From Halobacterium jilantaiense (GTDB lineage: Archaea > Halobacteriota > Halobacteria > Halobacteriales > Halobacteriaceae), in assembly GCF_900110535.1 (NCBI RefSeq), contig NZ_FOJA01000001.1:1116001-1180000 (forward strand): a stretch of DNA of 64,000 bases. Reading direction: 5' to 3'. The notes under the pieces were generated by a model, which saw nothing but the letters and a program-made list of their open reading frames with translations, did no database searches and was not told the origin of the DNA. Both the position numbers and the translations under genes were made by a program. Below, piece by piece: positions 1 through 64,000 of the stretch. Positions within the stretch are counted from its first letter, which is position 1. Each line of letters begins with the position of its first letter.

Positions 1-30
1 TGCGACGCCCGTCCGACGCGGAGGGGAAAG

Positions 31-40
31 GTAATTAAGC
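31..40 (+). promoter_or_regulatory. TATA-like box of ftsZ1
   Basis: An A/T-rich box (gtaattaagc) lies about 30 nt before the ftsZ1 ATG at 66. This spacing fits a leaderless or nearly leaderless transcript. Confidence 0.5.
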
Positions 41-65
41 CTCACACGCTACCCGTTAGGCAACA

Positions 66-1241
66 ATGGACTCGATCGTACAGGACGCCATAGACGAGGC
101 CGAGGAGTCCGAAGACTCGGCCTCGGACGCGGGCGACGTCGCGGGCGGCGGGGGCGAGCCGATGCCCACCGGCACCATGACCGACGACGAACTCGAGGAC
201 GTCCTCCAGGAGCTCCAGACGAACATCACGGTGGTCGGGTGTGGCGGTGCCGGCTCGAACACGGTCAACCGCATGGCAGAGGAGGGCATCCACGGCGCGG
301 ACCTGGTGGCGGCGAACACCGACGTCCAGCATCTCGTCGACATCGACGCCGACACGAAGATTCTCATGGGCCAGCAGAAGACCAAGGGCCGTGGTGCCGG
401 CTCGCTCCCGCAGGTCGGCGAGGAGGCCGCCATCGAGTCCCAGGACGAGATTCGGGAGGCCATCTCGGGCTCGGACATGGTGTTCGTCACCGCCGGGCTC
501 GGCGGCGGCACCGGCACCGGCTCCGCGCCGGTCGTGGCGAAAGCCGCCCGCGAACAGGGCGCGCTCACTATCGCCATCGTCACCACGCCGTTCACCGCCG
601 AGGGCGAGGTCCGACGCACGAACGCGGAAGCCGGCCTCGAACGCCTCCGCGACGTCGCCGACACCGTCATCGTCGTCCCGAACGACCGACTCCTCGACTC
701 GGTCGGAAAACTCCCGGTTCGCGAGGCGTTCAAGGTCTCCGACGAGGTCCTCATGCGCTCCGTGAAGGGCATCACGGAACTCATCACGAAGCCCGGCCTC
801 GTCAACCTCGACTTCGCCGACGTTCGCACCGTCATGGAGAAGGGCGGCGTCGCCATGATCGGGCTCGGCGAGGCCGACTCCGACGCGAAGGCCGCGGACT
901 CGGTCCAGTCCGCACTTCGCTCCCCGCTGCTGGACGTCGACATCTCCTCGGCGAACTCCGCGCTCATCAACGTGACGGGTGGGCCGGACATGAGCATCGA
1001 GGAGGCCGAGGGCGTCGTCGAACAGCTCTACGACCGCATCGATCCGGACGCCCGCATCATCTGGGGCACCAGCGTCGACGAGGAGATCGAGGAGGAGATG
1101 CGCACCATGGTCGTCGTCACCGGCGTCGACTCTCCCCAGATCTACGGCCGCAACGACACCCCCGAGCCCGAACCGCAGCCCGAGCCCGAACCCGAACCGC
1201 AGCCCGGCAGCGAAATCGAGGACATCGACTACGTCGAATGA
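66..1241 (+). CDS. ftsZ1: Cell division protein FtsZ, FtsZ1 type
   Basis: This is a tubulin-superfamily GTPase that forms the cytosolic division ring at mid-cell. The 391-residue product has an acidic N-terminal extension (1-50), then the nucleotide-binding [12 protein letters not shown] (58-69) and the tubulin signature [10 protein letters not shown] (146-155). A T7-loop segment NLDFADVR lies near residue 250. The C-terminal tail ends in Pro-Glu-Gln repeats (about 368-381) and a short acidic tip. Haloarchaea carry two division FtsZ paralogues, and the one next to secE-spt5 is FtsZ1, as here. FtsZ1 is known in Haloferax to act as an assembly platform while FtsZ2 drives constriction; assigning that role here rests on synteny. 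Confidence 0.95.
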
Positions 1242-1306
1242 CGCTCGCGGTACAGCGGCTGCAAACGGTCGCCGTGTTTTAGTCCGGCCACGGCGACGCC
1301 TGGACT

Positions 1307-1561
1307 GTGCCTCGGCTCACACACTCCCTCGCAGAGACGTGGACGGCGGCGACGACCTTCGAATCGACACGCGTACGCGCTGCGGTTCTCGTCGCCACCA
1401 TCGTGTGTAGCTTCCCTGTGACGTGGGAACTCTCCGAACTCTGGGAACAGGAGTTCGGGTACTCCTCGCTCGCGACAGTGGTGTCGACGATAGTCGTGTT
1501 CTTCGCCGTCTACGCCGTGTTTGGGTACGTCTCGACGTTCGCGACCGATCGCGAGGAGTGA
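1307..1561 (+). CDS. Small membrane protein of unknown function
   Basis: I do not recognise a family. The 84-residue product starts at a GTG and has two hydrophobic stretches (about 25-42 and 56-75) joined by an acidic Trp/Glu segment, so it is probably a two-pass membrane protein. It lies between ftsZ1 and secE on the same strand. A T-rich box (gtgtttta, about 1274-1281) lies some 27 nt before the start. A real gene is likely because the frame keeps haloarchaeal codon use and is promoter-spaced, but no function can be inferred beyond possible membrane or division context. Confidence 0.6.
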   Translation: MPRLTHSLAETWTAATTFESTRVRAAVLVATIVCSFPVTWELSELWEQEFGYSSLATVVSTIVVFFAVYAVFGYVSTFATDREE

Positions 1562-1629
1562 AACCCGACACTCGAAAGTCCCTATGCAGCATCAATAGAT
1601 AGAAAAGCCAGCGTCGTGTGGAGTCGAGT

Positions 1630-1803
1630 ATGGACGTTCCCCTAGAGCTTTCCGCGTACACCAGGGTGCTCCGCCTGGCGAGCACGCCCTCCTGGGAGGA
1701 GTTCTCCCAGATTGCGAAAATCGCCGGCGCAGGCATCCTGCTCATCGGCCTCATCGGATTCGTCATCTTCCTCCTGATGAGCGGCGTGACCTCGGTGATC
1801 TGA
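1630..1803 (+). CDS. secE: Protein translocase subunit SecE (Sec61 gamma)
   Basis: This is the small clamp subunit of the SecYEbeta translocon in the plasma membrane. The 57-residue protein has an amphipathic N-terminal helix (LSAYTRVLRLASTPSWEEF) followed by a single C-terminal membrane span (about 33-55), the usual archaeal SecE layout and length. I chose the ATG at 1630 over the upstream GTG at 1618 because the extra four residues are not typical and an A/T-rich box lies at 1593-1604. The spt5 gene follows after one base, the conserved secE-spt5 pair. Confidence 0.92.
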   Translation: MDVPLELSAYTRVLRLASTPSWEEFSQIAKIAGAGILLIGLIGFVIFLLMSGVTSVI

Positions 1804-1804
1804 G

Positions 1805-2245
1805 ATGGGTGTGTTCGCCGTCAAGACAACCGCGAGCCAGGAGCAGACCGTCGCGAGCATGATCGCGAACCGCGAGGAGGACACCATCCACGCGGTGCTC
1901 GCGCCGGACGCGCTCACCAGCTACGTGATGGTGGAGGCCGAGGACACCGCCGCCATCGAGCGCGTCATGGAGGAGATTCCGCACGCCCGCAGCCTCGTGC
2001 CCGGCGACGCCGGCATCTCGGAGGTCGAGCACTTCCTCTCTCCGAAGCCGGACGTCGAGGGCATCGCGGAGAACGACATCGTCGAGCTCATCGCGGGGCC
2101 GTTCAAGGGCGAGAAGGCCCAGGTCCAGCGCATCGACGAGGGCAAAGACCAGGTCACCGTCGAACTGTACGAGGCGACCGTCCCGATTCCGGTCACCGTG
2201 CGCGGCGACCAGATTCGCGTGCTGGACTCCGAAGACCGCCAGTAA
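1805..2245 (+). CDS. spt5: Transcription elongation factor Spt5 (NusG family)
   Basis: Spt5 binds the RNA polymerase clamp with Spt4 and raises processivity. The 146-residue protein has an N-terminal NGN domain (MGVFAVKTTASQEQTV onward, to about residue 85) and a C-terminal KOW domain with the typical GPFKGEKAQVQRID segment (about 98-111). Length and order match archaeal Spt5. It starts one base after the secE stop, so the two are co-transcribed and probably translationally coupled. Confidence 0.95.
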   Translation: MGVFAVKTTASQEQTVASMIANREEDTIHAVLAPDALTSYVMVEAEDTAAIERVMEEIPHARSLVPGDAGISEVEHFLSPKPDVEGIAENDIVELIAGPFKGEKAQVQRIDEGKDQVTVELYEATVPIPVTVRGDQIRVLDSEDRQ

Positions 2246-2278
2246 CGCGGCCGGTTCCGGCGCGACGCGGTTCCGCAG

Positions 2279-3001
2279 CTAGTTCTCGCCGTCGACGATA
2301 GTGTTTCGCAGCGTGCCGACCCCTTCGTACGTGATTTCGACCGTCTCCCCGGGTTCAACGAGCCCCGGGTTCGCCGGGCTGCCGAACGCAATCACGTCGC
2401 CGGGCCGGAATGTGAATCGCTCGGAGAGGTAGGCGACGGCCTCGTAGGGGTCGAACAGCATCAGTTCCGTGTTCGCTTCCTGGCGTCGCTCGCCCGCGAT
2501 GTCGGTGTGCATGTCGATGCCGCACGGGTCGACGTCCGTCTCGACCCAGGGACCAAGCGGGCCAGACCCGTCGAAGGCCTTGCGCGCCGTGCGGCCCTGC
2601 TGGTCGAGCGCGTCGAGGTCGTTCATCACGGTGAATCCGCGGAGGACGTCCGGCACGTCGGCTTCGTCGACGTCGTGGCAGCGCTCGCCGACGACGGCGG
2701 CGAGTTCGCCCGCGTACGTGAGTTCGTCGGTGAACGACGGGTAGGGGATGTCGGCACCGTGACCGACAACCGACGCCGGCGGCTTGATGAAGAAGTCCGG
2801 CTCCTCGGGGCGCTCGTAGTCCATCTGGTCGAGCGTCGCGGCGTAGTTCCGGCCGATGCAGTACAGCGCCGACGGGTCGCAGGGCGGTGCGAGCCGGCCG
2901 TCGTCGCCAACCACGTACTCGGCGTCGTCGGTGACGACGGTTCCGTCGCGGTACTCGCCCTCGACGATGCCGTCGGCTGTCTGGAGTCGCGCGAGTCGCA
3001 T
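2279..3001 (-). CDS. Fumarylacetoacetate hydrolase (FAH) family protein
   Basis: The 240-residue product belongs to the FAH superfamily, Mg2+-dependent enzymes that hydrolyse or decarboxylate acyl-pyruvate type substrates. Family features are the entry segment ALYCIGRNYAAT, the metal-ligand region GELAAVVGE, MNDLDALDQQ and the C-terminal GDVIAFGSPANPG turn with the VEITYEGVG strand. I placed the start at the ATG at 3001 because upstream codons look like frame shadow of G+C-rich DNA. It could be a fumarylpyruvate hydrolase or an oxaloacetate decarboxylase-like enzyme; the substrate cannot be read from sequence. Confidence 0.85.
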   Translation of the reverse strand: MRLARLQTADGIVEGEYRDGTVVTDDAEYVVGDDGRLAPPCDPSALYCIGRNYAATLDQMDYERPEEPDFFIKPPASVVGHGADIPYPSFTDELTYAGELAAVVGERCHDVDEADVPDVLRGFTVMNDLDALDQQGRTARKAFDGSGPLGPWVETDVDPCGIDMHTDIAGERRQEANTELMLFDPYEAVAYLSERFTFRPGDVIAFGSPANPGLVEPGETVEITYEGVGTLRNTIVDGEN

Positions 3002-3056
3002 GGGGACAAGAGACAGAGCCGTCCGGAAGGCGGTTCCGGACGCGGCAGCCGAGAAC

Positions 3057-3398
3057 TCAGCTCGTGGTGACGGGGGTAGGGTCGGTGGTGTCGAGGACGT
3101 CGGCCCGCTCGTCGCTGAGCAGGTCTTCGAGGACGCTGGGGTCGAGGGCGTCGCCGACGGCTTCGAGGACCTCCTCGCGTTCGCGGATGGCGGCGGCGTC
3201 GCCGTCGTAGAAGCGGACGTACTCGGCGCGCGTGTGGTCTTCGAGGACGTGCTTGACGGCGAAGTAGCCCTCCGGGACGGTGTCGCCACAGACCTCGCAC
3301 TCGTGGGTCTCGTGGTCAGTCACCTGGTGTGCCAGCAGTGCTTCGACGCTACCGAAGGTCGACCCACAGCCGACAATCGCGCACTCCCACCCGGGCAT
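3057..3398 (-). CDS. Double C2H2 zinc-finger protein
   Basis: The 113-residue protein opens with two consecutive classical C2H2 patterns: C6-x4-C11-x12-H24-x4-H29 and C34-x2-C37-x12-H50-x4-H55. The remaining half is acidic and helical (REREEVLEAVGDAL and onward). The fingers suggest zinc binding and possibly DNA, RNA or protein contact; I do not know a demonstrated function. The start at 3398 is supported by a TATA-like box 26-32 nt upstream and by the first finger starting at residue 6. It is transcribed away from the structured region at 3550-3750. Confidence 0.8.
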   Translation of the reverse strand: MPGWECAIVGCGSTFGSVEALLAHQVTDHETHECEVCGDTVPEGYFAVKHVLEDHTRAEYVRFYDGDAAAIREREEVLEAVGDALDPSVLEDLLSDERADVLDTTDPTPVTTS

Positions 3399-3422
3399 GC
3401 CTCCTCGTAGCCGGAGCGCGCG

Positions 3423-3431
3423 CATAAACTT
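3423..3431 (-). promoter_or_regulatory. TATA-like box of the C2H2 finger gene
   Basis: On the minus strand the sequence aagtttatg is centred about 28 nt before the ATG at 3398. This predicts a leaderless transcript. Confidence 0.5.
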
Positions 3432-3553
3432 TGTGTCGCTAGCTAGAGAACTGAACCCCGCACGTCCGTCGAATGTCTGCCGCGCGTCAGACAAACTTTC
3501 AATCGTGATAACGATACGCACGACAGTTAACAGTCCGCTATCTGACCCGTGAA

Positions 3554-3747
3554 GCACCGCCAGAGCCGCGATGTCGCGGTCTGTGGGATACGCGACTGGT
3601 AGGTGCGGTGACCCGAGGATGAGTCGGGCGTTCGCACGCCCTCCGTCCAGTGTTCGATTACAGCGAGAGCCGCTGCGCGCCCGGACTCACAGCAATTCTG
3701 TCGTCTGTTTCGCTACTCTCCCCGGACTGCCGGGAGACGCAGTCTCC
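3554..3747. ncRNA. Candidate structured RNA, strand undecided
   Basis: Read on the plus strand, an outer stem caccgc/gcggtg (3555-3560 with 3605-3610) encloses a nine-pair stem with one bulge, CAGA-g-CCGCG/CGCGG-TCTG (3561-3583, ATGT tetraloop). It is followed by cccga/tcggg (3612-3628), gggcgt/acgccc with a TCGC loop (3626-3641), cagcg/cgctg (3661-3675), cccgg/ccggg (3721-3734) and ggagac/gtctcc (3733-3747). Short stems are common in G+C-rich DNA, so only the first nested pair is striking. I found no tRNA, SRP or RNase P signature. Confidence 0.3.
3733..3747 (-). terminator. Hairpin after the acyl-CoA dehydrogenase stop
   Basis: A perfect ggagac-gca-gtctcc hairpin lies 17-31 nt past the stop codon of the minus-strand gene. 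There is no T tract, so it could equally protect the 3' end or belong to the structured region. Confidence 0.3.
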
Positions 3748-3763
3748 GGTCACCAGGTTCGTT

Positions 3764-4921
3764 TCACTCAGCCGACTGCCGGTAGATGAGGTTGCGCTGA
3801 ATCTCGTTTGCGCCCTCGTAGATGACCGGGATGCGGACGTCTCGGTAGACCCGCGCGATGCGGCGGTCGGTGAGATTCGAGCGGCCGCCGTGGAACTGCA
3901 TGCCCTGCTCGGCGTTCGCCGTGGCGACCTCCGTCGCCTTCGTCTTCGCCATCGCCGCCCAGAGCCCGGGCTGGTCGTAGGCCTCGACCTTCTCGGCGGC
4001 CCGGTACGCGAGCGCGCGCGCCGACTCGAACTCCAGACGCATGTCAGCGAGACCGTGCTGGACGGCCTGGAAGTCCGAGACGTTCCGCCCGAACCCTTCG
4101 CGGTCGTGGACGAAGTCCCACGCCTCCTCGAAGGCGGCGGCGGCCAGCCCCAGCCCGTGACCGGAGACCACGACGCGACCGTGGTTGAAGAAGTCGGTGA
4201 GCATCATGAAGCCCGCGCCCTCGCTCCCGATGAGGTTCTCCTCCGGGATGCGGCAGTCGTCGAAGACGATGTGTGCCTGCTTCGACGCGCGCATCCCCAT
4301 CTTCTCCGGGATGTGTTCGGCGTCGTAGCCGTCGGTGTCGGTCGGCACGGCGAACAGCGAGTAGTTCATGTAGCGGTCGTCGGTGTCGCCGGTCTTCGCG
4401 TAGACCGTGACCCAGTCGGCCTCGACGCCGTTCCCGATCCAGTACTTCTCGCCGTTCAGGACGTACTCGTCGCCGTCCTTCTCCGCGGTCGTGTGCATGC
4501 CGGCGAGGTCGGAGCCGATGTCGGGCTCGGAGACCGCGAGTCCGGTGATCTGTTCGTTCTCGGCGACCGGACGGAGGAACTCCTCTTTCTGCTGTTCGCT
4601 GCCGTACTCCTGCATGAGTTCGGCTCCGAAGCTCGCGAGCTGGAGCGTCAGCGCGATGCCGGCGTCCGCGCGGAAGAACTCCTCGGCGATGGCGAGCATC
4701 TGGGTCAGGTCGAGACCACGGCCGCCGTACTCTTCGCTGATGTCCTGGGCGACCAGACCGGCGTCCATCCCCGCCTCCAGGATGTCTCGCGGGTAGTCGC
4801 CGGTCCGGTAGAACTCCTCGGCGTTCGGCGCGATGTGTTCGGCCGCGAAGTCTCGGGCGTCCTGTTTCACGTCCTGGGCGTGTTCGGGAACGACGTCCTC
4901 GGAGAGCAACTCGAAGCTCAT
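3764..4921 (-). CDS. Acyl-CoA dehydrogenase
   Basis: This FAD enzyme introduces the alpha-beta double bond into acyl-CoA thioesters, passing electrons to an electron-transfer flavoprotein. The 385-residue length is typical. Visible family features are the FAD/substrate segment TGLAVSEPDIGSDLAGM, the middle beta domain with EKYWIGNG, the C-terminal helical domain and IYEGANEIQR, where the Glu (about E369) is the catalytic base position. The start at 4921 (MSFELLSEDVVPEH) fits the family; upstream codons are out of character. It stands alone, so chain-length specificity or a branched-chain role cannot be told. Confidence 0.92.
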   Translation of the reverse strand: MSFELLSEDVVPEHAQDVKQDARDFAAEHIAPNAEEFYRTGDYPRDILEAGMDAGLVAQDISEEYGGRGLDLTQMLAIAEEFFRADAGIALTLQLASFGAELMQEYGSEQQKEEFLRPVAENEQITGLAVSEPDIGSDLAGMHTTAEKDGDEYVLNGEKYWIGNGVEADWVTVYAKTGDTDDRYMNYSLFAVPTDTDGYDAEHIPEKMGMRASKQAHIVFDDCRIPEENLIGSEGAGFMMLTDFFNHGRVVVSGHGLGLAAAAFEEAWDFVHDREGFGRNVSDFQAVQHGLADMRLEFESARALAYRAAEKVEAYDQPGLWAAMAKTKATEVATANAEQGMQFHGGRSNLTDRRIARVYRDVRIPVIYEGANEIQRNLIYRQSAE

Positions 4922-5029
4922 ACTCGCCCTTCGGACGCCACACCCATAAGCTCGCCAGAACGCGGAACACCGGGCGAAGCGTTCACCGAGACCGAAAGCG
5001 GCTAACTGTCGCCACGCGAATCCGAGGGC

Positions 5030-5785
5030 GTGCCGACGACTCGTGTCGACCTCCACGTGAAAGTGCTGGACGACGACGCCGTCCGTCAGGCGAAGTCAGC
5101 CGGCGTCGACGTGCTCGTGTACGCCCCGCACTTCACGCGCCTGCCCGACATCCGCGAGCGGGCGGCCGCCTACAGCGACGACGACCTCCTCGTGGTGCCG
5201 GCCCGCGAGATTTTCACCGGCTCGTACCGCGACCGCAAACACGTCCTCGCGGTCGGCCTCGACTCGCCGGTTCCGGACTTCGTCACGCTGGACGGCGCGC
5301 TGACCGAGCTCGACCGCCAGAACGCCGCCGTACTGGCACCCCACCCGGGGTTCCTGACGGTGAGCCTGACGCCCGCCGACGTCGAGGCGTACCGCGGCCG
5401 CCTGGCCGCCGTCGAGACGTACAACCCGAAACTCCTCCCGCACCACGACCGGCGCGCCCGCCGGCTGGCCGACGTCCACGACCTCCCCGAGTTCGGGTCG
5501 TCGTACGCCCACCTCTCGAACACGGTCGGCGACGTCTGGACCGCGTTCGACGCCGAAATCGAGAGCGAGGCCGACCTCGTCGACGCGCTCCAGTCCGGCG
5601 TGAGCCGGAGCGTCGAACACCGGAACGGCCCCGGTCACCGGCAGCGTCGTCTCGCGGAGAAACTCCACCTCGTCTACGAGAACACCTGGGAGAAAGTCGA
5701 CCGCTTGTTGCTCTCGGGGATGGAGCCCACCCACCCCCGTCACATCGCGTACGACGGCCGGTTCGACGATGTCGCCGTCTACTAG
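5030..5785 (+). CDS. PHP-domain metal-dependent phosphoesterase-like protein
   Basis: The 251-residue protein has the PHP fold pattern: an N-terminal RVDLH strand, a second motif around LVYAPHFTR, VVPAREIF with the conserved Glu, and LAPHPGF with the third His block. The usual first HxH is reduced to H9 followed by Lys11, so one metal ligand may be missing or replaced. GTG start at 5030. Haloarchaea carry a PHP protein with an associated C-terminal domain of this size; the substrate is unknown. An archaeal RNase P p30-like role is an alternative I consider less likely. Confidence 0.7.
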   Translation: MPTTRVDLHVKVLDDDAVRQAKSAGVDVLVYAPHFTRLPDIRERAAAYSDDDLLVVPAREIFTGSYRDRKHVLAVGLDSPVPDFVTLDGALTELDRQNAAVLAPHPGFLTVSLTPADVEAYRGRLAAVETYNPKLLPHHDRRARRLADVHDLPEFGSSYAHLSNTVGDVWTAFDAEIESEADLVDALQSGVSRSVEHRNGPGHRQRRLAEKLHLVYENTWEKVDRLLLSGMEPTHPRHIAYDGRFDDVAVY

Positions 5786-5791
5786 GCCGTC

Positions 5792-6274
5792 TCAGAGGAA
5801 GGTCTCGACGGTCTCCATCGGGATGACCTGAGGTGCCAGGTAGAGCACGGCGGCGACGACCGCCAGCTCCAGAATGGTGATTACGACCGTGACCGTGGTC
5901 GCCCACTTCGAGGACGTGGTGACGCCCACGGGCAGTCCGTACTCCTGGTCGGAGAGCGGGTAGAACAGCGCGATGCCGCGTCTGCTGCCGACCACGTCGA
6001 GGACGTAGTGGCTGAGTACGCCGACCCACACCCACTGGAGGTTCCCGAAGTAGAACGGGAACGCGTAGAGGACGGCGAGGACCGGGAGGCTGTGGAGGGT
6101 CTTGCGGTGTTTCCCGAAGTCGGTGTCGACGTCGGGGAACAGCGTGCCGAGGACGACCGGCACGAGCGTCGCCGCGATGGTCTCGAACGTCTCCAGTCCG
6201 CCGTCCGGGTGGAGGACGTAGCCGAGGCCCACGGCGAGCAGGATGCCGTTGAGAACGTGGTCGCCTTTGTTCAT
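5792..6274 (-). CDS. YdjM/DUF457-type membrane-bound metal-dependent hydrolase
   Basis: The 160-residue protein has four to five hydrophobic spans and the family's polar signatures: TLFPDVDTDF, HRKTLHSL and LSHYVLDVV. These His/Asp sites suggest a metal centre at the membrane face. The family (YdjM, LexA-regulated in bacteria) has no firmly established substrate. The start MNKGDHVLNG at 6274 is typical of the family. It converges with the PHP gene. Confidence 0.8.
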   Translation of the reverse strand: MNKGDHVLNGILLAVGLGYVLHPDGGLETFETIAATLVPVVLGTLFPDVDTDFGKHRKTLHSLPVLAVLYAFPFYFGNLQWVWVGVLSHYVLDVVGSRRGIALFYPLSDQEYGLPVGVTTSSKWATTVTVVITILELAVVAAVLYLAPQVIPMETVETFL

Positions 6275-6296
6275 CGGGTAGGTCGATGCACGGTGG

Positions 6297-6812
6297 TTAC
6301 GTGACGCTTTCGAGTTCCCCCGCGAGTAGTTGCAGGGCAGTTCGGGCAATCTGCTCCTTGATTGCCAGTCGGTCACCGTCGAGCTCGCGGCGCGTGACCG
6401 CGGCGTAGGAGTCCCCGCTGCCCCAGTTCCCGGCGTACGCGACGCCGACGTAGACCGTGCCGACGGGCGTCTCCGCGCTGCCGCCGTCCGGTCCCGCGAC
6501 GCCGGTGGTGGCGACGCCCCACGTCGTGCCGGCCTGGTCGCGGACACCTCGCGCCATCTGGCGGGCGACCGGTTCGCTGACCGCGCCGTGGTCGTCGAGC
6601 GCTTCGCGGGTGACACCGTGGTCGAGTTTCGCGTCGTAGGCGTACGTGACGTAGCTCCGGTCGAAGTAGTCTGAGGAGCCCGGCACGTCGGTGAGCAGCG
6701 AGCCAATCAGGCCGCCGGTACACGATTCGGCAGTGGCGACCGTGTGGCCGGCGTCCCGGAGCGCGTCCCCGACCGTCTCCTCGACCGGCGGGTCGTCGGC
6801 GTACTCGCGCAT
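6297..6812 (-). CDS. CinA C-terminal domain protein, nicotinamide-nucleotide amidase-like
   Basis: The 171-residue protein is a stand-alone CinA C-terminal domain. It carries TVATAESCTGGLIGSLLTDV, VAGPDGGSAETPVGTVYVGV and a DGDRLAIKEQIA tail, all diagnostic. In bacteria this domain deamidates NMN to NaMN in pyridine nucleotide recycling; that activity is inferred here. The ATG at 6812 leaves the usual short N-terminal helix. It lies 22 bases upstream of the YdjM-like gene on the same strand. Confidence 0.88.
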   Translation of the reverse strand: MREYADDPPVEETVGDALRDAGHTVATAESCTGGLIGSLLTDVPGSSDYFDRSYVTYAYDAKLDHGVTREALDDHGAVSEPVARQMARGVRDQAGTTWGVATTGVAGPDGGSAETPVGTVYVGVAYAGNWGSGDSYAAVTRRELDGDRLAIKEQIARTALQLLAGELESVT

Positions 6813-6877
6813 GCTCCGAGCTTCCCGGGGCGACAGCAAGAAGGTAGGGGTCGAGGCGGAGGCGTGTCGGGTCGCGG

Positions 6878-7222
6878 TCAGACCGTGTCGCGGTCGGTGT
6901 ACGTGTGGCGTTCGGCAATCGTGCCGTCCTCGACGAAGTGGAAGTCCGCGAACCCGAACTCGACCGGCTCGCCGGCCTGTTCGCCCGAGAACGTGCCGCG
7001 GACGGCGACCCGGTCGCCGCCGACGACGACGTGGTGAATCTCGTGTTCGCCCTCCAGAGCGCGGTCCTCGCGGTAGAACGCCGCGAGGTCGTCCTTGCCG
7101 TCGATGCTGGACTGGCCGGGCCGCTCGTAGGTCACGTCGTCGGCGAACAGCGCGAGCAGGTCGTCGACGCGGCCGTCGTCGACGGCGTCGTAGTACTCCC
7201 GGGCGAGTTCTCGGTGGGACAT
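6878..7222 (-). CDS. SnoaL-like / nuclear transport factor 2-like protein
   Basis: The 114-residue protein has the NTF2-like cone fold pattern: the opening helix REYYDAVDDGRVDDLLALFADDVTYERPG and a C-terminal FHFVEDGTIAERHTYTD strand pair. Proteins of this kind are ketosteroid isomerase-like enzymes or small ligand-binding domains. No catalytic pair stands out, so activity is open. The start MSHRELAREYYD at 7222 matches the family; divergent from the aminotransferase gene. Confidence 0.75.
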   Translation of the reverse strand: MSHRELAREYYDAVDDGRVDDLLALFADDVTYERPGQSSIDGKDDLAAFYREDRALEGEHEIHHVVVGGDRVAVRGTFSGEQAGEPVEFGFADFHFVEDGTIAERHTYTDRDTV

Positions 7223-7316
7223 GCTCACGAGGACAGCGCGGAACGCCCTCAACGCCCGTCTCCCGGCGACGTTTGCCGGGCGAAAGAAACACGTGCCGAC
7301 GCGTCCAGACTCCGGT

Positions 7317-8417
7317 ATGGAGTACGAGGAGCCGCTGTTCTTCCGCGTGATGAAGTACGCGGCCGACGCAGACCGCGACGTCGTCGACATGGTCTCGGGG
7401 AACCCGGACTGGGGGTCACCGCCGGCGGTCAGTGAGGGCCTGCACGCCTACGCCGACACCGGAGGCGACGACTTCCAGTACCCGCCCAGCGAGGGGCTGC
7501 GGGAACTCCGCGAGGAGATTGCGGCCCGACGCGGCGTGGACGTGAGCCAGGTCGTCGTGACGAACGGCGGCGGCGGCGCGAACTACCTCGCGATGGGGCG
7601 CGCGCTGGAGCGCGGCACCGGCGACGAGATCGTCATGACCGACCCGGTCTACCCCTACTATCCGGGGAAGACGACGATGCTCGGCGGCACGCAGCGCTTC
7701 GTCGTCGCGGACGACGAGGGCCACATCGACCCCGCGGACGTCCGCGAGGTCGCCAGCGAGGACACCGCCTGCATCGTCGTGAACACGCCGAACAACCCCA
7801 CGGGCGCGGTCTACCCGGAGGAGACGATGGCGGAACTGGTCGCCATCGCGGAGGACAACGACGCCATCCTCGTCAGCGACGAGGTGTACGACCACTTCGA
7901 CTTCTCCGGCGAGTTCACGAGCGCGCTGGAGTACGACTCGCCGCACCGCATCGTCACGAACTCGTTCTCGAAGTCGCTCGCGATCACGGGGTTCAGGGTC
8001 GGGTACGCCATCGCCGACGAGCGCCACGCCGAGCCGATGAAGTCTCGGCACATGCTCACGAGTGTGGCTGGCAGCCGGCCGTCGCAGGCCGCCGTCCTGC
8101 ACGCGCTCCGGAACACCGACCCCGACTACTACGAGGACACCCGGGCGCTCCTCCGGGAGCGCATCGCCGCGTTCACCGAGGCACTCGACGCCGCGGGCGC
8201 TGAGTACACGACGCCAGAGGGTTCGTTCTACGTGATGGCGCGGTTCCCCGGCTTCCCGGGCACCCTGGAGAACGTCTACGAACTCATCGACGAGGCGGGC
8301 GTCGCGGGGATGCCGGGCGCTGGCTTCGGCGAGTCGCGGACCGACTGGCTGCGGTTCGCGCTCGTCACGCCCCGTGCCCAGGAGGCCGCCGACCGCCTCG
8401 CCGACTACTTCGCCTGA
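7317..8417 (+). CDS. PLP-dependent aminotransferase, class I/II
   Basis: This fold-type I enzyme transfers an amino group via pyridoxal phosphate. In the 366-residue chain the ring-stacking region is DPVYPYYPGK (109-118), NTPNNPTGAVY contains the conserved Asn, SDEVYDHF carries Asp188, and NSFSKSLAITGFRVGY carries the Schiff-base Lys219. The start at 7317 follows the context ccggt-ATG and leaves an A-rich box about 30 nt upstream. It is likely an aspartate or aromatic aminotransferase; specificity cannot be assigned. Confidence 0.9.
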   Translation: MEYEEPLFFRVMKYAADADRDVVDMVSGNPDWGSPPAVSEGLHAYADTGGDDFQYPPSEGLRELREEIAARRGVDVSQVVVTNGGGGANYLAMGRALERGTGDEIVMTDPVYPYYPGKTTMLGGTQRFVVADDEGHIDPADVREVASEDTACIVVNTPNNPTGAVYPEETMAELVAIAEDNDAILVSDEVYDHFDFSGEFTSALEYDSPHRIVTNSFSKSLAITGFRVGYAIADERHAEPMKSRHMLTSVAGSRPSQAAVLHALRNTDPDYYEDTRALLRERIAAFTEALDAAGAEYTTPEGSFYVMARFPGFPGTLENVYELIDEAGVAGMPGAGFGESRTDWLRFALVTPRAQEAADRLADYFA

Positions 8418-8465
8418 CGGCGCGCGACCAACGGATTGACCCCGGTGGGCGCACGACCCACGGGT

Positions 8466-9560
8466 ATGGACGAAATCGAGGTCGAGGCGGTCGATTCTCT
8501 CGACCCGGGCGTCGAGACGGACACCGCGGAGTACGTGCTGTACGGCGGGAAGGGCGGCGTCGGGAAGACGACGATGGCGGCAGCCACCGCGCTCGCGTCC
8601 GCGAGCGACGGCACGAACACGCTCGTCGTCTCCACCGACCCCGCGCACTCGCTGTCGGACACTCTCGAAGCCGACATTCCGAGTCGGCCCCACCGAATCC
8701 GGGAGGACGTGCCGCTGTGGGCGGTCGAAATCGACCCAGACGACGCGCTCGACCAGGCCGGCATGTTCGGACAGGACGGCGGGCTCTCCGGCGGTCTGGA
8801 GTCGCTGCTCGGCGGCGGGATGCCCGGAATGGGCGGCGAGAGCGGACCCGGGGCGGCCGCCGGTGCGGGCAGCGCGGGTGCCGCGGGCGAAGACGAGAGC
8901 GCGGCGATGATGCCGGGTGCCGACGAGGCGGCCGCGATGCAGTTGCTCCTGGAGTACCTCGACGACGAGCGCTTCGACCGCGTCGTCGTCGACACCGCGC
9001 CGACCGGCCACACGCTCCGGCTGCTGGAACTCCCCGAGGTGATGGACTCGATGGTGGGGAAGCTGATGCAGTTCCGCGAGCGCATGGGCGGGATGCTCGA
9101 CGGACTGACGGGGATGTTCGGTGGGGACGACGACGCGGACGCCGAGCAGGCGATGGGCGACCTCGACGACGTCAAGGAGCGCGTCGAACGCCTCCGCGCC
9201 GTCCTCACTGACCCCGAGCGCACCGACTTCCGGGTCGTCCTCGTGCCCGAGGAGCTCTCCGTCTCCGAGTCGAACCGGCTCGTCGCGCGCCTCGGCGAGT
9301 ACGGCGTCCCCGTCAACACCGTCGTCGTGAACCGCGTGATGGAGCCGCTGGCGGACGTCACCGACGTTCCCGCCGACGCCTTCGTCGCGCCAAACCACGA
9401 GGACTGCGAGTTCTGCGCGCGGCGCTGGGACGTCCAGCAGCAGGCGCTCGCCGAGGCCCAAGACCTGTTCCGGGGCCACGACGTCAAGCGCGTGCCACTG
9501 CTCGCCGAGGAAGTCAGGGGCGAGCGGCCGCTGCGCGTCGTCGCCGCCTGCCTGGAGTGA
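8466..9560 (+). CDS. Get3/ArsA-family ATPase
   Basis: This is a P-loop ATPase of the ArsA/TRC40 family, known for delivering tail-anchored membrane proteins (Get3) or driving arsenite efflux (ArsA). Visible are the deviant Walker A GGKGGVGKTT (27-36), switch I STDPAHSLSD, switch II VDTAPTGHTLR around D176, and a CEFC zinc-type CxxC (314-317) as in Get3 dimers. The helical client-binding insert is largely replaced by a Gly/Ala/Met-rich stretch (98-159) and followed by the Met-rich MQFRERMGGMLDGLTGMFGG (201-220). It is a single-ATPase-domain protein with no arsenic genes nearby, so I favour a Get3-like role. Confidence 0.85.
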   Translation: MDEIEVEAVDSLDPGVETDTAEYVLYGGKGGVGKTTMAAATALASASDGTNTLVVSTDPAHSLSDTLEADIPSRPHRIREDVPLWAVEIDPDDALDQAGMFGQDGGLSGGLESLLGGGMPGMGGESGPGAAAGAGSAGAAGEDESAAMMPGADEAAAMQLLLEYLDDERFDRVVVDTAPTGHTLRLLELPEVMDSMVGKLMQFRERMGGMLDGLTGMFGGDDDADAEQAMGDLDDVKERVERLRAVLTDPERTDFRVVLVPEELSVSESNRLVARLGEYGVPVNTVVVNRVMEPLADVTDVPADAFVAPNHEDCEFCARRWDVQQQALAEAQDLFRGHDVKRVPLLAEEVRGERPLRVVAACLE

Positions 9561-9566
9561 CCGCCG

Positions 9567-10388
9567 TCAGGTCAGCCACTTCAGCATCGCGCGGTAGCCG
9601 TAGTCGAGGACGCCGTCGGGGAGGAAGCGCGCGAGGACGCCGACGCGGCCGGCCTGCGCCACCGGGTAGCGGGCCGCCGGGTCGGGGCTGACGGCCGCTT
9701 CGACCACGACTTCTGCGACCTCGTCGGGCTGCACGGACCCCAGTCCGTTGACCGCGCTCGCGTCCTCGAACCACGAGTAGACGCGCTCGTAGGCACCGCT
9801 GGGGTCGAGGCTGTCCATCGAGGACTCCGCGCGGTCCTGGAAGCCGGTGTCGACGGGCCCGGGTTCGACGAGCGCCACGTCGACGCCGTACTCCGCGACT
9901 TCGTTGCGGAGCGCGTCGCTCATCCCTTCCAGCGCGAACTTCGAGCCGTTGTACGCGCCCATGCCGGGCGTCGCCACCCGCCCCGAGACGCTGGAGACGT
10001 TCACGATGGTGCCGTCCTCGCGCTCCCGCATGTGCGGCAGGGCGGCCCGAATCAGCCGGTGCGGGCCGTAGACGTTCACGTCGAACTGACGGTGGAGTTC
10101 CCGCGGCGGCACGTCCTCCAGCGGGCCGAGTTGCGCGTAGCCGGCGTTGTTCACCAGACAGTCCAGCCGGCCGTGCTCGTCGACGACGCTGTCGACGACG
10201 TTCCTGCACTGGGCGGGCTTCGTCACGTCCAGTTCGGCCGTCTCGCAGCCCGTCTCGGCAGCGAGGGCTGCGAGGTCGTCCGTGTCTCTCGCCGTCGCGA
10301 CGACCGTCCACTCCTCGCGGCGGAGCGCGCGAGCGGTCGCCGCGCCGACGCCCGAGGAACACCCAGTCACGAGTGCGACCTTCTGCAT
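9567..10388 (-). CDS. Short-chain dehydrogenase/reductase (SDR)
   Basis: The 273-residue protein is a classical NAD(P)-dependent SDR. It has TGCSSGVGAATA near the N terminus for the cofactor, NNAGYAQLGP, the catalytic Ser in VNVSSVSG and Y-x3-K in AYNGSK, then the PGPVDTGF substrate-loop segment. An Arg in VATARDT after the second strand suggests NADPH preference. The substrate is unknown. Its stop lies six bases from the end of the convergent ArsA-like gene. Confidence 0.9.
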   Translation of the reverse strand: MQKVALVTGCSSGVGAATARALRREEWTVVATARDTDDLAALAAETGCETAELDVTKPAQCRNVVDSVVDEHGRLDCLVNNAGYAQLGPLEDVPPRELHRQFDVNVYGPHRLIRAALPHMREREDGTIVNVSSVSGRVATPGMGAYNGSKFALEGMSDALRNEVAEYGVDVALVEPGPVDTGFQDRAESSMDSLDPSGAYERVYSWFEDASAVNGLGSVQPDEVAEVVVEAAVSPDPAARYPVAQAGRVGVLARFLPDGVLDYGYRAMLKWLT

Positions 10389-10436
10389 GCTCCGACCGTC
10401 GGGGGCCCGCCAGTTAACAGTTGAGTCGCAGGCCGG

Positions 10437-11303
10437 TCAGTCCGGCGTCGGCATCGTCGCCTCGAACGTCACGAAGCGACCGTCCCGGCGCTGCGAGGTG
10501 ATCTCCTCGGTGAACGCGCTCTCGCCGAGTTCGGCTGCGAGTTCGTCGACTGCGGCGTCGCTCGTGTCCGGTTCGAGGGCGTACACCCACGCGCCCTCTC
10601 CCGATTCCAGAGACGCCATCGACGTTCCCCACGCGTCGATTTCCTCGGCGTCTATCTCGCCGCCCGCGGGCGCACCGTACTGAGCCGAGACGAGGCCGCG
10701 GTGGGGGAGCCGCCGGAGGATGTGCGTGAACACCGGGGCAGTCTCCTCCAGGCGCTCGCGCTCGCCGAGGTGGGTGTCGACCCAGACCGAGAGGTCAGAC
10801 CCCGCGAGCACCGCGTCCTCGCCGATTGCGAGTTCGCTGTCGGTCTCCGTGGCTTCGGCGGTCCGGTACCCCTCGTGCTCGCCGGTGCGTTCGTAGTCGG
10901 CCGACGCCTCGACGTCCGCGACGAGCGCGTCCGCGTCGAACGCCCCGAGGAGAATTGTGTTGCCCGACTGCACGAGCGCGCCGTCGGCGTCCTCGGGGGC
11001 GAGGTCGAAGACGCTCGTGCGCCCGACGCCGACGACGCTCTCGAGACCGACCGACTGGTAGTCGAACCGCGCGTTGCTCGACGGGAGCGTGCTGTACTCG
11101 GTGAGCCACGTCCGGAAGTCGGCGACCTCGTCCCAGTCGACCGACGGCGTGTCGTCGGCCGTGGTCGCTGGCTGTTCGGTCGCGGTCGAGTCACTGGTCG
11201 TCGCGTCGTCGCTGCCGCCGTCGCCGGTGCAGCCGGCGAGTCCCGCGAGCGCCAGTCCGCCCGCGCTGGCGAGCACGGACCGGCGGGAGGGGCGTTCCTG
11301 CAT
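10437..11303 (-). CDS. Tat-exported lipoprotein of unknown function
   Basis: The 288-residue protein starts with a twin-arginine signal (RPSRRSVLASAGGLALAG) and lipobox LAGC with Cys25, followed by an acidic Ser/Thr-rich linker typical of haloarchaeal lipoproteins anchored outside the membrane. The body has no motif I recognise; it contains SVFDLAPEDADGALVQSGNT and an alternating strand pattern. I chose the ATG at 11303 so that the Arg pair sits at positions 7-8. It is monocistronic. Confidence 0.8.
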   Translation of the reverse strand: MQERPSRRSVLASAGGLALAGLAGCTGDGGSDDATTSDSTATEQPATTADDTPSVDWDEVADFRTWLTEYSTLPSSNARFDYQSVGLESVVGVGRTSVFDLAPEDADGALVQSGNTILLGAFDADALVADVEASADYERTGEHEGYRTAEATETDSELAIGEDAVLAGSDLSVWVDTHLGERERLEETAPVFTHILRRLPHRGLVSAQYGAPAGGEIDAEEIDAWGTSMASLESGEGAWVYALEPDTSDAAVDELAAELGESAFTEEITSQRRDGRFVTFEATMPTPD

Positions 11304-11367
11304 GGGTCGAGTTTCGAACTCCGACACTGAAATCCGCGTCGGGCAGTTGCAGCCGGCGAGAGCGCGC

Positions 11368-12186
11368 TCACCGGAGGTCGTCGGCGTACCGGTCGGCCAG
11401 CCGAGTGGGCGCGGGGAGCTTGTACCCCGTGCAGGTCGCCTCGACGAAATCGGCAGTGGACGCCGCGCTCACTCGGTGCCCGGGGCTGACGTAGAGCGGA
11501 TTGACGTGTCTGGTCTCGGGGTTGGGGTACTGCCGGGTCTGGACTGCGTACCCGACGACCGTGCCGTCGGGCGCGTCCATCGAGTCGTCGGCCTCGATTG
11601 CGACCCGAGTGCCCGCCGGCAGCGGGTCGTCGAGCGATTCGGCCGGCGTCCCGCAGAGCAGGTTCTTCGCGACGCCGACCGCCGGAGTGTCGAACACGAC
11701 GCCCAGATGGGCCGCCAGGCCCGCCTGCCGGAAGTGGATGCGGCCGCTGCCGTCGAAGACGAGCAGGTCGGGGTCGACGGACAGCGACGCGAGCGCGTCC
11801 ACGATTGCGCTGCCCTCCCGGAACGACAACAGGCCCGGAATGTAGGGGAGGGCTAAGGGAGCCCGGCCCGCCGCCCGCTCGACGAGGTCGCCGTCCCGAA
11901 TCGCGACGGCGGCGCTCACGGACTCGTCGTCCCGGAACGCCTGGTCGACGCCGACGACGACCGGCCCGTCGGCGTCGCCGCTCGCGAACGTCGCCTGCTC
12001 GGTTCCCGCGCCGGAGCCGTCCGCCGTCTCGCGGTCGGTCGGCGTCTCCGAGAGCGCGACGCTCGCCGGGTCGAGGCTGTGCCTGTCGGTGAACTCCGCA
12101 GCGCTCGCGATGTCGCGCTGCATCGATTCCATCTCCTCGCGGCTCAGGCCGGCCGTCGGCAGGAACTCGGGGCGGACGACGTCCAT
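11368..12186 (-). CDS. nfi: Endonuclease V
   Basis: Endonuclease V nicks DNA one base 3' of deaminated bases such as hypoxanthine. The 272-residue protein shows VVGVDQAFRDD with the first catalytic Asp, the wedge and YIPGLLSFREG motif, the signature DGSGRIHFRQAGLAAHLGV, and NLLCG. An acidic linker near residues 55-85 lengthens it beyond the bacterial enzyme. It starts one base after the rhomboid stop, so the two form a tight operon. High cytosine and adenine deamination load in a G+C-rich, sun-exposed halophile makes this repair plausible. Confidence 0.92.
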   Translation of the reverse strand: MDVVRPEFLPTAGLSREEMESMQRDIASAAEFTDRHSLDPASVALSETPTDRETADGSGAGTEQATFASGDADGPVVVGVDQAFRDDESVSAAVAIRDGDLVERAAGRAPLALPYIPGLLSFREGSAIVDALASLSVDPDLLVFDGSGRIHFRQAGLAAHLGVVFDTPAVGVAKNLLCGTPAESLDDPLPAGTRVAIEADDSMDAPDGTVVGYAVQTRQYPNPETRHVNPLYVSPGHRVSAASTADFVEATCTGYKLPAPTRLADRYADDLR

Positions 12187-12187
12187 C

Positions 12188-13168
12188 TCAGCGCCGGCGT
12201 CCCGGCCCGCCCATCCCGCCGCCGGGGCCGCCCGGGCCACCGCCGCCGAACTGGATTTGCTTGGGCGCGCGCGCTCCGTCTCGCTTGAGTTTCGCGCCGT
12301 ACGCCAGCCCGATGCCGAGGCCGGCGAGGTGCGCGAGCTGCGCGACGCCGCCCGCGCCGATGCCGCCCGCGCCCGACATCAGGATTGCGTACCCAGCGAA
12401 CAGCGCCGTCGCGACCCACAGGGGCACCGGGATAATGAAGTAGAGGTAGATTCTGAGGTTCGGGTTCAGAACCGTGAGAACACCCATCAGCCCCGATATC
12501 GCGCCGCTCGCGCCGAGGACGGCGGACTGACTCGGCAGCCCGATGAGAGGGAGCCCGAGCACGTCGGGGTTCACCACAATGCTCGCGCCGACCTGCGCGA
12601 GTCCGGCGAGGACGCCGGCCGCGAGGAACAGCGCGGCGAACTTCCGCGAGCCGATGCGGTCCTCGACGACCGGCCCGAAGAAGTACAGCACGATGCTGTT
12701 GAACACGATGTGCGTGAACCCGCCGTGGGAGAACACCGACACCAGCCACGTCCAGACGTACTCGGGGTGTGCGGTGTTCACGGTGAAGATGTTGTACCAC
12801 GCCGGGCTGCCCTGGGCCACACCGAGCAGCGGCGCGACGGCGTACTGGACGACGAACGTCGTCCACATCAGCGCGAGGAAGAGGAACGAGAGGTTCCCGC
12901 GGAAGTACGCGAGCGTGCTTCCCGGTCCAGTGTCTATGGAGAGCGCGTCGGCGACACCCCCACCACCACGGGAGCGGCCGCCACCCCCGCGGTCGTCGAC
13001 GCTGTCGTCGAACCCGCTGTCGAAGACGCCGTCCGGGTCCCCCCAGTTGTCCAGGCCGGGACACTCGTGGTTCTCCGGCAGCCGGTGGTCGGAGCAGTAG
13101 GTGCCGCCACAGAGCCGACACTGGTATGGCATCGGTTCCTGCGTGCCACACCTGTCACACGTCGCCAT
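12188..13168 (-). CDS. Rhomboid intramembrane serine protease with N-terminal AN1-type zinc finger
   Basis: The 326-residue protein begins with an AN1-like finger (C4, C7, C17, C20, C25, H28, H34, C36), continues through a Gly/Asp-rich linker (40-80) and then about six membrane spans. The rhomboid active site is visible: GASGAISG with Ser221, His280 in AQLAHLAGLGIG and Asn157 in HIVFNS of the second conserved helix. Rhomboids cleave transmembrane substrates inside the bilayer. The finger probably recruits a cytosolic partner or substrate. The tail is Gly/Pro-rich and basic. It is co-transcribed with endonuclease V. Confidence 0.9.
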   Translation of the reverse strand: MATCDRCGTQEPMPYQCRLCGGTYCSDHRLPENHECPGLDNWGDPDGVFDSGFDDSVDDRGGGGRSRGGGGVADALSIDTGPGSTLAYFRGNLSFLFLALMWTTFVVQYAVAPLLGVAQGSPAWYNIFTVNTAHPEYVWTWLVSVFSHGGFTHIVFNSIVLYFFGPVVEDRIGSRKFAALFLAAGVLAGLAQVGASIVVNPDVLGLPLIGLPSQSAVLGASGAISGLMGVLTVLNPNLRIYLYFIIPVPLWVATALFAGYAILMSGAGGIGAGGVAQLAHLAGLGIGLAYGAKLKRDGARAPKQIQFGGGGPGGPGGGMGGPGRRR

Positions 13169-13300
13169 CGGGCGAGGCTTGGAGTGGACTCGGGTTAGGG
13201 CTTTGGGTCGGCGAGAGAAACGGCGAAATCGACTGCGGTCGCGACGGCACTCCTTCGGGGCCGGTCTCCTCGGACGCCCGGCCGGTTCGGCACCCCGGCA

Positions 13301-13310
13301 CCTATTTGAA
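13301..13310 (+). promoter_or_regulatory. TATA-like box of the DUF5788-polX operon
   Basis: The sequence cctatttgaa is centred about 26 nt before the ATG at 13331, predicting a leaderless operon start. Confidence 0.5.
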
Positions 13311-13330
13311 TCGCAGCCCATAGGTCGCCT

Positions 13331-13765
13331 ATGCGCGAGTTCGAGCGGAAGCAGCTCATAGAGCGCGTCGATCGGGAGTCGGCGACGGTGGGAGCGTCGA
13401 TTCCCGACGAGGTCGACGTGCAGGGCGAGCGCCTGGAGTTGGCCGACTTCGTCTTCGAGGTGAAACGCCACGACCGGGTGCCCGACGACCTCCGGAGCGA
13501 AGTGAGCCAAGCCAAGCGGCTGCTCCGGCGGGAACGGAAGGAACGCCGGGAGCGCATCGAGGAGGGAGACATCTCACGCGAGGAGGGCGAACGGGAGGCC
13601 GAGGTGGTCATCGGGCTGGACCGGGCGCTCCACGCCCTGGAGAACCTGGGGCCGACGAACATCGAGGCCGAAGCGGAGGCCCAGGAGCGCGCGGACAAGA
13701 AGCGCTGGTTCTCCTTCCTGCAGGACGCGCTCGGGAGAGACGACAACGAGGGAGTTCGCCGGTGA
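13331..13765 (+). CDS. DUF5788-like small charged protein
   Basis: The 144-residue protein is highly charged and helical, with a basic coiled-coil-like centre (QAKRLLRRERKERRERIEEG, about 61-80) and a C-terminal Lys/Arg/Trp segment (ADKKRWFSFLQ). It resembles what I recall as haloarchaeal DUF5788, of unknown function. Its last four bases overlap the polX start (GTGA), which indicates translational coupling and suggests a role linked to the polymerase. Confidence 0.7.
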   Translation: MREFERKQLIERVDRESATVGASIPDEVDVQGERLELADFVFEVKRHDRVPDDLRSEVSQAKRLLRRERKERRERIEEGDISREEGEREAEVVIGLDRALHALENLGPTNIEAEAEAQERADKKRWFSFLQDALGRDDNEGVRR

Positions 13766-15516
13766 GCCGGAACGCCGAGGTCGCGGGGCTACTGGAGGAG
13801 TACGCCGACCTCCTGGAGGCCCAGGACGTCGAGTACAAGCCGAACACGTACCGGCGAGCGGCGGAGAACGTCCGCGACCACCCGGGGGCCGTCGAGGAAC
13901 TCGCGGCCGAGGGCGAGGACGCGGTCGCGGACATCAGCGGCGTCGGCGACGCAATCGCGTCGAAAATCGTGGAGTACGTCAAAACCGGATCAATCGAGGA
14001 GTTGGAGGCCGAGCGCGAGGCGTTGCCGGTGGACATGGCCGAACTCACGTCCGTGGAGGGCGTCGGCCCGAAGACCGTCGGGCGGCTCTACGGCGCGCTC
14101 GGCGTCCGGACGCTCGACGACCTCGAAGACGCCGCGCGGGCGGGCGACATCCGGGAGGTCTCGGGGTTCGGCGCGACCACCGAGCAGAACATCCTCGACG
14201 GCATCCCGTTCGCGCGACAGGCCCAGGAGCGCGAACTGCTGGGTGACGCTCGGCCCGCGGCCGAGGACGTACTGGAGTTCCTCGCAGGTGTCGACGCGGT
14301 CGAGCGCGTGGACGTCGCCGGGTCGCTGCGGCGCTGGAAGCCGACCATCGGCGACGTGGACGTGCTCGCGGCGAGCGGCGACGGCGCGGCGGTCGGGGAG
14401 GCGCTGGCGGACTGGGAGCGCGTCGACGAAGTACTCGACCAAGGCGAGACGAAGACGAGCGTGCGCGTCGACGGGCAGCGCGTCGACCTCCGGGTCGTCG
14501 TCGAGGCGGAGTTCGGGGCCGCCCTCCAGTACTTCACGGGCAGCAAGGCCCACAACGTCGAGTTGCGCGACGACGCCGTCGACCGGGGCCTGAAGGTCAA
14601 CGAGTACGGCGTCTTCGACCTCTCCGAGGTCGACGAGGAGGACGAGGGGCAGCGCGTCGGCGAACTGCTCGCGAGCGAGACCGAGGAAGAAGTCTACGAC
14701 GCCGTCGGCCTCCCGTGGATTCCCCCGGAACTCCGCGAGCACCGCGGCGAACTGGCGGCTGCCGCGGACGGCGACCTCCCGGACCTCGTCGCGGTCGAGG
14801 ACGTGCGCGGCGACCTCCACACGCACACTGAGTGGTCGGACGGCGCGCTGTCGGTCGCTAACCTCGCGGCGGGCGCGGCCGAGTTCGGTCACGACTACCT
14901 CTGCGTCTCCGACCACGCCACGGGCCCCGGCATCGTCTCAGAGACCGGGCTCTCCGACGCCGACCTCCGGGAGCAGGCCGAGACCATCGAACGAGTGCGC
15001 GAGGACACCGACTTGACTGTCTTCCACGGCGTCGAGGCGAACGTCGACGCGGACGGGAACGTCGGCGCGGTGAGCGACGACGTGCTCGCGGACCTCGACC
15101 TCGTGGTCGCCAGCCCCCACAGCGGCCTCGGCGACGACGGCGGCGACCAGACCGAGCGCCTGATTCGTGCGGTCGAACACCCACACGTCGACGTGCTCGG
15201 CCACCCGTCGGGCCGACTCATCAACCAGCGCCCCGCGATGGAGTTCGACCCCCGCGAACTCGCCGAGGCGGCCGCGGCTGCTGGCACCGCCCTGGAGGTG
15301 AACTCGAACCCCCACCGGCTCGACCTCTGGGGGAGCGCCGTGCAGGCCGCCGTCGAAGCGGGCGCGACCATCGCCGTGAACACGGACGCGCACGCCGCCA
15401 CCGAGTTCGAGAACGTCGAGTACGGCGTCCACACGGCCCGCCGCGGCTGGGCCGAGGCCGGCGACGTGCTGAACGCGCGGGACGCGGCGGGCGTCCGCGA
15501 GTTCCTCGACTCGTGA
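13762..15516 (+). CDS. polX: DNA polymerase X with C-terminal PHP domain
   Basis: The 584-residue protein joins a family X polymerase to a PHP 3'-5' exonuclease, used in base excision and gap repair. Residues 1-150 hold the 8-kDa-like and helix-hairpin-helix motifs (SGVGDAIASKI, EGVGPKTVGRL). The nucleotidyltransferase core GSLRRWKPTIGDVD (187-200) provides D198 and D200, with D242 in QRVDLRV. The PHP domain starts at DLHTHTEWSD (351-360) and ends near VNTDAHA. GTG start at 13762 overlaps the upstream gene by four bases and the stop overlaps the Mut7-C gene by four. Confidence 0.93.
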   Translation: MSRNAEVAGLLEEYADLLEAQDVEYKPNTYRRAAENVRDHPGAVEELAAEGEDAVADISGVGDAIASKIVEYVKTGSIEELEAEREALPVDMAELTSVEGVGPKTVGRLYGALGVRTLDDLEDAARAGDIREVSGFGATTEQNILDGIPFARQAQERELLGDARPAAEDVLEFLAGVDAVERVDVAGSLRRWKPTIGDVDVLAASGDGAAVGEALADWERVDEVLDQGETKTSVRVDGQRVDLRVVVEAEFGAALQYFTGSKAHNVELRDDAVDRGLKVNEYGVFDLSEVDEEDEGQRVGELLASETEEEVYDAVGLPWIPPELREHRGELAAAADGDLPDLVAVEDVRGDLHTHTEWSDGALSVANLAAGAAEFGHDYLCVSDHATGPGIVSETGLSDADLREQAETIERVREDTDLTVFHGVEANVDADGNVGAVSDDVLADLDLVVASPHSGLGDDGGDQTERLIRAVEHPHVDVLGHPSGRLINQRPAMEFDPRELAEAAAAAGTALEVNSNPHRLDLWGSAVQAAVEAGATIAVNTDAHAATEFENVEYGVHTARRGWAEAGDVLNARDAAGVREFLDS

Positions 15517-15944
15517 GGCTGCTGGCCGACGCGATGCTCGGCAGCCTCGCCCGTATCTGCCGGATGTGCGGCCACGACACCGTCTACTGTCTGGACCGAG
15601 GCATCGAAGCCGACGACGACGTGCTCGCGCTCGCCGAAGGGGAGGACAGAGTACTACTCACGCGCGACCGACAGCTCGCCGAGCGAGCGCGGGACGCAGT
15701 CCGCCTCGAATCGAAGGACGTCGACGAACAGCTCCGCGAACTCGCGGCCACGGGCGTCGCCCTCTCGCTGTCGGCGGGCGAGCGCTGTGGCTCGTGTAAC
15801 GGCGAGCTACGCGAACTCGGGGCCGGAGAAAACGCGGCCGAGTACGTCCCCGACGACGCCGCCCCGGTCTGGGCGTGTCGGAATTGCGGCCAGCAGTTCT
15901 ACCGCGGGAGTCACTGGGAGGACGTGGAAGCGCGGCTCCCCTAG
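15513..15944 (+). CDS. Mut7-C RNase domain protein (PIN-like plus zinc ribbon)
   Basis: The 143-residue protein has the Mut7-C layout: an N-terminal PIN-like half with Asp6 in LLADAMLGSLARICRMCG and LLTRDRQLAERA carrying Asp52, then a zinc ribbon with C92, C95, C122 and C125. The domain is named after the C terminus of the nematode RNase MUT-7 and is presumed to be a nuclease. GTG start at 15513 overlaps the polX stop. Its stop shares a CTAG with the convergent gene. Confidence 0.85.
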   Translation: MRLLADAMLGSLARICRMCGHDTVYCLDRGIEADDDVLALAEGEDRVLLTRDRQLAERARDAVRLESKDVDEQLRELAATGVALSLSAGERCGSCNGELRELGAGENAAEYVPDDAAPVWACRNCGQQFYRGSHWEDVEARLP

Positions 15945-16870
15945 TTGTTGGACTCCCACCACTCGCAGGCCTCCATGTCGTCCATCTCCTCCTCGTAGAG
16001 GCCGCAGTACGGCTGCATGCCGTCGTCGGTGTCGACGTAGTCGAAGTGCGTGCAGTTCCCGCAGTACCGGTCCGGCCCCGGGCCGTCCCGGGCGTCGGCG
16101 TCGTCCAGCGGCGAGGAGATGTCCTGGCTCGCCGCGCCGCCGTCCGAGAGCGACGCCGACGCGCCGGGCCTGGAGGACGGTTCGGACATCGAGGAGGTCG
16201 TATTGCGTGTGCCGGTCGCCGGCGCTGGCTCCGGCTCGGAGGCGTTCGCTCGCGTCCGCTGCTCTGGGTCCTCGACGCCGCCGAAGACGCCGACGCCGCC
16301 GAACCCCTCCTGAGTGAGCTTCTCGCGTGCGCTCTCGAGGTCCGTCGTCGGCACCTCGACGGTGTGCGTCTCCCCGTTCTTCTCGACGGTCATCGTCACC
16401 GTTCCGCCGGGGTCGTTTCTGGTCTTGAACGTCGCGACCGCCGTGAACAGACACCAGAACGTCGTGATGATGCCGGCGGCGTACACGACGATGAACGCCA
16501 GCGTCGTCGTCGACGGGACGCCGGAGCCAGACGCGTACCACTGGAGCGGGTACGCGACCCGGAACAGCATCACACCGAGTACTGCAAGCCCGGAGCCGAT
16601 TGCAGCGGCCGCGCGCTGCAGGCGGTTCGCGGGCAACACCGTGAAGATGCCGACGAACACCGCCGGGACGCCGAGGCCGGCGAGGATGCCCGCGATTTCG
16701 CGGCTCTCGTAGATGCCGAAGCCGTTCGACACCAGCACGCCGGTCGCCCCCGCGAGGATACCCCCGACGACGAGCAGCGCGCCCGCGGCGAACAACCCGG
16801 TGCCGAGGTAGACCCGGCGGGTGCTCGCCGCGCCGCCGCGGTTGTCGTACGCCTCCCCGAGGCTGGTCAT
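15941..16870 (-). CDS. Membrane protein with C-terminal four-cysteine motif
   Basis: I recognise this as a haloarchaeal conserved membrane protein but not its function. The 309-residue chain has four hydrophobic spans in residues 20-150, a cytosolic domain including MTVEKNGETHTVEVPTTD, a long Ser/Ala/Pro linker, and a C-terminal C270-x2-C273-x15-C289-x12-C302 set that could bind zinc or an Fe-S cluster. The ATG at 16870 is supported by a TATA-like box 22-30 nt upstream. It converges onto the polX operon with interlocked stop codons. Confidence 0.75.
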   Translation of the reverse strand: MTSLGEAYDNRGGAASTRRVYLGTGLFAAGALLVVGGILAGATGVLVSNGFGIYESREIAGILAGLGVPAVFVGIFTVLPANRLQRAAAAIGSGLAVLGVMLFRVAYPLQWYASGSGVPSTTTLAFIVVYAAGIITTFWCLFTAVATFKTRNDPGGTVTMTVEKNGETHTVEVPTTDLESAREKLTQEGFGGVGVFGGVEDPEQRTRANASEPEPAPATGTRNTTSSMSEPSSRPGASASLSDGGAASQDISSPLDDADARDGPGPDRYCGNCTHFDYVDTDDGMQPYCGLYEEEMDDMEACEWWESNN

Positions 16871-16890
16871 GCAGTGGCATTGTGGTTGCA

Positions 16891-16900
16891 GGATAAAAAC
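16891..16900 (-). promoter_or_regulatory. TATA-like box of the four-cysteine membrane protein gene
   Basis: On the minus strand gtttttatcc is centred about 25 nt before the ATG at 16870. Confidence 0.5.
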
Positions 16901-16960
16901 ACTACGTCAGACGCGACCCGCTTCGAAAGCTTGAATCGGGGGCCTCCCGAAGCCGCCGGT

Positions 16961-17248
16961 ATGAGCGACGACAACGACGAGGAGGAGGACGCACCCGCCG
17001 TCGAACTCGGCGACGGCGAGCCCGTCGAGGGGGCACCGGTCTCTCGGGTGGCCTCCCGGCTGACGTGGGGCATCCAGAAGAGCGAGGTCGACCGGAAGGA
17101 AGGCGACACCGTCGTGCGGACGTCGGACGGCCCCCGCGAGCTCTCCGCGGTGCTCGAAGACGTGGACTGCCCGTACTTCGAGACGCGCGCCGAGTTCGAA
17201 TCCGAGGTGCGGTCGGCCATCGGCGTCGGGCCCGTCGAGACGGAGTAG
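16961..17248 (+). CDS. DUF5789-like small acidic protein
   Basis: The 95-residue protein has an acidic N terminus (DDNDEEEDAP) and a conserved-looking core: SRLTWGIQKSEVDRKEGDTVVRTSDGPREL followed by LEDVDCPYFETRAEFES. This core matches what I recall of haloarchaeal DUF5789, a family of unknown function. The start follows ccggt-ATG with a ttgaat box about 29 nt upstream. It may be a small nucleic-acid or partner-binding protein; that is speculation. Confidence 0.75.
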   Translation: MSDDNDEEEDAPAVELGDGEPVEGAPVSRVASRLTWGIQKSEVDRKEGDTVVRTSDGPRELSAVLEDVDCPYFETRAEFESEVRSAIGVGPVETE

Positions 17249-17303
17249 CGGCGCGGGACCGCGCGACAGCGCGATTCCCACGCGCCGGGATGGGGGCGGA
17301 ACC

Positions 17304-17310
17304 ATTTTAC
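17304..17310 (+). promoter_or_regulatory. TATA-like box of the transducer gene
   Basis: The sequence attttac is centred 26 nt before the ATG at 17333, predicting a leaderless transcript. Confidence 0.5.
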
Positions 17311-17332
17311 ACGCCGACTGTGAGGACGAAAT

Positions 17333-19135
17333 ATGACTCTCCGGAGTACGTACGAAGGCCTCCTGTGGTGGTGCATGGAGGAGCTCGGCGTGGCCGGCAG
17401 CGTCGAACGCAAGATTCTGGCTGCCGTCGGCCTCCAGTTCCTGGCGGCAGTCGCGATGGCGGCGCTCGCGGTCTTCACCACGGGCTTCTGGCAGGTCGCG
17501 GGCGTCGGGGCGACACTCGTGCTGTCGGTCGTGGCGTTCTTCAACACGTACCTCATCGCCGAGCGGGACTTCGTCGACCCGCTGGTCGACCTCGAAGCGG
17601 CGGCCGACGACATCGCGGCCGGTGACTTTCAGGCGGCCGACCTGCCGTTCTCGGACCGCGACGACGAAATCGCGAGTCTCGTGGAGTCGTTCCGGCGGAT
17701 GCAGGCGAACCTCGCGACGGTGTCCCGGCAGGCCGACGCGCTCGCGCGGCAGGACTTCGACGACCCCGCGATGAAGGCCGAAGTGCCGGGACAGTTCGGT
17801 GAGAGCCTCACCGAGATGGCGGAGAGCATGGAGTCGTACACGGAGGAACTGGAGTCGAAGACAGCGGAGCTAGAGGCCCAGCAGGCGGAGTTAGAGCGAC
17901 AGTCCGAGCAGCTCGAACGGCTCGTAGACGCGCTCTCGGCGGCGACGGAGGCGGCGCGCGCCGGCGACCTCACCGCGACCGTCGACGCCGACAGCCTGGC
18001 GGTGGCCGACGAACACCGCGCCGTTGTCGAGGACTTCAACGACCTCCTCGGAACGCTCGGCGACACCATCGCCGACATCCAGACGTTCTCCGACGCGGTG
18101 CTAGACGTCTCGGAGACGACCGACGACCGCGTCGACGAGGTCGCCGCGAAGAGCGCCGAGGTGTCGGCGAGCGTCGACGAGATCGCGTCCGGCGCGAACG
18201 AGCAGACGACGCAGTTGAACGACATCGCGGCCGAGATGGACACCGTCTCGGCGACCGTCGAGGAGATTGCGGCGAGCGCCGACGACGTCGCGGGGACGGC
18301 GCAGGCGGCCGCCGACCGCGGCGAGGAGGGGCGCGGCGAGGTTGAGGACACCATCGACGAGCTGCGGACGCTGCGCGAGCAGAGCCAGGCCGTCGCCGAG
18401 ACCGTCGAGTCGCTGGCCGAGGAGGTCGAGCGCATCGACGGCATCACGGCGCTCATCGAGGACATCGCCGAGGAGACGAACATGCTGGCGCTGAACGCCT
18501 CCATCGAGGCGGCGCGCACGGACGGCGACGGCGACGGCTTCGCCGTGGTCGCCGACGAAGTGAAGAGCCTCGCAGAGGAGACCCGCGAGCAGGCGGCGGA
18601 CATCTCGGAAATCGTGGACGCGGTGACGACGAAAGCCGAGGACGCGTCGACGGCCATCGGCGAGGTGGACGCGGAGGTCGAGCGCAAAATCACGAAGACC
18701 GAGGGCGTGCTCCGGGACTTCGAGGCCATCGTCGACGAGGTGGCGACGGTCAACCACGCCGTCCAGGAGATTTCGGACGCGACCGACCAGGGCGCGCAGT
18801 CCGTGACCGACGTGGTCGGGATGGTCGAAGAGGTCGCATCGGTCAGCGAGGAGACCGCAGCGGAAGCCGACACGGTCGCGACGTCGGCCGCCGACCAGAC
18901 GGAGGCGACCGACGAAGTGGCCGACCAGATGGAGGAACTCGCAGACCGCACGGCGGCGCTCGCGGCGATGCTCGACGACTTCGACGTGCCCGCTGACGCC
19001 GGCGGCGACGACGGCGGCGTCGACGCGAGCCAGCAGCCGACGCCCGACAGCGACCGACCACGGACCGACGACGGGTCGACCGCAGTGACCGACGGCGGCG
19101 AGGCCGGCTTCGACTGGGGCCAGACCGGGAACTGA
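17333..19135 (+). CDS. Methyl-accepting chemotaxis transducer (Htr) without ectodomain
   Basis: The 600-residue protein is a haloarchaeal transducer that signals to CheA. Two membrane spans (about 29-49 and 54-76) are joined by only a few residues, so there is no external ligand domain. A HAMP domain follows (77-130), then long coiled coils and the conserved signalling hairpin around residue 382 ([19 protein letters not shown]), with Gln/Glu-rich methylation helices on each side. The C terminus is Gly/Asp-rich. It probably senses a cytosolic or membrane state, or works with a separate partner. No che genes are adjacent. Confidence 0.92.
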
Positions 19136-19191
19136 CTGCGTTCGAGGAGAACTTGTTTTGCGGGCGGTACTTCAGCCTCGCGTCGGTTCAG

Positions 19192-19977
19192 TTACAGCGC
19201 GAGGAGTTCGGGCGTCTGTTCGATCTGGGTGCCGAGGTACGTGATGCCGAACAGCGTGGCGTTGTAGAGGCCGTGGGTGAGTGCGGGGACGACGATGTTG
19301 TCGGTCTTCTCGTAGAGGTAGCCGAAGACGATGCTCGGAACGAAGAGGATGCCGATGGTCGTCGCGACGGCCGCCGGGCCGCCGGAGAGTGCCGTGATGT
19401 GGATGGGCGCAAACACCATCGATGTCAGCAGAATGGCGGGCCAGGCGTCGAAGTGCTCGCGCAGCGACCCCTGGATGATGCCGCGGAAGAGCAGTTCCTC
19501 GCCCGGGCCGACGAGCAGGAACTGGAGGACGACGAGGTAGGGGATGATGCCGGGGTTCTCCAGGGCGGCGGTCCCAGCGGAGTTCTGCGCCGGTTCGACG
19601 GCCAACAGCGCGACCAGCATCGAGATGACGATGAGGGCACCGAAGGCACCGAGGTAGCCGCCGACGATGTACTTCACGGCGCTCAGCGAGGGCATCGACG
19701 CTGGGACGAACGACCAGCCGACGCCGCGCCGCCGGACGTACCCCCATGCGACGAGTGGGAAGGCGATGCCATGGAGGCTCACTAGACTGATGGCCAGTCC
19801 GGCAACAATTCCGAGGTCTCCGACGGCCGTGTTTGTCAGCGCCGAGTACGCCAACGCTACGGGGATGCTGATGATGGACGCGAGACCGAGCCCAAGGATG
19901 GCGAGACCGGCCGCGACGAGGACCGCGCGCCCGCGACTGCCGCTCGACTGACTACCGCTCGATGTGGCCGATTCCAT
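19192..19977 (-). CDS. CPBP-family intramembrane glutamic protease
   Basis: The 261-residue protein has about seven membrane spans and the three CPBP (Abi, CAAX-type) motifs: E160-E161-x3-R165 in GPGEELLFRG, F189-x3-H193 in VFAPIH, and H235-x3-N239 in THGLYNA. These form the active site of Rce1-like intramembrane proteases. Substrates in archaea are unknown; immunity to peptide toxins or processing of membrane proteins are family roles. The ATG at 19977 removes a basic shadow extension. Confidence 0.9.
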   Translation of the reverse strand: MESATSSGSQSSGSRGRAVLVAAGLAILGLGLASIISIPVALAYSALTNTAVGDLGIVAGLAISLVSLHGIAFPLVAWGYVRRRGVGWSFVPASMPSLSAVKYIVGGYLGAFGALIVISMLVALLAVEPAQNSAGTAALENPGIIPYLVVLQFLLVGPGEELLFRGIIQGSLREHFDAWPAILLTSMVFAPIHITALSGGPAAVATTIGILFVPSIVFGYLYEKTDNIVVPALTHGLYNATLFGITYLGTQIEQTPELLAL

Positions 19978-20131
19978 GGTGCGGGGTTGGGGTGGCCCCT
20001 CGAAAAACCCCGGTGCTACTCGTCGCGTCGGGCCACGGCTCACGCCAGTCACCGTTCGAGCGTTCCGAGGTACTCGAAAGTCGGGGATTTCGACACAGCG
20101 AGGCAGCTTCGTCGTCTCGAACCAGTTCCCT

Positions 20132-20356
20132 TCAGTCGCCCTCGTGGTCGCGGAGTTCCTCGCGGAGCACCTCGACTTGGCCTTCGAGGTTCTCGACGCG
20201 GCGTTCGAGCTCGGAGTCGCCGGAACCGTCCCGGAGGTACTGGAGCGCGAGCACGACGAGGGCGACCGGGACGAGTATCAACAGCAGTATGAGGAATATC
20301 ACGGCCAGTTCCATGCCGCCGGGCAGTCCGCCGACGAACGCGGGGGGGAGGGGCAT
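20132..20356 (-). CDS. Small one-pass membrane protein with coiled coil
   Basis: The 74-residue protein has one strong span (about 16-41, rich in Leu, Ile and Val) and a C-terminal acidic heptad segment (SELERRVENLEGQVEVLREE) that should form a coiled coil in the cytosol. Function is unknown. The layout resembles phage-shock or envelope-sensing small proteins. It sits just past the Nre gene start region on the same strand, 31 bases after the Nre stop. Confidence 0.65.
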   Translation of the reverse strand: MPLPPAFVGGLPGGMELAVIFLILLLILVPVALVVLALQYLRDGSGDSELERRVENLEGQVEVLREELRDHEGD

Positions 20357-20387
20357 GGCTCCACTGACAACCGGCTCGCTGAAAAGT

Positions 20388-21656
20388 CTAGGCGAACTCC
20401 GAGAGGTCGCTCTGGACGCCCGCGACCATGTCTGACTTTCGGCGCAGCGCGGCCAGCGAGACCGGGAGGTGGTCGCTGATTTCGGCGACTGCGCCGTGGA
20501 ACGTCTCGGCCTCGCCCGGCGTGCCGTCGAAGGCGTTGCGGACGCTCTCTCGGACCTGCCAGACGCCGACCGGTGCCCAGTAGTCGTCGCTGACCTCGCG
20601 GAGGACGAGGGCTTTCGCCTGCCGGCCGATGTCCGAGAGGTGTTCGAGGACGCCGAGGCGGGCAGCGTAGTACGCGCCCGCCGTCTCGTCGACGTATCCC
20701 GTTCGGCCCTCGTAGCCCTCGCTCGCCGAGGCCATCCAGAGGTCGCCGCCGGGGTCGGGGTTCCAGATGCTGCCCGGTGCCTTCATCTCAACGAGTTCGT
20801 ACTCCCAGCGCCCGGGCGCGAGCACCACCCAGTAGCGGTTCCCCATGTACTCGTTGACGTGGACGGTGACCTCGTCGACGCTCGGCGCGTCCCGGATGGT
20901 CCCGCGGAGGTACTGGCCGACGGTGTCGTCCACGGCCGTAATCGACCACCGCGTCGGGACCAGCCGGCGGTGCTGGGCCTGCCCGAGCGCGCCAACCGAG
21001 AGTACTCGGTTCACGTCGTACACGTCCAGCCCGCGCCGGTAGAGGTACGTCATCGCGCCCTCGGCCGCCCAGTCGTCGTCCTCCAGTGTCTTCTCGACGT
21101 ACCGCGGCACGTGGGGATTCTCCCCGAGGTCGGCGGACTCCGCCCGCGCGTTCGGCCCCGACGGCGCGTTCGCCGCCGGGTTCGTGTACTCGTCGCGGTC
21201 GAACTCGGGGGTGTCGGAGAGTCCGATTTCGACGTCGACCGGCCGGTCGGCCATCGCGACCTCGCGCTGCGTGCCGACGAAGCCGTCCCAGACGTCGTGG
21301 ACGTTCACGTTCGCCGCCCGACGCGAGTTCAGCAGGCCCGTCCGGTACTGGAGGACGTTGTCGATGCCGAGGCCCTGCTGGTACCACTCGCCGCTCGTCG
21401 CGAACTCCTCGGGGTCGGCGTCCCCGGCGACCGGCGAGAGGATGCCCGCCGACACGTCCGGGTACGACGACCGCCCGACGAACACCGACGGTGCCGTCGC
21501 GCCCACGAGGCTGTCGCCCTGCACGGCGTCCTGAACGCCCTGCTCGACGTCGTCGACGAAGTCCAGAATCTCGTAGGACTTCTCCTCGGCGAGTTGCTGT
21601 CGCCGCCGCTGCTCGCCGTCCGGCTGCAGGTCGTCGATGTAGTCGTCGAGCCGCAC
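20388..21656 (-). CDS. nreA: Nre-type archaeal DNA repair protein
   Basis: The 422-residue protein belongs to the archaeal Nre family, linked to repair of alkylation or crosslink damage together with PCNA. Family hallmarks include the N-terminal LDDYIDDL, SVFVGRSSYPDVSAG, the central NRYWVVLAPGRWEYELVEMKAPGS and a Trp-rich WAPVGVWQVRE. The last residues, QSDLSEFA, resemble a PCNA-interacting peptide (Q-x2-L-x2-F). I chose the GTG at 21656 because the protein then begins VRLDDYID; a GTG at 21677 is possible. The closely related paralogue name NreB cannot be excluded. Confidence 0.85.
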   Translation of the reverse strand: MRLDDYIDDLQPDGEQRRRQQLAEEKSYEILDFVDDVEQGVQDAVQGDSLVGATAPSVFVGRSSYPDVSAGILSPVAGDADPEEFATSGEWYQQGLGIDNVLQYRTGLLNSRRAANVNVHDVWDGFVGTQREVAMADRPVDVEIGLSDTPEFDRDEYTNPAANAPSGPNARAESADLGENPHVPRYVEKTLEDDDWAAEGAMTYLYRRGLDVYDVNRVLSVGALGQAQHRRLVPTRWSITAVDDTVGQYLRGTIRDAPSVDEVTVHVNEYMGNRYWVVLAPGRWEYELVEMKAPGSIWNPDPGGDLWMASASEGYEGRTGYVDETAGAYYAARLGVLEHLSDIGRQAKALVLREVSDDYWAPVGVWQVRESVRNAFDGTPGEAETFHGAVAEISDHLPVSLAALRRKSDMVAGVQSDLSEFA

Positions 21657-21860
21657 GACCCGGGGTAGTCGCCGCACCCACTTGACCGCAGCGCCTCCCC
21701 CGTCGAGTCGGCGAATCGCGGCCCCTTCCGCCGGGACCGAAACACGTCACTTGGAGGGGGCCCACTGGTGGACTGCGGCGCTCGGGGGAGCCGCACGTCA
21801 CACGCTCGGGTCCGCGGGCGTCTGCCCGCCGACCACTTCTCAGAACCAGTCCGGCAGCCG

Positions 21861-24353
21861 TCAGTCCGCCTGTGCCTGCCAGTCCCGGACTTTATCGGCG
21901 CTGACGCCGGAGACCTGCTCCGCGACGCCCTCGGGGTCGGCGTCCGCGAGGTCGCCGACGTCCTCCACGCCGGCGTCTTCGAGTTTCTCAGCGGTCTTCG
22001 GGCCGACGCCGTCCAAGGCTTCCAGACCCTTCTGACGCTGGCGCTCCTGGTACTCCTCGTAGTTGCAGATGGGGCAGCCGAGCTCCCACGGGTCGTCGTC
22101 GTCCTCGCCGTCGTAGACGACGAGTTCGGGGAGGTCGTGGTCGTCGCAGTACGTCTCCGTGACCTCGATGTCGCCGCGGCGCGGCAGCGGTAGCGAGTAC
22201 TCGCAGTCCGGGTAGCGGTTGCAGCCGACGAGCCGGCTGCCCGACTGGAGCTGCTTGATGGCGAGTTCGCCGCCGTGCTCTTCTCCACAGTCCGGGCACG
22301 GTCCGATGACGCGGTCCTCGGACTCGTCGGCCTCCTCGGCCGCGCACAGCGGGCAGCCGTGGACGAACGTGTTGCGGCCGGCGAGCATCTTCACCTCGTG
22401 GAGGTCATGGTCATCACAGACGTCGTCGAGGACCAGTGGCTCGCCGCTGGAAGGCAGCGGGAGCGTGAACCGGCACTCGGGGTAGCCGTCGCAGCCGACG
22501 AAGTACGAGCCGGTCCGGGACTGCCGGACGAGCAGCGTGTCGCCGCACTCGGGACACGGTCCGAGGGTCTTGTCCGCCTTCAGCGACGTGCGGAGGTGTT
22601 CGCCGAGTTCCTCGCGGGACGCCGTGAGTTCGTCGAACACCCGGTCGAGCATCTCCCGGGACTCCGCCGTGACGTCTTCGAGGTTCTTCTCGCCCTCGGC
22701 GATGGCCGTCATGTCGGCCTCCAGTTCGCTGGTCATCTCCTCGCTGACGACGAGGTCGGCGTACTCCTCGGCGGCCGCCACGACGGCCTCGGCGAGCGTC
22801 GTCGGCCGCGGCGGGTCGCCCTCGATGTAGCCGCGGTCGTAGAGCTTCTCGATGGTGTTGTGGCGCGTCGACTTCGTCCCGATGCCCATGGACTCCATCG
22901 TCTCGATGAGCCGGCTCTGGCCGTACCGGCGGGGCGGCTGGGTCTGCTTGGCGTCCAGCCGGGCGTCCGCGATGGCGAGCGCGTCGCCCTCCTCGACGGC
23001 TGGCACGTAGTTCTCGGAGCTGTCGTAGTAGGGGTAGACCGCGTGGTAGCCCTCCTCGACGAGGCGCTTCCCGTTGGCCTTCAGGGACTCGCCGTCGGCG
23101 TCCGCGACGACGCGGAGGTGCGCCCACTCGGCGGGTTCGGCGACCGTCGCGAAGAACCGCCGCACGACGAGCTCGTACACCTCCCACTCGTCCTCGGAGA
23201 GCTGGTTCCGGTCCGGGAAGTCGGCGGTCGGGTGAATCGGCGGGTGGTCGGTCGTCTCCTCGTCGCCCTCCGTCGGCGAGAGGCGGTCCTGTTCGAGCAG
23301 CGACTCGGCGTCGTCGCCGAACACGGTGTTCTGGAAGGCCTCCAGTAGTTCGCGCTCGTCGAGGTCGTCCGGGTAGACGGTGTTGTCGGTGCGGGGGTAC
23401 GTGATGTAGCCCGCGGTGTAGAGGTCCTCCGCGATGCTCATCGCGCGACCCGCCGAGTACCCCAGCGAGCCCGCTGCTCGGATGAACTGCGTGGTGTTGA
23501 ACGGTGCCGGCGGGTCGTCGGTGCGGGTCCGTCGGGAGACGGAATCGACGACCGCCTCGCCGGCCTGCCGCAGCACGTCGAAGGCCGCCTCGGCGTCGTC
23601 CTCGTCCCAGACGCGCTCTGCCTCCGTGCCGTCCTCGGGGTTCTCGTAGAAGTACTGGGCCTCGAAGGTCGAATCGTCTTTCCCGAGGTCGGCGAACAGC
23701 TCCCAGTAGTCGTCGGGCTCGAAGGCCTGAATCTCGCGTTCCTTGTCCACGATGAGCTTCAGCGTCGGCGACTGCACGCGGCCGACCGAGATGAAGTCCT
23801 CGCCCATCTGGCCCGCCGACAGCGAGAGGAACCGCGTGAGCGCGGCACCCCACATCAGGTCGACGACCTGACGGGCCTCTCCGGCCGCAGCGAGGTCGAA
23901 GTCGATGTCGTCGGGGTCCGCGAACGCCGACCGGACCTCGTTGTCCGTGATGGAGGAGAACCGGACGCGCTGGACGGGCACCTCCTCGTTCACCTCGCGG
24001 ACGAGTTCGAACGCCTCCTTCCCGATGAGTTCGCCCTCGCGGTCGTAGTCGGTCGCGATGACCACGTCGTCCGCCTCGCGGGCGAGCCGCTGGAGGGCGT
24101 TCACGATGTCCTCCTGGGTCGGCTGCTTCACCACGTCGGCGTGGACCAGTTCCGCGGGCTCGACGTCCCGCCAGTCGCTGTACTCCGGCGGGAAGTCGAC
24201 CCCGACGACGTGGCCCGACAGCCCGATGCAGCGTCGGCCACCCCACTCGTAGACGTTGACGCCGGCGACCTGGCTCGTCGAGGCTCCCCCCTCGGAGAGA
24301 ATCTCGGCGATGCGTCGCGCGGCGTTGTTCTTCTCTGTGACGATGAGTTCCAC
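21861..24353 (-). CDS. topA: DNA topoisomerase I (type IA)
   Basis: This enzyme relaxes negative supercoils by single-strand passage. The 830-residue protein has an N-terminal TOPRIM domain (LIVTEKNNAARRIAEIL, 3-19; acidic triad in TDYDREGE, D102, D104, E106), the toroidal domain with catalytic Tyr319 in ITYPRTDNT, and a C-terminal region with four-cysteine zinc ribbons (CPECGDTLLVR and CDGYPECRF; CPDCGEE and CNRYPDCEY) separated by CDDHDL repeats. The end is a helix-hairpin-helix (LDGVGPKTAEKLEDAGVEDV). GTG start at 24353 gives the normal VELIVTEK opening. Confidence 0.95.
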   Translation of the reverse strand: MELIVTEKNNAARRIAEILSEGGASTSQVAGVNVYEWGGRRCIGLSGHVVGVDFPPEYSDWRDVEPAELVHADVVKQPTQEDIVNALQRLAREADDVVIATDYDREGELIGKEAFELVREVNEEVPVQRVRFSSITDNEVRSAFADPDDIDFDLAAAGEARQVVDLMWGAALTRFLSLSAGQMGEDFISVGRVQSPTLKLIVDKEREIQAFEPDDYWELFADLGKDDSTFEAQYFYENPEDGTEAERVWDEDDAEAAFDVLRQAGEAVVDSVSRRTRTDDPPAPFNTTQFIRAAGSLGYSAGRAMSIAEDLYTAGYITYPRTDNTVYPDDLDERELLEAFQNTVFGDDAESLLEQDRLSPTEGDEETTDHPPIHPTADFPDRNQLSEDEWEVYELVVRRFFATVAEPAEWAHLRVVADADGESLKANGKRLVEEGYHAVYPYYDSSENYVPAVEEGDALAIADARLDAKQTQPPRRYGQSRLIETMESMGIGTKSTRHNTIEKLYDRGYIEGDPPRPTTLAEAVVAAAEEYADLVVSEEMTSELEADMTAIAEGEKNLEDVTAESREMLDRVFDELTASREELGEHLRTSLKADKTLGPCPECGDTLLVRQSRTGSYFVGCDGYPECRFTLPLPSSGEPLVLDDVCDDHDLHEVKMLAGRNTFVHGCPLCAAEEADESEDRVIGPCPDCGEEHGGELAIKQLQSGSRLVGCNRYPDCEYSLPLPRRGDIEVTETYCDDHDLPELVVYDGEDDDDPWELGCPICNYEEYQERQRQKGLEALDGVGPKTAEKLEDAGVEDVGDLADADPEGVAEQVSGVSADKVRDWQAQAD

Positions 24354-24507
24354 GATGTATCGACCCCTGCGGGTGTCGTTGGAGACTGTAAGCTGGGACT
24401 CCGGGTAAAGATTTCGCACGCCATAATCGCAATCAAGCGCCGGGTCAAGGCGCGCTCGGGCGTCCGCGGACTCGGGTGCCCGCGGGTGCGCAGTCGGGGG
24501 CTCGCCC

Positions 24508-24534
24508 GTGCGCTCGCAGCGCCTGCGAGCGCAC
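24508..24534. repeat. Perfect 11-bp inverted repeat
   Basis: gtgcgctcgca (24508-24518) and tgcgagcgcac (24524-24534) are exact reverse complements with a five-base gap. The repeat lies between the divergent topA and the following membrane protein gene and could be an operator, a cruciform site or a remnant of a dispersed element. Confidence 0.6.
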
Positions 24535-24570
24535 GCAAGAACTACCCCCGTGGGTCGGCTCACCTCGCCC

Positions 24571-24951
24571 ATGAACCGCTACCAGTACTCGCGGCTGCTC
24601 AGCCTCGTACTCGTCCCGCTCGGGGTCGGCGTCGTGGCCCTCTCGTACCCGCCGCCGCTCGACCTCGGCGCGCAGGCTGTGCTCCTCGTCGTCGCCGGTG
24701 TGCTCATGATACTCTCGGGGACCGAGAGCCGCCTCCGCGAGCGCGTCGGCCCCCACCGGCTGCTCGGAGCTGGGAACGTCGCGCTCGGCGCGTCGCTGGT
24801 CGTCTCCGAGCTGGCCGGGGCAGATGCCGACGACGGACTTGCATACACCGCTGCGGTCGTTCTCGGGGGCCTCAGCCTCGCATTCGTCGGGCTGTCGTAC
24901 ATCTTCCGGCCGGGCAACTTCGGCCTCGGTCCGGACGGCTTCCCGGAGTGA
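24571..24951 (+). CDS. Small polytopic membrane protein
   Basis: The 126-residue protein has about four hydrophobic spans (about 9-25, 32-48, 64-82 and 91-110) with an Arg-rich loop (ESRLRERVGPHRLLG) between spans two and three. I do not recognise the family. The next gene codes for a protein of the same size and layout with a related loop (GTPDRRPEFVEGHWLAGAG), so the two may be diverged tandem copies. The ATG at 24571 starts right before the first span. Confidence 0.65.
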   Translation: MNRYQYSRLLSLVLVPLGVGVVALSYPPPLDLGAQAVLLVVAGVLMILSGTESRLRERVGPHRLLGAGNVALGASLVVSELAGADADDGLAYTAAVVLGGLSLAFVGLSYIFRPGNFGLGPDGFPE

Positions 24952-25009
24952 TGTCGGTCGGGTCCGGAGACACAGAAAAACTATTTCGACACCGACTGTC
25001 GTCGCCACC

Positions 25010-25402
25010 GTGATTCGGAGCGAAGCGGCACCGGTGTTCGGAGCGTTCCTGGTGTGTCTCGGAAGCGGGCTGCTTGCAGTGTCGGCTGTCTCGGGCCAGC
25101 CAGCCGGACTCACCGGACAGTCGGGGCTGCTCGTCGCGGCCGGCGTCGCGTTCGTCCTCGCCGGCACCCCGGACAGACGCCCCGAGTTCGTCGAAGGACA
25201 CTGGCTCGCGGGCGCTGGATACGCCACACTCGGTGTGGTCGTGTTCGTCTCTGGGTACACCGGAACCGGGATTGGAGCCACAGCAGGCACGGGGACCGGC
25301 ACCGGCTGGATGCTCGTCGGCTGCCTCGGTGTCGCCCTCGGTGTCGTCACTGGCCTGCGGCCAGCAGCCGTCGGGTTCGACCGGACGGACACAGAACCGT
25401 AG
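25010..25402 (+). CDS. Small polytopic membrane protein, possible relative of its upstream neighbour
   Basis: The 130-residue protein starts at a GTG and has four hydrophobic segments (about 8-28, 37-50, 66-84 and 98-115). Like the preceding gene product it has LLV(A/V)AGV followed by a short charged loop with SGTE- or AGTP-type turns and LL/WLAGAG, which suggests a common origin. An A/T-rich box (aaaaactattt, about 24976-24986) lies some 28 nt upstream. Function is unknown. Confidence 0.6.
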   Translation: MIRSEAAPVFGAFLVCLGSGLLAVSAVSGQPAGLTGQSGLLVAAGVAFVLAGTPDRRPEFVEGHWLAGAGYATLGVVVFVSGYTGTGIGATAGTGTGTGWMLVGCLGVALGVVTGLRPAAVGFDRTDTEP

Positions 25403-25456
25403 TGACCCAGTGGCGGCGAGGACGAGCAGTGGGAGACCGCAGCGAGTGGGCCGGAG

Positions 25457-26938
25457 TTACGCCAGTTCTTCTCGCAGCAGTTCGTTGACCTGACCGGGGT
25501 CGGCGCTGCCACCGGTCTTCGCCATCACCTGCCCGACGAGGAAGTTCAGGGCGTCGCTCTCGCCGTCGTGGTAGTCCGCGACGGCGTCGGGGTTCTCCTC
25601 GATGGCTTCGGCGACGGCGTCGGCGACCGCGTCCCCCGAGGTCTTCCCGAGGCCCTCGGATTCGACGACATCGTCGGGGTCGCGGTCCTCGTCCAGCATC
25701 GAGCGCAACACGACCTCCTCGGCGTTCTTCGACGTGATCTCGTCCTCAGCGACGAGTTCGACGAGGCGCTCGAACTCGTCGTAGCGGTCGGCCACGTCGT
25801 CCAGCGAGAGGTCGCGGTAGTTGAGTTCGCCGAGAATGTTGTCGGCCACCCAGGTCGCGGCGAGGTCGGCGTCGTACTCGTCGGCGAGCTCCTCGAAGAG
25901 GTCCGCGACGGCCTTCCGTGAGGTGAGCTTCGACGCAGTCTCGCCGCCGACGCCGTACTCGGTCTGGAAGCGCTCGCGGCGCGCGTCCGGCAACTCCGGA
26001 ATCGGAATCTCCTCCTTCCAGTCCGAGACCTCCAGCGGCGGGATGTCGGCCTCCCGGAAGTACCGGTAGTCTTTCTCCTCCTCTTTCGACCGCATCGAGA
26101 CCGTGACGCCGCGGGCCTCGTCCCAGTGGCGGGTCTCCTGCTCGACGGCCATCCCGCGCTCGAGCTGGTTGCGCTGCCGGGTAATCTCGTACGCGAGGGC
26201 TTTCTGGGCGGCGCGGTGGCTGGAGATGTTCTTCACCTCGGTGCGGTTCGCGGACTCCAGAACCTCGTCGCTGGGCCCGTCCTCGCCCGCCAGCTCTTCG
26301 CTGTCCACCATCGAGATGTTCGCGTCGACGCGCAGGCTGCCGTCGCGCTCGGCGTCGAAGATGCCGAGGTACTCCAGGACCTCGGTGAGCTTCGCGAGGA
26401 ACGCCCGGACCTCCTCGGCCTCGCGGAAGTCCGGCCGGGTGACAATCTCCATCAGCGGTGTGCCGGCGCGGTTGTAGTCCACGAGCGTGTGATCGGCGTC
26501 CTCGATGCTGCCGCCGACGTGCTGGAGGCTGCCCGGGTCCTCTTCGAGGTGCGCGCGCTCGATGCCGATAGCGCGCCGGTCGTCGCCCGTACCGACCTCC
26601 AGTTCGCCGTCCTGGCAGACCGGCGCGTCGTACTGCGTGATCTGGAAGCCCTTCGGGAGGTCGGGGTAGAAGTAGTTCTTCCGGTGGAAGCGCGTCCGCT
26701 CGGGGATGTCGGCGTCGATTGCCTTCCCGAGTTTGACCGCGGCTTCGACGGCCCCCTCGTTCAGCACGGGCAGCGCGCCCGGCAGGCCCAGACAGACCGG
26801 GCACGTGTGCGTGTTCGGGTCGGCGTCGGCGGTGTCCGTCGAACACCCACAGAAGATTTTGGTGTCCGTCTCCAGTTGCACGTGGACTTCGAGACCGATG
26901 ACGGCCGCGAGGTCCCGTTCGGCTGCCTGCGCACTCAT
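25457..26938 (-). CDS. gatB: Asp-tRNA(Asn)/Glu-tRNA(Gln) amidotransferase subunit B
   Basis: GatB is the kinase/tRNA-binding subunit of GatCAB, which amidates mischarged Asp-tRNA(Asn) or Glu-tRNA(Gln). The 493-residue protein has the signature LEVHVQLETDTKIFC, the zinc cysteines in FCGCSTD and HTCPVCLGLPG, YPDLPKGFQITQYD, VDYNRAGTPLMEIV and the C-terminal YqeY-like helical tail (NFLVGQVMAKTGGSADP). The ATG at 26938 excludes a non-homologous extension. GatA and GatC are not nearby. Confidence 0.95.
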   Translation of the reverse strand: MSAQAAERDLAAVIGLEVHVQLETDTKIFCGCSTDTADADPNTHTCPVCLGLPGALPVLNEGAVEAAVKLGKAIDADIPERTRFHRKNYFYPDLPKGFQITQYDAPVCQDGELEVGTGDDRRAIGIERAHLEEDPGSLQHVGGSIEDADHTLVDYNRAGTPLMEIVTRPDFREAEEVRAFLAKLTEVLEYLGIFDAERDGSLRVDANISMVDSEELAGEDGPSDEVLESANRTEVKNISSHRAAQKALAYEITRQRNQLERGMAVEQETRHWDEARGVTVSMRSKEEEKDYRYFREADIPPLEVSDWKEEIPIPELPDARRERFQTEYGVGGETASKLTSRKAVADLFEELADEYDADLAATWVADNILGELNYRDLSLDDVADRYDEFERLVELVAEDEITSKNAEEVVLRSMLDEDRDPDDVVESEGLGKTSGDAVADAVAEAIEENPDAVADYHDGESDALNFLVGQVMAKTGGSADPGQVNELLREELA

Positions 26939-27040
26939 TGCTCCCGGATTCTCGGCGCGCCCGCTTAGGAGTAACGAAGCCCCCGGCCCCGCAGACAGGT
27001 TAGATTCAGTATGTTTGTCTGACGCACGTCCGATACACCC

Positions 27041-27050
27041 TTTTACGTAT
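27041..27050 (+). promoter_or_regulatory. TATA-like box of the smc operon
   Basis: The sequence ttttacgtat is centred about 25 nt before the ATG at 27070, predicting a leaderless transcript running into smc and scpA. Confidence 0.55.
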
Positions 27051-27069
27051 CGAGACCGGTTCACACGGT

Positions 27070-27345
27070 ATGAGCGACGACGACCGCGTGGACGAACTGG
27101 AAGACCGCGTCGCCGAGCTGGAGGCGACCGTGCGCGGACTGACCGAGGAGCTCGTCGACGCCAGCGAGCGCATCCGAACGCTCGAGGGGGAACTCGACCG
27201 GACGCCCTCGACTTCGGAGCTCCGCGAGGCCCGCGAGGAGGAGCCGGTCACGCCGGCCGGCGAGGCAGACGAAGCGCCTAAGACGGCCGAGGACGAGGCG
27301 ACGGACAACGAGGAGTCGGGCCTGGACGACATCATCGTCGCCTGA
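27070..27345 (+). CDS. Small acidic coiled-coil protein
   Basis: The 91-residue protein begins with a continuous heptad pattern (VDELEDRVAELEATVRGL, about 7-24, continuing to 52) followed by an acidic low-complexity tail ending LDDIIVA. It is the first gene of the smc-scpA operon, 18 bases upstream of smc. The coiled coil and position suggest an accessory factor of the Smc complex or a structural partner, but that is inference. I recall haloarchaeal homologues only as uncharacterised. Confidence 0.7.
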   Translation: MSDDDRVDELEDRVAELEATVRGLTEELVDASERIRTLEGELDRTPSTSELREAREEEPVTPAGEADEAPKTAEDEATDNEESGLDDIIVA

Positions 27346-27363
27346 GGACGGCTCCGTTCCCCA

Positions 27364-30300
27364 ATGTACATCGACGAAATCGTCCTCGAGAACTTCAAGA
27401 GCTTCGCGGGAACGACTCGCATCCCCTTCTACGAGGATTTCACCACCATCAGCGGGCCGAACGGCTCCGGGAAGTCGAACATCATCGACGCCGTGCTGTT
27501 CTCGCTGGGGCTGGCCCGCACGTCGGGGATGCGCGCCGAGAAGCTCACCGACCTCATCTACAACCCGGCGCACGAGGACGCCGAAGGCACGTCCGGCCCG
27601 GCGGAAGCCAGCGTCGAGGTCGTCCTGAACAACGAGGACGACACGCTCTCCCGCTCGCAGGTGACGACCGCCGCGGGCTCGGACAGCGTCGGTGACGTGG
27701 ACACGATTACCGTGAAGCGTCGGGTGAAACGCACCGACGACAACTACTACTCGTACTACTACCTGAACGGGCGGTCGGTGAACCTCTCGGACATCCAGGA
27801 CCTGCTCGCGCAGGCTGGCGTGGCCCCCGAGGGCTACAACGTCGTGATGCAGGGCGACGTCACCGGCATCATCAACATGACCGCTGGCGAGCGCCGCGAA
27901 ATCGTCGACGAGATCGCGGGCGTCGCGGAGTTCGACGCGAAGAAGGGCGACGCCTTCGACGAACTGGAGGTCGTCGAGGAGCGCATCGGCGAGGCCGACC
28001 TGAAAATCGAGGAGAAACGCGACCGCCTCGAACAGCTCGCCGACGAGCGGGAGACCGCACTGGAGTACAAAGGTCTCCAAGACGAGAAAGAAGAGTACGA
28101 GAGCTACGCGAAGGCCGCCGAACTGGAGGAGAAGCGCGCCGACGTGGAGGCGACTCGGGCGGACATCGCCGACCGGGAGGCCGAACTCGATGACCTGGAA
28201 GCGGAACTCGACGAGCGCCGCGGCACCGTCCTCCGCCTCGAAGAGGACCTCGAAGACCTGAACGCCGACATCGAGCGCAAGGGCGAGGACGAGCAGCTCG
28301 CCATCAAGCGCGAGATGGAGGAGGTGAAGGGCGACATCTCGCGGCTGGAGGACAAGGTCGAGGCCTGTGAGGACCGCATCCAGGACGCGGAGGCCGAGCG
28401 CCGGGAGGCGTTCGTCGAGATCGACCGCAAGCAGGAGCAGATCGACGAACTCGACGACGACATCAAGGACGTCAAAGTCGAGAAGGCGTCGGTGACGGCC
28501 GACGTCCAGGAGCGCCGCAGCGACCTCGCGGACGTGGAGGCCGAAATCGAGTCCGTCGACACGGAGTTCGACGAGCTCAAGGCCGAGTTGGCGGAGAAGA
28601 AGGAGGCCATCGAGGCCGCCAAAAGCGAGCGCAACGACCTGCAGCGCGAGCAGGACCGGCTGCTCGACGAGGCGAAACGTCGCAGCGAGGAGCTGGACGA
28701 GGCCGAGAGCGAACTGGAGGACGCACGCGAGGAGATTCCCGAACTGGACGCGAAACTCGACGAGCTCGCGAACGAACTGGAGAAGGCGAAGAAGAACCGC
28801 GAGCAGATCAACGGCGTCGTCGAGGACCTCAAGCAGGAGAAGTCCGAGCGCCAGGACGACCTCGCGGAGGTCGAGGACGACCTCTCGGCGGCCCAGGAGG
28901 AGTACGCGCGCCTGGAGGCGCAGGCCGACCAGTCCGGTGACTCCTCGTACGGGAAGGCCGTGACGACCGTCCTGAACAGCGGGAAAGAGGGCGTCCACGG
29001 CACCGTCGGCCAGCTCGGGGGCGTGCGCGAGCAGTACGCGACCGCGTGCGAGACGGCGGCGGGTGGCCGGCTGGCGAACGTAGTGGTGGACGACGACAGC
29101 GTCGGTCAGCGCTGCATCGAGTACCTCAAACAGCGCAACGCGGGCCGCGCGACGTTTCTCCCCATCACGGAGATGCACAACCGGTCGCTGCCGAGCGCAC
29201 CGAGCGTGCCGGGCGTGGTGGACTTCGCGTACAACCTCGTGGACTTCGATTCGCAGTACGCGGCGGTCTTCTCGTACGTGCTCGGGGACACGCTCGTCGT
29301 TGAGGACATGGAGACGGCGCGGGACCTGATGGGCGACTACCGGCTCGTGACGCTGGACGGTGACCTCGTGGAGAAGTCCGGCGCGATGACGGGCGGCAGC
29401 CGGTCGGGCTCCCGGTACTCGTTCTCGAAGTCCGGCAAGGGGCAACTCGAACGGGTCGCCGAGCGCATCCAGCGCCTCGAGGACGAACGCGAGGACATCA
29501 GGCAGGACATCCGCGAGATCGACCAGCGGCTGGACGACGCGCGGGACCGCCGGCAGGACGCTACCGACCAGGTGCGGTCCATCCAGAACGACATCGAGGC
29601 CGCCGAGTCCGACCGCGAGGCCGCCGAGGGGCGCATCGAAGCCCGGGAGGCACGCATCGAGGAGCTCCGGGCGGAGCGCGAGGACGTCGACGAGGAGATG
29701 CAGGCCATCGAGGCCGACATCGCCGAGAAGCAAGACGAGATTGCCGATCTGGAGGCCTCCGTGGAGGAACTCGAAGCCGAGCTCGCGGACTCAAAGATTC
29801 CCGAACTCACCGCGGAGAAGGAGGACATCGAGGCCGAAATCGCGGACCTAGAGGACCGCGTGGACGACCTCGACGGCGAACTGAACAGCCTCGAACTGGA
29901 GAAGGAGTACGCCGAGGACGCCGTCGAGGACCTCCACGACGACATCGAGGACGCCCAGAACCGGAAGGCAGACCAGCAGGAACGCATCGAGGAACTGGAG
30001 GCCGACATCGAGACCAAGCAGGCCGAACTGGAGGAGAAAGAGGAAGCCGTCGCCGAACTGGAAGCGGAGCTTGCGGACCTCAAGAGCGAGCGTGAAGACC
30101 TCAAGGCGGACCTCCGGGAGGCGAAGGACGCCCGCGACGAGCAAGCCAGCGAGGTCGAGACGGTCCGGAACCGCCTAGAGAGCCTGCGGACGGCCGAAGA
30201 GAAACTCAGCGAGGAAATCGACGAACTGGAAGACGCCGTCGGGGACTACGACCCCGAGGAGATTCCAGACTTAGACGAGGTCGAGGAGAACGTCGCGCGC

Positions 30301-30936
30301 CTGGAGCGCCGCATGGAGGCCCTGGAGCCCGTGAACATGCTCGCCATCGAGGAGTACGACGACGTGGAGGCCGACCTCGACGACCTCGAAGCCAAGCGGG
30401 AGACGCTCGTGGAGGAGGCCGAGGGCATCCGAGACCGCATCGCGCGCTACGACGAGCAGAAGAAGGCGACGTTCATGGAGGCGTTCGACGCCATCAACGA
30501 GCACTTCCAGCGCATCTTCTCCCGGCTCTCGGCGGGCACCGGCGAACTCGAACTCGACGACCCCGAGGACCCCTTCGAGGGCGGGCTGACGATGAAGGCC
30601 CAGCCCGCGGACAAGCCGGTCCAGCGGCTGGACGCGATGAGCGGCGGGGAGAAGTCCCTGACCGCGCTCGCGTTCATCTTCGCAATCCAGCGGCACAACC
30701 CCGCGCCGTTCTACGCACTCGACGAGGTGGACGCGTTCCTCGACGCCGTGAACGCCGACCGCGTCGGCGAACTCGTCGACGAGCTCGCGGGCGACGCCCA
30801 GTTCGTGGTCGTCAGCCACCGGTCGGCGATGCTCGACCGGTCCGAGCGCGCCATCGGCGTGACGATGCAGGAGAACAACCAGAGCGTCGTCACCGGCATC
30901 GACCTCTCCGCGCAGGGGGCGACAGCCGATGACTAG
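27364..30936 (+). CDS. smc: Chromosome segregation protein Smc
   Basis: Smc is the large ATPase of the chromosome-organising complex with kleisin ScpA. The 1190-residue protein has the Walker A GPNGSGKSN near residue 36, a first coiled coil (about 170-510), the hinge (about 530-650, with GVHGTVGQL and RATFLPITEM), a second coiled coil, the ABC signature MSGGEKSLTALAF and Walker B FYALDEVDAFLDA near the C terminus. Length is standard. Its last eight bases overlap the scpA start, a strong sign of coupled translation. Confidence 0.97.
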   Translation: MYIDEIVLENFKSFAGTTRIPFYEDFTTISGPNGSGKSNIIDAVLFSLGLARTSGMRAEKLTDLIYNPAHEDAEGTSGPAEASVEVVLNNEDDTLSRSQVTTAAGSDSVGDVDTITVKRRVKRTDDNYYSYYYLNGRSVNLSDIQDLLAQAGVAPEGYNVVMQGDVTGIINMTAGERREIVDEIAGVAEFDAKKGDAFDELEVVEERIGEADLKIEEKRDRLEQLADERETALEYKGLQDEKEEYESYAKAAELEEKRADVEATRADIADREAELDDLEAELDERRGTVLRLEEDLEDLNADIERKGEDEQLAIKREMEEVKGDISRLEDKVEACEDRIQDAEAERREAFVEIDRKQEQIDELDDDIKDVKVEKASVTADVQERRSDLADVEAEIESVDTEFDELKAELAEKKEAIEAAKSERNDLQREQDRLLDEAKRRSEELDEAESELEDAREEIPELDAKLDELANELEKAKKNREQINGVVEDLKQEKSERQDDLAEVEDDLSAAQEEYARLEAQADQSGDSSYGKAVTTVLNSGKEGVHGTVGQLGGVREQYATACETAAGGRLANVVVDDDSVGQRCIEYLKQRNAGRATFLPITEMHNRSLPSAPSVPGVVDFAYNLVDFDSQYAAVFSYVLGDTLVVEDMETARDLMGDYRLVTLDGDLVEKSGAMTGGSRSGSRYSFSKSGKGQLERVAERIQRLEDEREDIRQDIREIDQRLDDARDRRQDATDQVRSIQNDIEAAESDREAAEGRIEAREARIEELRAEREDVDEEMQAIEADIAEKQDEIADLEASVEELEAELADSKIPELTAEKEDIEAEIADLEDRVDDLDGELNSLELEKEYAEDAVEDLHDDIEDAQNRKADQQERIEELEADIETKQAELEEKEEAVAELEAELADLKSEREDLKADLREAKDARDEQASEVETVRNRLESLRTAEEKLSEEIDELEDAVGDYDPEEIPDLDEVEENVARLERRMEALEPVNMLAIEEYDDVEADLDDLEAKRETLVEEAEGIRDRIARYDEQKKATFMEAFDAINEHFQRIFSRLSAGTGELELDDPEDPFEGGLTMKAQPADKPVQRLDAMSGGEKSLTALAFIFAIQRHNPAPFYALDEVDAFLDAVNADRVGELVDELAGDAQFVVVSHRSAMLDRSERAIGVTMQENNQSVVTGIDLSAQGATADD

Positions 30937-32089
30937 CGAGGGCAGCGCGGACGAGCGTAGCGAGTCCGCGACAGAGCGAGCGGGGAGCAACGCGACCCGC
31001 GAGCAAGGAGAGCCGGAGGCGACGGAGCCCTCGGAGAAGGCGAGCGGTGAGCGGAACGAGCCGCGAGACAGCGACGAATCGGAAGAGGAGCGTACCGACG
31101 GTGGCGACATCCCGCTCGACATCACCGGCCACGAAGACCGCAAGCAGGAGCGCGACGGCGACGACGCGGGAGCGGTGTTCGGTGGCGGCGAAACCGCGGC
31201 CGATGCCGACAAGGACGACGGCAGCGACGAAATCGTGGACGCCGAGTCCCTGCTCGAAGAGTCGCCGGCGGATCCCGAGCCGAACCCGGAGGACGACGAA
31301 GTCGAGCCCGTGGAGTTGCTCGTGCAGTTGGCGAAGCGGGGTGACATCGAGCCATGGGACATCGACATCGTCGCGGTGACCGACGAGTTCCTGGCGGCGC
31401 TCGACGAGGCCGACCTGCGGACGTCCGGGCGGGCGCTGTTCTACGCGAGCGTGCTGCTGCGGATGAAGAGCGACGCGATGCTCGACGACGGCGAGGACGA
31501 CGAGCCCGACGAGGAGGAGCCCGAGCGCGCGCCCTGGGAGCCCCCGCCGCCGGGTGAGGACGGCGAGCAGCCGGCCTACGACCCGGTAGCGGCCCTGGAG
31601 TCCGAGATGGACCGCCGGCTGGAGCGCAAGCACGCCCGCGGGAGCCCGGAGACGCTGGACGAACTCGTGCGCGAACTCCGGGAGGCCGAGCGCGGGTCGT
31701 GGTGGAAAGAGTCCCGCGAGTACGACACCTCGGAGAGCCCGCAGGGGTTCCGGCGCGGCGTCCAGGAACTCGATTACCACAGCGGCGACGAGTTCCGGAT
31801 GGACGACGAGCCGACCGCGGAGGACGCCCTCGGGAACGCCCACGAGGAGGACATCGAGGCGACCATCGCGGACGTCGAGGTGGTGCTCGACGAGCAGTAC
31901 GAATCGGGCCGGACGGAGGTCCTCTACCGCGAGATCGCGGACGCCGGCCCGTCCAGAGTCGAGACGTTCCTCGCCTTGCTCTTTCTCGCGCACCGGGGTG
32001 CGGTCACGCTGGAACAGGACGACCTGTTCGGCGACCTCTGGGTCTGCGACGTCGACGCTGCAGAAGGACGGGAGCCGGCGACGATTTAG
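30929..32089 (+). CDS. scpA: Segregation and condensation protein A (kleisin)
   Basis: ScpA bridges the Smc heads. The 386-residue protein has an N-terminal kleisin domain starting only near residue 127 (EPVELLVQLAKRGDIEPWDI, IVAVTDEFLAALDEADLRTSGRALFYAS) and a C-terminal winged-helix region (TFLALLFLAHRGAVTLEQDDLFGDLWV). The first 120 residues are an acidic Ser/Glu/Asp-rich tail not found in bacterial ScpA. At the DNA level it resembles haloarchaeal intergenic repeat sequence. ATG overlaps the smc stop by eight bases. No scpB is visible downstream. Confidence 0.9.
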   Translation: MTSEGSADERSESATERAGSNATREQGEPEATEPSEKASGERNEPRDSDESEEERTDGGDIPLDITGHEDRKQERDGDDAGAVFGGGETAADADKDDGSDEIVDAESLLEESPADPEPNPEDDEVEPVELLVQLAKRGDIEPWDIDIVAVTDEFLAALDEADLRTSGRALFYASVLLRMKSDAMLDDGEDDEPDEEEPERAPWEPPPPGEDGEQPAYDPVAALESEMDRRLERKHARGSPETLDELVRELREAERGSWWKESREYDTSESPQGFRRGVQELDYHSGDEFRMDDEPTAEDALGNAHEEDIEATIADVEVVLDEQYESGRTEVLYREIADAGPSRVETFLALLFLAHRGAVTLEQDDLFGDLWVCDVDAAEGREPATI

Positions 32090-32787
32090 AGCTGGAACCA
32101 GCCGGTCTCGCGGCCGGAGTCGTGGAGCCGCCAGCGCTGGCGGGCGTCCCCGGTCGCGGTCGTCTCGATGTCGACGGTGGCATCGAACAGCGGCTCGAAC
32201 GTGCCAAGTCGGCCGTCGCCGACCGTCTCGGAGACGTGGACGTGTCCCATGCCGTCGACGTCGCGGACGGCACCCGACAGAAGGTGGAGGAGCCGGAACA
32301 GCCCCTCTTCGGAGGCGTCCCCGGCTTCGACGGCTTCCAGCAGCGGGTCGAGGCCGTCGAGACAGAGCCGGACCTCGCTGGGGGCGTCGGCGTCAGAGGC
32401 GACGCGGTCGAGCGCGTCCCGTGTGGTCGCGTAGAGGTCGTCGAAGTCCGTCTGGTCGGAGACGCGAGCGTACCAGTCGTCGCCCGCAGCGGGCTGCGGG
32501 GTCGTCGCGGCGCTGGCCGCGGCCGCGCTCCGCGTGTCGGGGGTGGCGTCGACGACGGCGAACGACCCGGGGTCGGTGCGGCGGGGCCGGTGTCGGTCGA
32601 GGATTTCGGAGACGTCCGCCGACGTGGTGAGGAAGACGTGACTGCGGTCGAGTTCGGGTGCGCCGAGCAGGCGCTGGCAGGCGGCGCTCCGGCCGGGAGC
32701 GTCGCTGGCGACGAGGACTGTGCAGCCGCCGCGTTTGAGCTCGGCGAGCTCCGTCGAGAACGCCTGCGCGTCCACGTCACCATTCAT
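32086..32787 (-). CDS. DUF7504-like protein with degenerate RecA/KaiC fold
   Basis: The 233-residue protein has a RecA-like pattern: VLVASDAPGRSAACQRLLG at the place of the P loop but without the GK[ST], and RLCLDGLDPLLEAVEAGD in place of Walker B. Ala/Pro-rich spacer near residue 90. It resembles small haloarchaeal proteins seen near signalling genes, thought to be non-hydrolysing KaiC relatives. Function is unknown. Its stop interlocks with the scpA stop. The ATG at 32787 fits a TATA-like box some 30 nt upstream. Confidence 0.65.
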   Translation of the reverse strand: MNGDVDAQAFSTELAELKRGGCTVLVASDAPGRSAACQRLLGAPELDRSHVFLTTSADVSEILDRHRPRRTDPGSFAVVDATPDTRSAAAASAATTPQPAAGDDWYARVSDQTDFDDLYATTRDALDRVASDADAPSEVRLCLDGLDPLLEAVEAGDASEEGLFRLLHLLSGAVRDVDGMGHVHVSETVGDGRLGTFEPLFDATVDIETTATGDARQRWRLHDSGRETGWFQL

Positions 32788-32813
32788 ACTTATCATAACC
32801 AACGTGAGACCGG

Positions 32814-32820
32814 TATTTAC
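32814..32820 (-). promoter_or_regulatory. TATA-like box of the degenerate RecA-fold gene
   Basis: On the minus strand gtaaata is centred 30 nt before the ATG at 32787. Confidence 0.5.
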
Positions 32821-32861
32821 ATTTTGTGTCTACTCGCCCGAATCTTAGTGCGTTCGGCGTG

Positions 32862-33716
32862 CTACAGGTAGTCGCCGAGAATCGGGTCGACGCGCTCTCG
32901 GGTGTCCTCGGGGATGGCCTCCGTCGGCGTGTTCACGGTGCCTTCGAGGCTGTGCCCGCAGTCGCAGTCCCGCTCCTCGGGCAGCGTCTCGATGGCGTGT
33001 TCGACGGTCGCCTTGATGGCGTCCTCGTTGGCGGCGGCGTTCTCCAGAACTTCGTCGAGCGTGACCTCGCTGTCGGCCTTCCACACGTCGTAGTCGGTGA
33101 CGCCAGCGACAGTCGCGTAACACATCTCGGCTTCCCGGGCGAGCTTCGCCTCTGGGATGGCGGTCATGCCGACGAGGTCCCAGCCCTGGCTCTTGTAGAA
33201 CTCCGACTCGGCGCGCGTCGAGTACTGCGGGCCCTCGATGCAGACGTAGGTGCCGCCCTTCTGGGAGTCCGCGTCGGTCGCGTCTTCGGCGGCGTCGTGG
33301 AGGTGTTCGACCATGTGCGGGCAGTAGGGGTCCGCGAACGGCTGGTGGACGACCACGCCGTCCCCGAAGAACGTCGAGTCGCGGTGCTTCGTCCGGTCGA
33401 AAATCTGGTCCGGGACGACCAGCGTCTGCGGGGACAGCTCCTCCTTGAGGCTGCCGACGGCGTTCGACGCGAGGATGCGCTCGACGCCGAGCTGCTTGAG
33501 CGCGTAGATGTTCGCTCGGTACGGGAGGTTCGTCGGCGACCGCTGGTGGTCGGGGCCGTGCCGCGGCAGGAACGCGACCTCGGTGCCGGTGTCGCCGAAC
33601 TCGCCGACCGTCACGGGCGCACTCGGGTCGCCGTACGGCGTCGAGATGTCCTCTTCGCGGACGTCGTTCAGGGGCAGCGCCTCGTAGATGCCGGACCCGC
33701 CGATGAAGCCGATCAT
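32862..33716 (-). CDS. mtnP: S-methyl-5'-thioadenosine phosphorylase
   Basis: This enzyme splits methylthioadenosine (a by-product of polyamine and SAM chemistry) into adenine and methylthioribose-1-phosphate. The 284-residue protein shows GFIGGSGIYEA, the phosphate and base-site block PRHGPDHQRSPTNLPYRANI, ASNAVGSL, and TYVCIEGPQYSTRAESEFY with VGMTAIPEAKLAREAEMCY. The HQRSPT and MT(A/V) variants mark the MTAP rather than the PNP branch, although archaeal members can accept other nucleosides. It lies 74 bases downstream of a purine phosphoribosyltransferase gene on the same strand. Confidence 0.9.
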   Translation of the reverse strand: MIGFIGGSGIYEALPLNDVREEDISTPYGDPSAPVTVGEFGDTGTEVAFLPRHGPDHQRSPTNLPYRANIYALKQLGVERILASNAVGSLKEELSPQTLVVPDQIFDRTKHRDSTFFGDGVVVHQPFADPYCPHMVEHLHDAAEDATDADSQKGGTYVCIEGPQYSTRAESEFYKSQGWDLVGMTAIPEAKLAREAEMCYATVAGVTDYDVWKADSEVTLDEVLENAAANEDAIKATVEHAIETLPEERDCDCGHSLEGTVNTPTEAIPEDTRERVDPILGDYL

Positions 33717-33790
33717 GTCCTCGTGTGGTGCCGGCAGCGTCCTAAAAGAATCGGAGTGCGGCGGGAGGAGTCGTGGCGGAGCGCGTTCGG

Positions 33791-34489
33791 TTAGTCGCCC
33801 GCGAGCGCCCACTCGCCGTCGTCCGGCTCCACGAGCACGTCGCGGCGCACCATCTCGGTGAGCACCTCGTCGAGGCGGTCGGGCTGGGCGATCTCCATCT
33901 GGATGCGTTCGACGTCGTGGTAGTCCGCGAGCAGCGTCCGAATCTCCTCGGCTGTGTAGGGGCCGTCGCCGTCGGTCTCCATGACGCCGGAGATGACGTC
34001 GACCATGTCCTCGATGAAGTTCCACGGGTAGACGATCCACGCCCACTCGTCGAGTCGCTCGCCGACGTAGTCCGGCTCGAACTCGCTGGTCCCGAGGAGC
34101 TGGAGGGTCGCGGTGCGGACGGAGTTCGGCTCGCGGTCCTCGACGTACTCCTGGGCGTGCTCGATGGAGCCGCCGGTGTCCGCGATGTCGTCGATGATGA
34201 GCACGTCCTTGTCCTCGACGGAGCCCTCCGGCATCGGGTACCGCACCTCTGGCTCGCCGGACTTCTGTGCCGTGCCGACGTAGTGTTCCATCTTCAGGCT
34301 CGTGAGGTCGTCGAGGCCGAGGAAGTCACAGAGACACCGGCCCGCGAACCAGCCGCCGCGCGCGAGCGCCACGACCACGTCGGGCTCGAACTCGGAGTCT
34401 TTGACCTGGTCGCTGACGCTCCGGCAGAGTCCGTAGATGTACTCCCAGTTGGTGATAGTGCACTTGAAATCGTCCGGGAGGTCACTCAT
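33791..34489 (-). CDS. Purine-type phosphoribosyltransferase
   Basis: The 232-residue protein has the PRTase fold: VVVALARGGWFAGRCLCDFLG, then the PRPP loop VLIIDDIADTGGS with the two acidic residues and TGG. A C-terminal helical extension after LDEWAWIVYPWNF is typical of archaeal xanthine/hypoxanthine transferases. The WIVYPW motif resembles the xanthine-guanine (Gpt) type. Next to mtnP it suggests salvage of purines released from nucleosides. Exact base preference is unknown. Confidence 0.85.
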   Translation of the reverse strand: MSDLPDDFKCTITNWEYIYGLCRSVSDQVKDSEFEPDVVVALARGGWFAGRCLCDFLGLDDLTSLKMEHYVGTAQKSGEPEVRYPMPEGSVEDKDVLIIDDIADTGGSIEHAQEYVEDREPNSVRTATLQLLGTSEFEPDYVGERLDEWAWIVYPWNFIEDMVDVISGVMETDGDGPYTAEEIRTLLADYHDVERIQMEIAQPDRLDEVLTEMVRRDVLVEPDDGEWALAGD

Positions 34490-34618
34490 TGCGTGTTCGG
34501 AGTCGCGCGCGTCGCTACTTAACGGTTTACAGCCGCGCCCGTATCGAGCTGTCAGTTCGCTTGCCGAACCGGCGTACTGGAAACGTACAAGGCCGGGCCG
34601 ACCGACAGTTCAGGTACA

Positions 34619-36016
34619 ATGCCCTCACGCGACTCGACGTGGTCTCCGGCAGAGACTGGCCGCCGCCACCTCCTCCGAGGGGTCGGCGGCGTCGCGATCG
34701 CGGCGCTCGCGGGCTGCGTCGACGGTGACGGCTCGGCAGCGACGACCGAGACGACCGGGACCACGACCAGTGAAACGACGACCACGGCCGAGTCGACCGC
34801 CACGGACGTCTCCGAGGACGACCAGCGCGAGACGGCACTGCGACTGGTCCGACTGCTGGCCGACGGCGACTACGAGACGGCCCACGGCCTGCTCTCGTCG
34901 GCCGTGCGCGAGCAGCTCTCGGTCTCCGCGCTCGAGTCGGCCTGGGAGCAGACGGTCGGCGAGCAGGGCTCGTTCGTCGGGACGGGGGGCGTCGAACGAA
35001 CGACGAACCAGGGCTACGACGTACTCGTGGTGCGCGCGCAGTTCGAGGCGGGCGTCGTGGCTGTCCAGGTGGCGTTCCAGGGCGCGAACGTCGAGGGGGT
35101 CCAGTTTCTGCCGCCGGCCGGGTCGTACTCGCCGCCGTCGTACGCCGACCAGTCGTCGTTCTCGGAGCGCGAACTCACACTCGACACCCCCGACTGCGGG
35201 CTCGGCGCGACGCTCACGACGCCCGAGGGCGGGGCCGAGACCGGCGTGGTGCTCGTCCACGGCTCGGGGCCCAACGACCGCGACGAAACCATTGGCCCGA
35301 ACAAGCCCCTGAAGGACCTGGCCTGGGGGCTCGCGAGCGAGGGCGTCGCCGTCCTCCGGTACGACAAGCGCACGAACGCCTGTGACGTTGCGACGAGCGA
35401 ACTCGGACTCGGACCGCTGGTCGTCGACGACGCCCTGACCGCGCTCGACCGCCTCCGGGCGGAGACTGACGTGGGAGATGTGGCGGTCGTCGGCCACAGC
35501 CTCGGCGCGTACGCCGCGCCCCGTATCGCCAGCGAGGACGGTGACGCGGCGGCGTTCCTGCTCGCAGCGCCGTCCCGCCCGCTCTACGAGCTCGTCCCCG
35601 ACCAGGTGCGGTACCTCGCCAGTCTCGACGGGACGGTGACGGACGCGGAGCAGGAGCAGATAGACGCCGTGGAGGCGACGAGCGACCGACTGGCCGACGG
35701 GAACTACGAGGACGGCGGCTTCGACTGGGGGCCGTCGTTCTGGCGGGACGCCGCCGACTACGACCCCGTAGCGGTCGCCGAGGGCCTCGACACGCCGGTC
35801 TACGCGCTGCAGGGCGGGCGGGACTACCAGGTCAGCCCGAGCGAGGACTTCCCGGCGTGGCGGGCGGCGCTCGGCGAGTCGAACACCGCGCTCTACGACG
35901 ACCTGAACCACCTGTTCGTGGCCGGCGAGGGCGACCCGAACCCGAGCGAGTACTTCCGGCCGGGGAACGTCTCGGAGGCGGTCGTCGACGACCTCGCGGG
36001 CTGGCTGTCCGAGTGA
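34619..36016 (+). CDS. Tat-exported lipoprotein: DUF3887-like plus alpha/beta hydrolase
   Basis: The 465-residue protein begins with a Tat signal (TGRRHLLRGVGGVAIAALAG) and lipobox Cys33, then a Thr/Glu-rich linker. An NTF2/DUF3887-like domain (about 64-175, LVRLLADGDYETAHGLLSS) precedes an alpha/beta hydrolase: oxyanion HGSGPNDRDETIG, nucleophile Ser294 in VGHSLGAYAA, Asp in LQGGRDYQVSP and His in DLNHLFV. The same domain pairing occurs in bacterial DUF3887-hydrolase fusions. It should act outside the membrane; the ester substrate is unknown. Confidence 0.85.
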   Translation: MPSRDSTWSPAETGRRHLLRGVGGVAIAALAGCVDGDGSAATTETTGTTTSETTTTAESTATDVSEDDQRETALRLVRLLADGDYETAHGLLSSAVREQLSVSALESAWEQTVGEQGSFVGTGGVERTTNQGYDVLVVRAQFEAGVVAVQVAFQGANVEGVQFLPPAGSYSPPSYADQSSFSERELTLDTPDCGLGATLTTPEGGAETGVVLVHGSGPNDRDETIGPNKPLKDLAWGLASEGVAVLRYDKRTNACDVATSELGLGPLVVDDALTALDRLRAETDVGDVAVVGHSLGAYAAPRIASEDGDAAAFLLAAPSRPLYELVPDQVRYLASLDGTVTDAEQEQIDAVEATSDRLADGNYEDGGFDWGPSFWRDAADYDPVAVAEGLDTPVYALQGGRDYQVSPSEDFPAWRAALGESNTALYDDLNHLFVAGEGDPNPSEYFRPGNVSEAVVDDLAGWLSE

Positions 36017-36030
36017 GCGCCCGCGGCACG

Positions 36031-36042
36031 CAACGTTTTGTG
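36031..36042 (+). promoter_or_regulatory. TATA-like box of the UspA gene
   Basis: The T-rich stretch within caacgttttgtg is centred about 28 nt before the ATG at 36065. Confidence 0.4.
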
Positions 36043-36064
36043 TCCCTGTCACGTCTCTGGGGGT

Positions 36065-36937
36065 ATGTTCGACGACATCCTGTTCCCGACGGACGGCAGC
36101 GACGGGGCGGCCGCCGGTCTCGCGTTCGCGCTCGACGTCGCGGCCGCCCGAGACGCCACGCTCCACCTCCTCAGCGTCGCGAACACGACGCGGGGCGCAC
36201 TCGACACGGCGGCCGGGGACGACACGCTCGTGGAGCACGCGCGGGACGCCGTCGACGAGGCCGCCGAGCGCGCACGGGAGCGCGGTGTCGACGTCGTCGA
36301 GACTGTCGAGCGCGGCAGCCCGTACCGCGTCGTCTGTGACTACGCCGAGTCGGCCGGCGTCGACGTGGTCGCGATGCCGACTCGCGGACGGCGCGGGCTG
36401 GAGCGCTTCCTGCTCGGAAGCACGACGGAACGGGTCGTGAGACGCAGCGAGGTCCCCGTGCTCACAGTGCGGCCCGACGGCGACGCGACGGCCGCCTACC
36501 CGTTCGAGGCGGTGGCCGTGGGGGTAGACGGCAGCGACTGTGGACGCGCCGCCCTCGATGTCGGCGTCGAGGTCGTCGACCAGACGGACGCCGCCCTCCA
36601 CCTGCTCTCTGTCGTCGACATCGCGGCGCTCGGACCGGACGTTCGAACCGAGGCCCTCCGCGAGGCCCTGGAGGCGGACGCGAGGGACGTTCTCGCGGAC
36701 GCGGCAGCGCACGCCGCCGACGCCGGTGTCGACCCGGCCGCGGACGCCGTGGCGTTCGGGTCGTCCGTATCGGGAGCCATCCGCGCGTACGTCGCGGACA
36801 ACGACGTGGACCTCCTAGTTGTCGGGACGCACGGCCGCACGGGCTTCGACCGATACGTGCTCGGCAGCGTCGCCGAGTTCCTGGTTCGGACGTCGCCGGT
36901 GCCGGTGTTGACCGTCCGGGCTCCTGCGGAAGAGTGA
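36065..36937 (+). CDS. Tandem universal stress protein (UspA) family
   Basis: The 290-residue protein is two fused Usp domains (1-140 and 150-290). Each has an opening VDGSD- or PTDGSD-type Asp and an ATP-binding signature: [19 protein letters not shown] in the first and [19 protein letters not shown] in the second, both G-x2-G-x9-G(S). Such tandem proteins bind ATP or AMP and respond to stress. The start follows gggggt-ATG. Confidence 0.92.
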
Positions 36938-37019
36938 CCGCGGCCACCCTGTAGCCGGGAGCGCCGGTCCGGCGACTGCGGAGGGAAACACCGAACACCG
37001 CGGCCACCGAACGGCCGGT

Positions 37020-37928
37020 ATGACAGAGACGCGAGCGCTGCTCGTGGACGCGTTCACCGACGAGCCGTGCGCGGGCAACGCGGCTGGCGTGGTGCCCGAC
37101 GCCGACGGACTCGCCGACGACCAGATGCAGGCCATCGCGGCGGAGTTGGGCGCGAGCGAGACGGCGTTCGTCACCGGGAGCGACGACGCCGACCGCCGAG
37201 TGCGGTACTTCACGCCGACTACGGAGGTCGACCTCTGCGGGCACGCGACCATCGCGAGCCACGCGCACCTGTTCGCCGACGGCAGCATCGAGGCGGGCGA
37301 GCACACGCTGGAGACGAACGTCGGCGTCCTCGACATCGACGTGACAGACGACGGGGTGGTGTGGATGACCCAGAACGCGCCCGAGATTCGCGAGGTGGAC
37401 CTGTCCTACGAGCGTGTCGCTCGCGTCACGGGCACCGAGGCCGCGGCGCTGCGGGGGGCCAGCGACGACATCCCGCTGGCCGTCGCCGACACCGGCCTGC
37501 CGTTTCTCGTCGTGCCCATCACGTACCTCTCGGATTTGGGGGACGCCGATCCGGACTTCGACGCGGTCGAGACGCTGGCGGACGAGGTCGGCGCGGCCGG
37601 CGTCTACATGTTCTCGTTCGATGCGCTGGACCGGGAGTCGACGCTCCACGGCCGCGCGTGGGTCCCGGGCGCTGGCGTCGACGAGGACCCGGTGACGGGG
37701 ACCGCGAGCGGCGCGGCGGGCGCGTACCTCGACCACTTCGGCGCGTTCGACGACGACACGCCCGAAGAGATGGTGTTCGAGCAGGGGCACTTCGTCGACC
37801 GTCCGGGGACGGTTCGGGTGCGGGCGGCGGACGGGGGCGCACCCACGGTGGGCGGAACAGCCGTCGAGACGTTCGACGGCGACCTGGTCGTCCCCGACGC
37901 CGACGAGGACGACATCCTCGAAGCGTAG
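37020..37928 (+). CDS. PhzF-family isomerase
   Basis: The 302-residue protein belongs to the PhzF/diaminopimelate-epimerase-like fold. It has VDAFTDEPCAGNAAGVV at the N terminus, the general-acid Glu in GASETAFV, VDLCGHATIASHAHL, and in the second lobe DEDPVTGTASGAAGAYL. Family members isomerise aromatic precursors (phenazine pathway) or unknown substrates. Nothing in the context indicates phenazine synthesis, so the substrate is open. The start is ccggt-ATG. Confidence 0.9.
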   Translation: MTETRALLVDAFTDEPCAGNAAGVVPDADGLADDQMQAIAAELGASETAFVTGSDDADRRVRYFTPTTEVDLCGHATIASHAHLFADGSIEAGEHTLETNVGVLDIDVTDDGVVWMTQNAPEIREVDLSYERVARVTGTEAAALRGASDDIPLAVADTGLPFLVVPITYLSDLGDADPDFDAVETLADEVGAAGVYMFSFDALDRESTLHGRAWVPGAGVDEDPVTGTASGAAGAYLDHFGAFDDDTPEEMVFEQGHFVDRPGTVRVRAADGGAPTVGGTAVETFDGDLVVPDADEDDILEA

Positions 37929-37937
37929 AACTCCGGA

Positions 37938-38351
37938 TTAGTTGTCGGAGTCGCCGAAGTCGAAGACGTCGTCTTCCTTGAATTTGCGGAGTTCGCGGTT
38001 CACGGACTGGAGGTCGTTCTGCATGTCGGCGAGCCGGTCGTCGAGCACGCTGACGATGTCGGCCTTGACGCGCTCGGTGTCGTAGGTGTCGGACAGCGCC
38101 TCCTCGTGGGCGTCGGTCAGCGTCGCGTACAGCGCCCAGGACTCGCCGAAGCGGTAGACGGCGACGCCGACGGCGGCGAGCGCGAGTCCGGGCACCGCCT
38201 CGCTCACGCGCTCGCCCGTCGTCAGTCCGTCGGCGAGCGCGGGTTCGGCCAGCACCGCGCCGTAGCCGACGAGCGCGAGCGCGACGACGCCGAGCAGCGT
38301 CGTCAGCAGGAAGTACTTCCCGGCGTGTACGGCGGAGCGTTTCGCGTCCAT
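37938..38351 (-). CDS. Two-pass membrane protein with cytosolic coiled coil
   Basis: The 137-residue protein has two spans (about 14-34 and 50-67) and a C-terminal amphipathic segment (about 96-126, VSVLDDRLADMQNDLQSVNR) followed by FKEDDVFDFGDSDN. I know it only as a conserved haloarchaeal hypothetical. It is divergent from ppsA, so the ACTCG-N4-CGAGT palindrome at 38420-38435 lies upstream of both. Confidence 0.7.
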   Translation of the reverse strand: MDAKRSAVHAGKYFLLTTLLGVVALALVGYGAVLAEPALADGLTTGERVSEAVPGLALAAVGVAVYRFGESWALYATLTDAHEEALSDTYDTERVKADIVSVLDDRLADMQNDLQSVNRELRKFKEDDVFDFGDSDN

Positions 38352-38419
38352 GCGCGCCCCGATGGAAGCCGCCCGCTAAAAGCCATCGTCCCCGGCTGAC
38401 GACCGCAGTCCAGAAGAAC

Positions 38420-38435
38420 AACTCGGAAGCGAGTT
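38420..38435. promoter_or_regulatory. TrmB-like operator upstream of ppsA
   Basis: The perfect palindrome aACTCG-gaag-CGAGTt lies 69-84 nt before the ppsA ATG and about 30 nt upstream of its TATA-like box (38467-38475). It fits the TACT-N7-GAGTA motif known for TrmB in Halobacterium except at the outermost base on each side. The same core stands before pyk at 48490-48505. Confidence 0.6.
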
Positions 38436-38503
38436 AGACGTGTCAGTCGTCCCGAGGCGTTCGGAATCTTCTTAGGGGCTTTCCCCGACTGTCTACCTGC
38501 CAC

Positions 38504-40756
38504 ATGGCTGTACGCTGGCTGGAAGACGTACGGGCCGACGACATCGACAGCGTCGGCGGAAAAGGGGCGTCGCTCGGCGAGCTCACGGACGCCGGGCTCC
38601 CCGTCCCACCGGGCTTCGTCGTGACCGCCGGCACCTACCGGACGTTCATCGAGGAAGCGGGCATCGACCAGGAACTGTTCGACGCGGTGGACGTCGACGC
38701 CGAGGACTCCGCCGCGCTCGCCGACGCCGAAGCGCGAGCGAAAGACCTCATCCTGAACACGGAGTTCCCCGAGGAGCTCCGCGAGAACATCCTCTCGTCG
38801 TACGACGCGCTCGACGACGGACAGGCGTTCGTCGCCGTGCGGTCGTCGGCGACCGCCGAGGACCTTCCGGACGCGAGCTTCGCCGGCCAGCAGGAGACGT
38901 TCCTGAACATCACCCGCGAGGGGCTGCTGGACCGCGTGAAGCGCTGCTGGGCGAGCCTGTTCACCCAGCGCGCCATCTACTACCGACAGGAACAGGGCTT
39001 CGACCACGACCTCGTGAACATCGCGGTCGTCGTCCAGCGCATGGTCGACGCCGAGAAGTCCGGCGTGATGTTCACCAGCCACCCGTCGACGGGCGCTCAC
39101 GAAGCCATCATCGAGGCCGCGTGGGGGCTCGGCGAGGCGGTCGTCTCGGGCTCGGTCTCCCCGGACAACTACCACGTCGACCGCGATACCGGCGCGGTCG
39201 AGGAGGTGACGGTCGCGGACAAGAAGGTGATGCACGTCAAGGACGCCGAGACGGGCGAAACCGTCGAACGCGAGGTCCCCGACGAGAAGCGAACCGAGCG
39301 CGTGCTCTCCGACGACGAGATCACGGACCTCGTCGCCATCGGCGAGCGCGTCGAAGACCACTACGGCACCCCACAGGACGTCGAGTGGGCGATGGTCGAC
39401 GGCGACGTCTACATGCTGCAGTCCCGCCCCATCACCACCATCGACGACGAGGAAGACATGACTGACACCGACAGCGGCGACGGCGAAGCGCTCGTGAACG
39501 GTCTCGGCGCGAGCCCGGGGGTCGCCTCCGGGCCGGTTCGCGTCGTCACCAAGCTCGACCAGCTCGACAAAGTCGGGGACGGCGACATCATCGTCACGGA
39601 GATGACCACCCCGGACATGGTGCCGGCGATGAAGCGGGCGGCCGGCATCGTCACCGACGAGGGCGGCATGACGAGCCACGCCGCCATCGTCTCCCGCGAA
39701 CTCGGCTGCCCCGCAGTCGTCGGCGCGCAGGACGCGAGTACGACGCTCGCCGACGACCAGATTGTCACCCTCGACGGCGACCGTGGCGTCGTCCGCGAGG
39801 GCCGCGTGGAGACCGACGAGGAACGCGACCCCATCGAGGAGGCCCGGCCGAAGACGCCCGTGAAGCCGATGACCGCCACCGAGGTCAAGGTGAACGTCTC
39901 CATCCCGGAGGCCGCCGAGCGCGCCGCCGCGACGGGTGCCGACGGCGTCGGCCTGCTCCGCATGGAGCACATGATTCTCTCCACGAACAAGACCCCCGAA
40001 CGGTACATCGAGGACCACGGCGAGGACGCCTACGTCCAGGAGCTCGTGGAGGGCATTCAGGGCGTCGCAGAGGAGTTCTACCCCCGTCCGGTGCGCGTCC
40101 GCACGCTCGACGCGCCGACCGACGAGTTCCGCCAGCTCGAGGGCGGCAACGACGAACCCCACGAACACAACCCGATGCTCGGCTACCGGGGCATCCGCCG
40201 CAGCCTCGACCGGCCGGACGTGTTCAAGCACGAGCTGGAGGCGTTCCGCGAGCTCTACGAGATGGGCTACGACAACGTCGAAGTGATGTTCCCGCTCGTG
40301 AACGACGCCGAGGACGTCGCTCGCGCCCGGAACCTCATGGCCGAGGCCGGCATCGACATCGAGAAGCGCTCGTGGGGCGTGATGATCGAGACGCCGGCGT
40401 CGGCGCTCTCGATGGACGAAATCGCCGAGGAGGGGGTCGACTTCGCGAGCTTCGGGACGAACGACCTCACGCAGTACACGCTCGCCGTCGACCGCAACAA
40501 CGGCAACGTCGCCGACCGCTTCGACGAACTCCACCCCTCGGTGCTGCGGCTCATCGAACACACCATCGAGGTGTGCCGCGAGCACGACGTCGCCACCAGC
40601 ATCTGCGGGCAGGCCGGCTCGAAGCCCGACATGGTGGACTTCCTCGTGGAGACCGGCGTCTCCTCCATCTCCGCGAACATCGACGCCGTCCGCGACGTCC
40701 AGCACGAGGTCAAGCGCGTCGAGCAACGCATGCTCCTCGAATCCGTCCGGGAGTAG
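38504..40756 (+). CDS. ppsA: Phosphoenolpyruvate synthase
   Basis: PpsA makes PEP from pyruvate, ATP and water, the entry to gluconeogenesis. The 750-residue protein has the N-terminal ATP-grasp domain (SVGGKGASLGELTDAGLPVP, VRSSATAEDLPDASFAGQQE), the mobile phosphohistidine domain with His392 in GGMTSHAAIVSRELG, and the C-terminal PEP-binding barrel (GTNDLTQYTLAVDRNNGNVA, ICGQAGSKPD with the catalytic Cys). No intein or truncation. A TrmB-like palindrome in the promoter suggests control opposite to pyk. Confidence 0.97.
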   Translation: MAVRWLEDVRADDIDSVGGKGASLGELTDAGLPVPPGFVVTAGTYRTFIEEAGIDQELFDAVDVDAEDSAALADAEARAKDLILNTEFPEELRENILSSYDALDDGQAFVAVRSSATAEDLPDASFAGQQETFLNITREGLLDRVKRCWASLFTQRAIYYRQEQGFDHDLVNIAVVVQRMVDAEKSGVMFTSHPSTGAHEAIIEAAWGLGEAVVSGSVSPDNYHVDRDTGAVEEVTVADKKVMHVKDAETGETVEREVPDEKRTERVLSDDEITDLVAIGERVEDHYGTPQDVEWAMVDGDVYMLQSRPITTIDDEEDMTDTDSGDGEALVNGLGASPGVASGPVRVVTKLDQLDKVGDGDIIVTEMTTPDMVPAMKRAAGIVTDEGGMTSHAAIVSRELGCPAVVGAQDASTTLADDQIVTLDGDRGVVREGRVETDEERDPIEEARPKTPVKPMTATEVKVNVSIPEAAERAAATGADGVGLLRMEHMILSTNKTPERYIEDHGEDAYVQELVEGIQGVAEEFYPRPVRVRTLDAPTDEFRQLEGGNDEPHEHNPMLGYRGIRRSLDRPDVFKHELEAFRELYEMGYDNVEVMFPLVNDAEDVARARNLMAEAGIDIEKRSWGVMIETPASALSMDEIAEEGVDFASFGTNDLTQYTLAVDRNNGNVADRFDELHPSVLRLIEHTIEVCREHDVATSICGQAGSKPDMVDFLVETGVSSISANIDAVRDVQHEVKRVEQRMLLESVRE

Positions 40757-40780
40757 GCGGGCGACGTTCCCTGCCCCGAA

Positions 40781-40788
40781 TTACTTAG
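40781..40788 (+). promoter_or_regulatory. TATA-like box of the M48 protease gene
   Basis: ttacttag is centred about 29 nt before the GTG at 40813. Confidence 0.45.
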
Positions 40789-40812
40789 GCCCCCAAGCAG
40801 GTACTGGGGAAT

Positions 40813-42060
40813 GTGCTCGTCTATCATGCTGTTTTCCTCGCGCTCGTCGCTGGAACGACGCTGTTCTTCGCGTATCTGGCGGCCCTGAACGTCCGACACG
40901 CGGAGCGTGCCGTCCGCGAGCGCGCGAACTGGCTCGCCGACCGCATCGGCGTCGACGACCCCGAGGAACTGCTCGCGTACCACCGGCTCACCACGGCCGC
41001 GAGCCAACTGGAGTCGGTCGTCGTGCTCGTGGTCGTCCTGCTCGCGCTGTACGCGGGCGTGTTCGGCGGCGCTGTCGAGTGGGTGTACGGCACTATCGCG
41101 AACGACCTGCTCGCGGGCGTCGTGCTGTTCGTCGGGACGGTGCTCGCACTCCAAGTGCTGAGTCTCCCGTTCGACGCCGTCGACACGTTCGGCGTCGAGA
41201 CGGCGTTCGGCTTCAACGAGCAGTCCCCGGCGCTGTTCGCCCGCGACAAACTCGTCGGGACCGTCGTCGGTGCCGTCTTCGTCGCGATCCTCGGGGCGGC
41301 GGTACTGTTCACCGTGCAGACGTTCCCGGAGTGGTGGTGGGTCGCGGCGACGGGCGTGGTAGTCGCATTTCTGCTCGCCACGCAGGTACTCGTGCCGCGG
41401 GTCGTGATGCCGCTGTTCTACGACTTCGACCCCGTCGAGGACGGTAGTCTGCGGGACGCCGTCGAGGACGTCTTCGAGCGCGCCGGGTTCGCCTGCGACC
41501 AGGTGTACGTGATGAACGCGTCCTCGCGCTCCGGGCACTCGAACGCCTTCTTCACCGGGTTCGGACGGACGAAACGCGTCGTGTTGTTCGACACGCTCGT
41601 CGAGCAGATGGACGACGAGGAAGTCCAGAGCGTGCTCGCCCACGAGCTCGCGCACTGGAAGAAGGGGCACATCTGGCAGAACGTCGCCGCGAGCGCGCTG
41701 CAGGCGGCGGTCCTGCTGTTCGTCGCGTCGTTCCTGCTGGACGCCGGCTGGCTGTACGGGATGTTCGGCGTCCCCGAGCAGCCCGCCGCCGGCCTGCTGC
41801 TCGCGGGTCTCTGGCTCCAGCCGCTGAGCCAGCTCACCGCGCCGATTCAGAACAAGCTCTGGCTCGCGAACGAGCGCGAAGCGGACGCGTTCGCCGTGGA
41901 CGTGATGGGGGGCGGCGAGTCGCTGGCCGACGCGCTCGCTGACCTCACCAGCGAGAACCTCGGTAACCCCTTCCCGCACCCCTACTACGAAGCGTTCCAC
42001 TACCAGCACCCGCCCGTCCCCGAACGCATCCGCTACCTCACCGAGAGCGAGCAGGCCTGA
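40813..42060 (+). CDS. M48-family membrane metalloprotease (Ste24-like)
   Basis: The 415-residue protein is a zinc protease of the CAAX-prenyl protease type. It has several N-terminal spans, the DTFGVETAFGFNEQSP loop, NASSRSGHSNAFFTGFG, the zinc site HELAH (277-281) in VLAHELAHWKKGHIWQN, and the third ligand in NEREADAFAVDV. These match Ste24 closely, with full-length five to seven spans. In haloarchaea it probably does membrane protein quality control or processing. GTG start; no partner genes. Confidence 0.93.
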   Translation: MLVYHAVFLALVAGTTLFFAYLAALNVRHAERAVRERANWLADRIGVDDPEELLAYHRLTTAASQLESVVVLVVVLLALYAGVFGGAVEWVYGTIANDLLAGVVLFVGTVLALQVLSLPFDAVDTFGVETAFGFNEQSPALFARDKLVGTVVGAVFVAILGAAVLFTVQTFPEWWWVAATGVVVAFLLATQVLVPRVVMPLFYDFDPVEDGSLRDAVEDVFERAGFACDQVYVMNASSRSGHSNAFFTGFGRTKRVVLFDTLVEQMDDEEVQSVLAHELAHWKKGHIWQNVAASALQAAVLLFVASFLLDAGWLYGMFGVPEQPAAGLLLAGLWLQPLSQLTAPIQNKLWLANEREADAFAVDVMGGGESLADALADLTSENLGNPFPHPYYEAFHYQHPPVPERIRYLTESEQA

Positions 42061-42120
42061 GTTGGAGAGGCGACGGAACTTCGGCGCTACAACCACATTC
42101 ATTTTTAGTTCTGTTTCCTA

Positions 42121-42132
42121 AATTTTAAATTT
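42121..42132 (+). promoter_or_regulatory. TATA box of the Sec lipoprotein gene
   Basis: aattttaaattt is centred about 28 nt before the GTG at 42155, in the most A/T-rich stretch of the window. It supports the GTG at 42155 over the TTG at 42131. Confidence 0.6.
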
Positions 42133-42154
42133 GGTAGCAGCACCACGAGGTGTC

Positions 42155-43129
42155 GTGAAGCGACTGACCGCCTGTCTGGCCGTTGCACTACTCGCCGTCG
42201 CTGGCTGTACTGCGCTCCCCGGAGTCGGTGGCGACGTCTCTCCGCCCGGCGTCGAAGATGGCGAACTCGCGAACGAGACGACGCTGCTGGAATCCCACGT
42301 CGACGCACGCGGCGACAGCTACGAGGTCCGAAACGCCTACGAGGAGACCGCCGGCGACACCACGATGACGGACGAAGAACGCATCGTCGTCGCCAACAGC
42401 GCCATCTTCGTCGAACGTGAGTCCGCGACGAACGGCTCCACCACCTCGACGCTCGAAGCGTTCGCCAACGAGTCGTTCGCCGCCTCCCGCCTCGACCGCG
42501 GCGACGGCCCCGACTTCGGGCTCGGCTCCCGGTACAGCCCCGGCGGCACGCACGGCGCGGCCCGCCAGTCCGACCTGCTCCGGCTCGCGGACTTCCAGAC
42601 CGCGGGGACGACCACCGAGAACGGTGAGCGCGTCGCCCGCCTGCGCGCCGACAGCTTCGTCGAGAACGCGTCCGTCGACGCCGACCTCGAGAGCGCCACG
42701 CTACTCGTCGCCGGCGACGGCCTCGTCCACAAACTCGAGTACACGATGTCCGACTACGCCGGCACCGACGAGTTCCACCACACGGTCACGCTCGCCGAGA
42801 CCGAGGTCGACGCGGCACCGGCCCCGGGCTGGACCGGCGACGCGCGCGCCGAACTGCCGACCGCGGACCTCGACGTGCGCACCACCAGCGACGGCTACGT
42901 CGCCATCGACCACACCGGCGGCGACACCTTCACCGCGCGAATCCGGGTCGGCGACCAGTTGTTCACTCAGGAGAACTTCGGCGAGGGCCAGTCGCTGTTC
43001 GTCGGTCAGAGCGACGGGACCTACGAACTCGGCTCCCTCCAGCATGGCGACCCCATCGAGGGCGGCGTGGAAATCACCGTCGAAGGCATCGTGAACCGCA
43101 AACACGTCACCGTGAACGCGGCGGGCTGA
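42155..43129 (+). CDS. Sec-type lipoprotein of unknown function
   Basis: The 324-residue protein starts MKRLTACLAVALLAVAGC with Cys18 in the lipobox, a Sec rather than Tat signal, unusual for haloarchaeal lipoproteins. The body resembles an LppX/LolA-like lipid-binding fold in layout: a first half with YEVRNAYEETAGDT and ARQSDLLRLADFQTAG, and a second domain with EVDAAPAPGWTGDARAELPT and an all-beta C terminus (YELGSLQHGD). I do not recognise a named family. The start was chosen for the signal peptide and the promoter spacing. Confidence 0.75.
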   Translation: MKRLTACLAVALLAVAGCTALPGVGGDVSPPGVEDGELANETTLLESHVDARGDSYEVRNAYEETAGDTTMTDEERIVVANSAIFVERESATNGSTTSTLEAFANESFAASRLDRGDGPDFGLGSRYSPGGTHGAARQSDLLRLADFQTAGTTTENGERVARLRADSFVENASVDADLESATLLVAGDGLVHKLEYTMSDYAGTDEFHHTVTLAETEVDAAPAPGWTGDARAELPTADLDVRTTSDGYVAIDHTGGDTFTARIRVGDQLFTQENFGEGQSLFVGQSDGTYELGSLQHGDPIEGGVEITVEGIVNRKHVTVNAAG

Positions 43130-43144
43130 CCGGAGAGCGGAACC

Positions 43145-43152
43145 GCTAAACC
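43145..43152 (+). promoter_or_regulatory. TATA-like box of mfnA
   Basis: gctaaacc is centred 27 nt before the ATG at 43175. Confidence 0.45.
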
Positions 43153-43174
43153 GCTGCTGGCGTTCGGTGTGGGT

Positions 43175-44239
43175 ATGACGCGTGCGGAAACGCGGCGAGC
43201 CCCACAGGACTTCGAACGGGTGCTGTCCTCGATGTGTACGGACCCCCACCCCGCCGCTCGCGAGGCCGCCGAGCGGTTCCTCGCGACGAACCCCGGCGAC
43301 CCGGAGACCTACCCTACCGTCGCCGACCTCGAACGCGAGGCTGTCGCGATGCTCGGCGACGTCGTCGCCCTCGACGACCCCCACGGCTACGTCGCGGCCG
43401 GCGGCACCGAGGCGAACCTCCAGGCCGTCCGCGCTGCCCGCAACCTCGCCGACGGCGACGTGAACGTGGTCGCGCCGGAGAGCGCGCACTTCAGCTTCCA
43501 GAAGGCCGCCGACGTGCTCGACGTCGAGTTGCGGCTCGCACCGACCGACGACGACCACCGCGCGGACATCGACGCCGTCGTCGACCTCGCTGACGACGAC
43601 ACCGCAGTCGTCGTCGGCGTCGCCGGCACTACCGAGTACGGCCGCGTCGACCCGATTCCCGCGCTCGCGGACGTCGCGGCTGACGTGGGCGCACGCCTCC
43701 ACGTCGACGCCGCGTGGGGCGGGTTCTTCCTGCCGTTCACCGACCACGACTGGAGTTTCTCCGACGCGCCCGTGGACACGATGACCATCGACCCCCACAA
43801 GGTCGGGCAGGCACCCGTGCCCGCCGGTGGCTTCCTCGCCCGCGACCCGGAGACGCTGGACGCGCTCGCCATCGCGACGCCGTACCTCGAATCTGACACC
43901 CAGCCCACGCTCGGCGGCACGCGCTCCGGCGGGGGCGTCGCGGGCGCTCACGCGGTGCTCTCGGAACTCTGGCCCGGGGGCTACCGCGAGCAGTACGAGC
44001 GCTCCCAGGCCAACGCCGACTACCTCGCGGCCGAACTGTCGGCCCGCGGCTACGACGTCGTCGACCCCGAACTCCCGCTGGTCGCCGCCGACCTCCCGGA
44101 CGACGAGTTCCACGCGCTCCGCGACGAGGGCTGGCGCATCTCCCGGACTGCCTCCGACGCCCTCCGCGTCGTCTGCATGCCCCACGTCACTCGCGAGATG
44201 CTGGACGCCTTCCTCGTCGACGTCGACGCCGTCGCCTGA
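43175..44239 (+). CDS. mfnA: MfnA-type L-aspartate/L-tyrosine decarboxylase
   Basis: This PLP group II decarboxylase makes beta-alanine from aspartate (for coenzyme A) in non-methanogens, or tyramine in methanogens (for methanofuran). The 354-residue protein has [46 protein letters not shown] with Asp178 and the Schiff-base Lys209 in [17 protein letters not shown] halophile does not make methanofuran, so aspartate decarboxylation is the likelier role. The ATG at 43175 follows gggt and is preferred over the GTG two codons upstream. Confidence 0.92.
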
Positions 44240-44311
44240 CCAGCCGGTCGGCCGCGGCCAGTCCGTGGGACTCCAGTAGGGTTTTGACTCGCGGGTTCGT
44301 TCGCGCAGGTA

Positions 44312-44884
44312 GTGTCTGTCACGGCCCCACTGCTCCTGGGACTCGACTTCGGCGGCGTCGAGAGCGCCGTCCGCGCCGCCACTGGGTGGACCGGGCTCGC
44401 GCTCATCTTCGTCTACTCGTTTCTCATCACGTTCGTCCTCCCCTTGCCGGGCGAAGTCGTGCTCTGTCCCGCGGGCTACGTCTGCGGTGAGGCCGCCCAC
44501 CTCGGACTCGGGCTCTCCGGCGCGCCGCTGGTGCTGGTCGTCATGCTCGTGAGCGCCGCCGGGAAGGCGCTCGGCAGCGTCGTCGCCCTCCACCTCGGCT
44601 ACAACGCCAGTCACTCCGGCATCGTCGTCCGAACGCTCCGGCGGTTCGGCTACGACCCCGTGGAGTGGTCGCGGTCCAAACTCGTCAACCTCGTCAAGCG
44701 CTACGGGTACTACGGGATGGCGATGGCGCTCTCGGTGCCGTTCTTCCCGGACACCATCTCCGTGTACGCGTTCTCCGTCATCGACAAGGACTACGAGCGG
44801 TTCGCGGCCGCCGCCTTCGCAGGTGGCGTCGGCCGCCTCGTCGTCACCATCGCGCTCTTCGAGGGCGTCATCATCCTCGCGTGA
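44312..44884 (+). CDS. VTT (DedA/TMEM41-type) membrane protein
   Basis: The 190-residue protein has about five spans and the VTT features: FVYSFLITFVLPLPGEVVL, GKALGSVVALHLGY and FPDTISVYAFSVI. Family members include DedA and lipid scramblase-like proteins. In this one a long amphipathic central loop (RTLRRFGYDPVEWSRSKL) precedes a GYYGM turn. GTG start at 44312. The likely role is lipid or ion homeostasis in the membrane. Confidence 0.8.
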   Translation: MSVTAPLLLGLDFGGVESAVRAATGWTGLALIFVYSFLITFVLPLPGEVVLCPAGYVCGEAAHLGLGLSGAPLVLVVMLVSAAGKALGSVVALHLGYNASHSGIVVRTLRRFGYDPVEWSRSKLVNLVKRYGYYGMAMALSVPFFPDTISVYAFSVIDKDYERFAAAAFAGGVGRLVVTIALFEGVIILA

Positions 44885-44896
44885 CCCGGCGGTACT

Positions 44897-44902
44897 GTTA
44901 AC
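44897..44902 (+). promoter_or_regulatory. TATA-like box of the LiaF-like gene
   Basis: gttaac is centred about 28 nt before the ATG at 44927. Confidence 0.45.
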
Positions 44903-44926
44903 ACAGGCGACGTGTTCGGCGGAGGT

Positions 44927-45610
44927 ATGGCTCGCCTCCGCTCCGGCCGCCTCACCACGGGCGGCCTCATCGTCCTCGTCGGACTGCTGTTGTTGCTGTC
45001 GACGACCGACCTCGTCGCCACGGAGAACCTCTGGAACTACCTCCCGCTCGTGTTCGTCGCGCTCGGCGTCTGGGCGCTCGTCCGCAGCCGATTCCGGAAC
45101 CTCACCGGCCCCGTGATGGTCGTCGCCGTCGCCGGCACCTACCAGGCGCGGAACCTCGACCTCGTCACCGACGCGCAGATCGGCGAGTGGTGGCCGCTGT
45201 TCGTCGTCCTGTTCGGCGTGCTCTACGTTGTCGGGCGCTCCCGCCGCACCCGCGGCGTCTCCGTCGACGCCAGCGACGCCGGCACCGTCTCTATCGTCAG
45301 CCTGTTCAGCGGCACCCAGCGTCGCGTCACGGGCGCGGGGTTCCGCGGCGGCGACGTCTTCGTAGCGTTCGGCGGTGCCGAACTCGACCTCCGGGACGCA
45401 ACCGTCTCGAATCCGCCCGCGACCGTCGAGTGCCTCGTCGCCTTCGGCGGTGCCGAGCTCCACGTCCCCGAGGACTGGACCGTCGACCTCGACGTGCTCA
45501 GCCTCTTCGGCGGCAGCGAGGACACGCGGCCACCGACCGGCACCGACGGCGAGGTCGACCTCGTCGTCACCGGCCTCGCACTGTTCGGCGGTGTCTCGGT
45601 CGAACGCTAG
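44927..45610 (+). CDS. LiaF-like membrane protein
   Basis: The 227-residue protein has four hydrophobic segments in its first 110 residues (LIVLVGLLLLLS, LWNYLPLVFVALGVWAL and others) and a C-terminal all-beta domain with repeated LFSG/AFGGAELDLRDA-type turns (SLFSGTQRR, VAFGGAELDL, VAFGGAELHV, SLFGGSED, ALFGGVSV). This repeat matches the LiaF C-terminal or DUF2154 type fold, in bacteria an envelope-stress sensor. The start follows gaggt-ATG with gttaac upstream. Confidence 0.8.
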   Translation: MARLRSGRLTTGGLIVLVGLLLLLSTTDLVATENLWNYLPLVFVALGVWALVRSRFRNLTGPVMVVAVAGTYQARNLDLVTDAQIGEWWPLFVVLFGVLYVVGRSRRTRGVSVDASDAGTVSIVSLFSGTQRRVTGAGFRGGDVFVAFGGAELDLRDATVSNPPATVECLVAFGGAELHVPEDWTVDLDVLSLFGGSEDTRPPTGTDGEVDLVVTGLALFGGVSVER

Positions 45611-45711
45611 AATCTTTGCCGGCCCTGAGCCCGCAAACGGCTGTCGGACCGCCGGGACCCCCGTCTCCGCTGCGAGCCCGGTCCGACAACCAGCACGCCA
45701 CGACACAACCA

Positions 45712-45728
45712 GCGGGCTTTAGGCCCGC
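45712..45728 (+). promoter_or_regulatory. TATA-like box inside an inverted repeat, upstream of metG
   Basis: gcgggc (45712-45717) and gcccgc (45723-45728) pair around ttTAg. The T-rich centre is 28 nt before the metG ATG at 45748, so the TATA position itself sits in a palindrome. Confidence 0.45.
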
Positions 45729-45747
45729 GCCACGGCAACACGAACAC

Positions 45748-47814
45748 ATGACAGACGAGGACTACCCCACCGACGACCCGGCGGTGGTGACGTGCGGCCT
45801 CCCCTACCCGACGGGGGACCTGCACATCGGCCACCTGCGGACGTACGTGAGCGGCGACGCGTTCAGTCGCGGCCTCCAGAAACTCGGCCAAGAGACCGTG
45901 TTCGTCTCCGGGACGGACATGCACGGGACGCCAATCGCAGTACAGGCCATCCAGGAGGGCGTCGAACCGCTCGAACTCGGCCTCGACCGCCACGAGCAGT
46001 ACGCGGAGACGTTCCCCCAGTTCAACGTCGAGTTCGACAACTACGGCCACACCGACGAAGAGACGAACGTCGAACTCACGAAGGAGTTCGTGCGAGCGTG
46101 GGAGAGCAACGACCACGTCTACGAGAAGGAGATTCAGGTCGCGTACGACCCCGACGCCGACCAGTGGCTGCCCGACCGCTACGTCGAGGGGACGTGTCCG
46201 TACTGCGGCGAGCACGCCCGCGGCGACGAGTGCGACGAGGGCTGCCAGCGCCACCTCGAACCCGGCGAAATCGAGGAGCCCGTGAGCACCATCACGGGGA
46301 ACAGCGCGGAGTACCACGAGCGCACGCACAAGTTCCTGCGGCTCTCCGACTTCCAGGAGTACCTCGAAGGATTCATCAACCGGATGGAGGGGACGAACAA
46401 CGCGAAGAACCAGCCCCGCGAGTGGATCGAGGGCGGGCTGGAGGACTTCTGCATCACGCGCGACCTCGACTGGGGCATCGACTACCCCGGCGAGGGCGGC
46501 GAGGACCTCGTGCTGTACGTCTGGGTCGACGCGCCCATCGAGTACGTCGCCTCCACGAAGCAGTACTCGGAGCGCGTCGGCAGCGAGACGTTCGACTGGG
46601 AGTCCGTCTGGAAGGACGGCGACGGGGAACTCGTCCACGTCATCGGCCGCGACATCATCCAGCACCACACCGTGTTCTGGCCGTCGATGCTGGCGGGCGC
46701 GGACTACGCCGAACCGCGGGCGGTGTGCGCGACCGGGTTCGTGAACATCGACGGGAAGGGCCTGTCGACGTCGAAGAACCGCGCCATCTGGGCCGAGGAG
46801 TACCTCGACGAGGGGTTCCACCCCGACCTGCTGCGGTACTACCTCGCGACGGCCAGCGGCTTCGAGCGCGACGTGAACTTCTCGTGGGAGCGGTTCGCGC
46901 AGCGCGTGAACACCGAACTGGCGGACGCCGTCGGGAACTTCGCGTACCGCGCGCTGCTGTTCGCGAACCGGAACTTCGGCGGGACGCCACAGGACGCCGC
47001 GCTCTCGGACGAGGTCGAGACCGAAATCGTGCAGGCGATGGACGACTACGAGAACGCGCTGAACGACTACGACCTCCGGACGGCCGGGGAGCGCGCCGTC
47101 GCGCTCGCTAGGTTCGGGAACGAGTACATCCAGCGCAACGAGCCCTGGAAGCTCGACGACGACGAGGCAGCACCAGTCATCCGGGACTGCGTGCAGCTCG
47201 TGAAGGCGGTCGCCGTCCTCCTGCAGCCGTTCCTCCCGGAGAAGGCCGACGACCTCTGGAGCCAGCTCGGCGAGGACGGCAGCGCCGAGGACGCGACAAT
47301 CGCGGACTGCCTGCAGGCCCCGCCCGCCGAGTTCGGCGAGCCCGAGGAGCTCTTCGAGAAGGTCGAGGACGAGCGCGTCGAGGACCTCGACGAGACACTC
47401 CAGACGAAAATCGAAGCGGCCAGTAGCGGCGAGGACGACGAGGCAGACGTGACCGACGAAGACGACGGTTCGACCGAACTGGAACCGCTCACCGAGGACC
47501 GCATCAGCTTCGAGGACTTCCAGGACCTCGACCTGCGCGTCGGGGAAGTAGTGTCCGCCGAGGGCATCGAGGGTGCCGACGACCTGGCGCGCCTCGAAGT
47601 GGACATCGGCCACGAGGTCCGGCAGATCGTCGCCGGCATCAAGCAGCTCCACGACCTCGACGCCCTCCCGGAGACGAAGGTCGTCGTGGTCGCGAACATG
47701 GAGCAGTCCGAGCTGTTCGGCGTGGAGTCCAACGGGATGGTGCTGGCGGCCGGCGACGACGCCGACCTCCTCACCACGCACGAGGACAGCGAACCGGGCA
47801 CGAAGGTCTTGTAG
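45748..47814 (+). CDS. metG: Methionyl-tRNA synthetase
   Basis: MetRS charges tRNA(Met). The 688-residue protein has the class I HIGH motif (26-29, TGDLHIGHLRTY), the zinc knuckles CPYCGEHARGDECDEGC, WVDAPIEYVAS, and in place of KMSKS the segment GLSTSKN in NIDGKGLSTSKNRAIW. A C-terminal tRNA-binding (EMAP/OB) domain starts near FEDFQDLDLRVGEVVSAEG. I chose the ATG at 45748 because upstream codons read through the LiaF-like gene region in another frame. Confidence 0.95.
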   Translation: MTDEDYPTDDPAVVTCGLPYPTGDLHIGHLRTYVSGDAFSRGLQKLGQETVFVSGTDMHGTPIAVQAIQEGVEPLELGLDRHEQYAETFPQFNVEFDNYGHTDEETNVELTKEFVRAWESNDHVYEKEIQVAYDPDADQWLPDRYVEGTCPYCGEHARGDECDEGCQRHLEPGEIEEPVSTITGNSAEYHERTHKFLRLSDFQEYLEGFINRMEGTNNAKNQPREWIEGGLEDFCITRDLDWGIDYPGEGGEDLVLYVWVDAPIEYVASTKQYSERVGSETFDWESVWKDGDGELVHVIGRDIIQHHTVFWPSMLAGADYAEPRAVCATGFVNIDGKGLSTSKNRAIWAEEYLDEGFHPDLLRYYLATASGFERDVNFSWERFAQRVNTELADAVGNFAYRALLFANRNFGGTPQDAALSDEVETEIVQAMDDYENALNDYDLRTAGERAVALARFGNEYIQRNEPWKLDDDEAAPVIRDCVQLVKAVAVLLQPFLPEKADDLWSQLGEDGSAEDATIADCLQAPPAEFGEPEELFEKVEDERVEDLDETLQTKIEAASSGEDDEADVTDEDDGSTELEPLTEDRISFEDFQDLDLRVGEVVSAEGIEGADDLARLEVDIGHEVRQIVAGIKQLHDLDALPETKVVVVANMEQSELFGVESNGMVLAAGDDADLLTTHEDSEPGTKVL

Positions 47815-48088
47815 GGCTAGCAGGCGGCGGGACTGTGCCGGTGCGAGGTGCCGCCGTTCCGAAGCTGTACGCACCGGCCGGCTGTCAGGTCACGGGACGG
47901 GCTGGTCCCGCTCTCCTACTTGAATCTACGCAGCCGGCATATATCGGCTGATTCGACAGCCGGTAGCCGTCAGCATCCGCGAGCGAGCGGTCCAACGGAC
48001 CCGAGTGAAGCGGTTCACTGCGCGAACGAGCGGTGCGAGTGGGCGCAGGCCGACGACTGAGGGACGGAACGGACCGAAGGAGGAGTGC

Positions 48089-48105
48089 TTTTTCCGCAAG
48101 TTTTT
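48089..48105 (+). terminator. Two T5 tracts, possible end of metG transcripts
   Basis: Plus-strand T5 runs at 48089-48093 and 48101-48105 lie 275-290 nt after the metG stop. Archaeal polymerase can stop at such U tracts without a hairpin; the distance makes the call tentative. Confidence 0.35.
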
Positions 48106-48112
48106 GCCGAAA

Positions 48113-48133
48113 GGGGTCGCCGGAGGCGACCCC
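48113..48133 (-). terminator. Perfect nine-bp hairpin past the GYD gene
   Basis: ggggtcgcc-gga-ggcgacccc is an exact inverted repeat whose near edge is 18 nt past the GYD stop on the minus strand. Outer segments tttttgc (48101-48107) and gcaaaaa (about 48140-48146) extend the complementarity. It may define the GYD 3' end. Confidence 0.4.
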
Positions 48134-48151
48134 TTGCAGCGCAAAAAGTGC

Positions 48152-48442
48152 CTAGGTGCCGTCTTCGACGAGTCTCCCGAGTTCGTCGACGTGCGTGGCT
48201 TCCATGGTCTGGAGTTCGATGCCGTAGCGTTCGGCGGCGATGGAGGCTTCCAGGGCCGCCTGTCGGTCCGTGGCGTCGAAGAGGAGGAGGACGTCGCGCT
48301 CGCCGAGGAGGACATAGGCGTCGCGGAGGTCGCAGTCGCGGGTCTCGAGGTCCTGACGGAGGTCGCCCCAGATGGACGCGAGTTCCTGGGCGTTCTGGAA
48401 CTGGCCGGTCTCGACGTTCGCGAACGCGGCGTAAGTCGGCAT
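48152..48442 (-). CDS. GYD-domain-like small protein
   Basis: The 96-residue protein has the dimeric alpha/beta-barrel pattern of GYD proteins: an opening MPTYAAFANVETGQFQNAQE and a central DLRDAYVLLGERDVLLLFDATDRQAAL. These small proteins are of unknown function. It is divergent from pyk; the TrmB-like palindrome at 48490-48505 lies upstream of both genes. A minus-strand T-rich box (gttttgtc) lies near 48467-48474, about 28 nt before the ATG. Confidence 0.75.
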   Translation of the reverse strand: MPTYAAFANVETGQFQNAQELASIWGDLRQDLETRDCDLRDAYVLLGERDVLLLFDATDRQAALEASIAAERYGIELQTMEATHVDELGRLVEDGT

Positions 48443-48489
48443 GTGGTAGCATTTTGCACGGAGTGACAAAACGCCTGTGGCGAAACGAG

Positions 48490-48505
48490 AACTCGGTTTC
48501 GAGTG
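48490..48505. promoter_or_regulatory. TrmB-like operator in the pyk-GYD promoter region
   Basis: aACTCG-gttt-CGAGTg is a perfect palindrome in the core ten bases, ending about 10 nt before the T-rich box (48515-48521) of pyk and 43 nt before its ATG. The same core stands before ppsA. Confidence 0.6.
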
Positions 48506-48547
48506 AATAGCGTGGGTTTTTGCCGGGCGACGGTGTACGACTCGCCA

Positions 48548-50281
48548 ATGAGGAACGCGAAAATCGTCTGCACGCTCGGCCCGGCGACCGACGACGAGGC
48601 GTCGGTTCGAGCGCTCGCGGACGCGGGAATGACGGTGGCGCGCATCAACGCGAGCCACGGCGGCCCGGCGGACCGACGGGCGCTCGTCGAGACGACGCGC
48701 GCTGTCGACGAGGAGACCGAGAAGCCGCTCGCGGTGATGCTGGACACGCAGGGCCCGGAAGTCAGGACGGCGGAGACCGACGGCGAGGTCGAGATTCGAG
48801 CGGAGACCGAGGTCGCGTTCGCCGAAGGGGAGACGACGACGCCCGAGCGCGTCGGCCTCTCGACGAGCATCGCGGCGGCCGAACCCGGTGACAGAGTGCT
48901 CCTAGACGACGGCCGCATCGAGGCCGTCGTCGACCGCGTGGAGGGCGAGACGGTCTACGCCGAGGTGCTGTCCGGCGGCAGCCTCGGCAGCAGGAAGGGC
49001 GTGAACGTCCCGGGCGTGGAACTCGGACTGGACGTCGTCACGGAGAAGGACCGCCGCGACCTCGAACTCGCGGCCGACCTGGACGTCGACTACGTCGCGG
49101 CGAGCTTCGTCCGGGACGCCGAGGACGTGCTTGCCGTGAACCGTGTGTTGGAGTCGTTCGGTGCGGACATCCCCATCGTCGCGAAGATCGAGCGCGCCGG
49201 CGCGGTCGAGAACCTCGACGGCATCGTGGAGGCCGCCAGCGGCGTGATGGTGGCTCGCGGCGACCTCGGTGTCGAGTGCCCGATGGAGGACGTACCGATG
49301 ATTCAGAAGCGCATCATCCGGCAGTGCCGGGACGCGGGCGTCCCCGTCATCACGGCGACCGAGATGCTGGACTCGATGGTCCACGCCCGCCGCCCGACTC
49401 GCGCGGAGGCCAGCGACGTGGCGAACGCCGTCCTCGACGGCACGGACGCGGTGATGCTGTCCGGGGAGACGGCCGTCGGTGACCACCCGACGCGCGTGGT
49501 GGAGACGATGGACCGCATCGTGCGCGAGGTCGAGGACAGCGAGGAGTACGCCGAACTCCAGGAGCAGCGCGTGCCGACTGCGGACGGCACGGCGAAGACA
49601 GACGCGCTCGCGCGGTCGGCGCGCTACCTCGCGCGGGACGTCGACGCGAGCGCGGTCGTGGTCGCCTCCGAGTCCGGGTACACGGCGCGGAAGGCGGCGA
49701 AGTTCCGGCCGAACGTCCCCGTGGTCTGTGCGACGCCCTCGCACGGCGTCAGGCGACAGCTCGCCCTGAACTGGGGCGTCCACGCGAACTACGCCGAGGT
49801 CGCGGAGGGCGACGCCACGACGGTCGTGGAGCGCGCCGTGCAGGCGGCCGTCGACTCCGGCGAGGTCGAGAGCGGGGACACCGTGGTCGTGCTGGTCGGC
49901 ATGATGACGGACTTGGAGGGCGCGAGCACGACGAACACGCTGAAAGTCCACGTCGCGGCGGAGACGCTCGTCGCCGGCCAGTCGGTGGTCGACGGCCGGA
50001 CGACCGGTCGGGCGTTCCGCGTGGGCGACGGCGACCTCTCGGATGCCCCCGAGAACGCCGTGTTGCTCCTGGAACCCGGTTTCGACGCCGAGTTCGAGGG
50101 GGACCTCTCGAAGATTTCGGCCATCGTCAGCGCGGACTCCGGGCTGACGGGCTACCCCGCCGTCGTCGCGCGAGAACTGGGTGCACCCATGGTCGGGAAC
50201 GCCGACGTGGACGCGGTTCCGGACGACCGACTCGTCACCGTCGACGGCGAGCGCGGCGTCGTCTACCGGGCCGAGCAGTGA
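48548..50281 (+). CDS. pyk: Pyruvate kinase with C-terminal PEP-utiliser domain
   Basis: Pyk converts PEP and ADP to pyruvate and ATP. The 577-residue protein has the barrel signatures NAKIVCTLGPAT, MVARGDLGVECP, the catalytic Lys in IVAKIERAGAVENL and ASDVANAVLDGTDAVMLSGE. After the usual C-terminal domain (about 475) it carries an extra domain (LLEPGFDAEFEGDLSKISA, TGYPAVVARELGAPMVGN), a phosphohistidine-like mobile domain without an obvious His at the active position. The ATG at 48548 leaves a T-rich box 27-33 nt upstream. Confidence 0.95.
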   Translation: MRNAKIVCTLGPATDDEASVRALADAGMTVARINASHGGPADRRALVETTRAVDEETEKPLAVMLDTQGPEVRTAETDGEVEIRAETEVAFAEGETTTPERVGLSTSIAAAEPGDRVLLDDGRIEAVVDRVEGETVYAEVLSGGSLGSRKGVNVPGVELGLDVVTEKDRRDLELAADLDVDYVAASFVRDAEDVLAVNRVLESFGADIPIVAKIERAGAVENLDGIVEAASGVMVARGDLGVECPMEDVPMIQKRIIRQCRDAGVPVITATEMLDSMVHARRPTRAEASDVANAVLDGTDAVMLSGETAVGDHPTRVVETMDRIVREVEDSEEYAELQEQRVPTADGTAKTDALARSARYLARDVDASAVVVASESGYTARKAAKFRPNVPVVCATPSHGVRRQLALNWGVHANYAEVAEGDATTVVERAVQAAVDSGEVESGDTVVVLVGMMTDLEGASTTNTLKVHVAAETLVAGQSVVDGRTTGRAFRVGDGDLSDAPENAVLLLEPGFDAEFEGDLSKISAIVSADSGLTGYPAVVARELGAPMVGNADVDAVPDDRLVTVDGERGVVYRAEQ

Positions 50282-50318
50282 CCCGGGGGCTTTTGCCCGT
50301 CCGCGGCCAAGCCCGAGT

Positions 50319-50501
50319 ATGAGCGAGACGGACGAGAGCGCCGAGGACGGCTGGCGGTTCGAGCTCGACGAGGTCGGTGAGGACGCCGACGTCGGCCCCG
50401 ACCCCATCGAGCCCGGGTCACCGACCGCCGAGAACGTCGCGTTCTTCCTGCTCGGCGTCGCGACGATGGCGGGAGCCATCGCGTTGCTGCTGTTCGGGTA
50501 A
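50319..50501 (+). CDS. Tail-anchored small membrane protein
   Basis: The 60-residue protein is an acidic 38-residue cytosolic part followed by one C-terminal span (about 40-59, AFFLLGVATMAGAIALLLFG), so it is a tail-anchored protein. The family is unknown to me. A ttttg box lies 27 nt before the ATG at 50319. It lies 37 bases after pyk and 32 before the NfeD gene on the same strand. Confidence 0.7.
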   Translation: MSETDESAEDGWRFELDEVGEDADVGPDPIEPGSPTAENVAFFLLGVATMAGAIALLLFG

Positions 50502-50533
50502 CGGTTTTCACCCCACTCCCCTAACGCGGAGGT

Positions 50534-51082
50534 ATGGACGGTGTGTTCGGGCAGTCGCTGTCGTTCGTGCTCGTCGTCGCAGGGGCAGTCCTCTGCATCG
50601 CTGAAGCGCTGGTGCCCGGTGCGCATCTCATCGTGCTTGGGGTGGCGTTGCTGTCCGCCGGCCTCGTCGGGATGTTCCTGCTGTCGAACGCGACGCCGTT
50701 CGTGCTTGCGGGGGTCGTGTTCATCGTCGGGATGGTGGCACTGTACGTCTACCGCTACTACGAGATTTACGAGGGGACGGACAGCGGTCAGACGCTCGCC
50801 TCCAGTGACCTCCGCGGGAAGACCGGGTACGTCGTCGAGGAGGTCACGAGCCGGTCGGGCCGCATCGACTTAGAGGGCGGCGGCTTCAACTCCTCGTACG
50901 CGGCCCGCAGCACGGTCGGCACCATCCCGGTCGACGAGGAGGTCGTGGTCGTCGACCCCGGGGGCGGCAACGTTGTCACCGTCGAACCGGTCGACGACTC
51001 GGCCGACGACACCACCGTGGTTTCGGACGCGGGCGGCCCCGGAGACGCAGGGCAAGACGGCGACGCGGCGAACGCGAACTGA
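50534..51082 (+). CDS. NfeD-like membrane protein
   Basis: The 182-residue protein has three spans (about 8-26, 30-49 and 54-75) and a C-terminal OB-fold (LRGKTGYVVEEVTSRSGRI to EVVVVDPGGGNVVTVEPV), the short NfeD layout. NfeD proteins pair with stomatins, and the stomatin-like gene follows 116 bases later. The start is gaggt-ATG. Confidence 0.85.
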   Translation: MDGVFGQSLSFVLVVAGAVLCIAEALVPGAHLIVLGVALLSAGLVGMFLLSNATPFVLAGVVFIVGMVALYVYRYYEIYEGTDSGQTLASSDLRGKTGYVVEEVTSRSGRIDLEGGGFNSSYAARSTVGTIPVDEEVVVVDPGGGNVVTVEPVDDSADDTTVVSDAGGPGDAGQDGDAANAN

Positions 51083-51198
51083 CGAGACCGGACCACCGGT
51101 CGACGGCAATAGACCCGACTGCGCCGGAGCAGCCCTGCGATTTCAGCCGTGGCGAGCGACGCCAACACTTATTGTCCGGTCGCCGAACGTTCTTGACG

Positions 51199-52374
51199 AT
51201 GTTCACACCACTCCAGGTCGGCAACGAACTGGCGGCCGTCGCTGCCGGACCCCCGGCGACGGTCGTCGGTGGCTCCCTGACGACAGTCGTCGGACTGTTG
51301 TTACTGGTGCTGCTGGCCGTCGTCATCTACGAGACCGTCCAGATCGTCGACGCCTACGAGAAGCAGGCGCTGACGGTCTTCGGCGAGTACCGAGGGCTGC
51401 TCGAACCGGGTATCAACATCATCCCGCCGTTCGTCTCCCGGACGTACACGTTCGACATGCGTACGCAGACCATCGACGTGCCCCGTCAGGAGGCCATCAC
51501 GCGGGACAACTCTCCGGTGACGGCCGACGCCGTCGTCTACATCCGGGTGCGCGAGGCGAAACGCGCGTTCCTCGAAGTCGACGACTACAAGACCGCCGTA
51601 TCGAATCTGGCGCAGACGACGCTGCGCGCGGTGCTCGGCGACATGGAACTCGACGACACCCTGAACAAGCGCCAGGAGATCAACTCCCGCATCCGCACCG
51701 AACTCGACGAACCCACGGACGAGTGGGGCATCCGGGTCGAGAGCGTGGAGGTCCGGGAGGTCAACCCGAGCCAGGAAGTCCAGAAGGCGATGGAGCAACA
51801 GACCAGCGCCGAGCGCCGCCGCCGCGCCATGATTCTGGAGGCGCAGGGTGAGCGGCAGTCCGCCATCGAGAACGCGCAGGGTGACAAGCAGTCGAACATC
51901 ATCCGCGCGCAGGGTGAGAAGCAGTCCCAGATTCTCGAAGCCCAGGGTGACGCCATCTCGACCGTGCTCCGCGCGAAGTCGGCGGAGTCGATGGGCGAGC
52001 GCGCCATCATCGAGAAGGGCATGGAGACGCTGGAGGGCATCGGCCACGGCGAGTCGAACACGTTCGTCATCCCGCAGGAGCTGTCCAGCCTGGTCGGCCG
52101 GTACGGCAAACACCTCTCCGGCAGCGACGTCTCCGGCGACGGCACCGAACTCGGGAGCCTGGAGTTCGACGCGGAGACCCGCGAACTCATCGGGCTCGAC
52201 GACATCGACGAGATTCTGAACCAGATCAGCCAGGAGGCGGACGTCGACCCCGCAGACCTGGAGGAGCAGGCCGAGGCCGTCCAGCGCGGCGAGGACACGG
52301 GCCTGCAGAACGCCGACGAAGTCATCGAGGAGATGGACGCGGAACTCGACAACGGCGGCAGCGACGAGACGTAG
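51199..52374 (+). CDS. Stomatin/prohibitin (SPFH) family protein
   Basis: The 391-residue protein has an N-terminal span (about 27-48), an SPFH domain (KQALTVFGEYRGLLEPG, RTQTIDVPRQEAITRDNSPV) and a coiled coil of four 11-residue repeats around 214-258 (EAQGERQSAIE, NAQGDKQSNII, RAQGEKQSQIL, EAQGDAISTVL), then an acidic tail. These proteins form membrane microdomain scaffolds and pair with NfeD, as here. The ATG at 51199 is 27 nt after cttattg. Confidence 0.93.
   Translation: MFTPLQVGNELAAVAAGPPATVVGGSLTTVVGLLLLVLLAVVIYETVQIVDAYEKQALTVFGEYRGLLEPGINIIPPFVSRTYTFDMRTQTIDVPRQEAITRDNSPVTADAVVYIRVREAKRAFLEVDDYKTAVSNLAQTTLRAVLGDMELDDTLNKRQEINSRIRTELDEPTDEWGIRVESVEVREVNPSQEVQKAMEQQTSAERRRRAMILEAQGERQSAIENAQGDKQSNIIRAQGEKQSQILEAQGDAISTVLRAKSAESMGERAIIEKGMETLEGIGHGESNTFVIPQELSSLVGRYGKHLSGSDVSGDGTELGSLEFDAETRELIGLDDIDEILNQISQEADVDPADLEEQAEAVQRGEDTGLQNADEVIEEMDAELDNGGSDET
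51841..51973 (+). repeat. Four-copy 33-bp tandem repeat inside the stomatin gene
   Basis: The core gcgcagggtga recurs at 51841, 51874 and 51907 and as gcccagggtga at 51940, exactly 33 bp apart. It encodes the 11-residue coiled-coil repeat. Confidence 0.8.
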
Positions 52375-52438
52375 CCCGGCCCCGCCGTCGGCGACCGCAC
52401 CGAACGTTTTTCTCGGGTCGTCGCGTACGGTGACTCGA

Positions 52439-53041
52439 ATGGGTATCGACGAGGACAAGCGCGCGACCCTCCGCCGGTTCGCCGCGGTCGGCGCAGCGAG
52501 TCCGCTGACGCGGCTCGCGGGCGACGACAGCGTCGAGGGTAGCAGCGAGGTCCGCGACGCCATCACGGGCTACCTGGCGACGACGCCGGGCGCGCACTTC
52601 TCGAAGCTCCGCGACGACCTCAAGCTGGGGACCGGCGAGACCCAGCACCACCTGCGGACGCTGCTGGAGGACGGTGCCGTCGAGAGCGTACGGGACGGCG
52701 ACTACAAGCGCTTCTATCCGGCGGGCCAGTTCTCGGCCTTCGAGCAGCGCGCGCTGGGCTACCTCCGGCGGGACACCCCGCGGGGGATGGTCGTGGAACT
52801 CCTCCGGAATCCGGACGCGACCGGCAGCGACCTCGCGGACGCGCTGGACGTGTCACCGGCGACCGTGAGCAAGTACGCCGCCCAGCTCGAGGACGCCGGG
52901 ATGCTGTCGCGGACGGACGGCTACGCCGTCGAGCGCCCGGAGACGCTCGTCACGCTGCTCGTGCGGTACGCCGACTCCTTCGACGCGAACGCCGTGGACT
53001 TCGCGGGCGACGCGGCCGACTTGCTCTCCTACGACCCGTAG
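52439..53041 (+). CDS. Winged-helix transcriptional regulator, tandem wHTH
   Basis: The 200-residue protein carries two winged-helix patterns: DAITGYLATTPGAHFSKLRDDL with GETQHHLRTLLEDGAVESVRD, and MVVELLRNPDATGSDLADAL with SPATVSKYAAQLEDAGMLSRTDG. This tandem MarR/ArsR-like form is common in haloarchaea. The ligand is unknown. It follows the stomatin gene by 64 bases and has its own gtttttctc box, so it may respond to membrane state. The ATG at 52439 is preferred to the upstream GTG. Confidence 0.85.
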   Translation: MGIDEDKRATLRRFAAVGAASPLTRLAGDDSVEGSSEVRDAITGYLATTPGAHFSKLRDDLKLGTGETQHHLRTLLEDGAVESVRDGDYKRFYPAGQFSAFEQRALGYLRRDTPRGMVVELLRNPDATGSDLADALDVSPATVSKYAAQLEDAGMLSRTDGYAVERPETLVTLLVRYADSFDANAVDFAGDAADLLSYDP

Positions 53042-53202
53042 CCGGCGCTCGGCAGTTCGAGCGCGCACAGCCCGAGTGGGCTGCGAGGACAGATACTGAC
53101 AGCGGTGTCACGCGCAGCGGCGCGCGACTGACCGAAAACGCGGTGTCGCCGACGACGGCCGGCGACTGACCGGGTGGACGACAGCCGCAGACGCCGGGGT
53201 GT

Positions 53203-53442
53203 TCAGGCGACGACTTTCCAGGTCGTCGAGGAGGAGTACCCCCAGCGTTCGACGTCGAGGTCGTGGTCGGCCTCCTCGATGGCGGGCATGTTCGCGCCGA
53301 CCTCCTTCGCAGAGAGGTCGAGTTCGTCGCCGATGTTCCGCGACTTGAAGTAGGTGCGGTCGTCGGCGTGGTCGCGGAGGTAGTCGAGGATGCGGTGCTG
53401 CTTGGGGGTGAGTGACTGGGCCGCCGCGGCGGTCGCGCTCAT
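53203..53442 (-). CDS. Small winged-helix-like protein (DUF7123-like)
   Basis: The 79-residue protein has an HTH-like pattern (LTPKQHRILDYLRDHADDR, then NIGDELDLSAKEVGANMPAI) and ends WGYSSSTTWKVVA. It matches what I recall of haloarchaeal DUF7123, a small DNA-binding candidate. The ATG at 53442 is preceded on its strand by palindromic sequence at 53457-53484. Confidence 0.75.
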   Translation of the reverse strand: MSATAAAAQSLTPKQHRILDYLRDHADDRTYFKSRNIGDELDLSAKEVGANMPAIEEADHDLDVERWGYSSSTTWKVVA

Positions 53443-53702
53443 ATCAGTACGGACGGCGTACCGACCCAAGAGGGGTTTGGTACGGCCAGTAAAACGCCGC
53501 GCTTGCTTGCGGTTTTGGGGGAGCGGAGCGGTGGCAGTGGTACGGTAGTCGGTGTAGTTGGTAGGCTTGGCTAACTGCCGTCTCGGTCGGCGGTGGCCGG
53601 CATCGTGACGCCACGCGGCAACCGTCGTGCCGTCTGCTGGTCGCGGCCCGGCCAGGGGGGAGACCGAAGGAACTTACAGCGAGCCAGCGAACAGTGGTTT
53701 CA
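53443..53702. other. 260-base region between divergent genes, palindrome-rich
   Basis: Contains the arms cgtacc (53457-53462) and ggtacg (53479-53484) with further pairing of ccc/ggg inside, then an imperfect aaaa..ccgc/gcgg-tttt hairpin (about 53491-53516), then a G/T-rich stretch. These lie upstream of both the DUF7123-like gene and the AglD-like gene. No coding frame is supported. Confidence 0.45.
53671..53680 (+). promoter_or_regulatory. TATA-like box of the AglD-like gene
   Basis: aacttacagc is centred about 28 nt before the ATG at 53703. Confidence 0.5.
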
Positions 53703-55544
53703 ATGAGCGATTCGGCCGTCGAGGTGAGCGTCGTCCTCCCCGCGTACAACGAGGCCGACACCATCGAGACGACGGTCCAGACCACGCTCGACACCCTCGA
53801 GAGCTTCCTCTCGGCGGAGAGCTTCGAGGTGGTGGTCGCGGAAGACGGCTGCGAGGACGAGACGCCGGCAATCGCCGACCGGCTGGCGGCCGACGACGAC
53901 CGCGTCCGGCACTTCCACAGCGACGACCGTCTGGGACGCGGCGGCGCGCTGAACGCGGCGTTTCGTGACGCTCGCGGCGACACGCTCGTCTACTTCGACA
54001 CGGACATGGCGACGGACATGCGGCACCTCGAAGAGCTCGTGGAGAGCGTGCGCTCGGGACGCTTCGACCTCGCCACGGGCTCGCGCTGGATGCCGGGGGA
54101 GGCTGCAGACCGCCCCGCGAAACGCGGGGTTCCCTCGAAAGGATTCAACGTCGCCGTGCGGACGCTGCTCGGCTCCGAGTTACGGGACCACCAGTGTGGC
54201 TTCAAGGCGTTCAGCCGGAGCGCCTTCGAGACGCTCGTCGACGACGTGGAGGACGAGCACTGGTTCTGGGACACCGAGATGCTCGTGCGCGCGCAGCGCC
54301 GCGGCCTCGACGTCAAGGAGTTCGCCGTCGACTGGACGCCGAAAGGCGACTCGAAGGTCGACCTCGTGCGGGACGTCTTCGGCATGGGGAGCCAGATTCT
54401 GCGGTGTTTCTGGGAGTTCTCGGTGAGCCCGTACGCGAACCGCCGCACGGGCATGGTCGTCGGGAGCCTGCTGTCGGTCGCAGCGTTCGCGCTGATGTTC
54501 GTCTACATCGACGTCGGCGCGTTCGTCGACGCCGTCTCGAACGCCGACCCCGCGCTCGTCGCCGCCGCGGCCGTCGTCTACCTGACGTCGTGGCCCCTGC
54601 GCGGGCAGCGCTACCGGGACATCCTCGCCGAACTCGGCTACCGGGAGGACGTCTGGTTCCTCACGGGCGCGGTGTTCATCAGTCAGACCGGGAACCTCGT
54701 CATCCCCGCCCGAGCGGGTGACGCCATCCGCGCGTACGTCGTGAAGGCCCGGCGGGGCGTCCCGTACACGACCGGGTTCGCGTCGCTGGCCGTCGAGCGC
54801 GTCTTCGACCTGCTCACCATCACCGTGCTCGCGGGGGGCGTGCTCGTCGCGCTGTCGCTGTTCTCGCCGTCGACACTGGCCGAACTCGCGTCGACGGCGG
54901 CCGGCGAGGGGCTCAGCGGCCAGGAGTCCGCGGCTGTCCAGCAGGCGACTATCGTCTCTACCGTCGTCGGCGCGCTCGCCGTCGCCGCGGTGGTCGCCAT
55001 CGTCTGGTCGGCCCGCACCGACTCGAACTACGTCCGCGGGCTCGTGGAGTGGGCGAGCGACGACTCCTACGTCGAGTTCGTCGCCGGCATCTTCGAGCGG
55101 TTCGTCGGCGACGTCCAGAAGGTCGCCGCGGACGGCCGGGCGTTCGCCGGCATCGGCGCGTCCAGCGTCGTCATCTGGACCATCGACGTCGCGACCGCCC
55201 TGCTCGTGTTCCTGGCGTTCGGCCTCGACCTCTCGCTCGCGAGCCTGCTCGCCGTCGGCTTCTTCGCGGTGAGCGTCGGGAACCTCTCGAAGGTCATTCC
55301 GGGGCCGCCGGGCGGCATCGGCATCTACGAGGCGGCGTTCGCAGCCATCGTGTCGACGCTGCTCCCGGTGGCGTTCGGAACGGCGGTCGGCATCGCCATC
55401 GTCGACCACATCGTGAAGAACGTCGTCACCGTGGCGGGCGGTGCCGTCTCGATGACGACGCTGAACGTCTCGCTGACCGAGGCCGTCGACGGCCGGGAGG
55501 CGGACGTCGCGGCCGAGAGCGAGGCCACGCCCGTCGAGGAGTAG
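53703..55544 (+). CDS. aglD: AglD-like dolichol-phosphate glycosyltransferase with flippase-like domain
   Basis: The 613-residue protein joins a family 2 glycosyltransferase (1-240: SVVLPAYNEADTIE, VVAEDGCEDETP, VYFDTDMATDM, TGSRWMPGE, HQCGFKAFSR) to a C-terminal membrane domain with about eight spans of the YbhN/LPG-synthase type (QTGNLVIPARAGDAIRAY, VIPGPPGGIGIYEA). This fusion is the layout of AglD, which in Haloferax transfers mannose to dolichol phosphate for S-layer N-glycosylation. Orthology by layout and neighbourhood is likely, but another hexose is possible. Confidence 0.85.
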   Translation: MSDSAVEVSVVLPAYNEADTIETTVQTTLDTLESFLSAESFEVVVAEDGCEDETPAIADRLAADDDRVRHFHSDDRLGRGGALNAAFRDARGDTLVYFDTDMATDMRHLEELVESVRSGRFDLATGSRWMPGEAADRPAKRGVPSKGFNVAVRTLLGSELRDHQCGFKAFSRSAFETLVDDVEDEHWFWDTEMLVRAQRRGLDVKEFAVDWTPKGDSKVDLVRDVFGMGSQILRCFWEFSVSPYANRRTGMVVGSLLSVAAFALMFVYIDVGAFVDAVSNADPALVAAAAVVYLTSWPLRGQRYRDILAELGYREDVWFLTGAVFISQTGNLVIPARAGDAIRAYVVKARRGVPYTTGFASLAVERVFDLLTITVLAGGVLVALSLFSPSTLAELASTAAGEGLSGQESAAVQQATIVSTVVGALAVAAVVAIVWSARTDSNYVRGLVEWASDDSYVEFVAGIFERFVGDVQKVAADGRAFAGIGASSVVIWTIDVATALLVFLAFGLDLSLASLLAVGFFAVSVGNLSKVIPGPPGGIGIYEAAFAAIVSTLLPVAFGTAVGIAIVDHIVKNVVTVAGGAVSMTTLNVSLTEAVDGREADVAAESEATPVEE

Positions 55545-55586
55545 CGTGGCTCGGAGCGACCATCGGGGGCGAGAGCCACGAGAACC

Positions 55587-55650
55587 GCGAACGGGGAGCG
55601 CAGCGACCCGTGAGCGAGCGAAGTGAGCCGTGAGACCGCAGTGGTCTGCG
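55587..55650. repeat. Haloarchaeal dispersed GAGCGNAG-type repeat
   Basis: The stretch gcgaacggggagcg-cagcgacccgtgagc and gagcgaagtgagcc is composed of recurring gagcg(a/c)ag units. A near-identical sentence, gcgagcggggagc-aacgcgacccgcgagc, occurs in the scpA coding region at 30977-31004. Such strings lie between genes in many haloarchaea; function unknown. Confidence 0.5.
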
Positions 55651-55664
55651 AGCAGTAGCGAGAG

Positions 55665-56216
55665 TCAGTAGTACTCGGTGACGAACGGCCCGAGTGCGCC
55701 CGCGACGGCCGTCCGAAGCGCCTCGGTCCGGTCGGTCATCCCGGCGGTCAGCACGCCCGCCGCGCCCTGATTCTCGGCGACACCGGACGTGTCCAGCAGG
55801 TCGTCCATTACCGGCCCGAGTTCGTCGCCGTCGCGGAGCCGAGCGGCCACGTTACCGGGGAGCCGGAGGCGAGGCCCGGCCGCGATTTCGGTGCGGTCGC
55901 CGTCGGTGGCGGCCGCCCACATAATCAGGTAGAGGTCGCCGTCCCGCTCGGTGCTCGCGGTTCCACCGCTCGCGTTCCCCGCGGTCTCGCGATGCTCGAC
56001 CGCGCAAACCCCTCCTTCCAGCCCGACCCCGAGGTCGTACTCCGGTCCGAACGCCCGCTCGGCGCGGGTGCGGGCCCCCTCGATGGTCTCGTCGTCGCCC
56101 CAGGGCTGCTCGCTGACGCCGCTGTCGACGGAGACGGCGTCGACGGTGGCGTCGGGGAGCGCGCGCTGGACGGCGTCGCGCTTCACGGGGTTGCCGGAAC
56201 CGACTGCTACGTGCAC
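55665..56216 (-). CDS. Inosine/xanthosine triphosphatase (DUF84, YjjX-like)
   Basis: The 183-residue protein hydrolyses non-canonical purine triphosphates (ITP, XTP) to keep them out of DNA. The signature VAVGSGNPVKRDAVQRAL (3-20) and DDETIEGARTRAERAF, LGVGLEGGVCAVE are diagnostic of DUF84. GTG start at 56216. Together with endonuclease V at 11-12 kb it covers two layers of defence against deaminated purines. Confidence 0.88.
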   Translation of the reverse strand: MHVAVGSGNPVKRDAVQRALPDATVDAVSVDSGVSEQPWGDDETIEGARTRAERAFGPEYDLGVGLEGGVCAVEHRETAGNASGGTASTERDGDLYLIMWAAATDGDRTEIAAGPRLRLPGNVAARLRDGDELGPVMDDLLDTSGVAENQGAAGVLTAGMTDRTEALRTAVAGALGPFVTEYY

Positions 56217-56239
56217 GCCTCCCACCGGGAGCGCGCGCC

Positions 56240-56950
56240 TTAGTCCTCGCGGAGCAAGCCGGCGAGGTGCTCGATGCCGTCGATAAGTCGGGGGCTCGGC
56301 TGGTTCAGAAGACTGTCGTCGACGACGTGAACGTCGGCGTCGATGCCCCAGCGGTCTGCGGGGTCGGCGTCGGTCTGTTCGCCCGTCCCGCAGATGTGAA
56401 CGACGGCGTGCTCGGGGGCGGCCTCGCGGACGACGTCCGGGTCGACCTCGCGGGAGCGCTCGCCCGAGGGGACGAACGGATAGCGGCCGCCCGCCGCGTC
56501 GACGGCGTCGGGCACCCAGTTGCCGGCCGCCATCGGTGGGTCGGCCCACTCCTCGCAGTAGACGACTGGACGGTCGGCGGGCGCTCGCTCACAAACTGTC
56601 TCGACGCGCTCGCGGCAGGCGGCTTCGAGTGCGTGGCCGCGTTCCAGGAGACCGACGGCGGCTCCGATGGCGGCGAACGAAGAGAGGACGTCGTCAAGTG
56701 TGGCTGGTTCGACGTGCTGGACGTCGAGGCCGCGGTCGCGGAGGTCGTCCCGAATCTCGGCCTGGAGGCCGTCGCTCGTCAGGACGACATCCGGGTCGCG
56801 GTCGACGACCGCCTCGTAGTCGGGATTCAGCCAGCCGCCCACGGCGGGCGCGTCGGCGCTACAGTGCGTCGTCCGGCCGACCAGACGGTCGGCGGCGTCG
56901 AGGGCGGTGACGACGTTCGTGGCGCTCGGCGCGAGCGAGACGACGCGCAT
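56240..56950 (-). CDS. BtuF-like (helical backbone metal receptor) protein, no signal peptide
   Basis: The 236-residue protein shows RVVSLAPSATNVVTALDAADRLVGRT, DPDVVLTSDGLQ and YCEEWADPPMAAGNWVPDAVDAAGG, as in periplasmic cobalamin or iron-chelate binding proteins. There is no signal peptide or lipobox even with the longer possible start at 57034, so it may be cytosolic, or anchored by a partner. The ATG at 56950 begins directly at the conserved VVSLAP strand. No ABC transporter genes are adjacent. Confidence 0.8.
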   Translation of the reverse strand: MRVVSLAPSATNVVTALDAADRLVGRTTHCSADAPAVGGWLNPDYEAVVDRDPDVVLTSDGLQAEIRDDLRDRGLDVQHVEPATLDDVLSSFAAIGAAVGLLERGHALEAACRERVETVCERAPADRPVVYCEEWADPPMAAGNWVPDAVDAAGGRYPFVPSGERSREVDPDVVREAAPEHAVVHICGTGEQTDADPADRWGIDADVHVVDDSLLNQPSPRLIDGIEHLAGLLRED

Positions 56951-57225
56951 AGCCGTGTTTGCGGGGCTGCCGGCAAAACGCTCGCGGTCCGGAGGAGAAC
57001 CCCTCTGTTCTTCACTAATAATTGTGTCTACCACCGAGTAGTTTGCAGCGAGCCTTTGTCAGGAATATTGCCGGTGGGCTCGAATCGGCGAAATTCGCGA
57101 ATATCCGAGTGTGAGGGCGCGTGCCACCGACGCGCGCGGCGAGCGGAGAACGCAACTGTTAAGTTGTAACTGGGTAAACGAATGCCCTACGACTCATCCG
57201 GGTTTTTCCGGGGGGCTGTACGCTT
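56951..57225. other. 275-base divergent region between the BtuF-like gene and tfb
   Basis: A/T-rich for this genome. It holds a perfect palindrome gcgaaattcgc (57088-57098), flanking gaatat-type half repeats, a probable tfb TATA box (gttaagttgt, 57158-57167) and a ccgggttttt/ccgggggg direct repeat near the tfb start. No coding frame. Confidence 0.5.
57088..57098. promoter_or_regulatory. Palindrome between the BtuF-like gene and tfb, operator candidate
   Basis: gcgaa-a-ttcgc is a perfect 11-base palindrome in the divergent promoter region. Confidence 0.35.
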
Positions 57226-58185
57226 ATGACAGACGCACGAATGCGTTCCCGCGAGCAGGAGCGCACGGACGAGACGGAATCGGAATCGACGGACGGCTGC
57301 CCGGAGTGCGGCGGCCTCGTCGTCAACGACGAAGAGCACGGGGAGTCGGTGTGTGCCGACTGCGGGCTCGTCGTCGAGGAGGACGGCATCGACCGCGGGC
57401 CCGAGTGGCGCGCGTTCGACTCCAAGGAGAAAGACGAGAAGTCCCGGGTCGGCGCACCGACCACGAACACGATGCACGACAAGGGACTGTCGACGAACAT
57501 CGACTGGCGGGACAAGGACGCCTACGGGAACTCGCTGTCCTCGAATCAGCGCCAGAAGATGCAGCGCCTGCGCAAGTGGAACGAGCGCTTCCGCACTCGG
57601 GACGCCAAGGAGCGCAACCTCAAGCAGGCCCTCGGCGAGATCGACCGGATGGCCTCCGCGCAGGGCCTGCCGGATAACGTCCGTGAGACGGCGTCGGTCA
57701 TCTACCGCCGCGCGCTCGAGGACGACCTGCTGCCCGGTCGCTCCATCGAGGGTGTCGCCACGTCCTGCGTGTACGCCGCCGCGCGGCAGGCCGGCGTCCC
57801 GCGCAGCCTCGACGAGATTGCGGACGTCTCCCGCGTCGAGAAGGCCGAGATCGCCCGCACGTACCGCTACGTCGTCCGCGAACTCGGTCTGGAGGTTGCG
57901 CCCGCGGACCCCGAGAGCTACGTGCCGCGGTTCGCCAGCGACCTCGGTCTCAGCGACGAGGCCAGCCACCGCGCCCGCGAGCTCCTGAAGACCGCGAAGG
58001 ACAAGGGCGTCCACTCCGGCAAGTCGCCGGTCGGCCTCGCGGCCGCCGCCGTCTACGCCGCGGCGCTGCTGACGAACGAGAAGACGACGCAGGCGAAGGT
58101 CTCGGAGGTCGCGGACATCTCCGAAGTCACCATCCGGAACCGCTACCACGAGCTGCTGGAAGCCGAAGACACCATCCCGGTGTAG
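57226..58185 (+). CDS. tfb: Transcription initiation factor TFB
   Basis: TFB bridges TBP-TATA and RNA polymerase. The 319-residue protein has an N-terminal zinc ribbon (C25, C28, C43, C46 in CPECGG and CADCGL), the B-finger region RGPEWRAFD, and two cyclin-like repeats (about 115-205 and 215-310, [20 protein letters not shown] and [19 protein letters not shown]). Haloarchaea have several TFB paralogues, so this is one of a set. The leader is about 35 nt if the TATA box at 57158 is used, unlike the leaderless pattern of most neighbours. Confidence 0.95.
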
Positions 58186-58211
58186 TGGGCCCCCGGTTCG
58201 GGACAGTGTAG

Positions 58212-58222
58212 CACCCTTTTTC
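58212..58222 (+). promoter_or_regulatory. T-rich promoter box of aroD
   Basis: accctttttcc is centred about 29 nt before the ATG at 58247. Confidence 0.45.
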
Positions 58223-58246
58223 CTGCTGGCCGCGCGTGGGGCCGGT

Positions 58247-58921
58247 ATGGACTTCCAGGATTTCATGCTGGCGGCAACCGTCGGCGACCTCTCCGAGGAG
58301 CCGGCGGCCCGCGAGCACGCCGACCTCGTCGAGTTCCGCATGGACCTCGCCGAGGACCCCCTCGGCGCTCTCGACGACTACGACGGCGAACTCCCCGTTC
58401 TCGCGACGAACCGGCCGGTGTGGGAGGGTGGGGAGGCCGACGACGAGGGTCGCGTCGACGCGCTCGCGGAGGCCGCGCGCACCGACTGCGTCGCCGCCAT
58501 CGACATCGAACTCGCCGCGCTCGTCGAGGACGAGGGCGACGGCGCGGAGGCGCTGGCGGCCGCGCGCTCGACCGAGACGGCGTCTGTGATCTCCACGCAC
58601 GACTTCGAGGGCGCGCCCGACCTCTCCGAGATGGCCGACCGGCTCGGCGAGGCGTGCTCGCTGGGCGATGTCGGGAAGCTCGCAGTGACGCCGACCGACC
58701 GCGGGGACGCCCTCGACCTCCTGCGGGTCACCCACGAGTACAGCGCCGCGGGCATGACCGTCGCCACGATGGGGATGGGCGAACTCGGCCGGCACACGCG
58801 GGCCGTCGCGCCGCTGTACGGGTCGACGCTCGGCTACGCGCCGGTCGACCCCGAGGCGTCGACAGCGCCCGGCCAGTACAGCGCCGAAGCGCTCCGCTCC
58901 CTGCTCTCGGACCTCCGGTAG
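58247..58921 (+). CDS. aroD: 3-dehydroquinate dehydratase, type I
   Basis: Third step of the shikimate pathway: 3-dehydroquinate to 3-dehydroshikimate via a Schiff base. The 224-residue protein has Glu29 in VEFRMD, the catalytic His118 in [10 protein letters not shown] and Lys144 in GKLAVTPTD, then [25 protein letters not shown] near the C terminus. Short, as in archaeal type I enzymes. The start is ccggt-ATG. Confidence 0.93.
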
Positions 58922-58977
58922 GAGTGACCGGCGTCGGCTGTCGGTGGGTTTAGGGGCGCTGGCGAGAGAGCCCCGGT

Positions 58978-59412
58978 GTGGTCAACAGACGTGGACTCAT
59001 CGCGGGCGTGCTGGGGTTCTTCTACCCCGGGCTGGGCCACGCGTACCTGCGGGCGTGGCTCCGTGCTGTCGCGTGGTTCGGGCTGGCCGTCGTGACGGCG
59101 GCCGTCGTCGTCCCGGAGTCGGCCATCCAGGCCTTCGAGGCTCGCGGACTCCAGGGCTTGCTGGAGGCCAGCGAGTCCTTCGGGTCGCGGGTGACGCTGA
59201 GCCTGCTGGCGGTGCGGGTGTTCAGCGTGGTCGACGCGTACGTGCTCGCGGTCAAGCAGTCCTCGCCGGCGACGCCAGCAGCGGGCAACGACGGCGAGGA
59301 CGCCCCGACGTGTCCGGCCTGCGGGAAGGAACTCGACGAGGAACTGGACTTCTGTCCGTGGTGTACGCAGCGACTCGACGCGCCGGTGGACCCGGACGCC
59401 GGCCCCGAGTGA
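58978..59412 (+). CDS. Membrane protein with C-terminal zinc ribbon
   Basis: The 144-residue protein has an N-terminal FFYPGLGHAYLRAW motif typical of TM2-like membrane proteins, two to three spans, and a C-terminal zinc ribbon (CPACGKELDEELDFCPWC). Function is unknown. GTG start at 58978. It converges on the aroB' gene, the stops lying four bases apart. Confidence 0.7.
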   Translation: MVNRRGLIAGVLGFFYPGLGHAYLRAWLRAVAWFGLAVVTAAVVVPESAIQAFEARGLQGLLEASESFGSRVTLSLLAVRVFSVVDAYVLAVKQSSPATPAAGNDGEDAPTCPACGKELDEELDFCPWCTQRLDAPVDPDAGPE

Positions 59413-59416
59413 CTCG

Positions 59417-60580
59417 TTACTGTTCGATGATGCGTTCGTCGATGGCTTCGCCGAAGTGGCGGCCGCCTTCTTCGAGGTAGACGCGAATCTCGTCGCCCGC
59501 TTCGAGGTCCGTCACGGCCGTTCGGCCGTCGGGGGTGGCGACCTTGATGGTCTCGGCGTTCTGGAGCAGCGTCTCGACGCGGTCGCCGGCCTCCGTCTCG
59601 GCCTCCACGCGGAACATCGGTCGTTTCTCTATCTTCGCCCGGCCCACGACGGCGGTTCGGGTGCGGCCCTCGCTGTCGACGACCTGAACCTCGTCACCGC
59701 TGCCGACTTCGGCGAGATACTTCGTGCCCCCATCAGGTGTGCGAACGTAGGCGTGGACAGCGCCGGCGTTCACGCGGAACGGGCGCGCGGCGACGTACGG
59801 CGATTCGGCGGTCTCGGCGTGGACGAAGAACAGCCCGCGGCTCATCGAGCCGACGAGCATCCCTTCGTCGTCGTCCATGAGGTTCCCGGTGTCGACGCAG
59901 ACGCGGTCGGCGCTGCCTGCCTCCTCGACCGCGGTGACGGTCGCCCACGAGAGGTCGAGGCGCTCGCGGTCGGCGGCGTCCCGGGCGTTCACTGTGCGGC
60001 GAATCTCGTCTGGGTCGCCGCTGTCCAGCAGGACGGCGTCCGCGCCGATGTCCAGCGTCTCGAAGGCGGTTTCGGCCTCCTCGGCGGAGTCGACGCCGGC
60101 GACGAGGGTGGTCTCCTCCCCGATGCGCGCGATGAGGTTCTCCAGCGGGATGATGGTCCAGTCCTCGCCGACCACGATGGTGTGGTCGGCGTCCGCGGCG
60201 GCGTCCTGGGCGAACGCCTCGTACTCCTCGCCGAGGATGCGGACGTACGCGCTGTCGGCGTGTCCGCGGCGGAGCGCCGAGAGGTCCGCGCTCCCGGAGA
60301 AGTCCGAGGGGAGGTCGACGGTGCCGTCGCCCTCGCCGCCCTTCCCGGCGACGTAGGCGTCCGGCTCGGCGTCGTCGCCCTCGGCGTCCTCGATGATGTC
60401 CGCGTCGTCGGTGGAGAACGCGGCGACGTTCACCGACCCGAGTTCCCTGACCTTCGCGACGTCCGCGCGGTCGACGAGCACCCAGTCGACGCCGGCTTCC
60501 AGACCGGCGGTGATGCGTCGCTTCCGGGTCTCCCAGTCGCCGACTGCGTCGTCGGCTTTCAGCCAGACGGACCGTGTCAT
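59417..60580 (-). CDS. 3-dehydroquinate synthase II (AroB')
   Basis: In the archaeal early shikimate pathway this NAD-dependent enzyme deaminates and cyclises 2-amino-3,7-dideoxy-hept-6-ulosonate to 3-dehydroquinate. The 387-residue protein has SVWLKADDAVGDWETRKRRI, VVGEDWTIIPLENLIA, SWATVTAVEEAGSADRVCVDTG, GMLVGSMSRGLFFVHAET and RPFRVNAGAVHAY, all typical. It works with the AroA' gene product encoded at 61649-62446 and AroD at 58247. Confidence 0.93.
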   Translation of the reverse strand: MTRSVWLKADDAVGDWETRKRRITAGLEAGVDWVLVDRADVAKVRELGSVNVAAFSTDDADIIEDAEGDDAEPDAYVAGKGGEGDGTVDLPSDFSGSADLSALRRGHADSAYVRILGEEYEAFAQDAAADADHTIVVGEDWTIIPLENLIARIGEETTLVAGVDSAEEAETAFETLDIGADAVLLDSGDPDEIRRTVNARDAADRERLDLSWATVTAVEEAGSADRVCVDTGNLMDDDEGMLVGSMSRGLFFVHAETAESPYVAARPFRVNAGAVHAYVRTPDGGTKYLAEVGSGDEVQVVDSEGRTRTAVVGRAKIEKRPMFRVEAETEAGDRVETLLQNAETIKVATPDGRTAVTDLEAGDEIRVYLEEGGRHFGEAIDERIIEQ

Positions 60581-60667
60581 TGCCGGACGGTGGCGTGGTG
60601 CGGCCTAAAGCGTACCGGAGCCCGCAGTCCACACCCACCACGCCGGTGTTTGACTAGCTGCCCCAAC

Positions 60668-60675
60668 AATTAATG
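60668..60675 (+). promoter_or_regulatory. TATA box of the putative regulator gene at 60703
   Basis: aattaatg is centred about 31 nt before the ATG, and the palindrome at 60677-60696 follows directly. Confidence 0.5.
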
Positions 60676-60676
60676 T

Positions 60677-60696
60677 GTTGGCTAGTATAGGCCAAC
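60677..60696. promoter_or_regulatory. Palindromic operator candidate overlapping the start region
   Basis: gttggc (60677-60682) and gccaac (60691-60696) are exact complements around tagtatag. The site fills the space between TATA box and start codon, the place where a repressor would block polymerase. Confidence 0.5.
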
Positions 60697-60702
60697 GTAG
60701 TC

Positions 60703-61260
60703 ATGAGCAACACTGATTCCGACCCGACAGTACAGCCCGGGGACAGCCCAGAAGAAGACCTGCTGGCCGCGCTCTGGGACGAGGGTGAGTTCCGAGTGGA
60801 CGTGTCCGCCGACGGCGACCACGCCGCCTCGAACGGCCTCGCCGTCGACACGCCCGCGGGCCGACTCGAGTTCGAAGTGTACCCAATCAGAGACACGGGT
60901 GCCAACCACGCGCGCCACGACCCGGACGCCGGCGTCTGCGTGAACAAGTGGTCGTTCGGAGCGTACGTCGTCCTCCACGTCCACGACACCGGAACCGACG
61001 AGCACTGGGTTCGCGTCCGGCCCATCGAGGTCGTGGACCGCATCGCTGCGCTCCGGAGCCACGGCGTCCCCGACCGCCGCGCCGAGGTCGTCGCGCTGCG
61101 CGAACGAGGGCTGACCTACAGCGACATCGTCGACGCCACCGGCGACCGCGGCCCGAACCACCGCGGCGACGTCTCGAAGCACCTCCAGGCGTTCAACGAA
61201 CAGGTGGAGAACGCGACGTGGCTCGCCGCGAACGCCGACGCCGTCGACATGGGCCGATAG
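60703..61260 (+). CDS. Uncharacterised protein with HTH-like C terminus, putative regulator
   Basis: I do not recognise a named family. The 185-residue protein has a beta-rich N-terminal part (GRLEFEVYPIRDTG, WSFGAYVVLHVHDTG, HWVRVRPIEVV) that could bind a ligand, and a helical C-terminal part (RRAEVVALRERGLTYSDIV, RGDVSKHLQAFNEQ) with the spacing of a helix-turn-helix: a GLTYSDI first helix and a VSKHLQ recognition-type helix. It sits between aroB' and aroA' and has a palindrome just before the ATG, which suggests autoregulation and perhaps control of aromatic synthesis. Confidence 0.6.
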   Translation: MSNTDSDPTVQPGDSPEEDLLAALWDEGEFRVDVSADGDHAASNGLAVDTPAGRLEFEVYPIRDTGANHARHDPDAGVCVNKWSFGAYVVLHVHDTGTDEHWVRVRPIEVVDRIAALRSHGVPDRRAEVVALRERGLTYSDIVDATGDRGPNHRGDVSKHLQAFNEQVENATWLAANADAVDMGR

Positions 61261-61349
61261 TCGACGGTCGACGCCGTTCGGCTCGCGTGCCGGCAGTGAG
61301 GGCTGCCGAAAGGGTGCGATTTATGCGGCGCGGTCGCCGTCCGTTCGGT

Positions 61350-61652
61350 ATGGCGACCCGTGAAGCAGAGAGTTTCCTCGCGCAGCGTGTCCCGCTCCCG
61401 GTGGACGACGCGCAGTCGTTGAGCTGGGACCTCGGCAGCGAACTCGCCGAGCGAAAGCCGGAGCGCGCCCACCTCGAACACGCGAGTCGGAGCTGTGCGC
61501 TGACGGTGTTCGAGGCGACGCCGAACACGGTCATCGCGCGGTTCCGGACGGCAGTCGGCCGGGAGTCGTTCTTCGGGCTGGCGACTGCCGACGTGGAGGA
61601 CGCGCTCGCGAATCTGCCGGGGGAGTGGCGGGTGACTGACTCCGAGTTCTAG
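61350..61652 (+). CDS. Small protein of unknown function
   Basis: The 100-residue protein shows an amphipathic N-terminal half (REAESFLAQRVPLPVDDAQSL) and a C-terminal segment LTVFEATPNTVIARFRTAVG then FFGLATADVEDALANL. I know no family; a small alpha/beta fold is likely. The ATG at 61350 follows gttcggt and a gatttatgc box about 28 nt upstream, which supports it over the start at 61323. Its stop interlocks with the aroA' stop. Confidence 0.55.
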   Translation: MATREAESFLAQRVPLPVDDAQSLSWDLGSELAERKPERAHLEHASRSCALTVFEATPNTVIARFRTAVGRESFFGLATADVEDALANLPGEWRVTDSEF

Positions 61653-62446
61653 GCTTCCAGCGGGAGGCCGGCGACGCGGAGGGCGTCCTCGGGGTCGGCG
61701 TCGTCGTGGACGACGGCCGAGATGGCGGCGGTCATCGCGCCGGGGTCGTCGTGCTGGAAGACGGTGCGGCCAGTGGAGACGCCGGCGGCCCCGGCGTCTA
61801 TCGCGTCTCGAACGCCCTGCAAGGTCTCGCGGTCGCCAGCGGGGTCGCCGCCGGCGATGATGACGGGCCTGGCGGTGGACTCGACGACGCGCTCGAAGCT
61901 CTCCGTGCTGCCCGAGTACGCGGTCTTGACGACGTCCGCGCCGACTTCCTCGGCGAGGCGGACGGCGTGGCCCAGGCTCTCGGCGTCGTGTTCGTCGATG
62001 CCGGGGCCGCGGGCGTACGCCATCGCGAGCACGGGGATGCCGAGGCGTTCGGCGTCGGCGGCGACGTCCGCGAGTTCGGTTATCTGGTCGGGCTCGTGGT
62101 CGCTGCCGACGTTGATGTGGAAGGAGACGGCGTCGGCACCCGCGCGGACGGCTTCCTCGACGGTGCCCGTGCGGCGCTTGTCGTTCGTGTCCGGCCCCAT
62201 CGTCGTGGAGGCGTTGAGGTGGACGATGTAGCCGGCGTCGTTCTTGTTCGGGTGGACGCGGGGCGCGATGCCTTTCTGCGTGAGAACCGCGTCCGCGCCG
62301 TTGCTCGTGACGGCGTCGATGGTGGCTTCGATGTCGACGAGGCCGTCGACGGCACCGAGCGTGATGCCGTGGTCCATCGGAATCGTTACGAGTCGGTCGT
62401 CTGTGCTGATGCGGTCGAGTCGTGCGGCCTTCCCGGCGTCAGTCAT
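61649..62446 (-). CDS. 2-amino-3,7-dideoxy-D-threo-hept-6-ulosonate synthase (AroA')
   Basis: First step of the archaeal aromatic pathway: a Schiff-base aldolase joining 6-deoxy-5-ketofructose phosphate and aspartate semialdehyde. The 265-residue protein has TIPMDHGITLGAVDGL, HLNASTTMGPDTNDK, PVLAMAYARGPGIDEH, the Lys in VVKTAYSGS and VIIAGGDPAGDRETLQ, GVSTGRTVFQHDD. These match the AroA'/class I FBA-like enzymes; the pathway neighbours AroB' and AroD support the aromatic role. Confidence 0.93.
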   Translation of the reverse strand: MTDAGKAARLDRISTDDRLVTIPMDHGITLGAVDGLVDIEATIDAVTSNGADAVLTQKGIAPRVHPNKNDAGYIVHLNASTTMGPDTNDKRRTGTVEEAVRAGADAVSFHINVGSDHEPDQITELADVAADAERLGIPVLAMAYARGPGIDEHDAESLGHAVRLAEEVGADVVKTAYSGSTESFERVVESTARPVIIAGGDPAGDRETLQGVRDAIDAGAAGVSTGRTVFQHDDPGAMTAAISAVVHDDADPEDALRVAGLPLEA

Positions 62447-62470
62447 TGTCAGAGAGTAGCAAGGGTTCGG

Positions 62471-63364
62471 CTATTTGTGTTCCGGTTCCGGCACACCGTC
62501 GGCCGCGCCGGCCTTCAGTTCCGCGGCGAGGTCCCCGATTCGGTCGGCCACCTCGCTGGTCGGGTCGTCGTTCTCGACCCCATCTGCAATCAGGTCGACG
62601 TACGCGCTGCCGACGATGACGCCGTCGGCCCCGCTCGCGACGACCTCCCGGGCCTGCTCGCCCGAGGAGATGCCGAAACCGACCGCCTTCGGCACGTCGG
62701 CGTCCTGGAGGCGGGCGAGCGCGTCCGGGGTGTCGTCGCTGACCTCGTCGCGAGCGCCAGTCGTCCCGAGCCGACCCTGCACGTAGACGAAGCCCGTCGT
62801 CCGGTCGAGCATGCGTTCGAGGCGGTCCTCGGTCGTGGTGGGGGCGACGATGAACACGAGGTCGAGGCCGTGCTCGCGGCAGGCGTCGTACAGCGGTCCG
62901 GACTCGTCGACCGGGAGGTCCGGGACCACGAACCCCGAGATGCCGGCCTCTGCGGCGGCAGCCACGAACTCCTCGGGGCCCTTCGCTCGCGGCTCCTCGC
63001 CGCTCGCGTTCTCCGAGGCGCTACGCGCCTCGCCGTCCCCGTACTGGTAGATGAGGTTGTAGTACGTCATGCAGACGATGGGCACGTCCACGTCGAGGCT
63101 GTCGACGAGGTCGAGATAGGCGTCGGGAGTCATCCCGGCGTCCAGCGCGCGCTTGATGGCGTTCTGGATGGTGGTGCCCTCCGCGACCGGTTCGCTGAAC
63201 GGCAGTCCCAGTTCGACGACGTCGGTCCCGCCCTCGACGAGTGCTTCGACGTAGCGCTCCGTGGCGGCCGGTGTGGGGTCGCCAGCGGCGACGTAGGACA
63301 CGAGCGCCGACTCGTCGGCAAACGCCGCTGCGAGGTCGCTGCGGCTCGTGGTGGCGTCGCTCAC
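62471..63364 (-). CDS. trpA: Tryptophan synthase alpha subunit
   Basis: TrpA splits indole-3-glycerol phosphate to indole. The 297-residue protein has [19 protein letters not shown], the catalytic Glu in [30 protein letters not shown], the catalytic Asp in [12 protein letters not shown] and a phosphate-binding [27 protein letters not shown] short acidic insertion ([20 protein letters not shown] region) lies near residue 120. It overlaps trpB by four bases. Confidence 0.95.
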
Positions 63365-64000
63365 TCCTCGAACACCTCCATCGATGGCGCGCCGTCGATG
63401 TCTTTCGCCGCGGACTCCTCGACGACCGTATCGAGGTCCTTGTCGCCGCGCCCGGAGACGTTCACCACCACCGGACCGTCGCCGTCGTAGTGTTCGAGGT
63501 ACGCGACGGCGTGGCTCGTCTCCAGCGCGGGGATGATTCCCTCCTCGCGGGAGAGCCGGTGGAAGGCTTCGAGCGCCGCGTCGTCGTCGACGTTCACGGG
63601 CTCGACGCGCCCCTCGTCGACGAGGTGTGCGAGCTCCGGGCCGACGCCGGCGTAGTCCAGGCCGGCGGAGACGGAGTGCGACTCGACGATCTGGCCCTCG
63701 TCAGTCTGGAGGAGTTTCGTGCGCGCGCCGTGCAGCACGCCCTCGGTCCCCGTCGAGAGGCTCGCGGAGTTCGGCGCGTACCCCTCGTCGGCGTCCACGC
63801 CGAGACTCGACCCGCCCGCCTCGACGGCGAGCAGGTCCACGTCGGGTGCCGGCTCGTGACTGCCCTCGGGGTGGCCGGGGAGGCTCGCGCTCCCGACGAA
63901 CGCGCCGAACGCGCCCATCGTGTTCGACCCGCCGCCCGCGCAGGCGACGACTGCCTCGGGGAGCCGACCAATCTGGTCGCGGGCCTGTTCGCGCATCTCC
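63361..64000 (-). CDS. trpB: Tryptophan synthase beta subunit, 5' part outside the window
   Basis: TrpB condenses indole with serine using PLP. The visible C-terminal part of about 213 residues has the PLP phosphate loop [47 protein letters not shown] and [16 protein letters not shown], all diagnostic. The catalytic Lys lies beyond the window edge. The ATGA-type overlap with trpA shows an operon in the order trpB-trpA. Confidence 0.95.

Follow-up and report, generated by a model that had tools for sequence, protein, structure and literature searches.

Two palindromes in the promoters of ppsA and pyk, which encode phosphoenolpyruvate synthase and pyruvate kinase in Halobacterium jilantaiense, are very probably operators of TrmB, a haloarchaeal regulator that senses sugar and is encoded in the same genome; this protein would activate ppsA, repress pyk and be released by sugar. 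Control by TrmB is known biology, predicted here for a further Halobacterium. Both sites lie in the window, the whole 64,000-nucleotide stretch that was analysed (positions 1,116,001-1,180,000 of the main contig of the 2.95-Mb genome, G000), and the features concerned are as follows, in window positions.

38420-38435 (14-mer 38421-38434), no strand: predicted TrmB operator of ppsA, AACTCGGAAGCGAGTT, a perfect palindrome, AACTCG-gaag-CGAGTT
38468-38474, plus strand: TATA-like element of ppsA, CTTCTTA, placed by eye and conservation
38504-40756, plus strand: ppsA, phosphoenolpyruvate synthase (TIGR01418 equivalog, 993 bits, cut-off 740)
48490-48505 (14-mer 48491-48504), no strand: predicted TrmB operator of pyk, AACTCGGTTTCGAGTG, with a perfect 14-mer core
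48515-48521, plus strand: T-rich TATA-like element of pyk, GGTTTTT, placed by eye and conservation
48548-50281, plus strand: pyk, pyruvate kinase (TIGR01064 equivalog, 507 bits, cut-off 306)

A perfect copy of the palindrome reported before ppsA in the first-pass annotation does lie there, and the ACTCG-N4-CGAGT core is repeated before pyk as it had said, within AACTCG-gttt-CGAGTG. Its naming of both genes was confirmed by the curated models, which score above cut-off; the genes start with ATG at 38504 and 48548, and the ppsA protein shares 95% identity with that of Halobacterium sp. TGN-42-S1 (G003) and 88% with that of H. salinarum DSM 3754 (G006); G003 and G006 were matched to these strains through identity of the sequence surrounding ppsA. 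A BRE-like CGGAAT stands directly 5′ of the ppsA TATA-like element. With TATA assignments made by eye and conservation rather than from mapped transcription starts, the gap between operator and TATA-like box is 32 nt at ppsA versus 9 nt at pyk, so that the spacing of about 30 nt annotated for ppsA is right and does not extend to pyk. Both sites fit the consensus TACT-N7-8-GAGTA except at the outer bases (AACT-N7-GAGTT at ppsA, AACT-N7-GAGTG at pyk). The annotation had taken the outermost base to set these sites apart from those of H. salinarum, but the distinction is not a real one, as H. salinarum's own sites, AACTCGGTTCCGAGTA (ppsA) and AACTCAGTATCGAGTA (pyk), vary at this base, which is mostly A or T. 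Each operator lies in a divergent intergenic region; the minus-strand neighbour of ppsA encodes a small membrane protein, and that of pyk, with which it has the operator-bearing region in common, a GYD-domain protein (PF08734, window 48152-48442).

The search for a TrmB homologue suggested in the first-pass annotation returned one full-length protein of 355 aa (G000:C1:2642917-2643978), the only full TrmB in the genome. It combines the PF01978 DNA-binding and PF11495 sugar-binding domains and is an NCBIfam NF047392 (TransRegTrmBHalo) equivalog, scoring 580 bits against a cut-off of 500. The protein is 83% identical to its H. salinarum orthologue (VNG1451C), keeps with the same spacing the DNA-contact Y and D and the sugar-binding G, E and D residues named in PMC4158304, and has full-length TrmB (3qph) as its best match among solved structures. 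Binding of TrmB at its own promoter is reported for H. salinarum but does not define the system, since the H. hispanica protein reportedly does not regulate itself. In 11 Halobacterium genomes, among them H. salinarum, a motif search that may pass over weaker sites found no operator match with fewer than three mismatches in the 200 nt before trmB.

We compared the ppsA, pyk and trmB loci in relatives drawn from a set of 40 genomes. The ppsA operator is present in all ten readable trmB-bearing Halobacterium genomes, with the core at -80 to -83 and the 16-mer starting at -81 to -84. The pyk operator is present in 11 of 11, with the core at -56/-57 and the 16-mer starting at -57 or -58; in H. salinarum a single core position is mismatched. 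The half-sites are all but constant across these genomes while the spacer and surroundings drift, and wherever a TATA-like box is recognisable in these trmB-bearing genomes the operator ends 30-32 nt before it at ppsA and 9-10 nt before it at pyk.

Within the genus, a TrmB orthologue is missing from two genomes, G001 and G010: their best whole-protein matches (E 1.8e-14 and 3e-11) cover the N-terminal part only, and PF11495 finds weak partial matches only. At the syntenic place of trmB the upstream neighbours are kept in both, including a PAC2-family gene and a lipoprotein-like gene, and trmB is absent with no remnant found, which in sequence terms looks like the clean loss of a global regulator from this sublineage. 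The operator is missing from the ppsA and the pyk promoters of both genomes, and their TATA-like elements are kept as in trmB-bearing relatives. A search of their ppsA, pyk and pgk promoters for a substitute palindrome common to all three found none in either genome.

The same association extends across the genus and family. Allowing at most one mismatch, the ppsA operator occurs in 13 of 14 genomes with trmB versus none of eight without it (Fisher P 3e-5) and the pyk operator in 12 of 14 versus none of seven (Fisher P 3e-4), both P values ignoring shared ancestry; on the ppsA tree trmB changes state about three times, two of these changes being forced by well-supported branches. Some more distant trmB-bearing genomes have no site at pyk or ppsA, as is expected from published rewiring. 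As a control we took 60 palindromes made from permuted ACTCG, and only ACTCG itself was found in these promoters (22 promoters, with zero for all others). Judged from these genomes, the operator depends evolutionarily on the regulator, being absent from both promoters in all examined trmB-less members of the genus and family. Together, the full-length regulator in the genome, the same offset in H. salinarum and the tracking of trmB by the operator across genus and family support the TrmB reading that the annotation had put forward.

Counting alone is little proof, being barely above chance. The core does occur in no other promoter region of the window, as had been noticed: only two perfect copies exist in the 64 kb, and none of the 63 called window genes has a further copy with 0-1 mismatch in the 100 nt before its start, save the divergent neighbours that share the two sites. 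The accompanying claim of about one copy per million positions was wrong, the genome scan giving 34 copies in 2.95 Mb (11.5 per Mb) versus the approximately 3 implied by that formula, probably because CTC, GAG, TCG and CGA codons favour the core. Dinucleotide shuffles of the window lead one to expect 0.40 copies, and at least two copies turn up in 8% of them. The genome-wide site list, for which the stretches around the matches were read, depends on a simple, home-made, codon-based gene finder, checked on the window, which places 27 of the 34 copies inside genes; closer reading adds one, for about 28. The copy at C1:269214, apparently intergenic, was rejected because it falls in a well-scoring reading frame.

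These abundances speak for chance, in which a palindrome without function, made common by GC content and codon usage, happened to fall in two promoters. Given that 34 copies, most of them intragenic, weaken any argument from counts, the case was judged by position and comparison, and on those grounds an accident of this kind is very improbable. The site holds a fixed position with near-invariant half-sites in more than ten species while spacer and flanks drift, it is absent where trmB is absent, and no permuted palindrome behaves alike. Occurrence at random through the genome had been named beforehand as telling against an operator; the 34 copies are there, yet the fixed promoter position and covariation with trmB stand against chance. 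It is also very improbable that the palindromes are real operators read by another regulator, for example a shorter TrmB-like protein with the DNA-binding domain only. Candidates exist in this genome, where about a dozen other proteins match PF01978 above cut-off, but the full TrmB alone covaries with the operator; other TrmB-domain proteins are still encoded in G001 and G010, where the operator is missing, and the motif and both targets match published work on H. salinarum TrmB. We regard as very improbable a role mainly in serving the divergent minus-strand genes, whose starts lie 63 and 84 nt from the sites. Spacing is held relative to the starts and TATA boxes of ppsA and pyk, and in H. 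salinarum the operator is present although a MetG-like C-terminus (...THEDSEPGTKVM) can be read directly before pyk there, in place of the GYD gene.

The TrmB reading can be put as a mechanism by analogy with H. salinarum, where others showed both binding and the direction of regulation. In the reports on that species, TrmB is described as binding TACT-N7-8-GAGTA and, without glucose, activating ppsA and repressing pykA, both genes responding within 5 minutes of glucose addition (PMC3794607, PMC4158304). In H. jilantaiense, TrmB would bind TACTCG-N4-CGAGTA-like sites under scarcity of glucose or glycerol, presumably in dimeric form. At ppsA, where about 30 nt separate the site from the TATA element downstream, binding would activate transcription; at pyk, where about 10 nt do so and the site abuts the BRE, binding would hinder assembly of the basal factors and so repress. 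Sugar would release TrmB, lowering ppsA and raising pyk, and this opposite response would avoid a futile PEP/pyruvate cycle. The operator-TATA spacing may act sterically, the simplest reading being that distant upstream sites activate and near, BRE-abutting sites repress.

Known systems resemble this one to different degrees. The H. salinarum regulator has the same two targets, the same core and nearly the same offsets; it belongs to another species, the outer bases vary, and the core is sharpened here to ACTCG-N4-CGAGT, consistent with the published consensus. The orthologous TrmB of Haloarcula hispanica binds the ppsA and gapII promoters without glucose, and the ppsA/pykA control point is reported absent and not used there (PMC10817205), whereas strong, conserved predicted operators stand in both promoters here. 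According to its authors the motifs of most repressed H. hispanica genes overlap the BRE (PMC10817205), which agrees with repression from a near site. TrmBL1 of Pyrococcus furiosus and Tgr of Thermococcus kodakarensis are TrmB-family regulators that work alike, being released by sugar and activating gluconeogenic or repressing glycolytic genes according to operator position (PMC4158304), but their TGM motif is TATCAC-N5-GTGATA. Their repressing sites lie downstream of TATA, and an older model has repressors bind downstream of the promoter (PMC4158304), whereas the pyk site lies just upstream, abutting the BRE. This departure from the published model was counted against the TrmB reading, as were the mostly intragenic location of the core and the trmB promoter without such a palindrome.

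Two points are modestly new: regulator and operators are missing together, and the spacing differs between ppsA and pyk. By comparison rather than counting, control of the PEP/pyruvate node through TrmB, so far described for a single species, emerges as a nearly genus-wide trait with a sharpened operator, and the close relatives without either offer a ready-made comparison for rewiring of the gluconeogenesis switch. We lean towards a joint proposal in two parts. The G001/G010 sublineage would have lost trmB together with the ppsA, pyk and pgk operators, with the core promoters left in place, and would be a natural knock-out with a PEP/pyruvate switch that works without TrmB; and the sign of regulation in Halobacterium would be set by how far from TATA an operator stands that is upstream in every case, not by its placement upstream versus downstream: 9-10 nt would go with repression, at pyk, and about 25-35 nt with activation, at ppsA and probably also at pgk and gapII.

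Listing the genes downstream of each genomic copy, a check that the annotation had proposed, showed that most copies are intragenic and that three of the six intergenic ones precede ppsA, pyk and pgk. The pgk gene (phosphoglycerate kinase, PF00162) has a perfect TACTCG-N4-CGAGTA outside the window (G000:C1:39684-39699), 34-35 nt before a TATA-like element in H. jilantaiense, G003 and H. salinarum; several other Halobacterium genomes have it in degenerate form, and trmB-less G001 and G010 have no such site. ACTCG-N4 is the only gapped palindrome common to the ppsA, pyk and pgk promoters of this genome. Among central carbon promoters these three sites are perfect and that of gapII (type II glyceraldehyde-3-phosphate dehydrogenase), TACTCGAAACCCGGTA, about 25 nt before a TATA-like element, is imperfect. 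We do not claim the other three intergenic copies as TrmB sites: one lies near a gene at C1:1106038, one precedes a small Hsp20-like gene (C1:2364653), and the third, at G000:C1:1085995-1086010, precedes by about 48 nt the gene for glycerol-1-phosphate dehydrogenase (NF002022), which draws on the triose-phosphate pool. An AT-rich palindrome of another sequence, TACTTACTGATTAGTA / TACTTACTGGTTAGTA, stands at two places 1.2 kb or less apart (G000:C1:662790-662805 and 663989-664008), around two genes whose products resemble TetR-type regulators, and is possibly their own operator.
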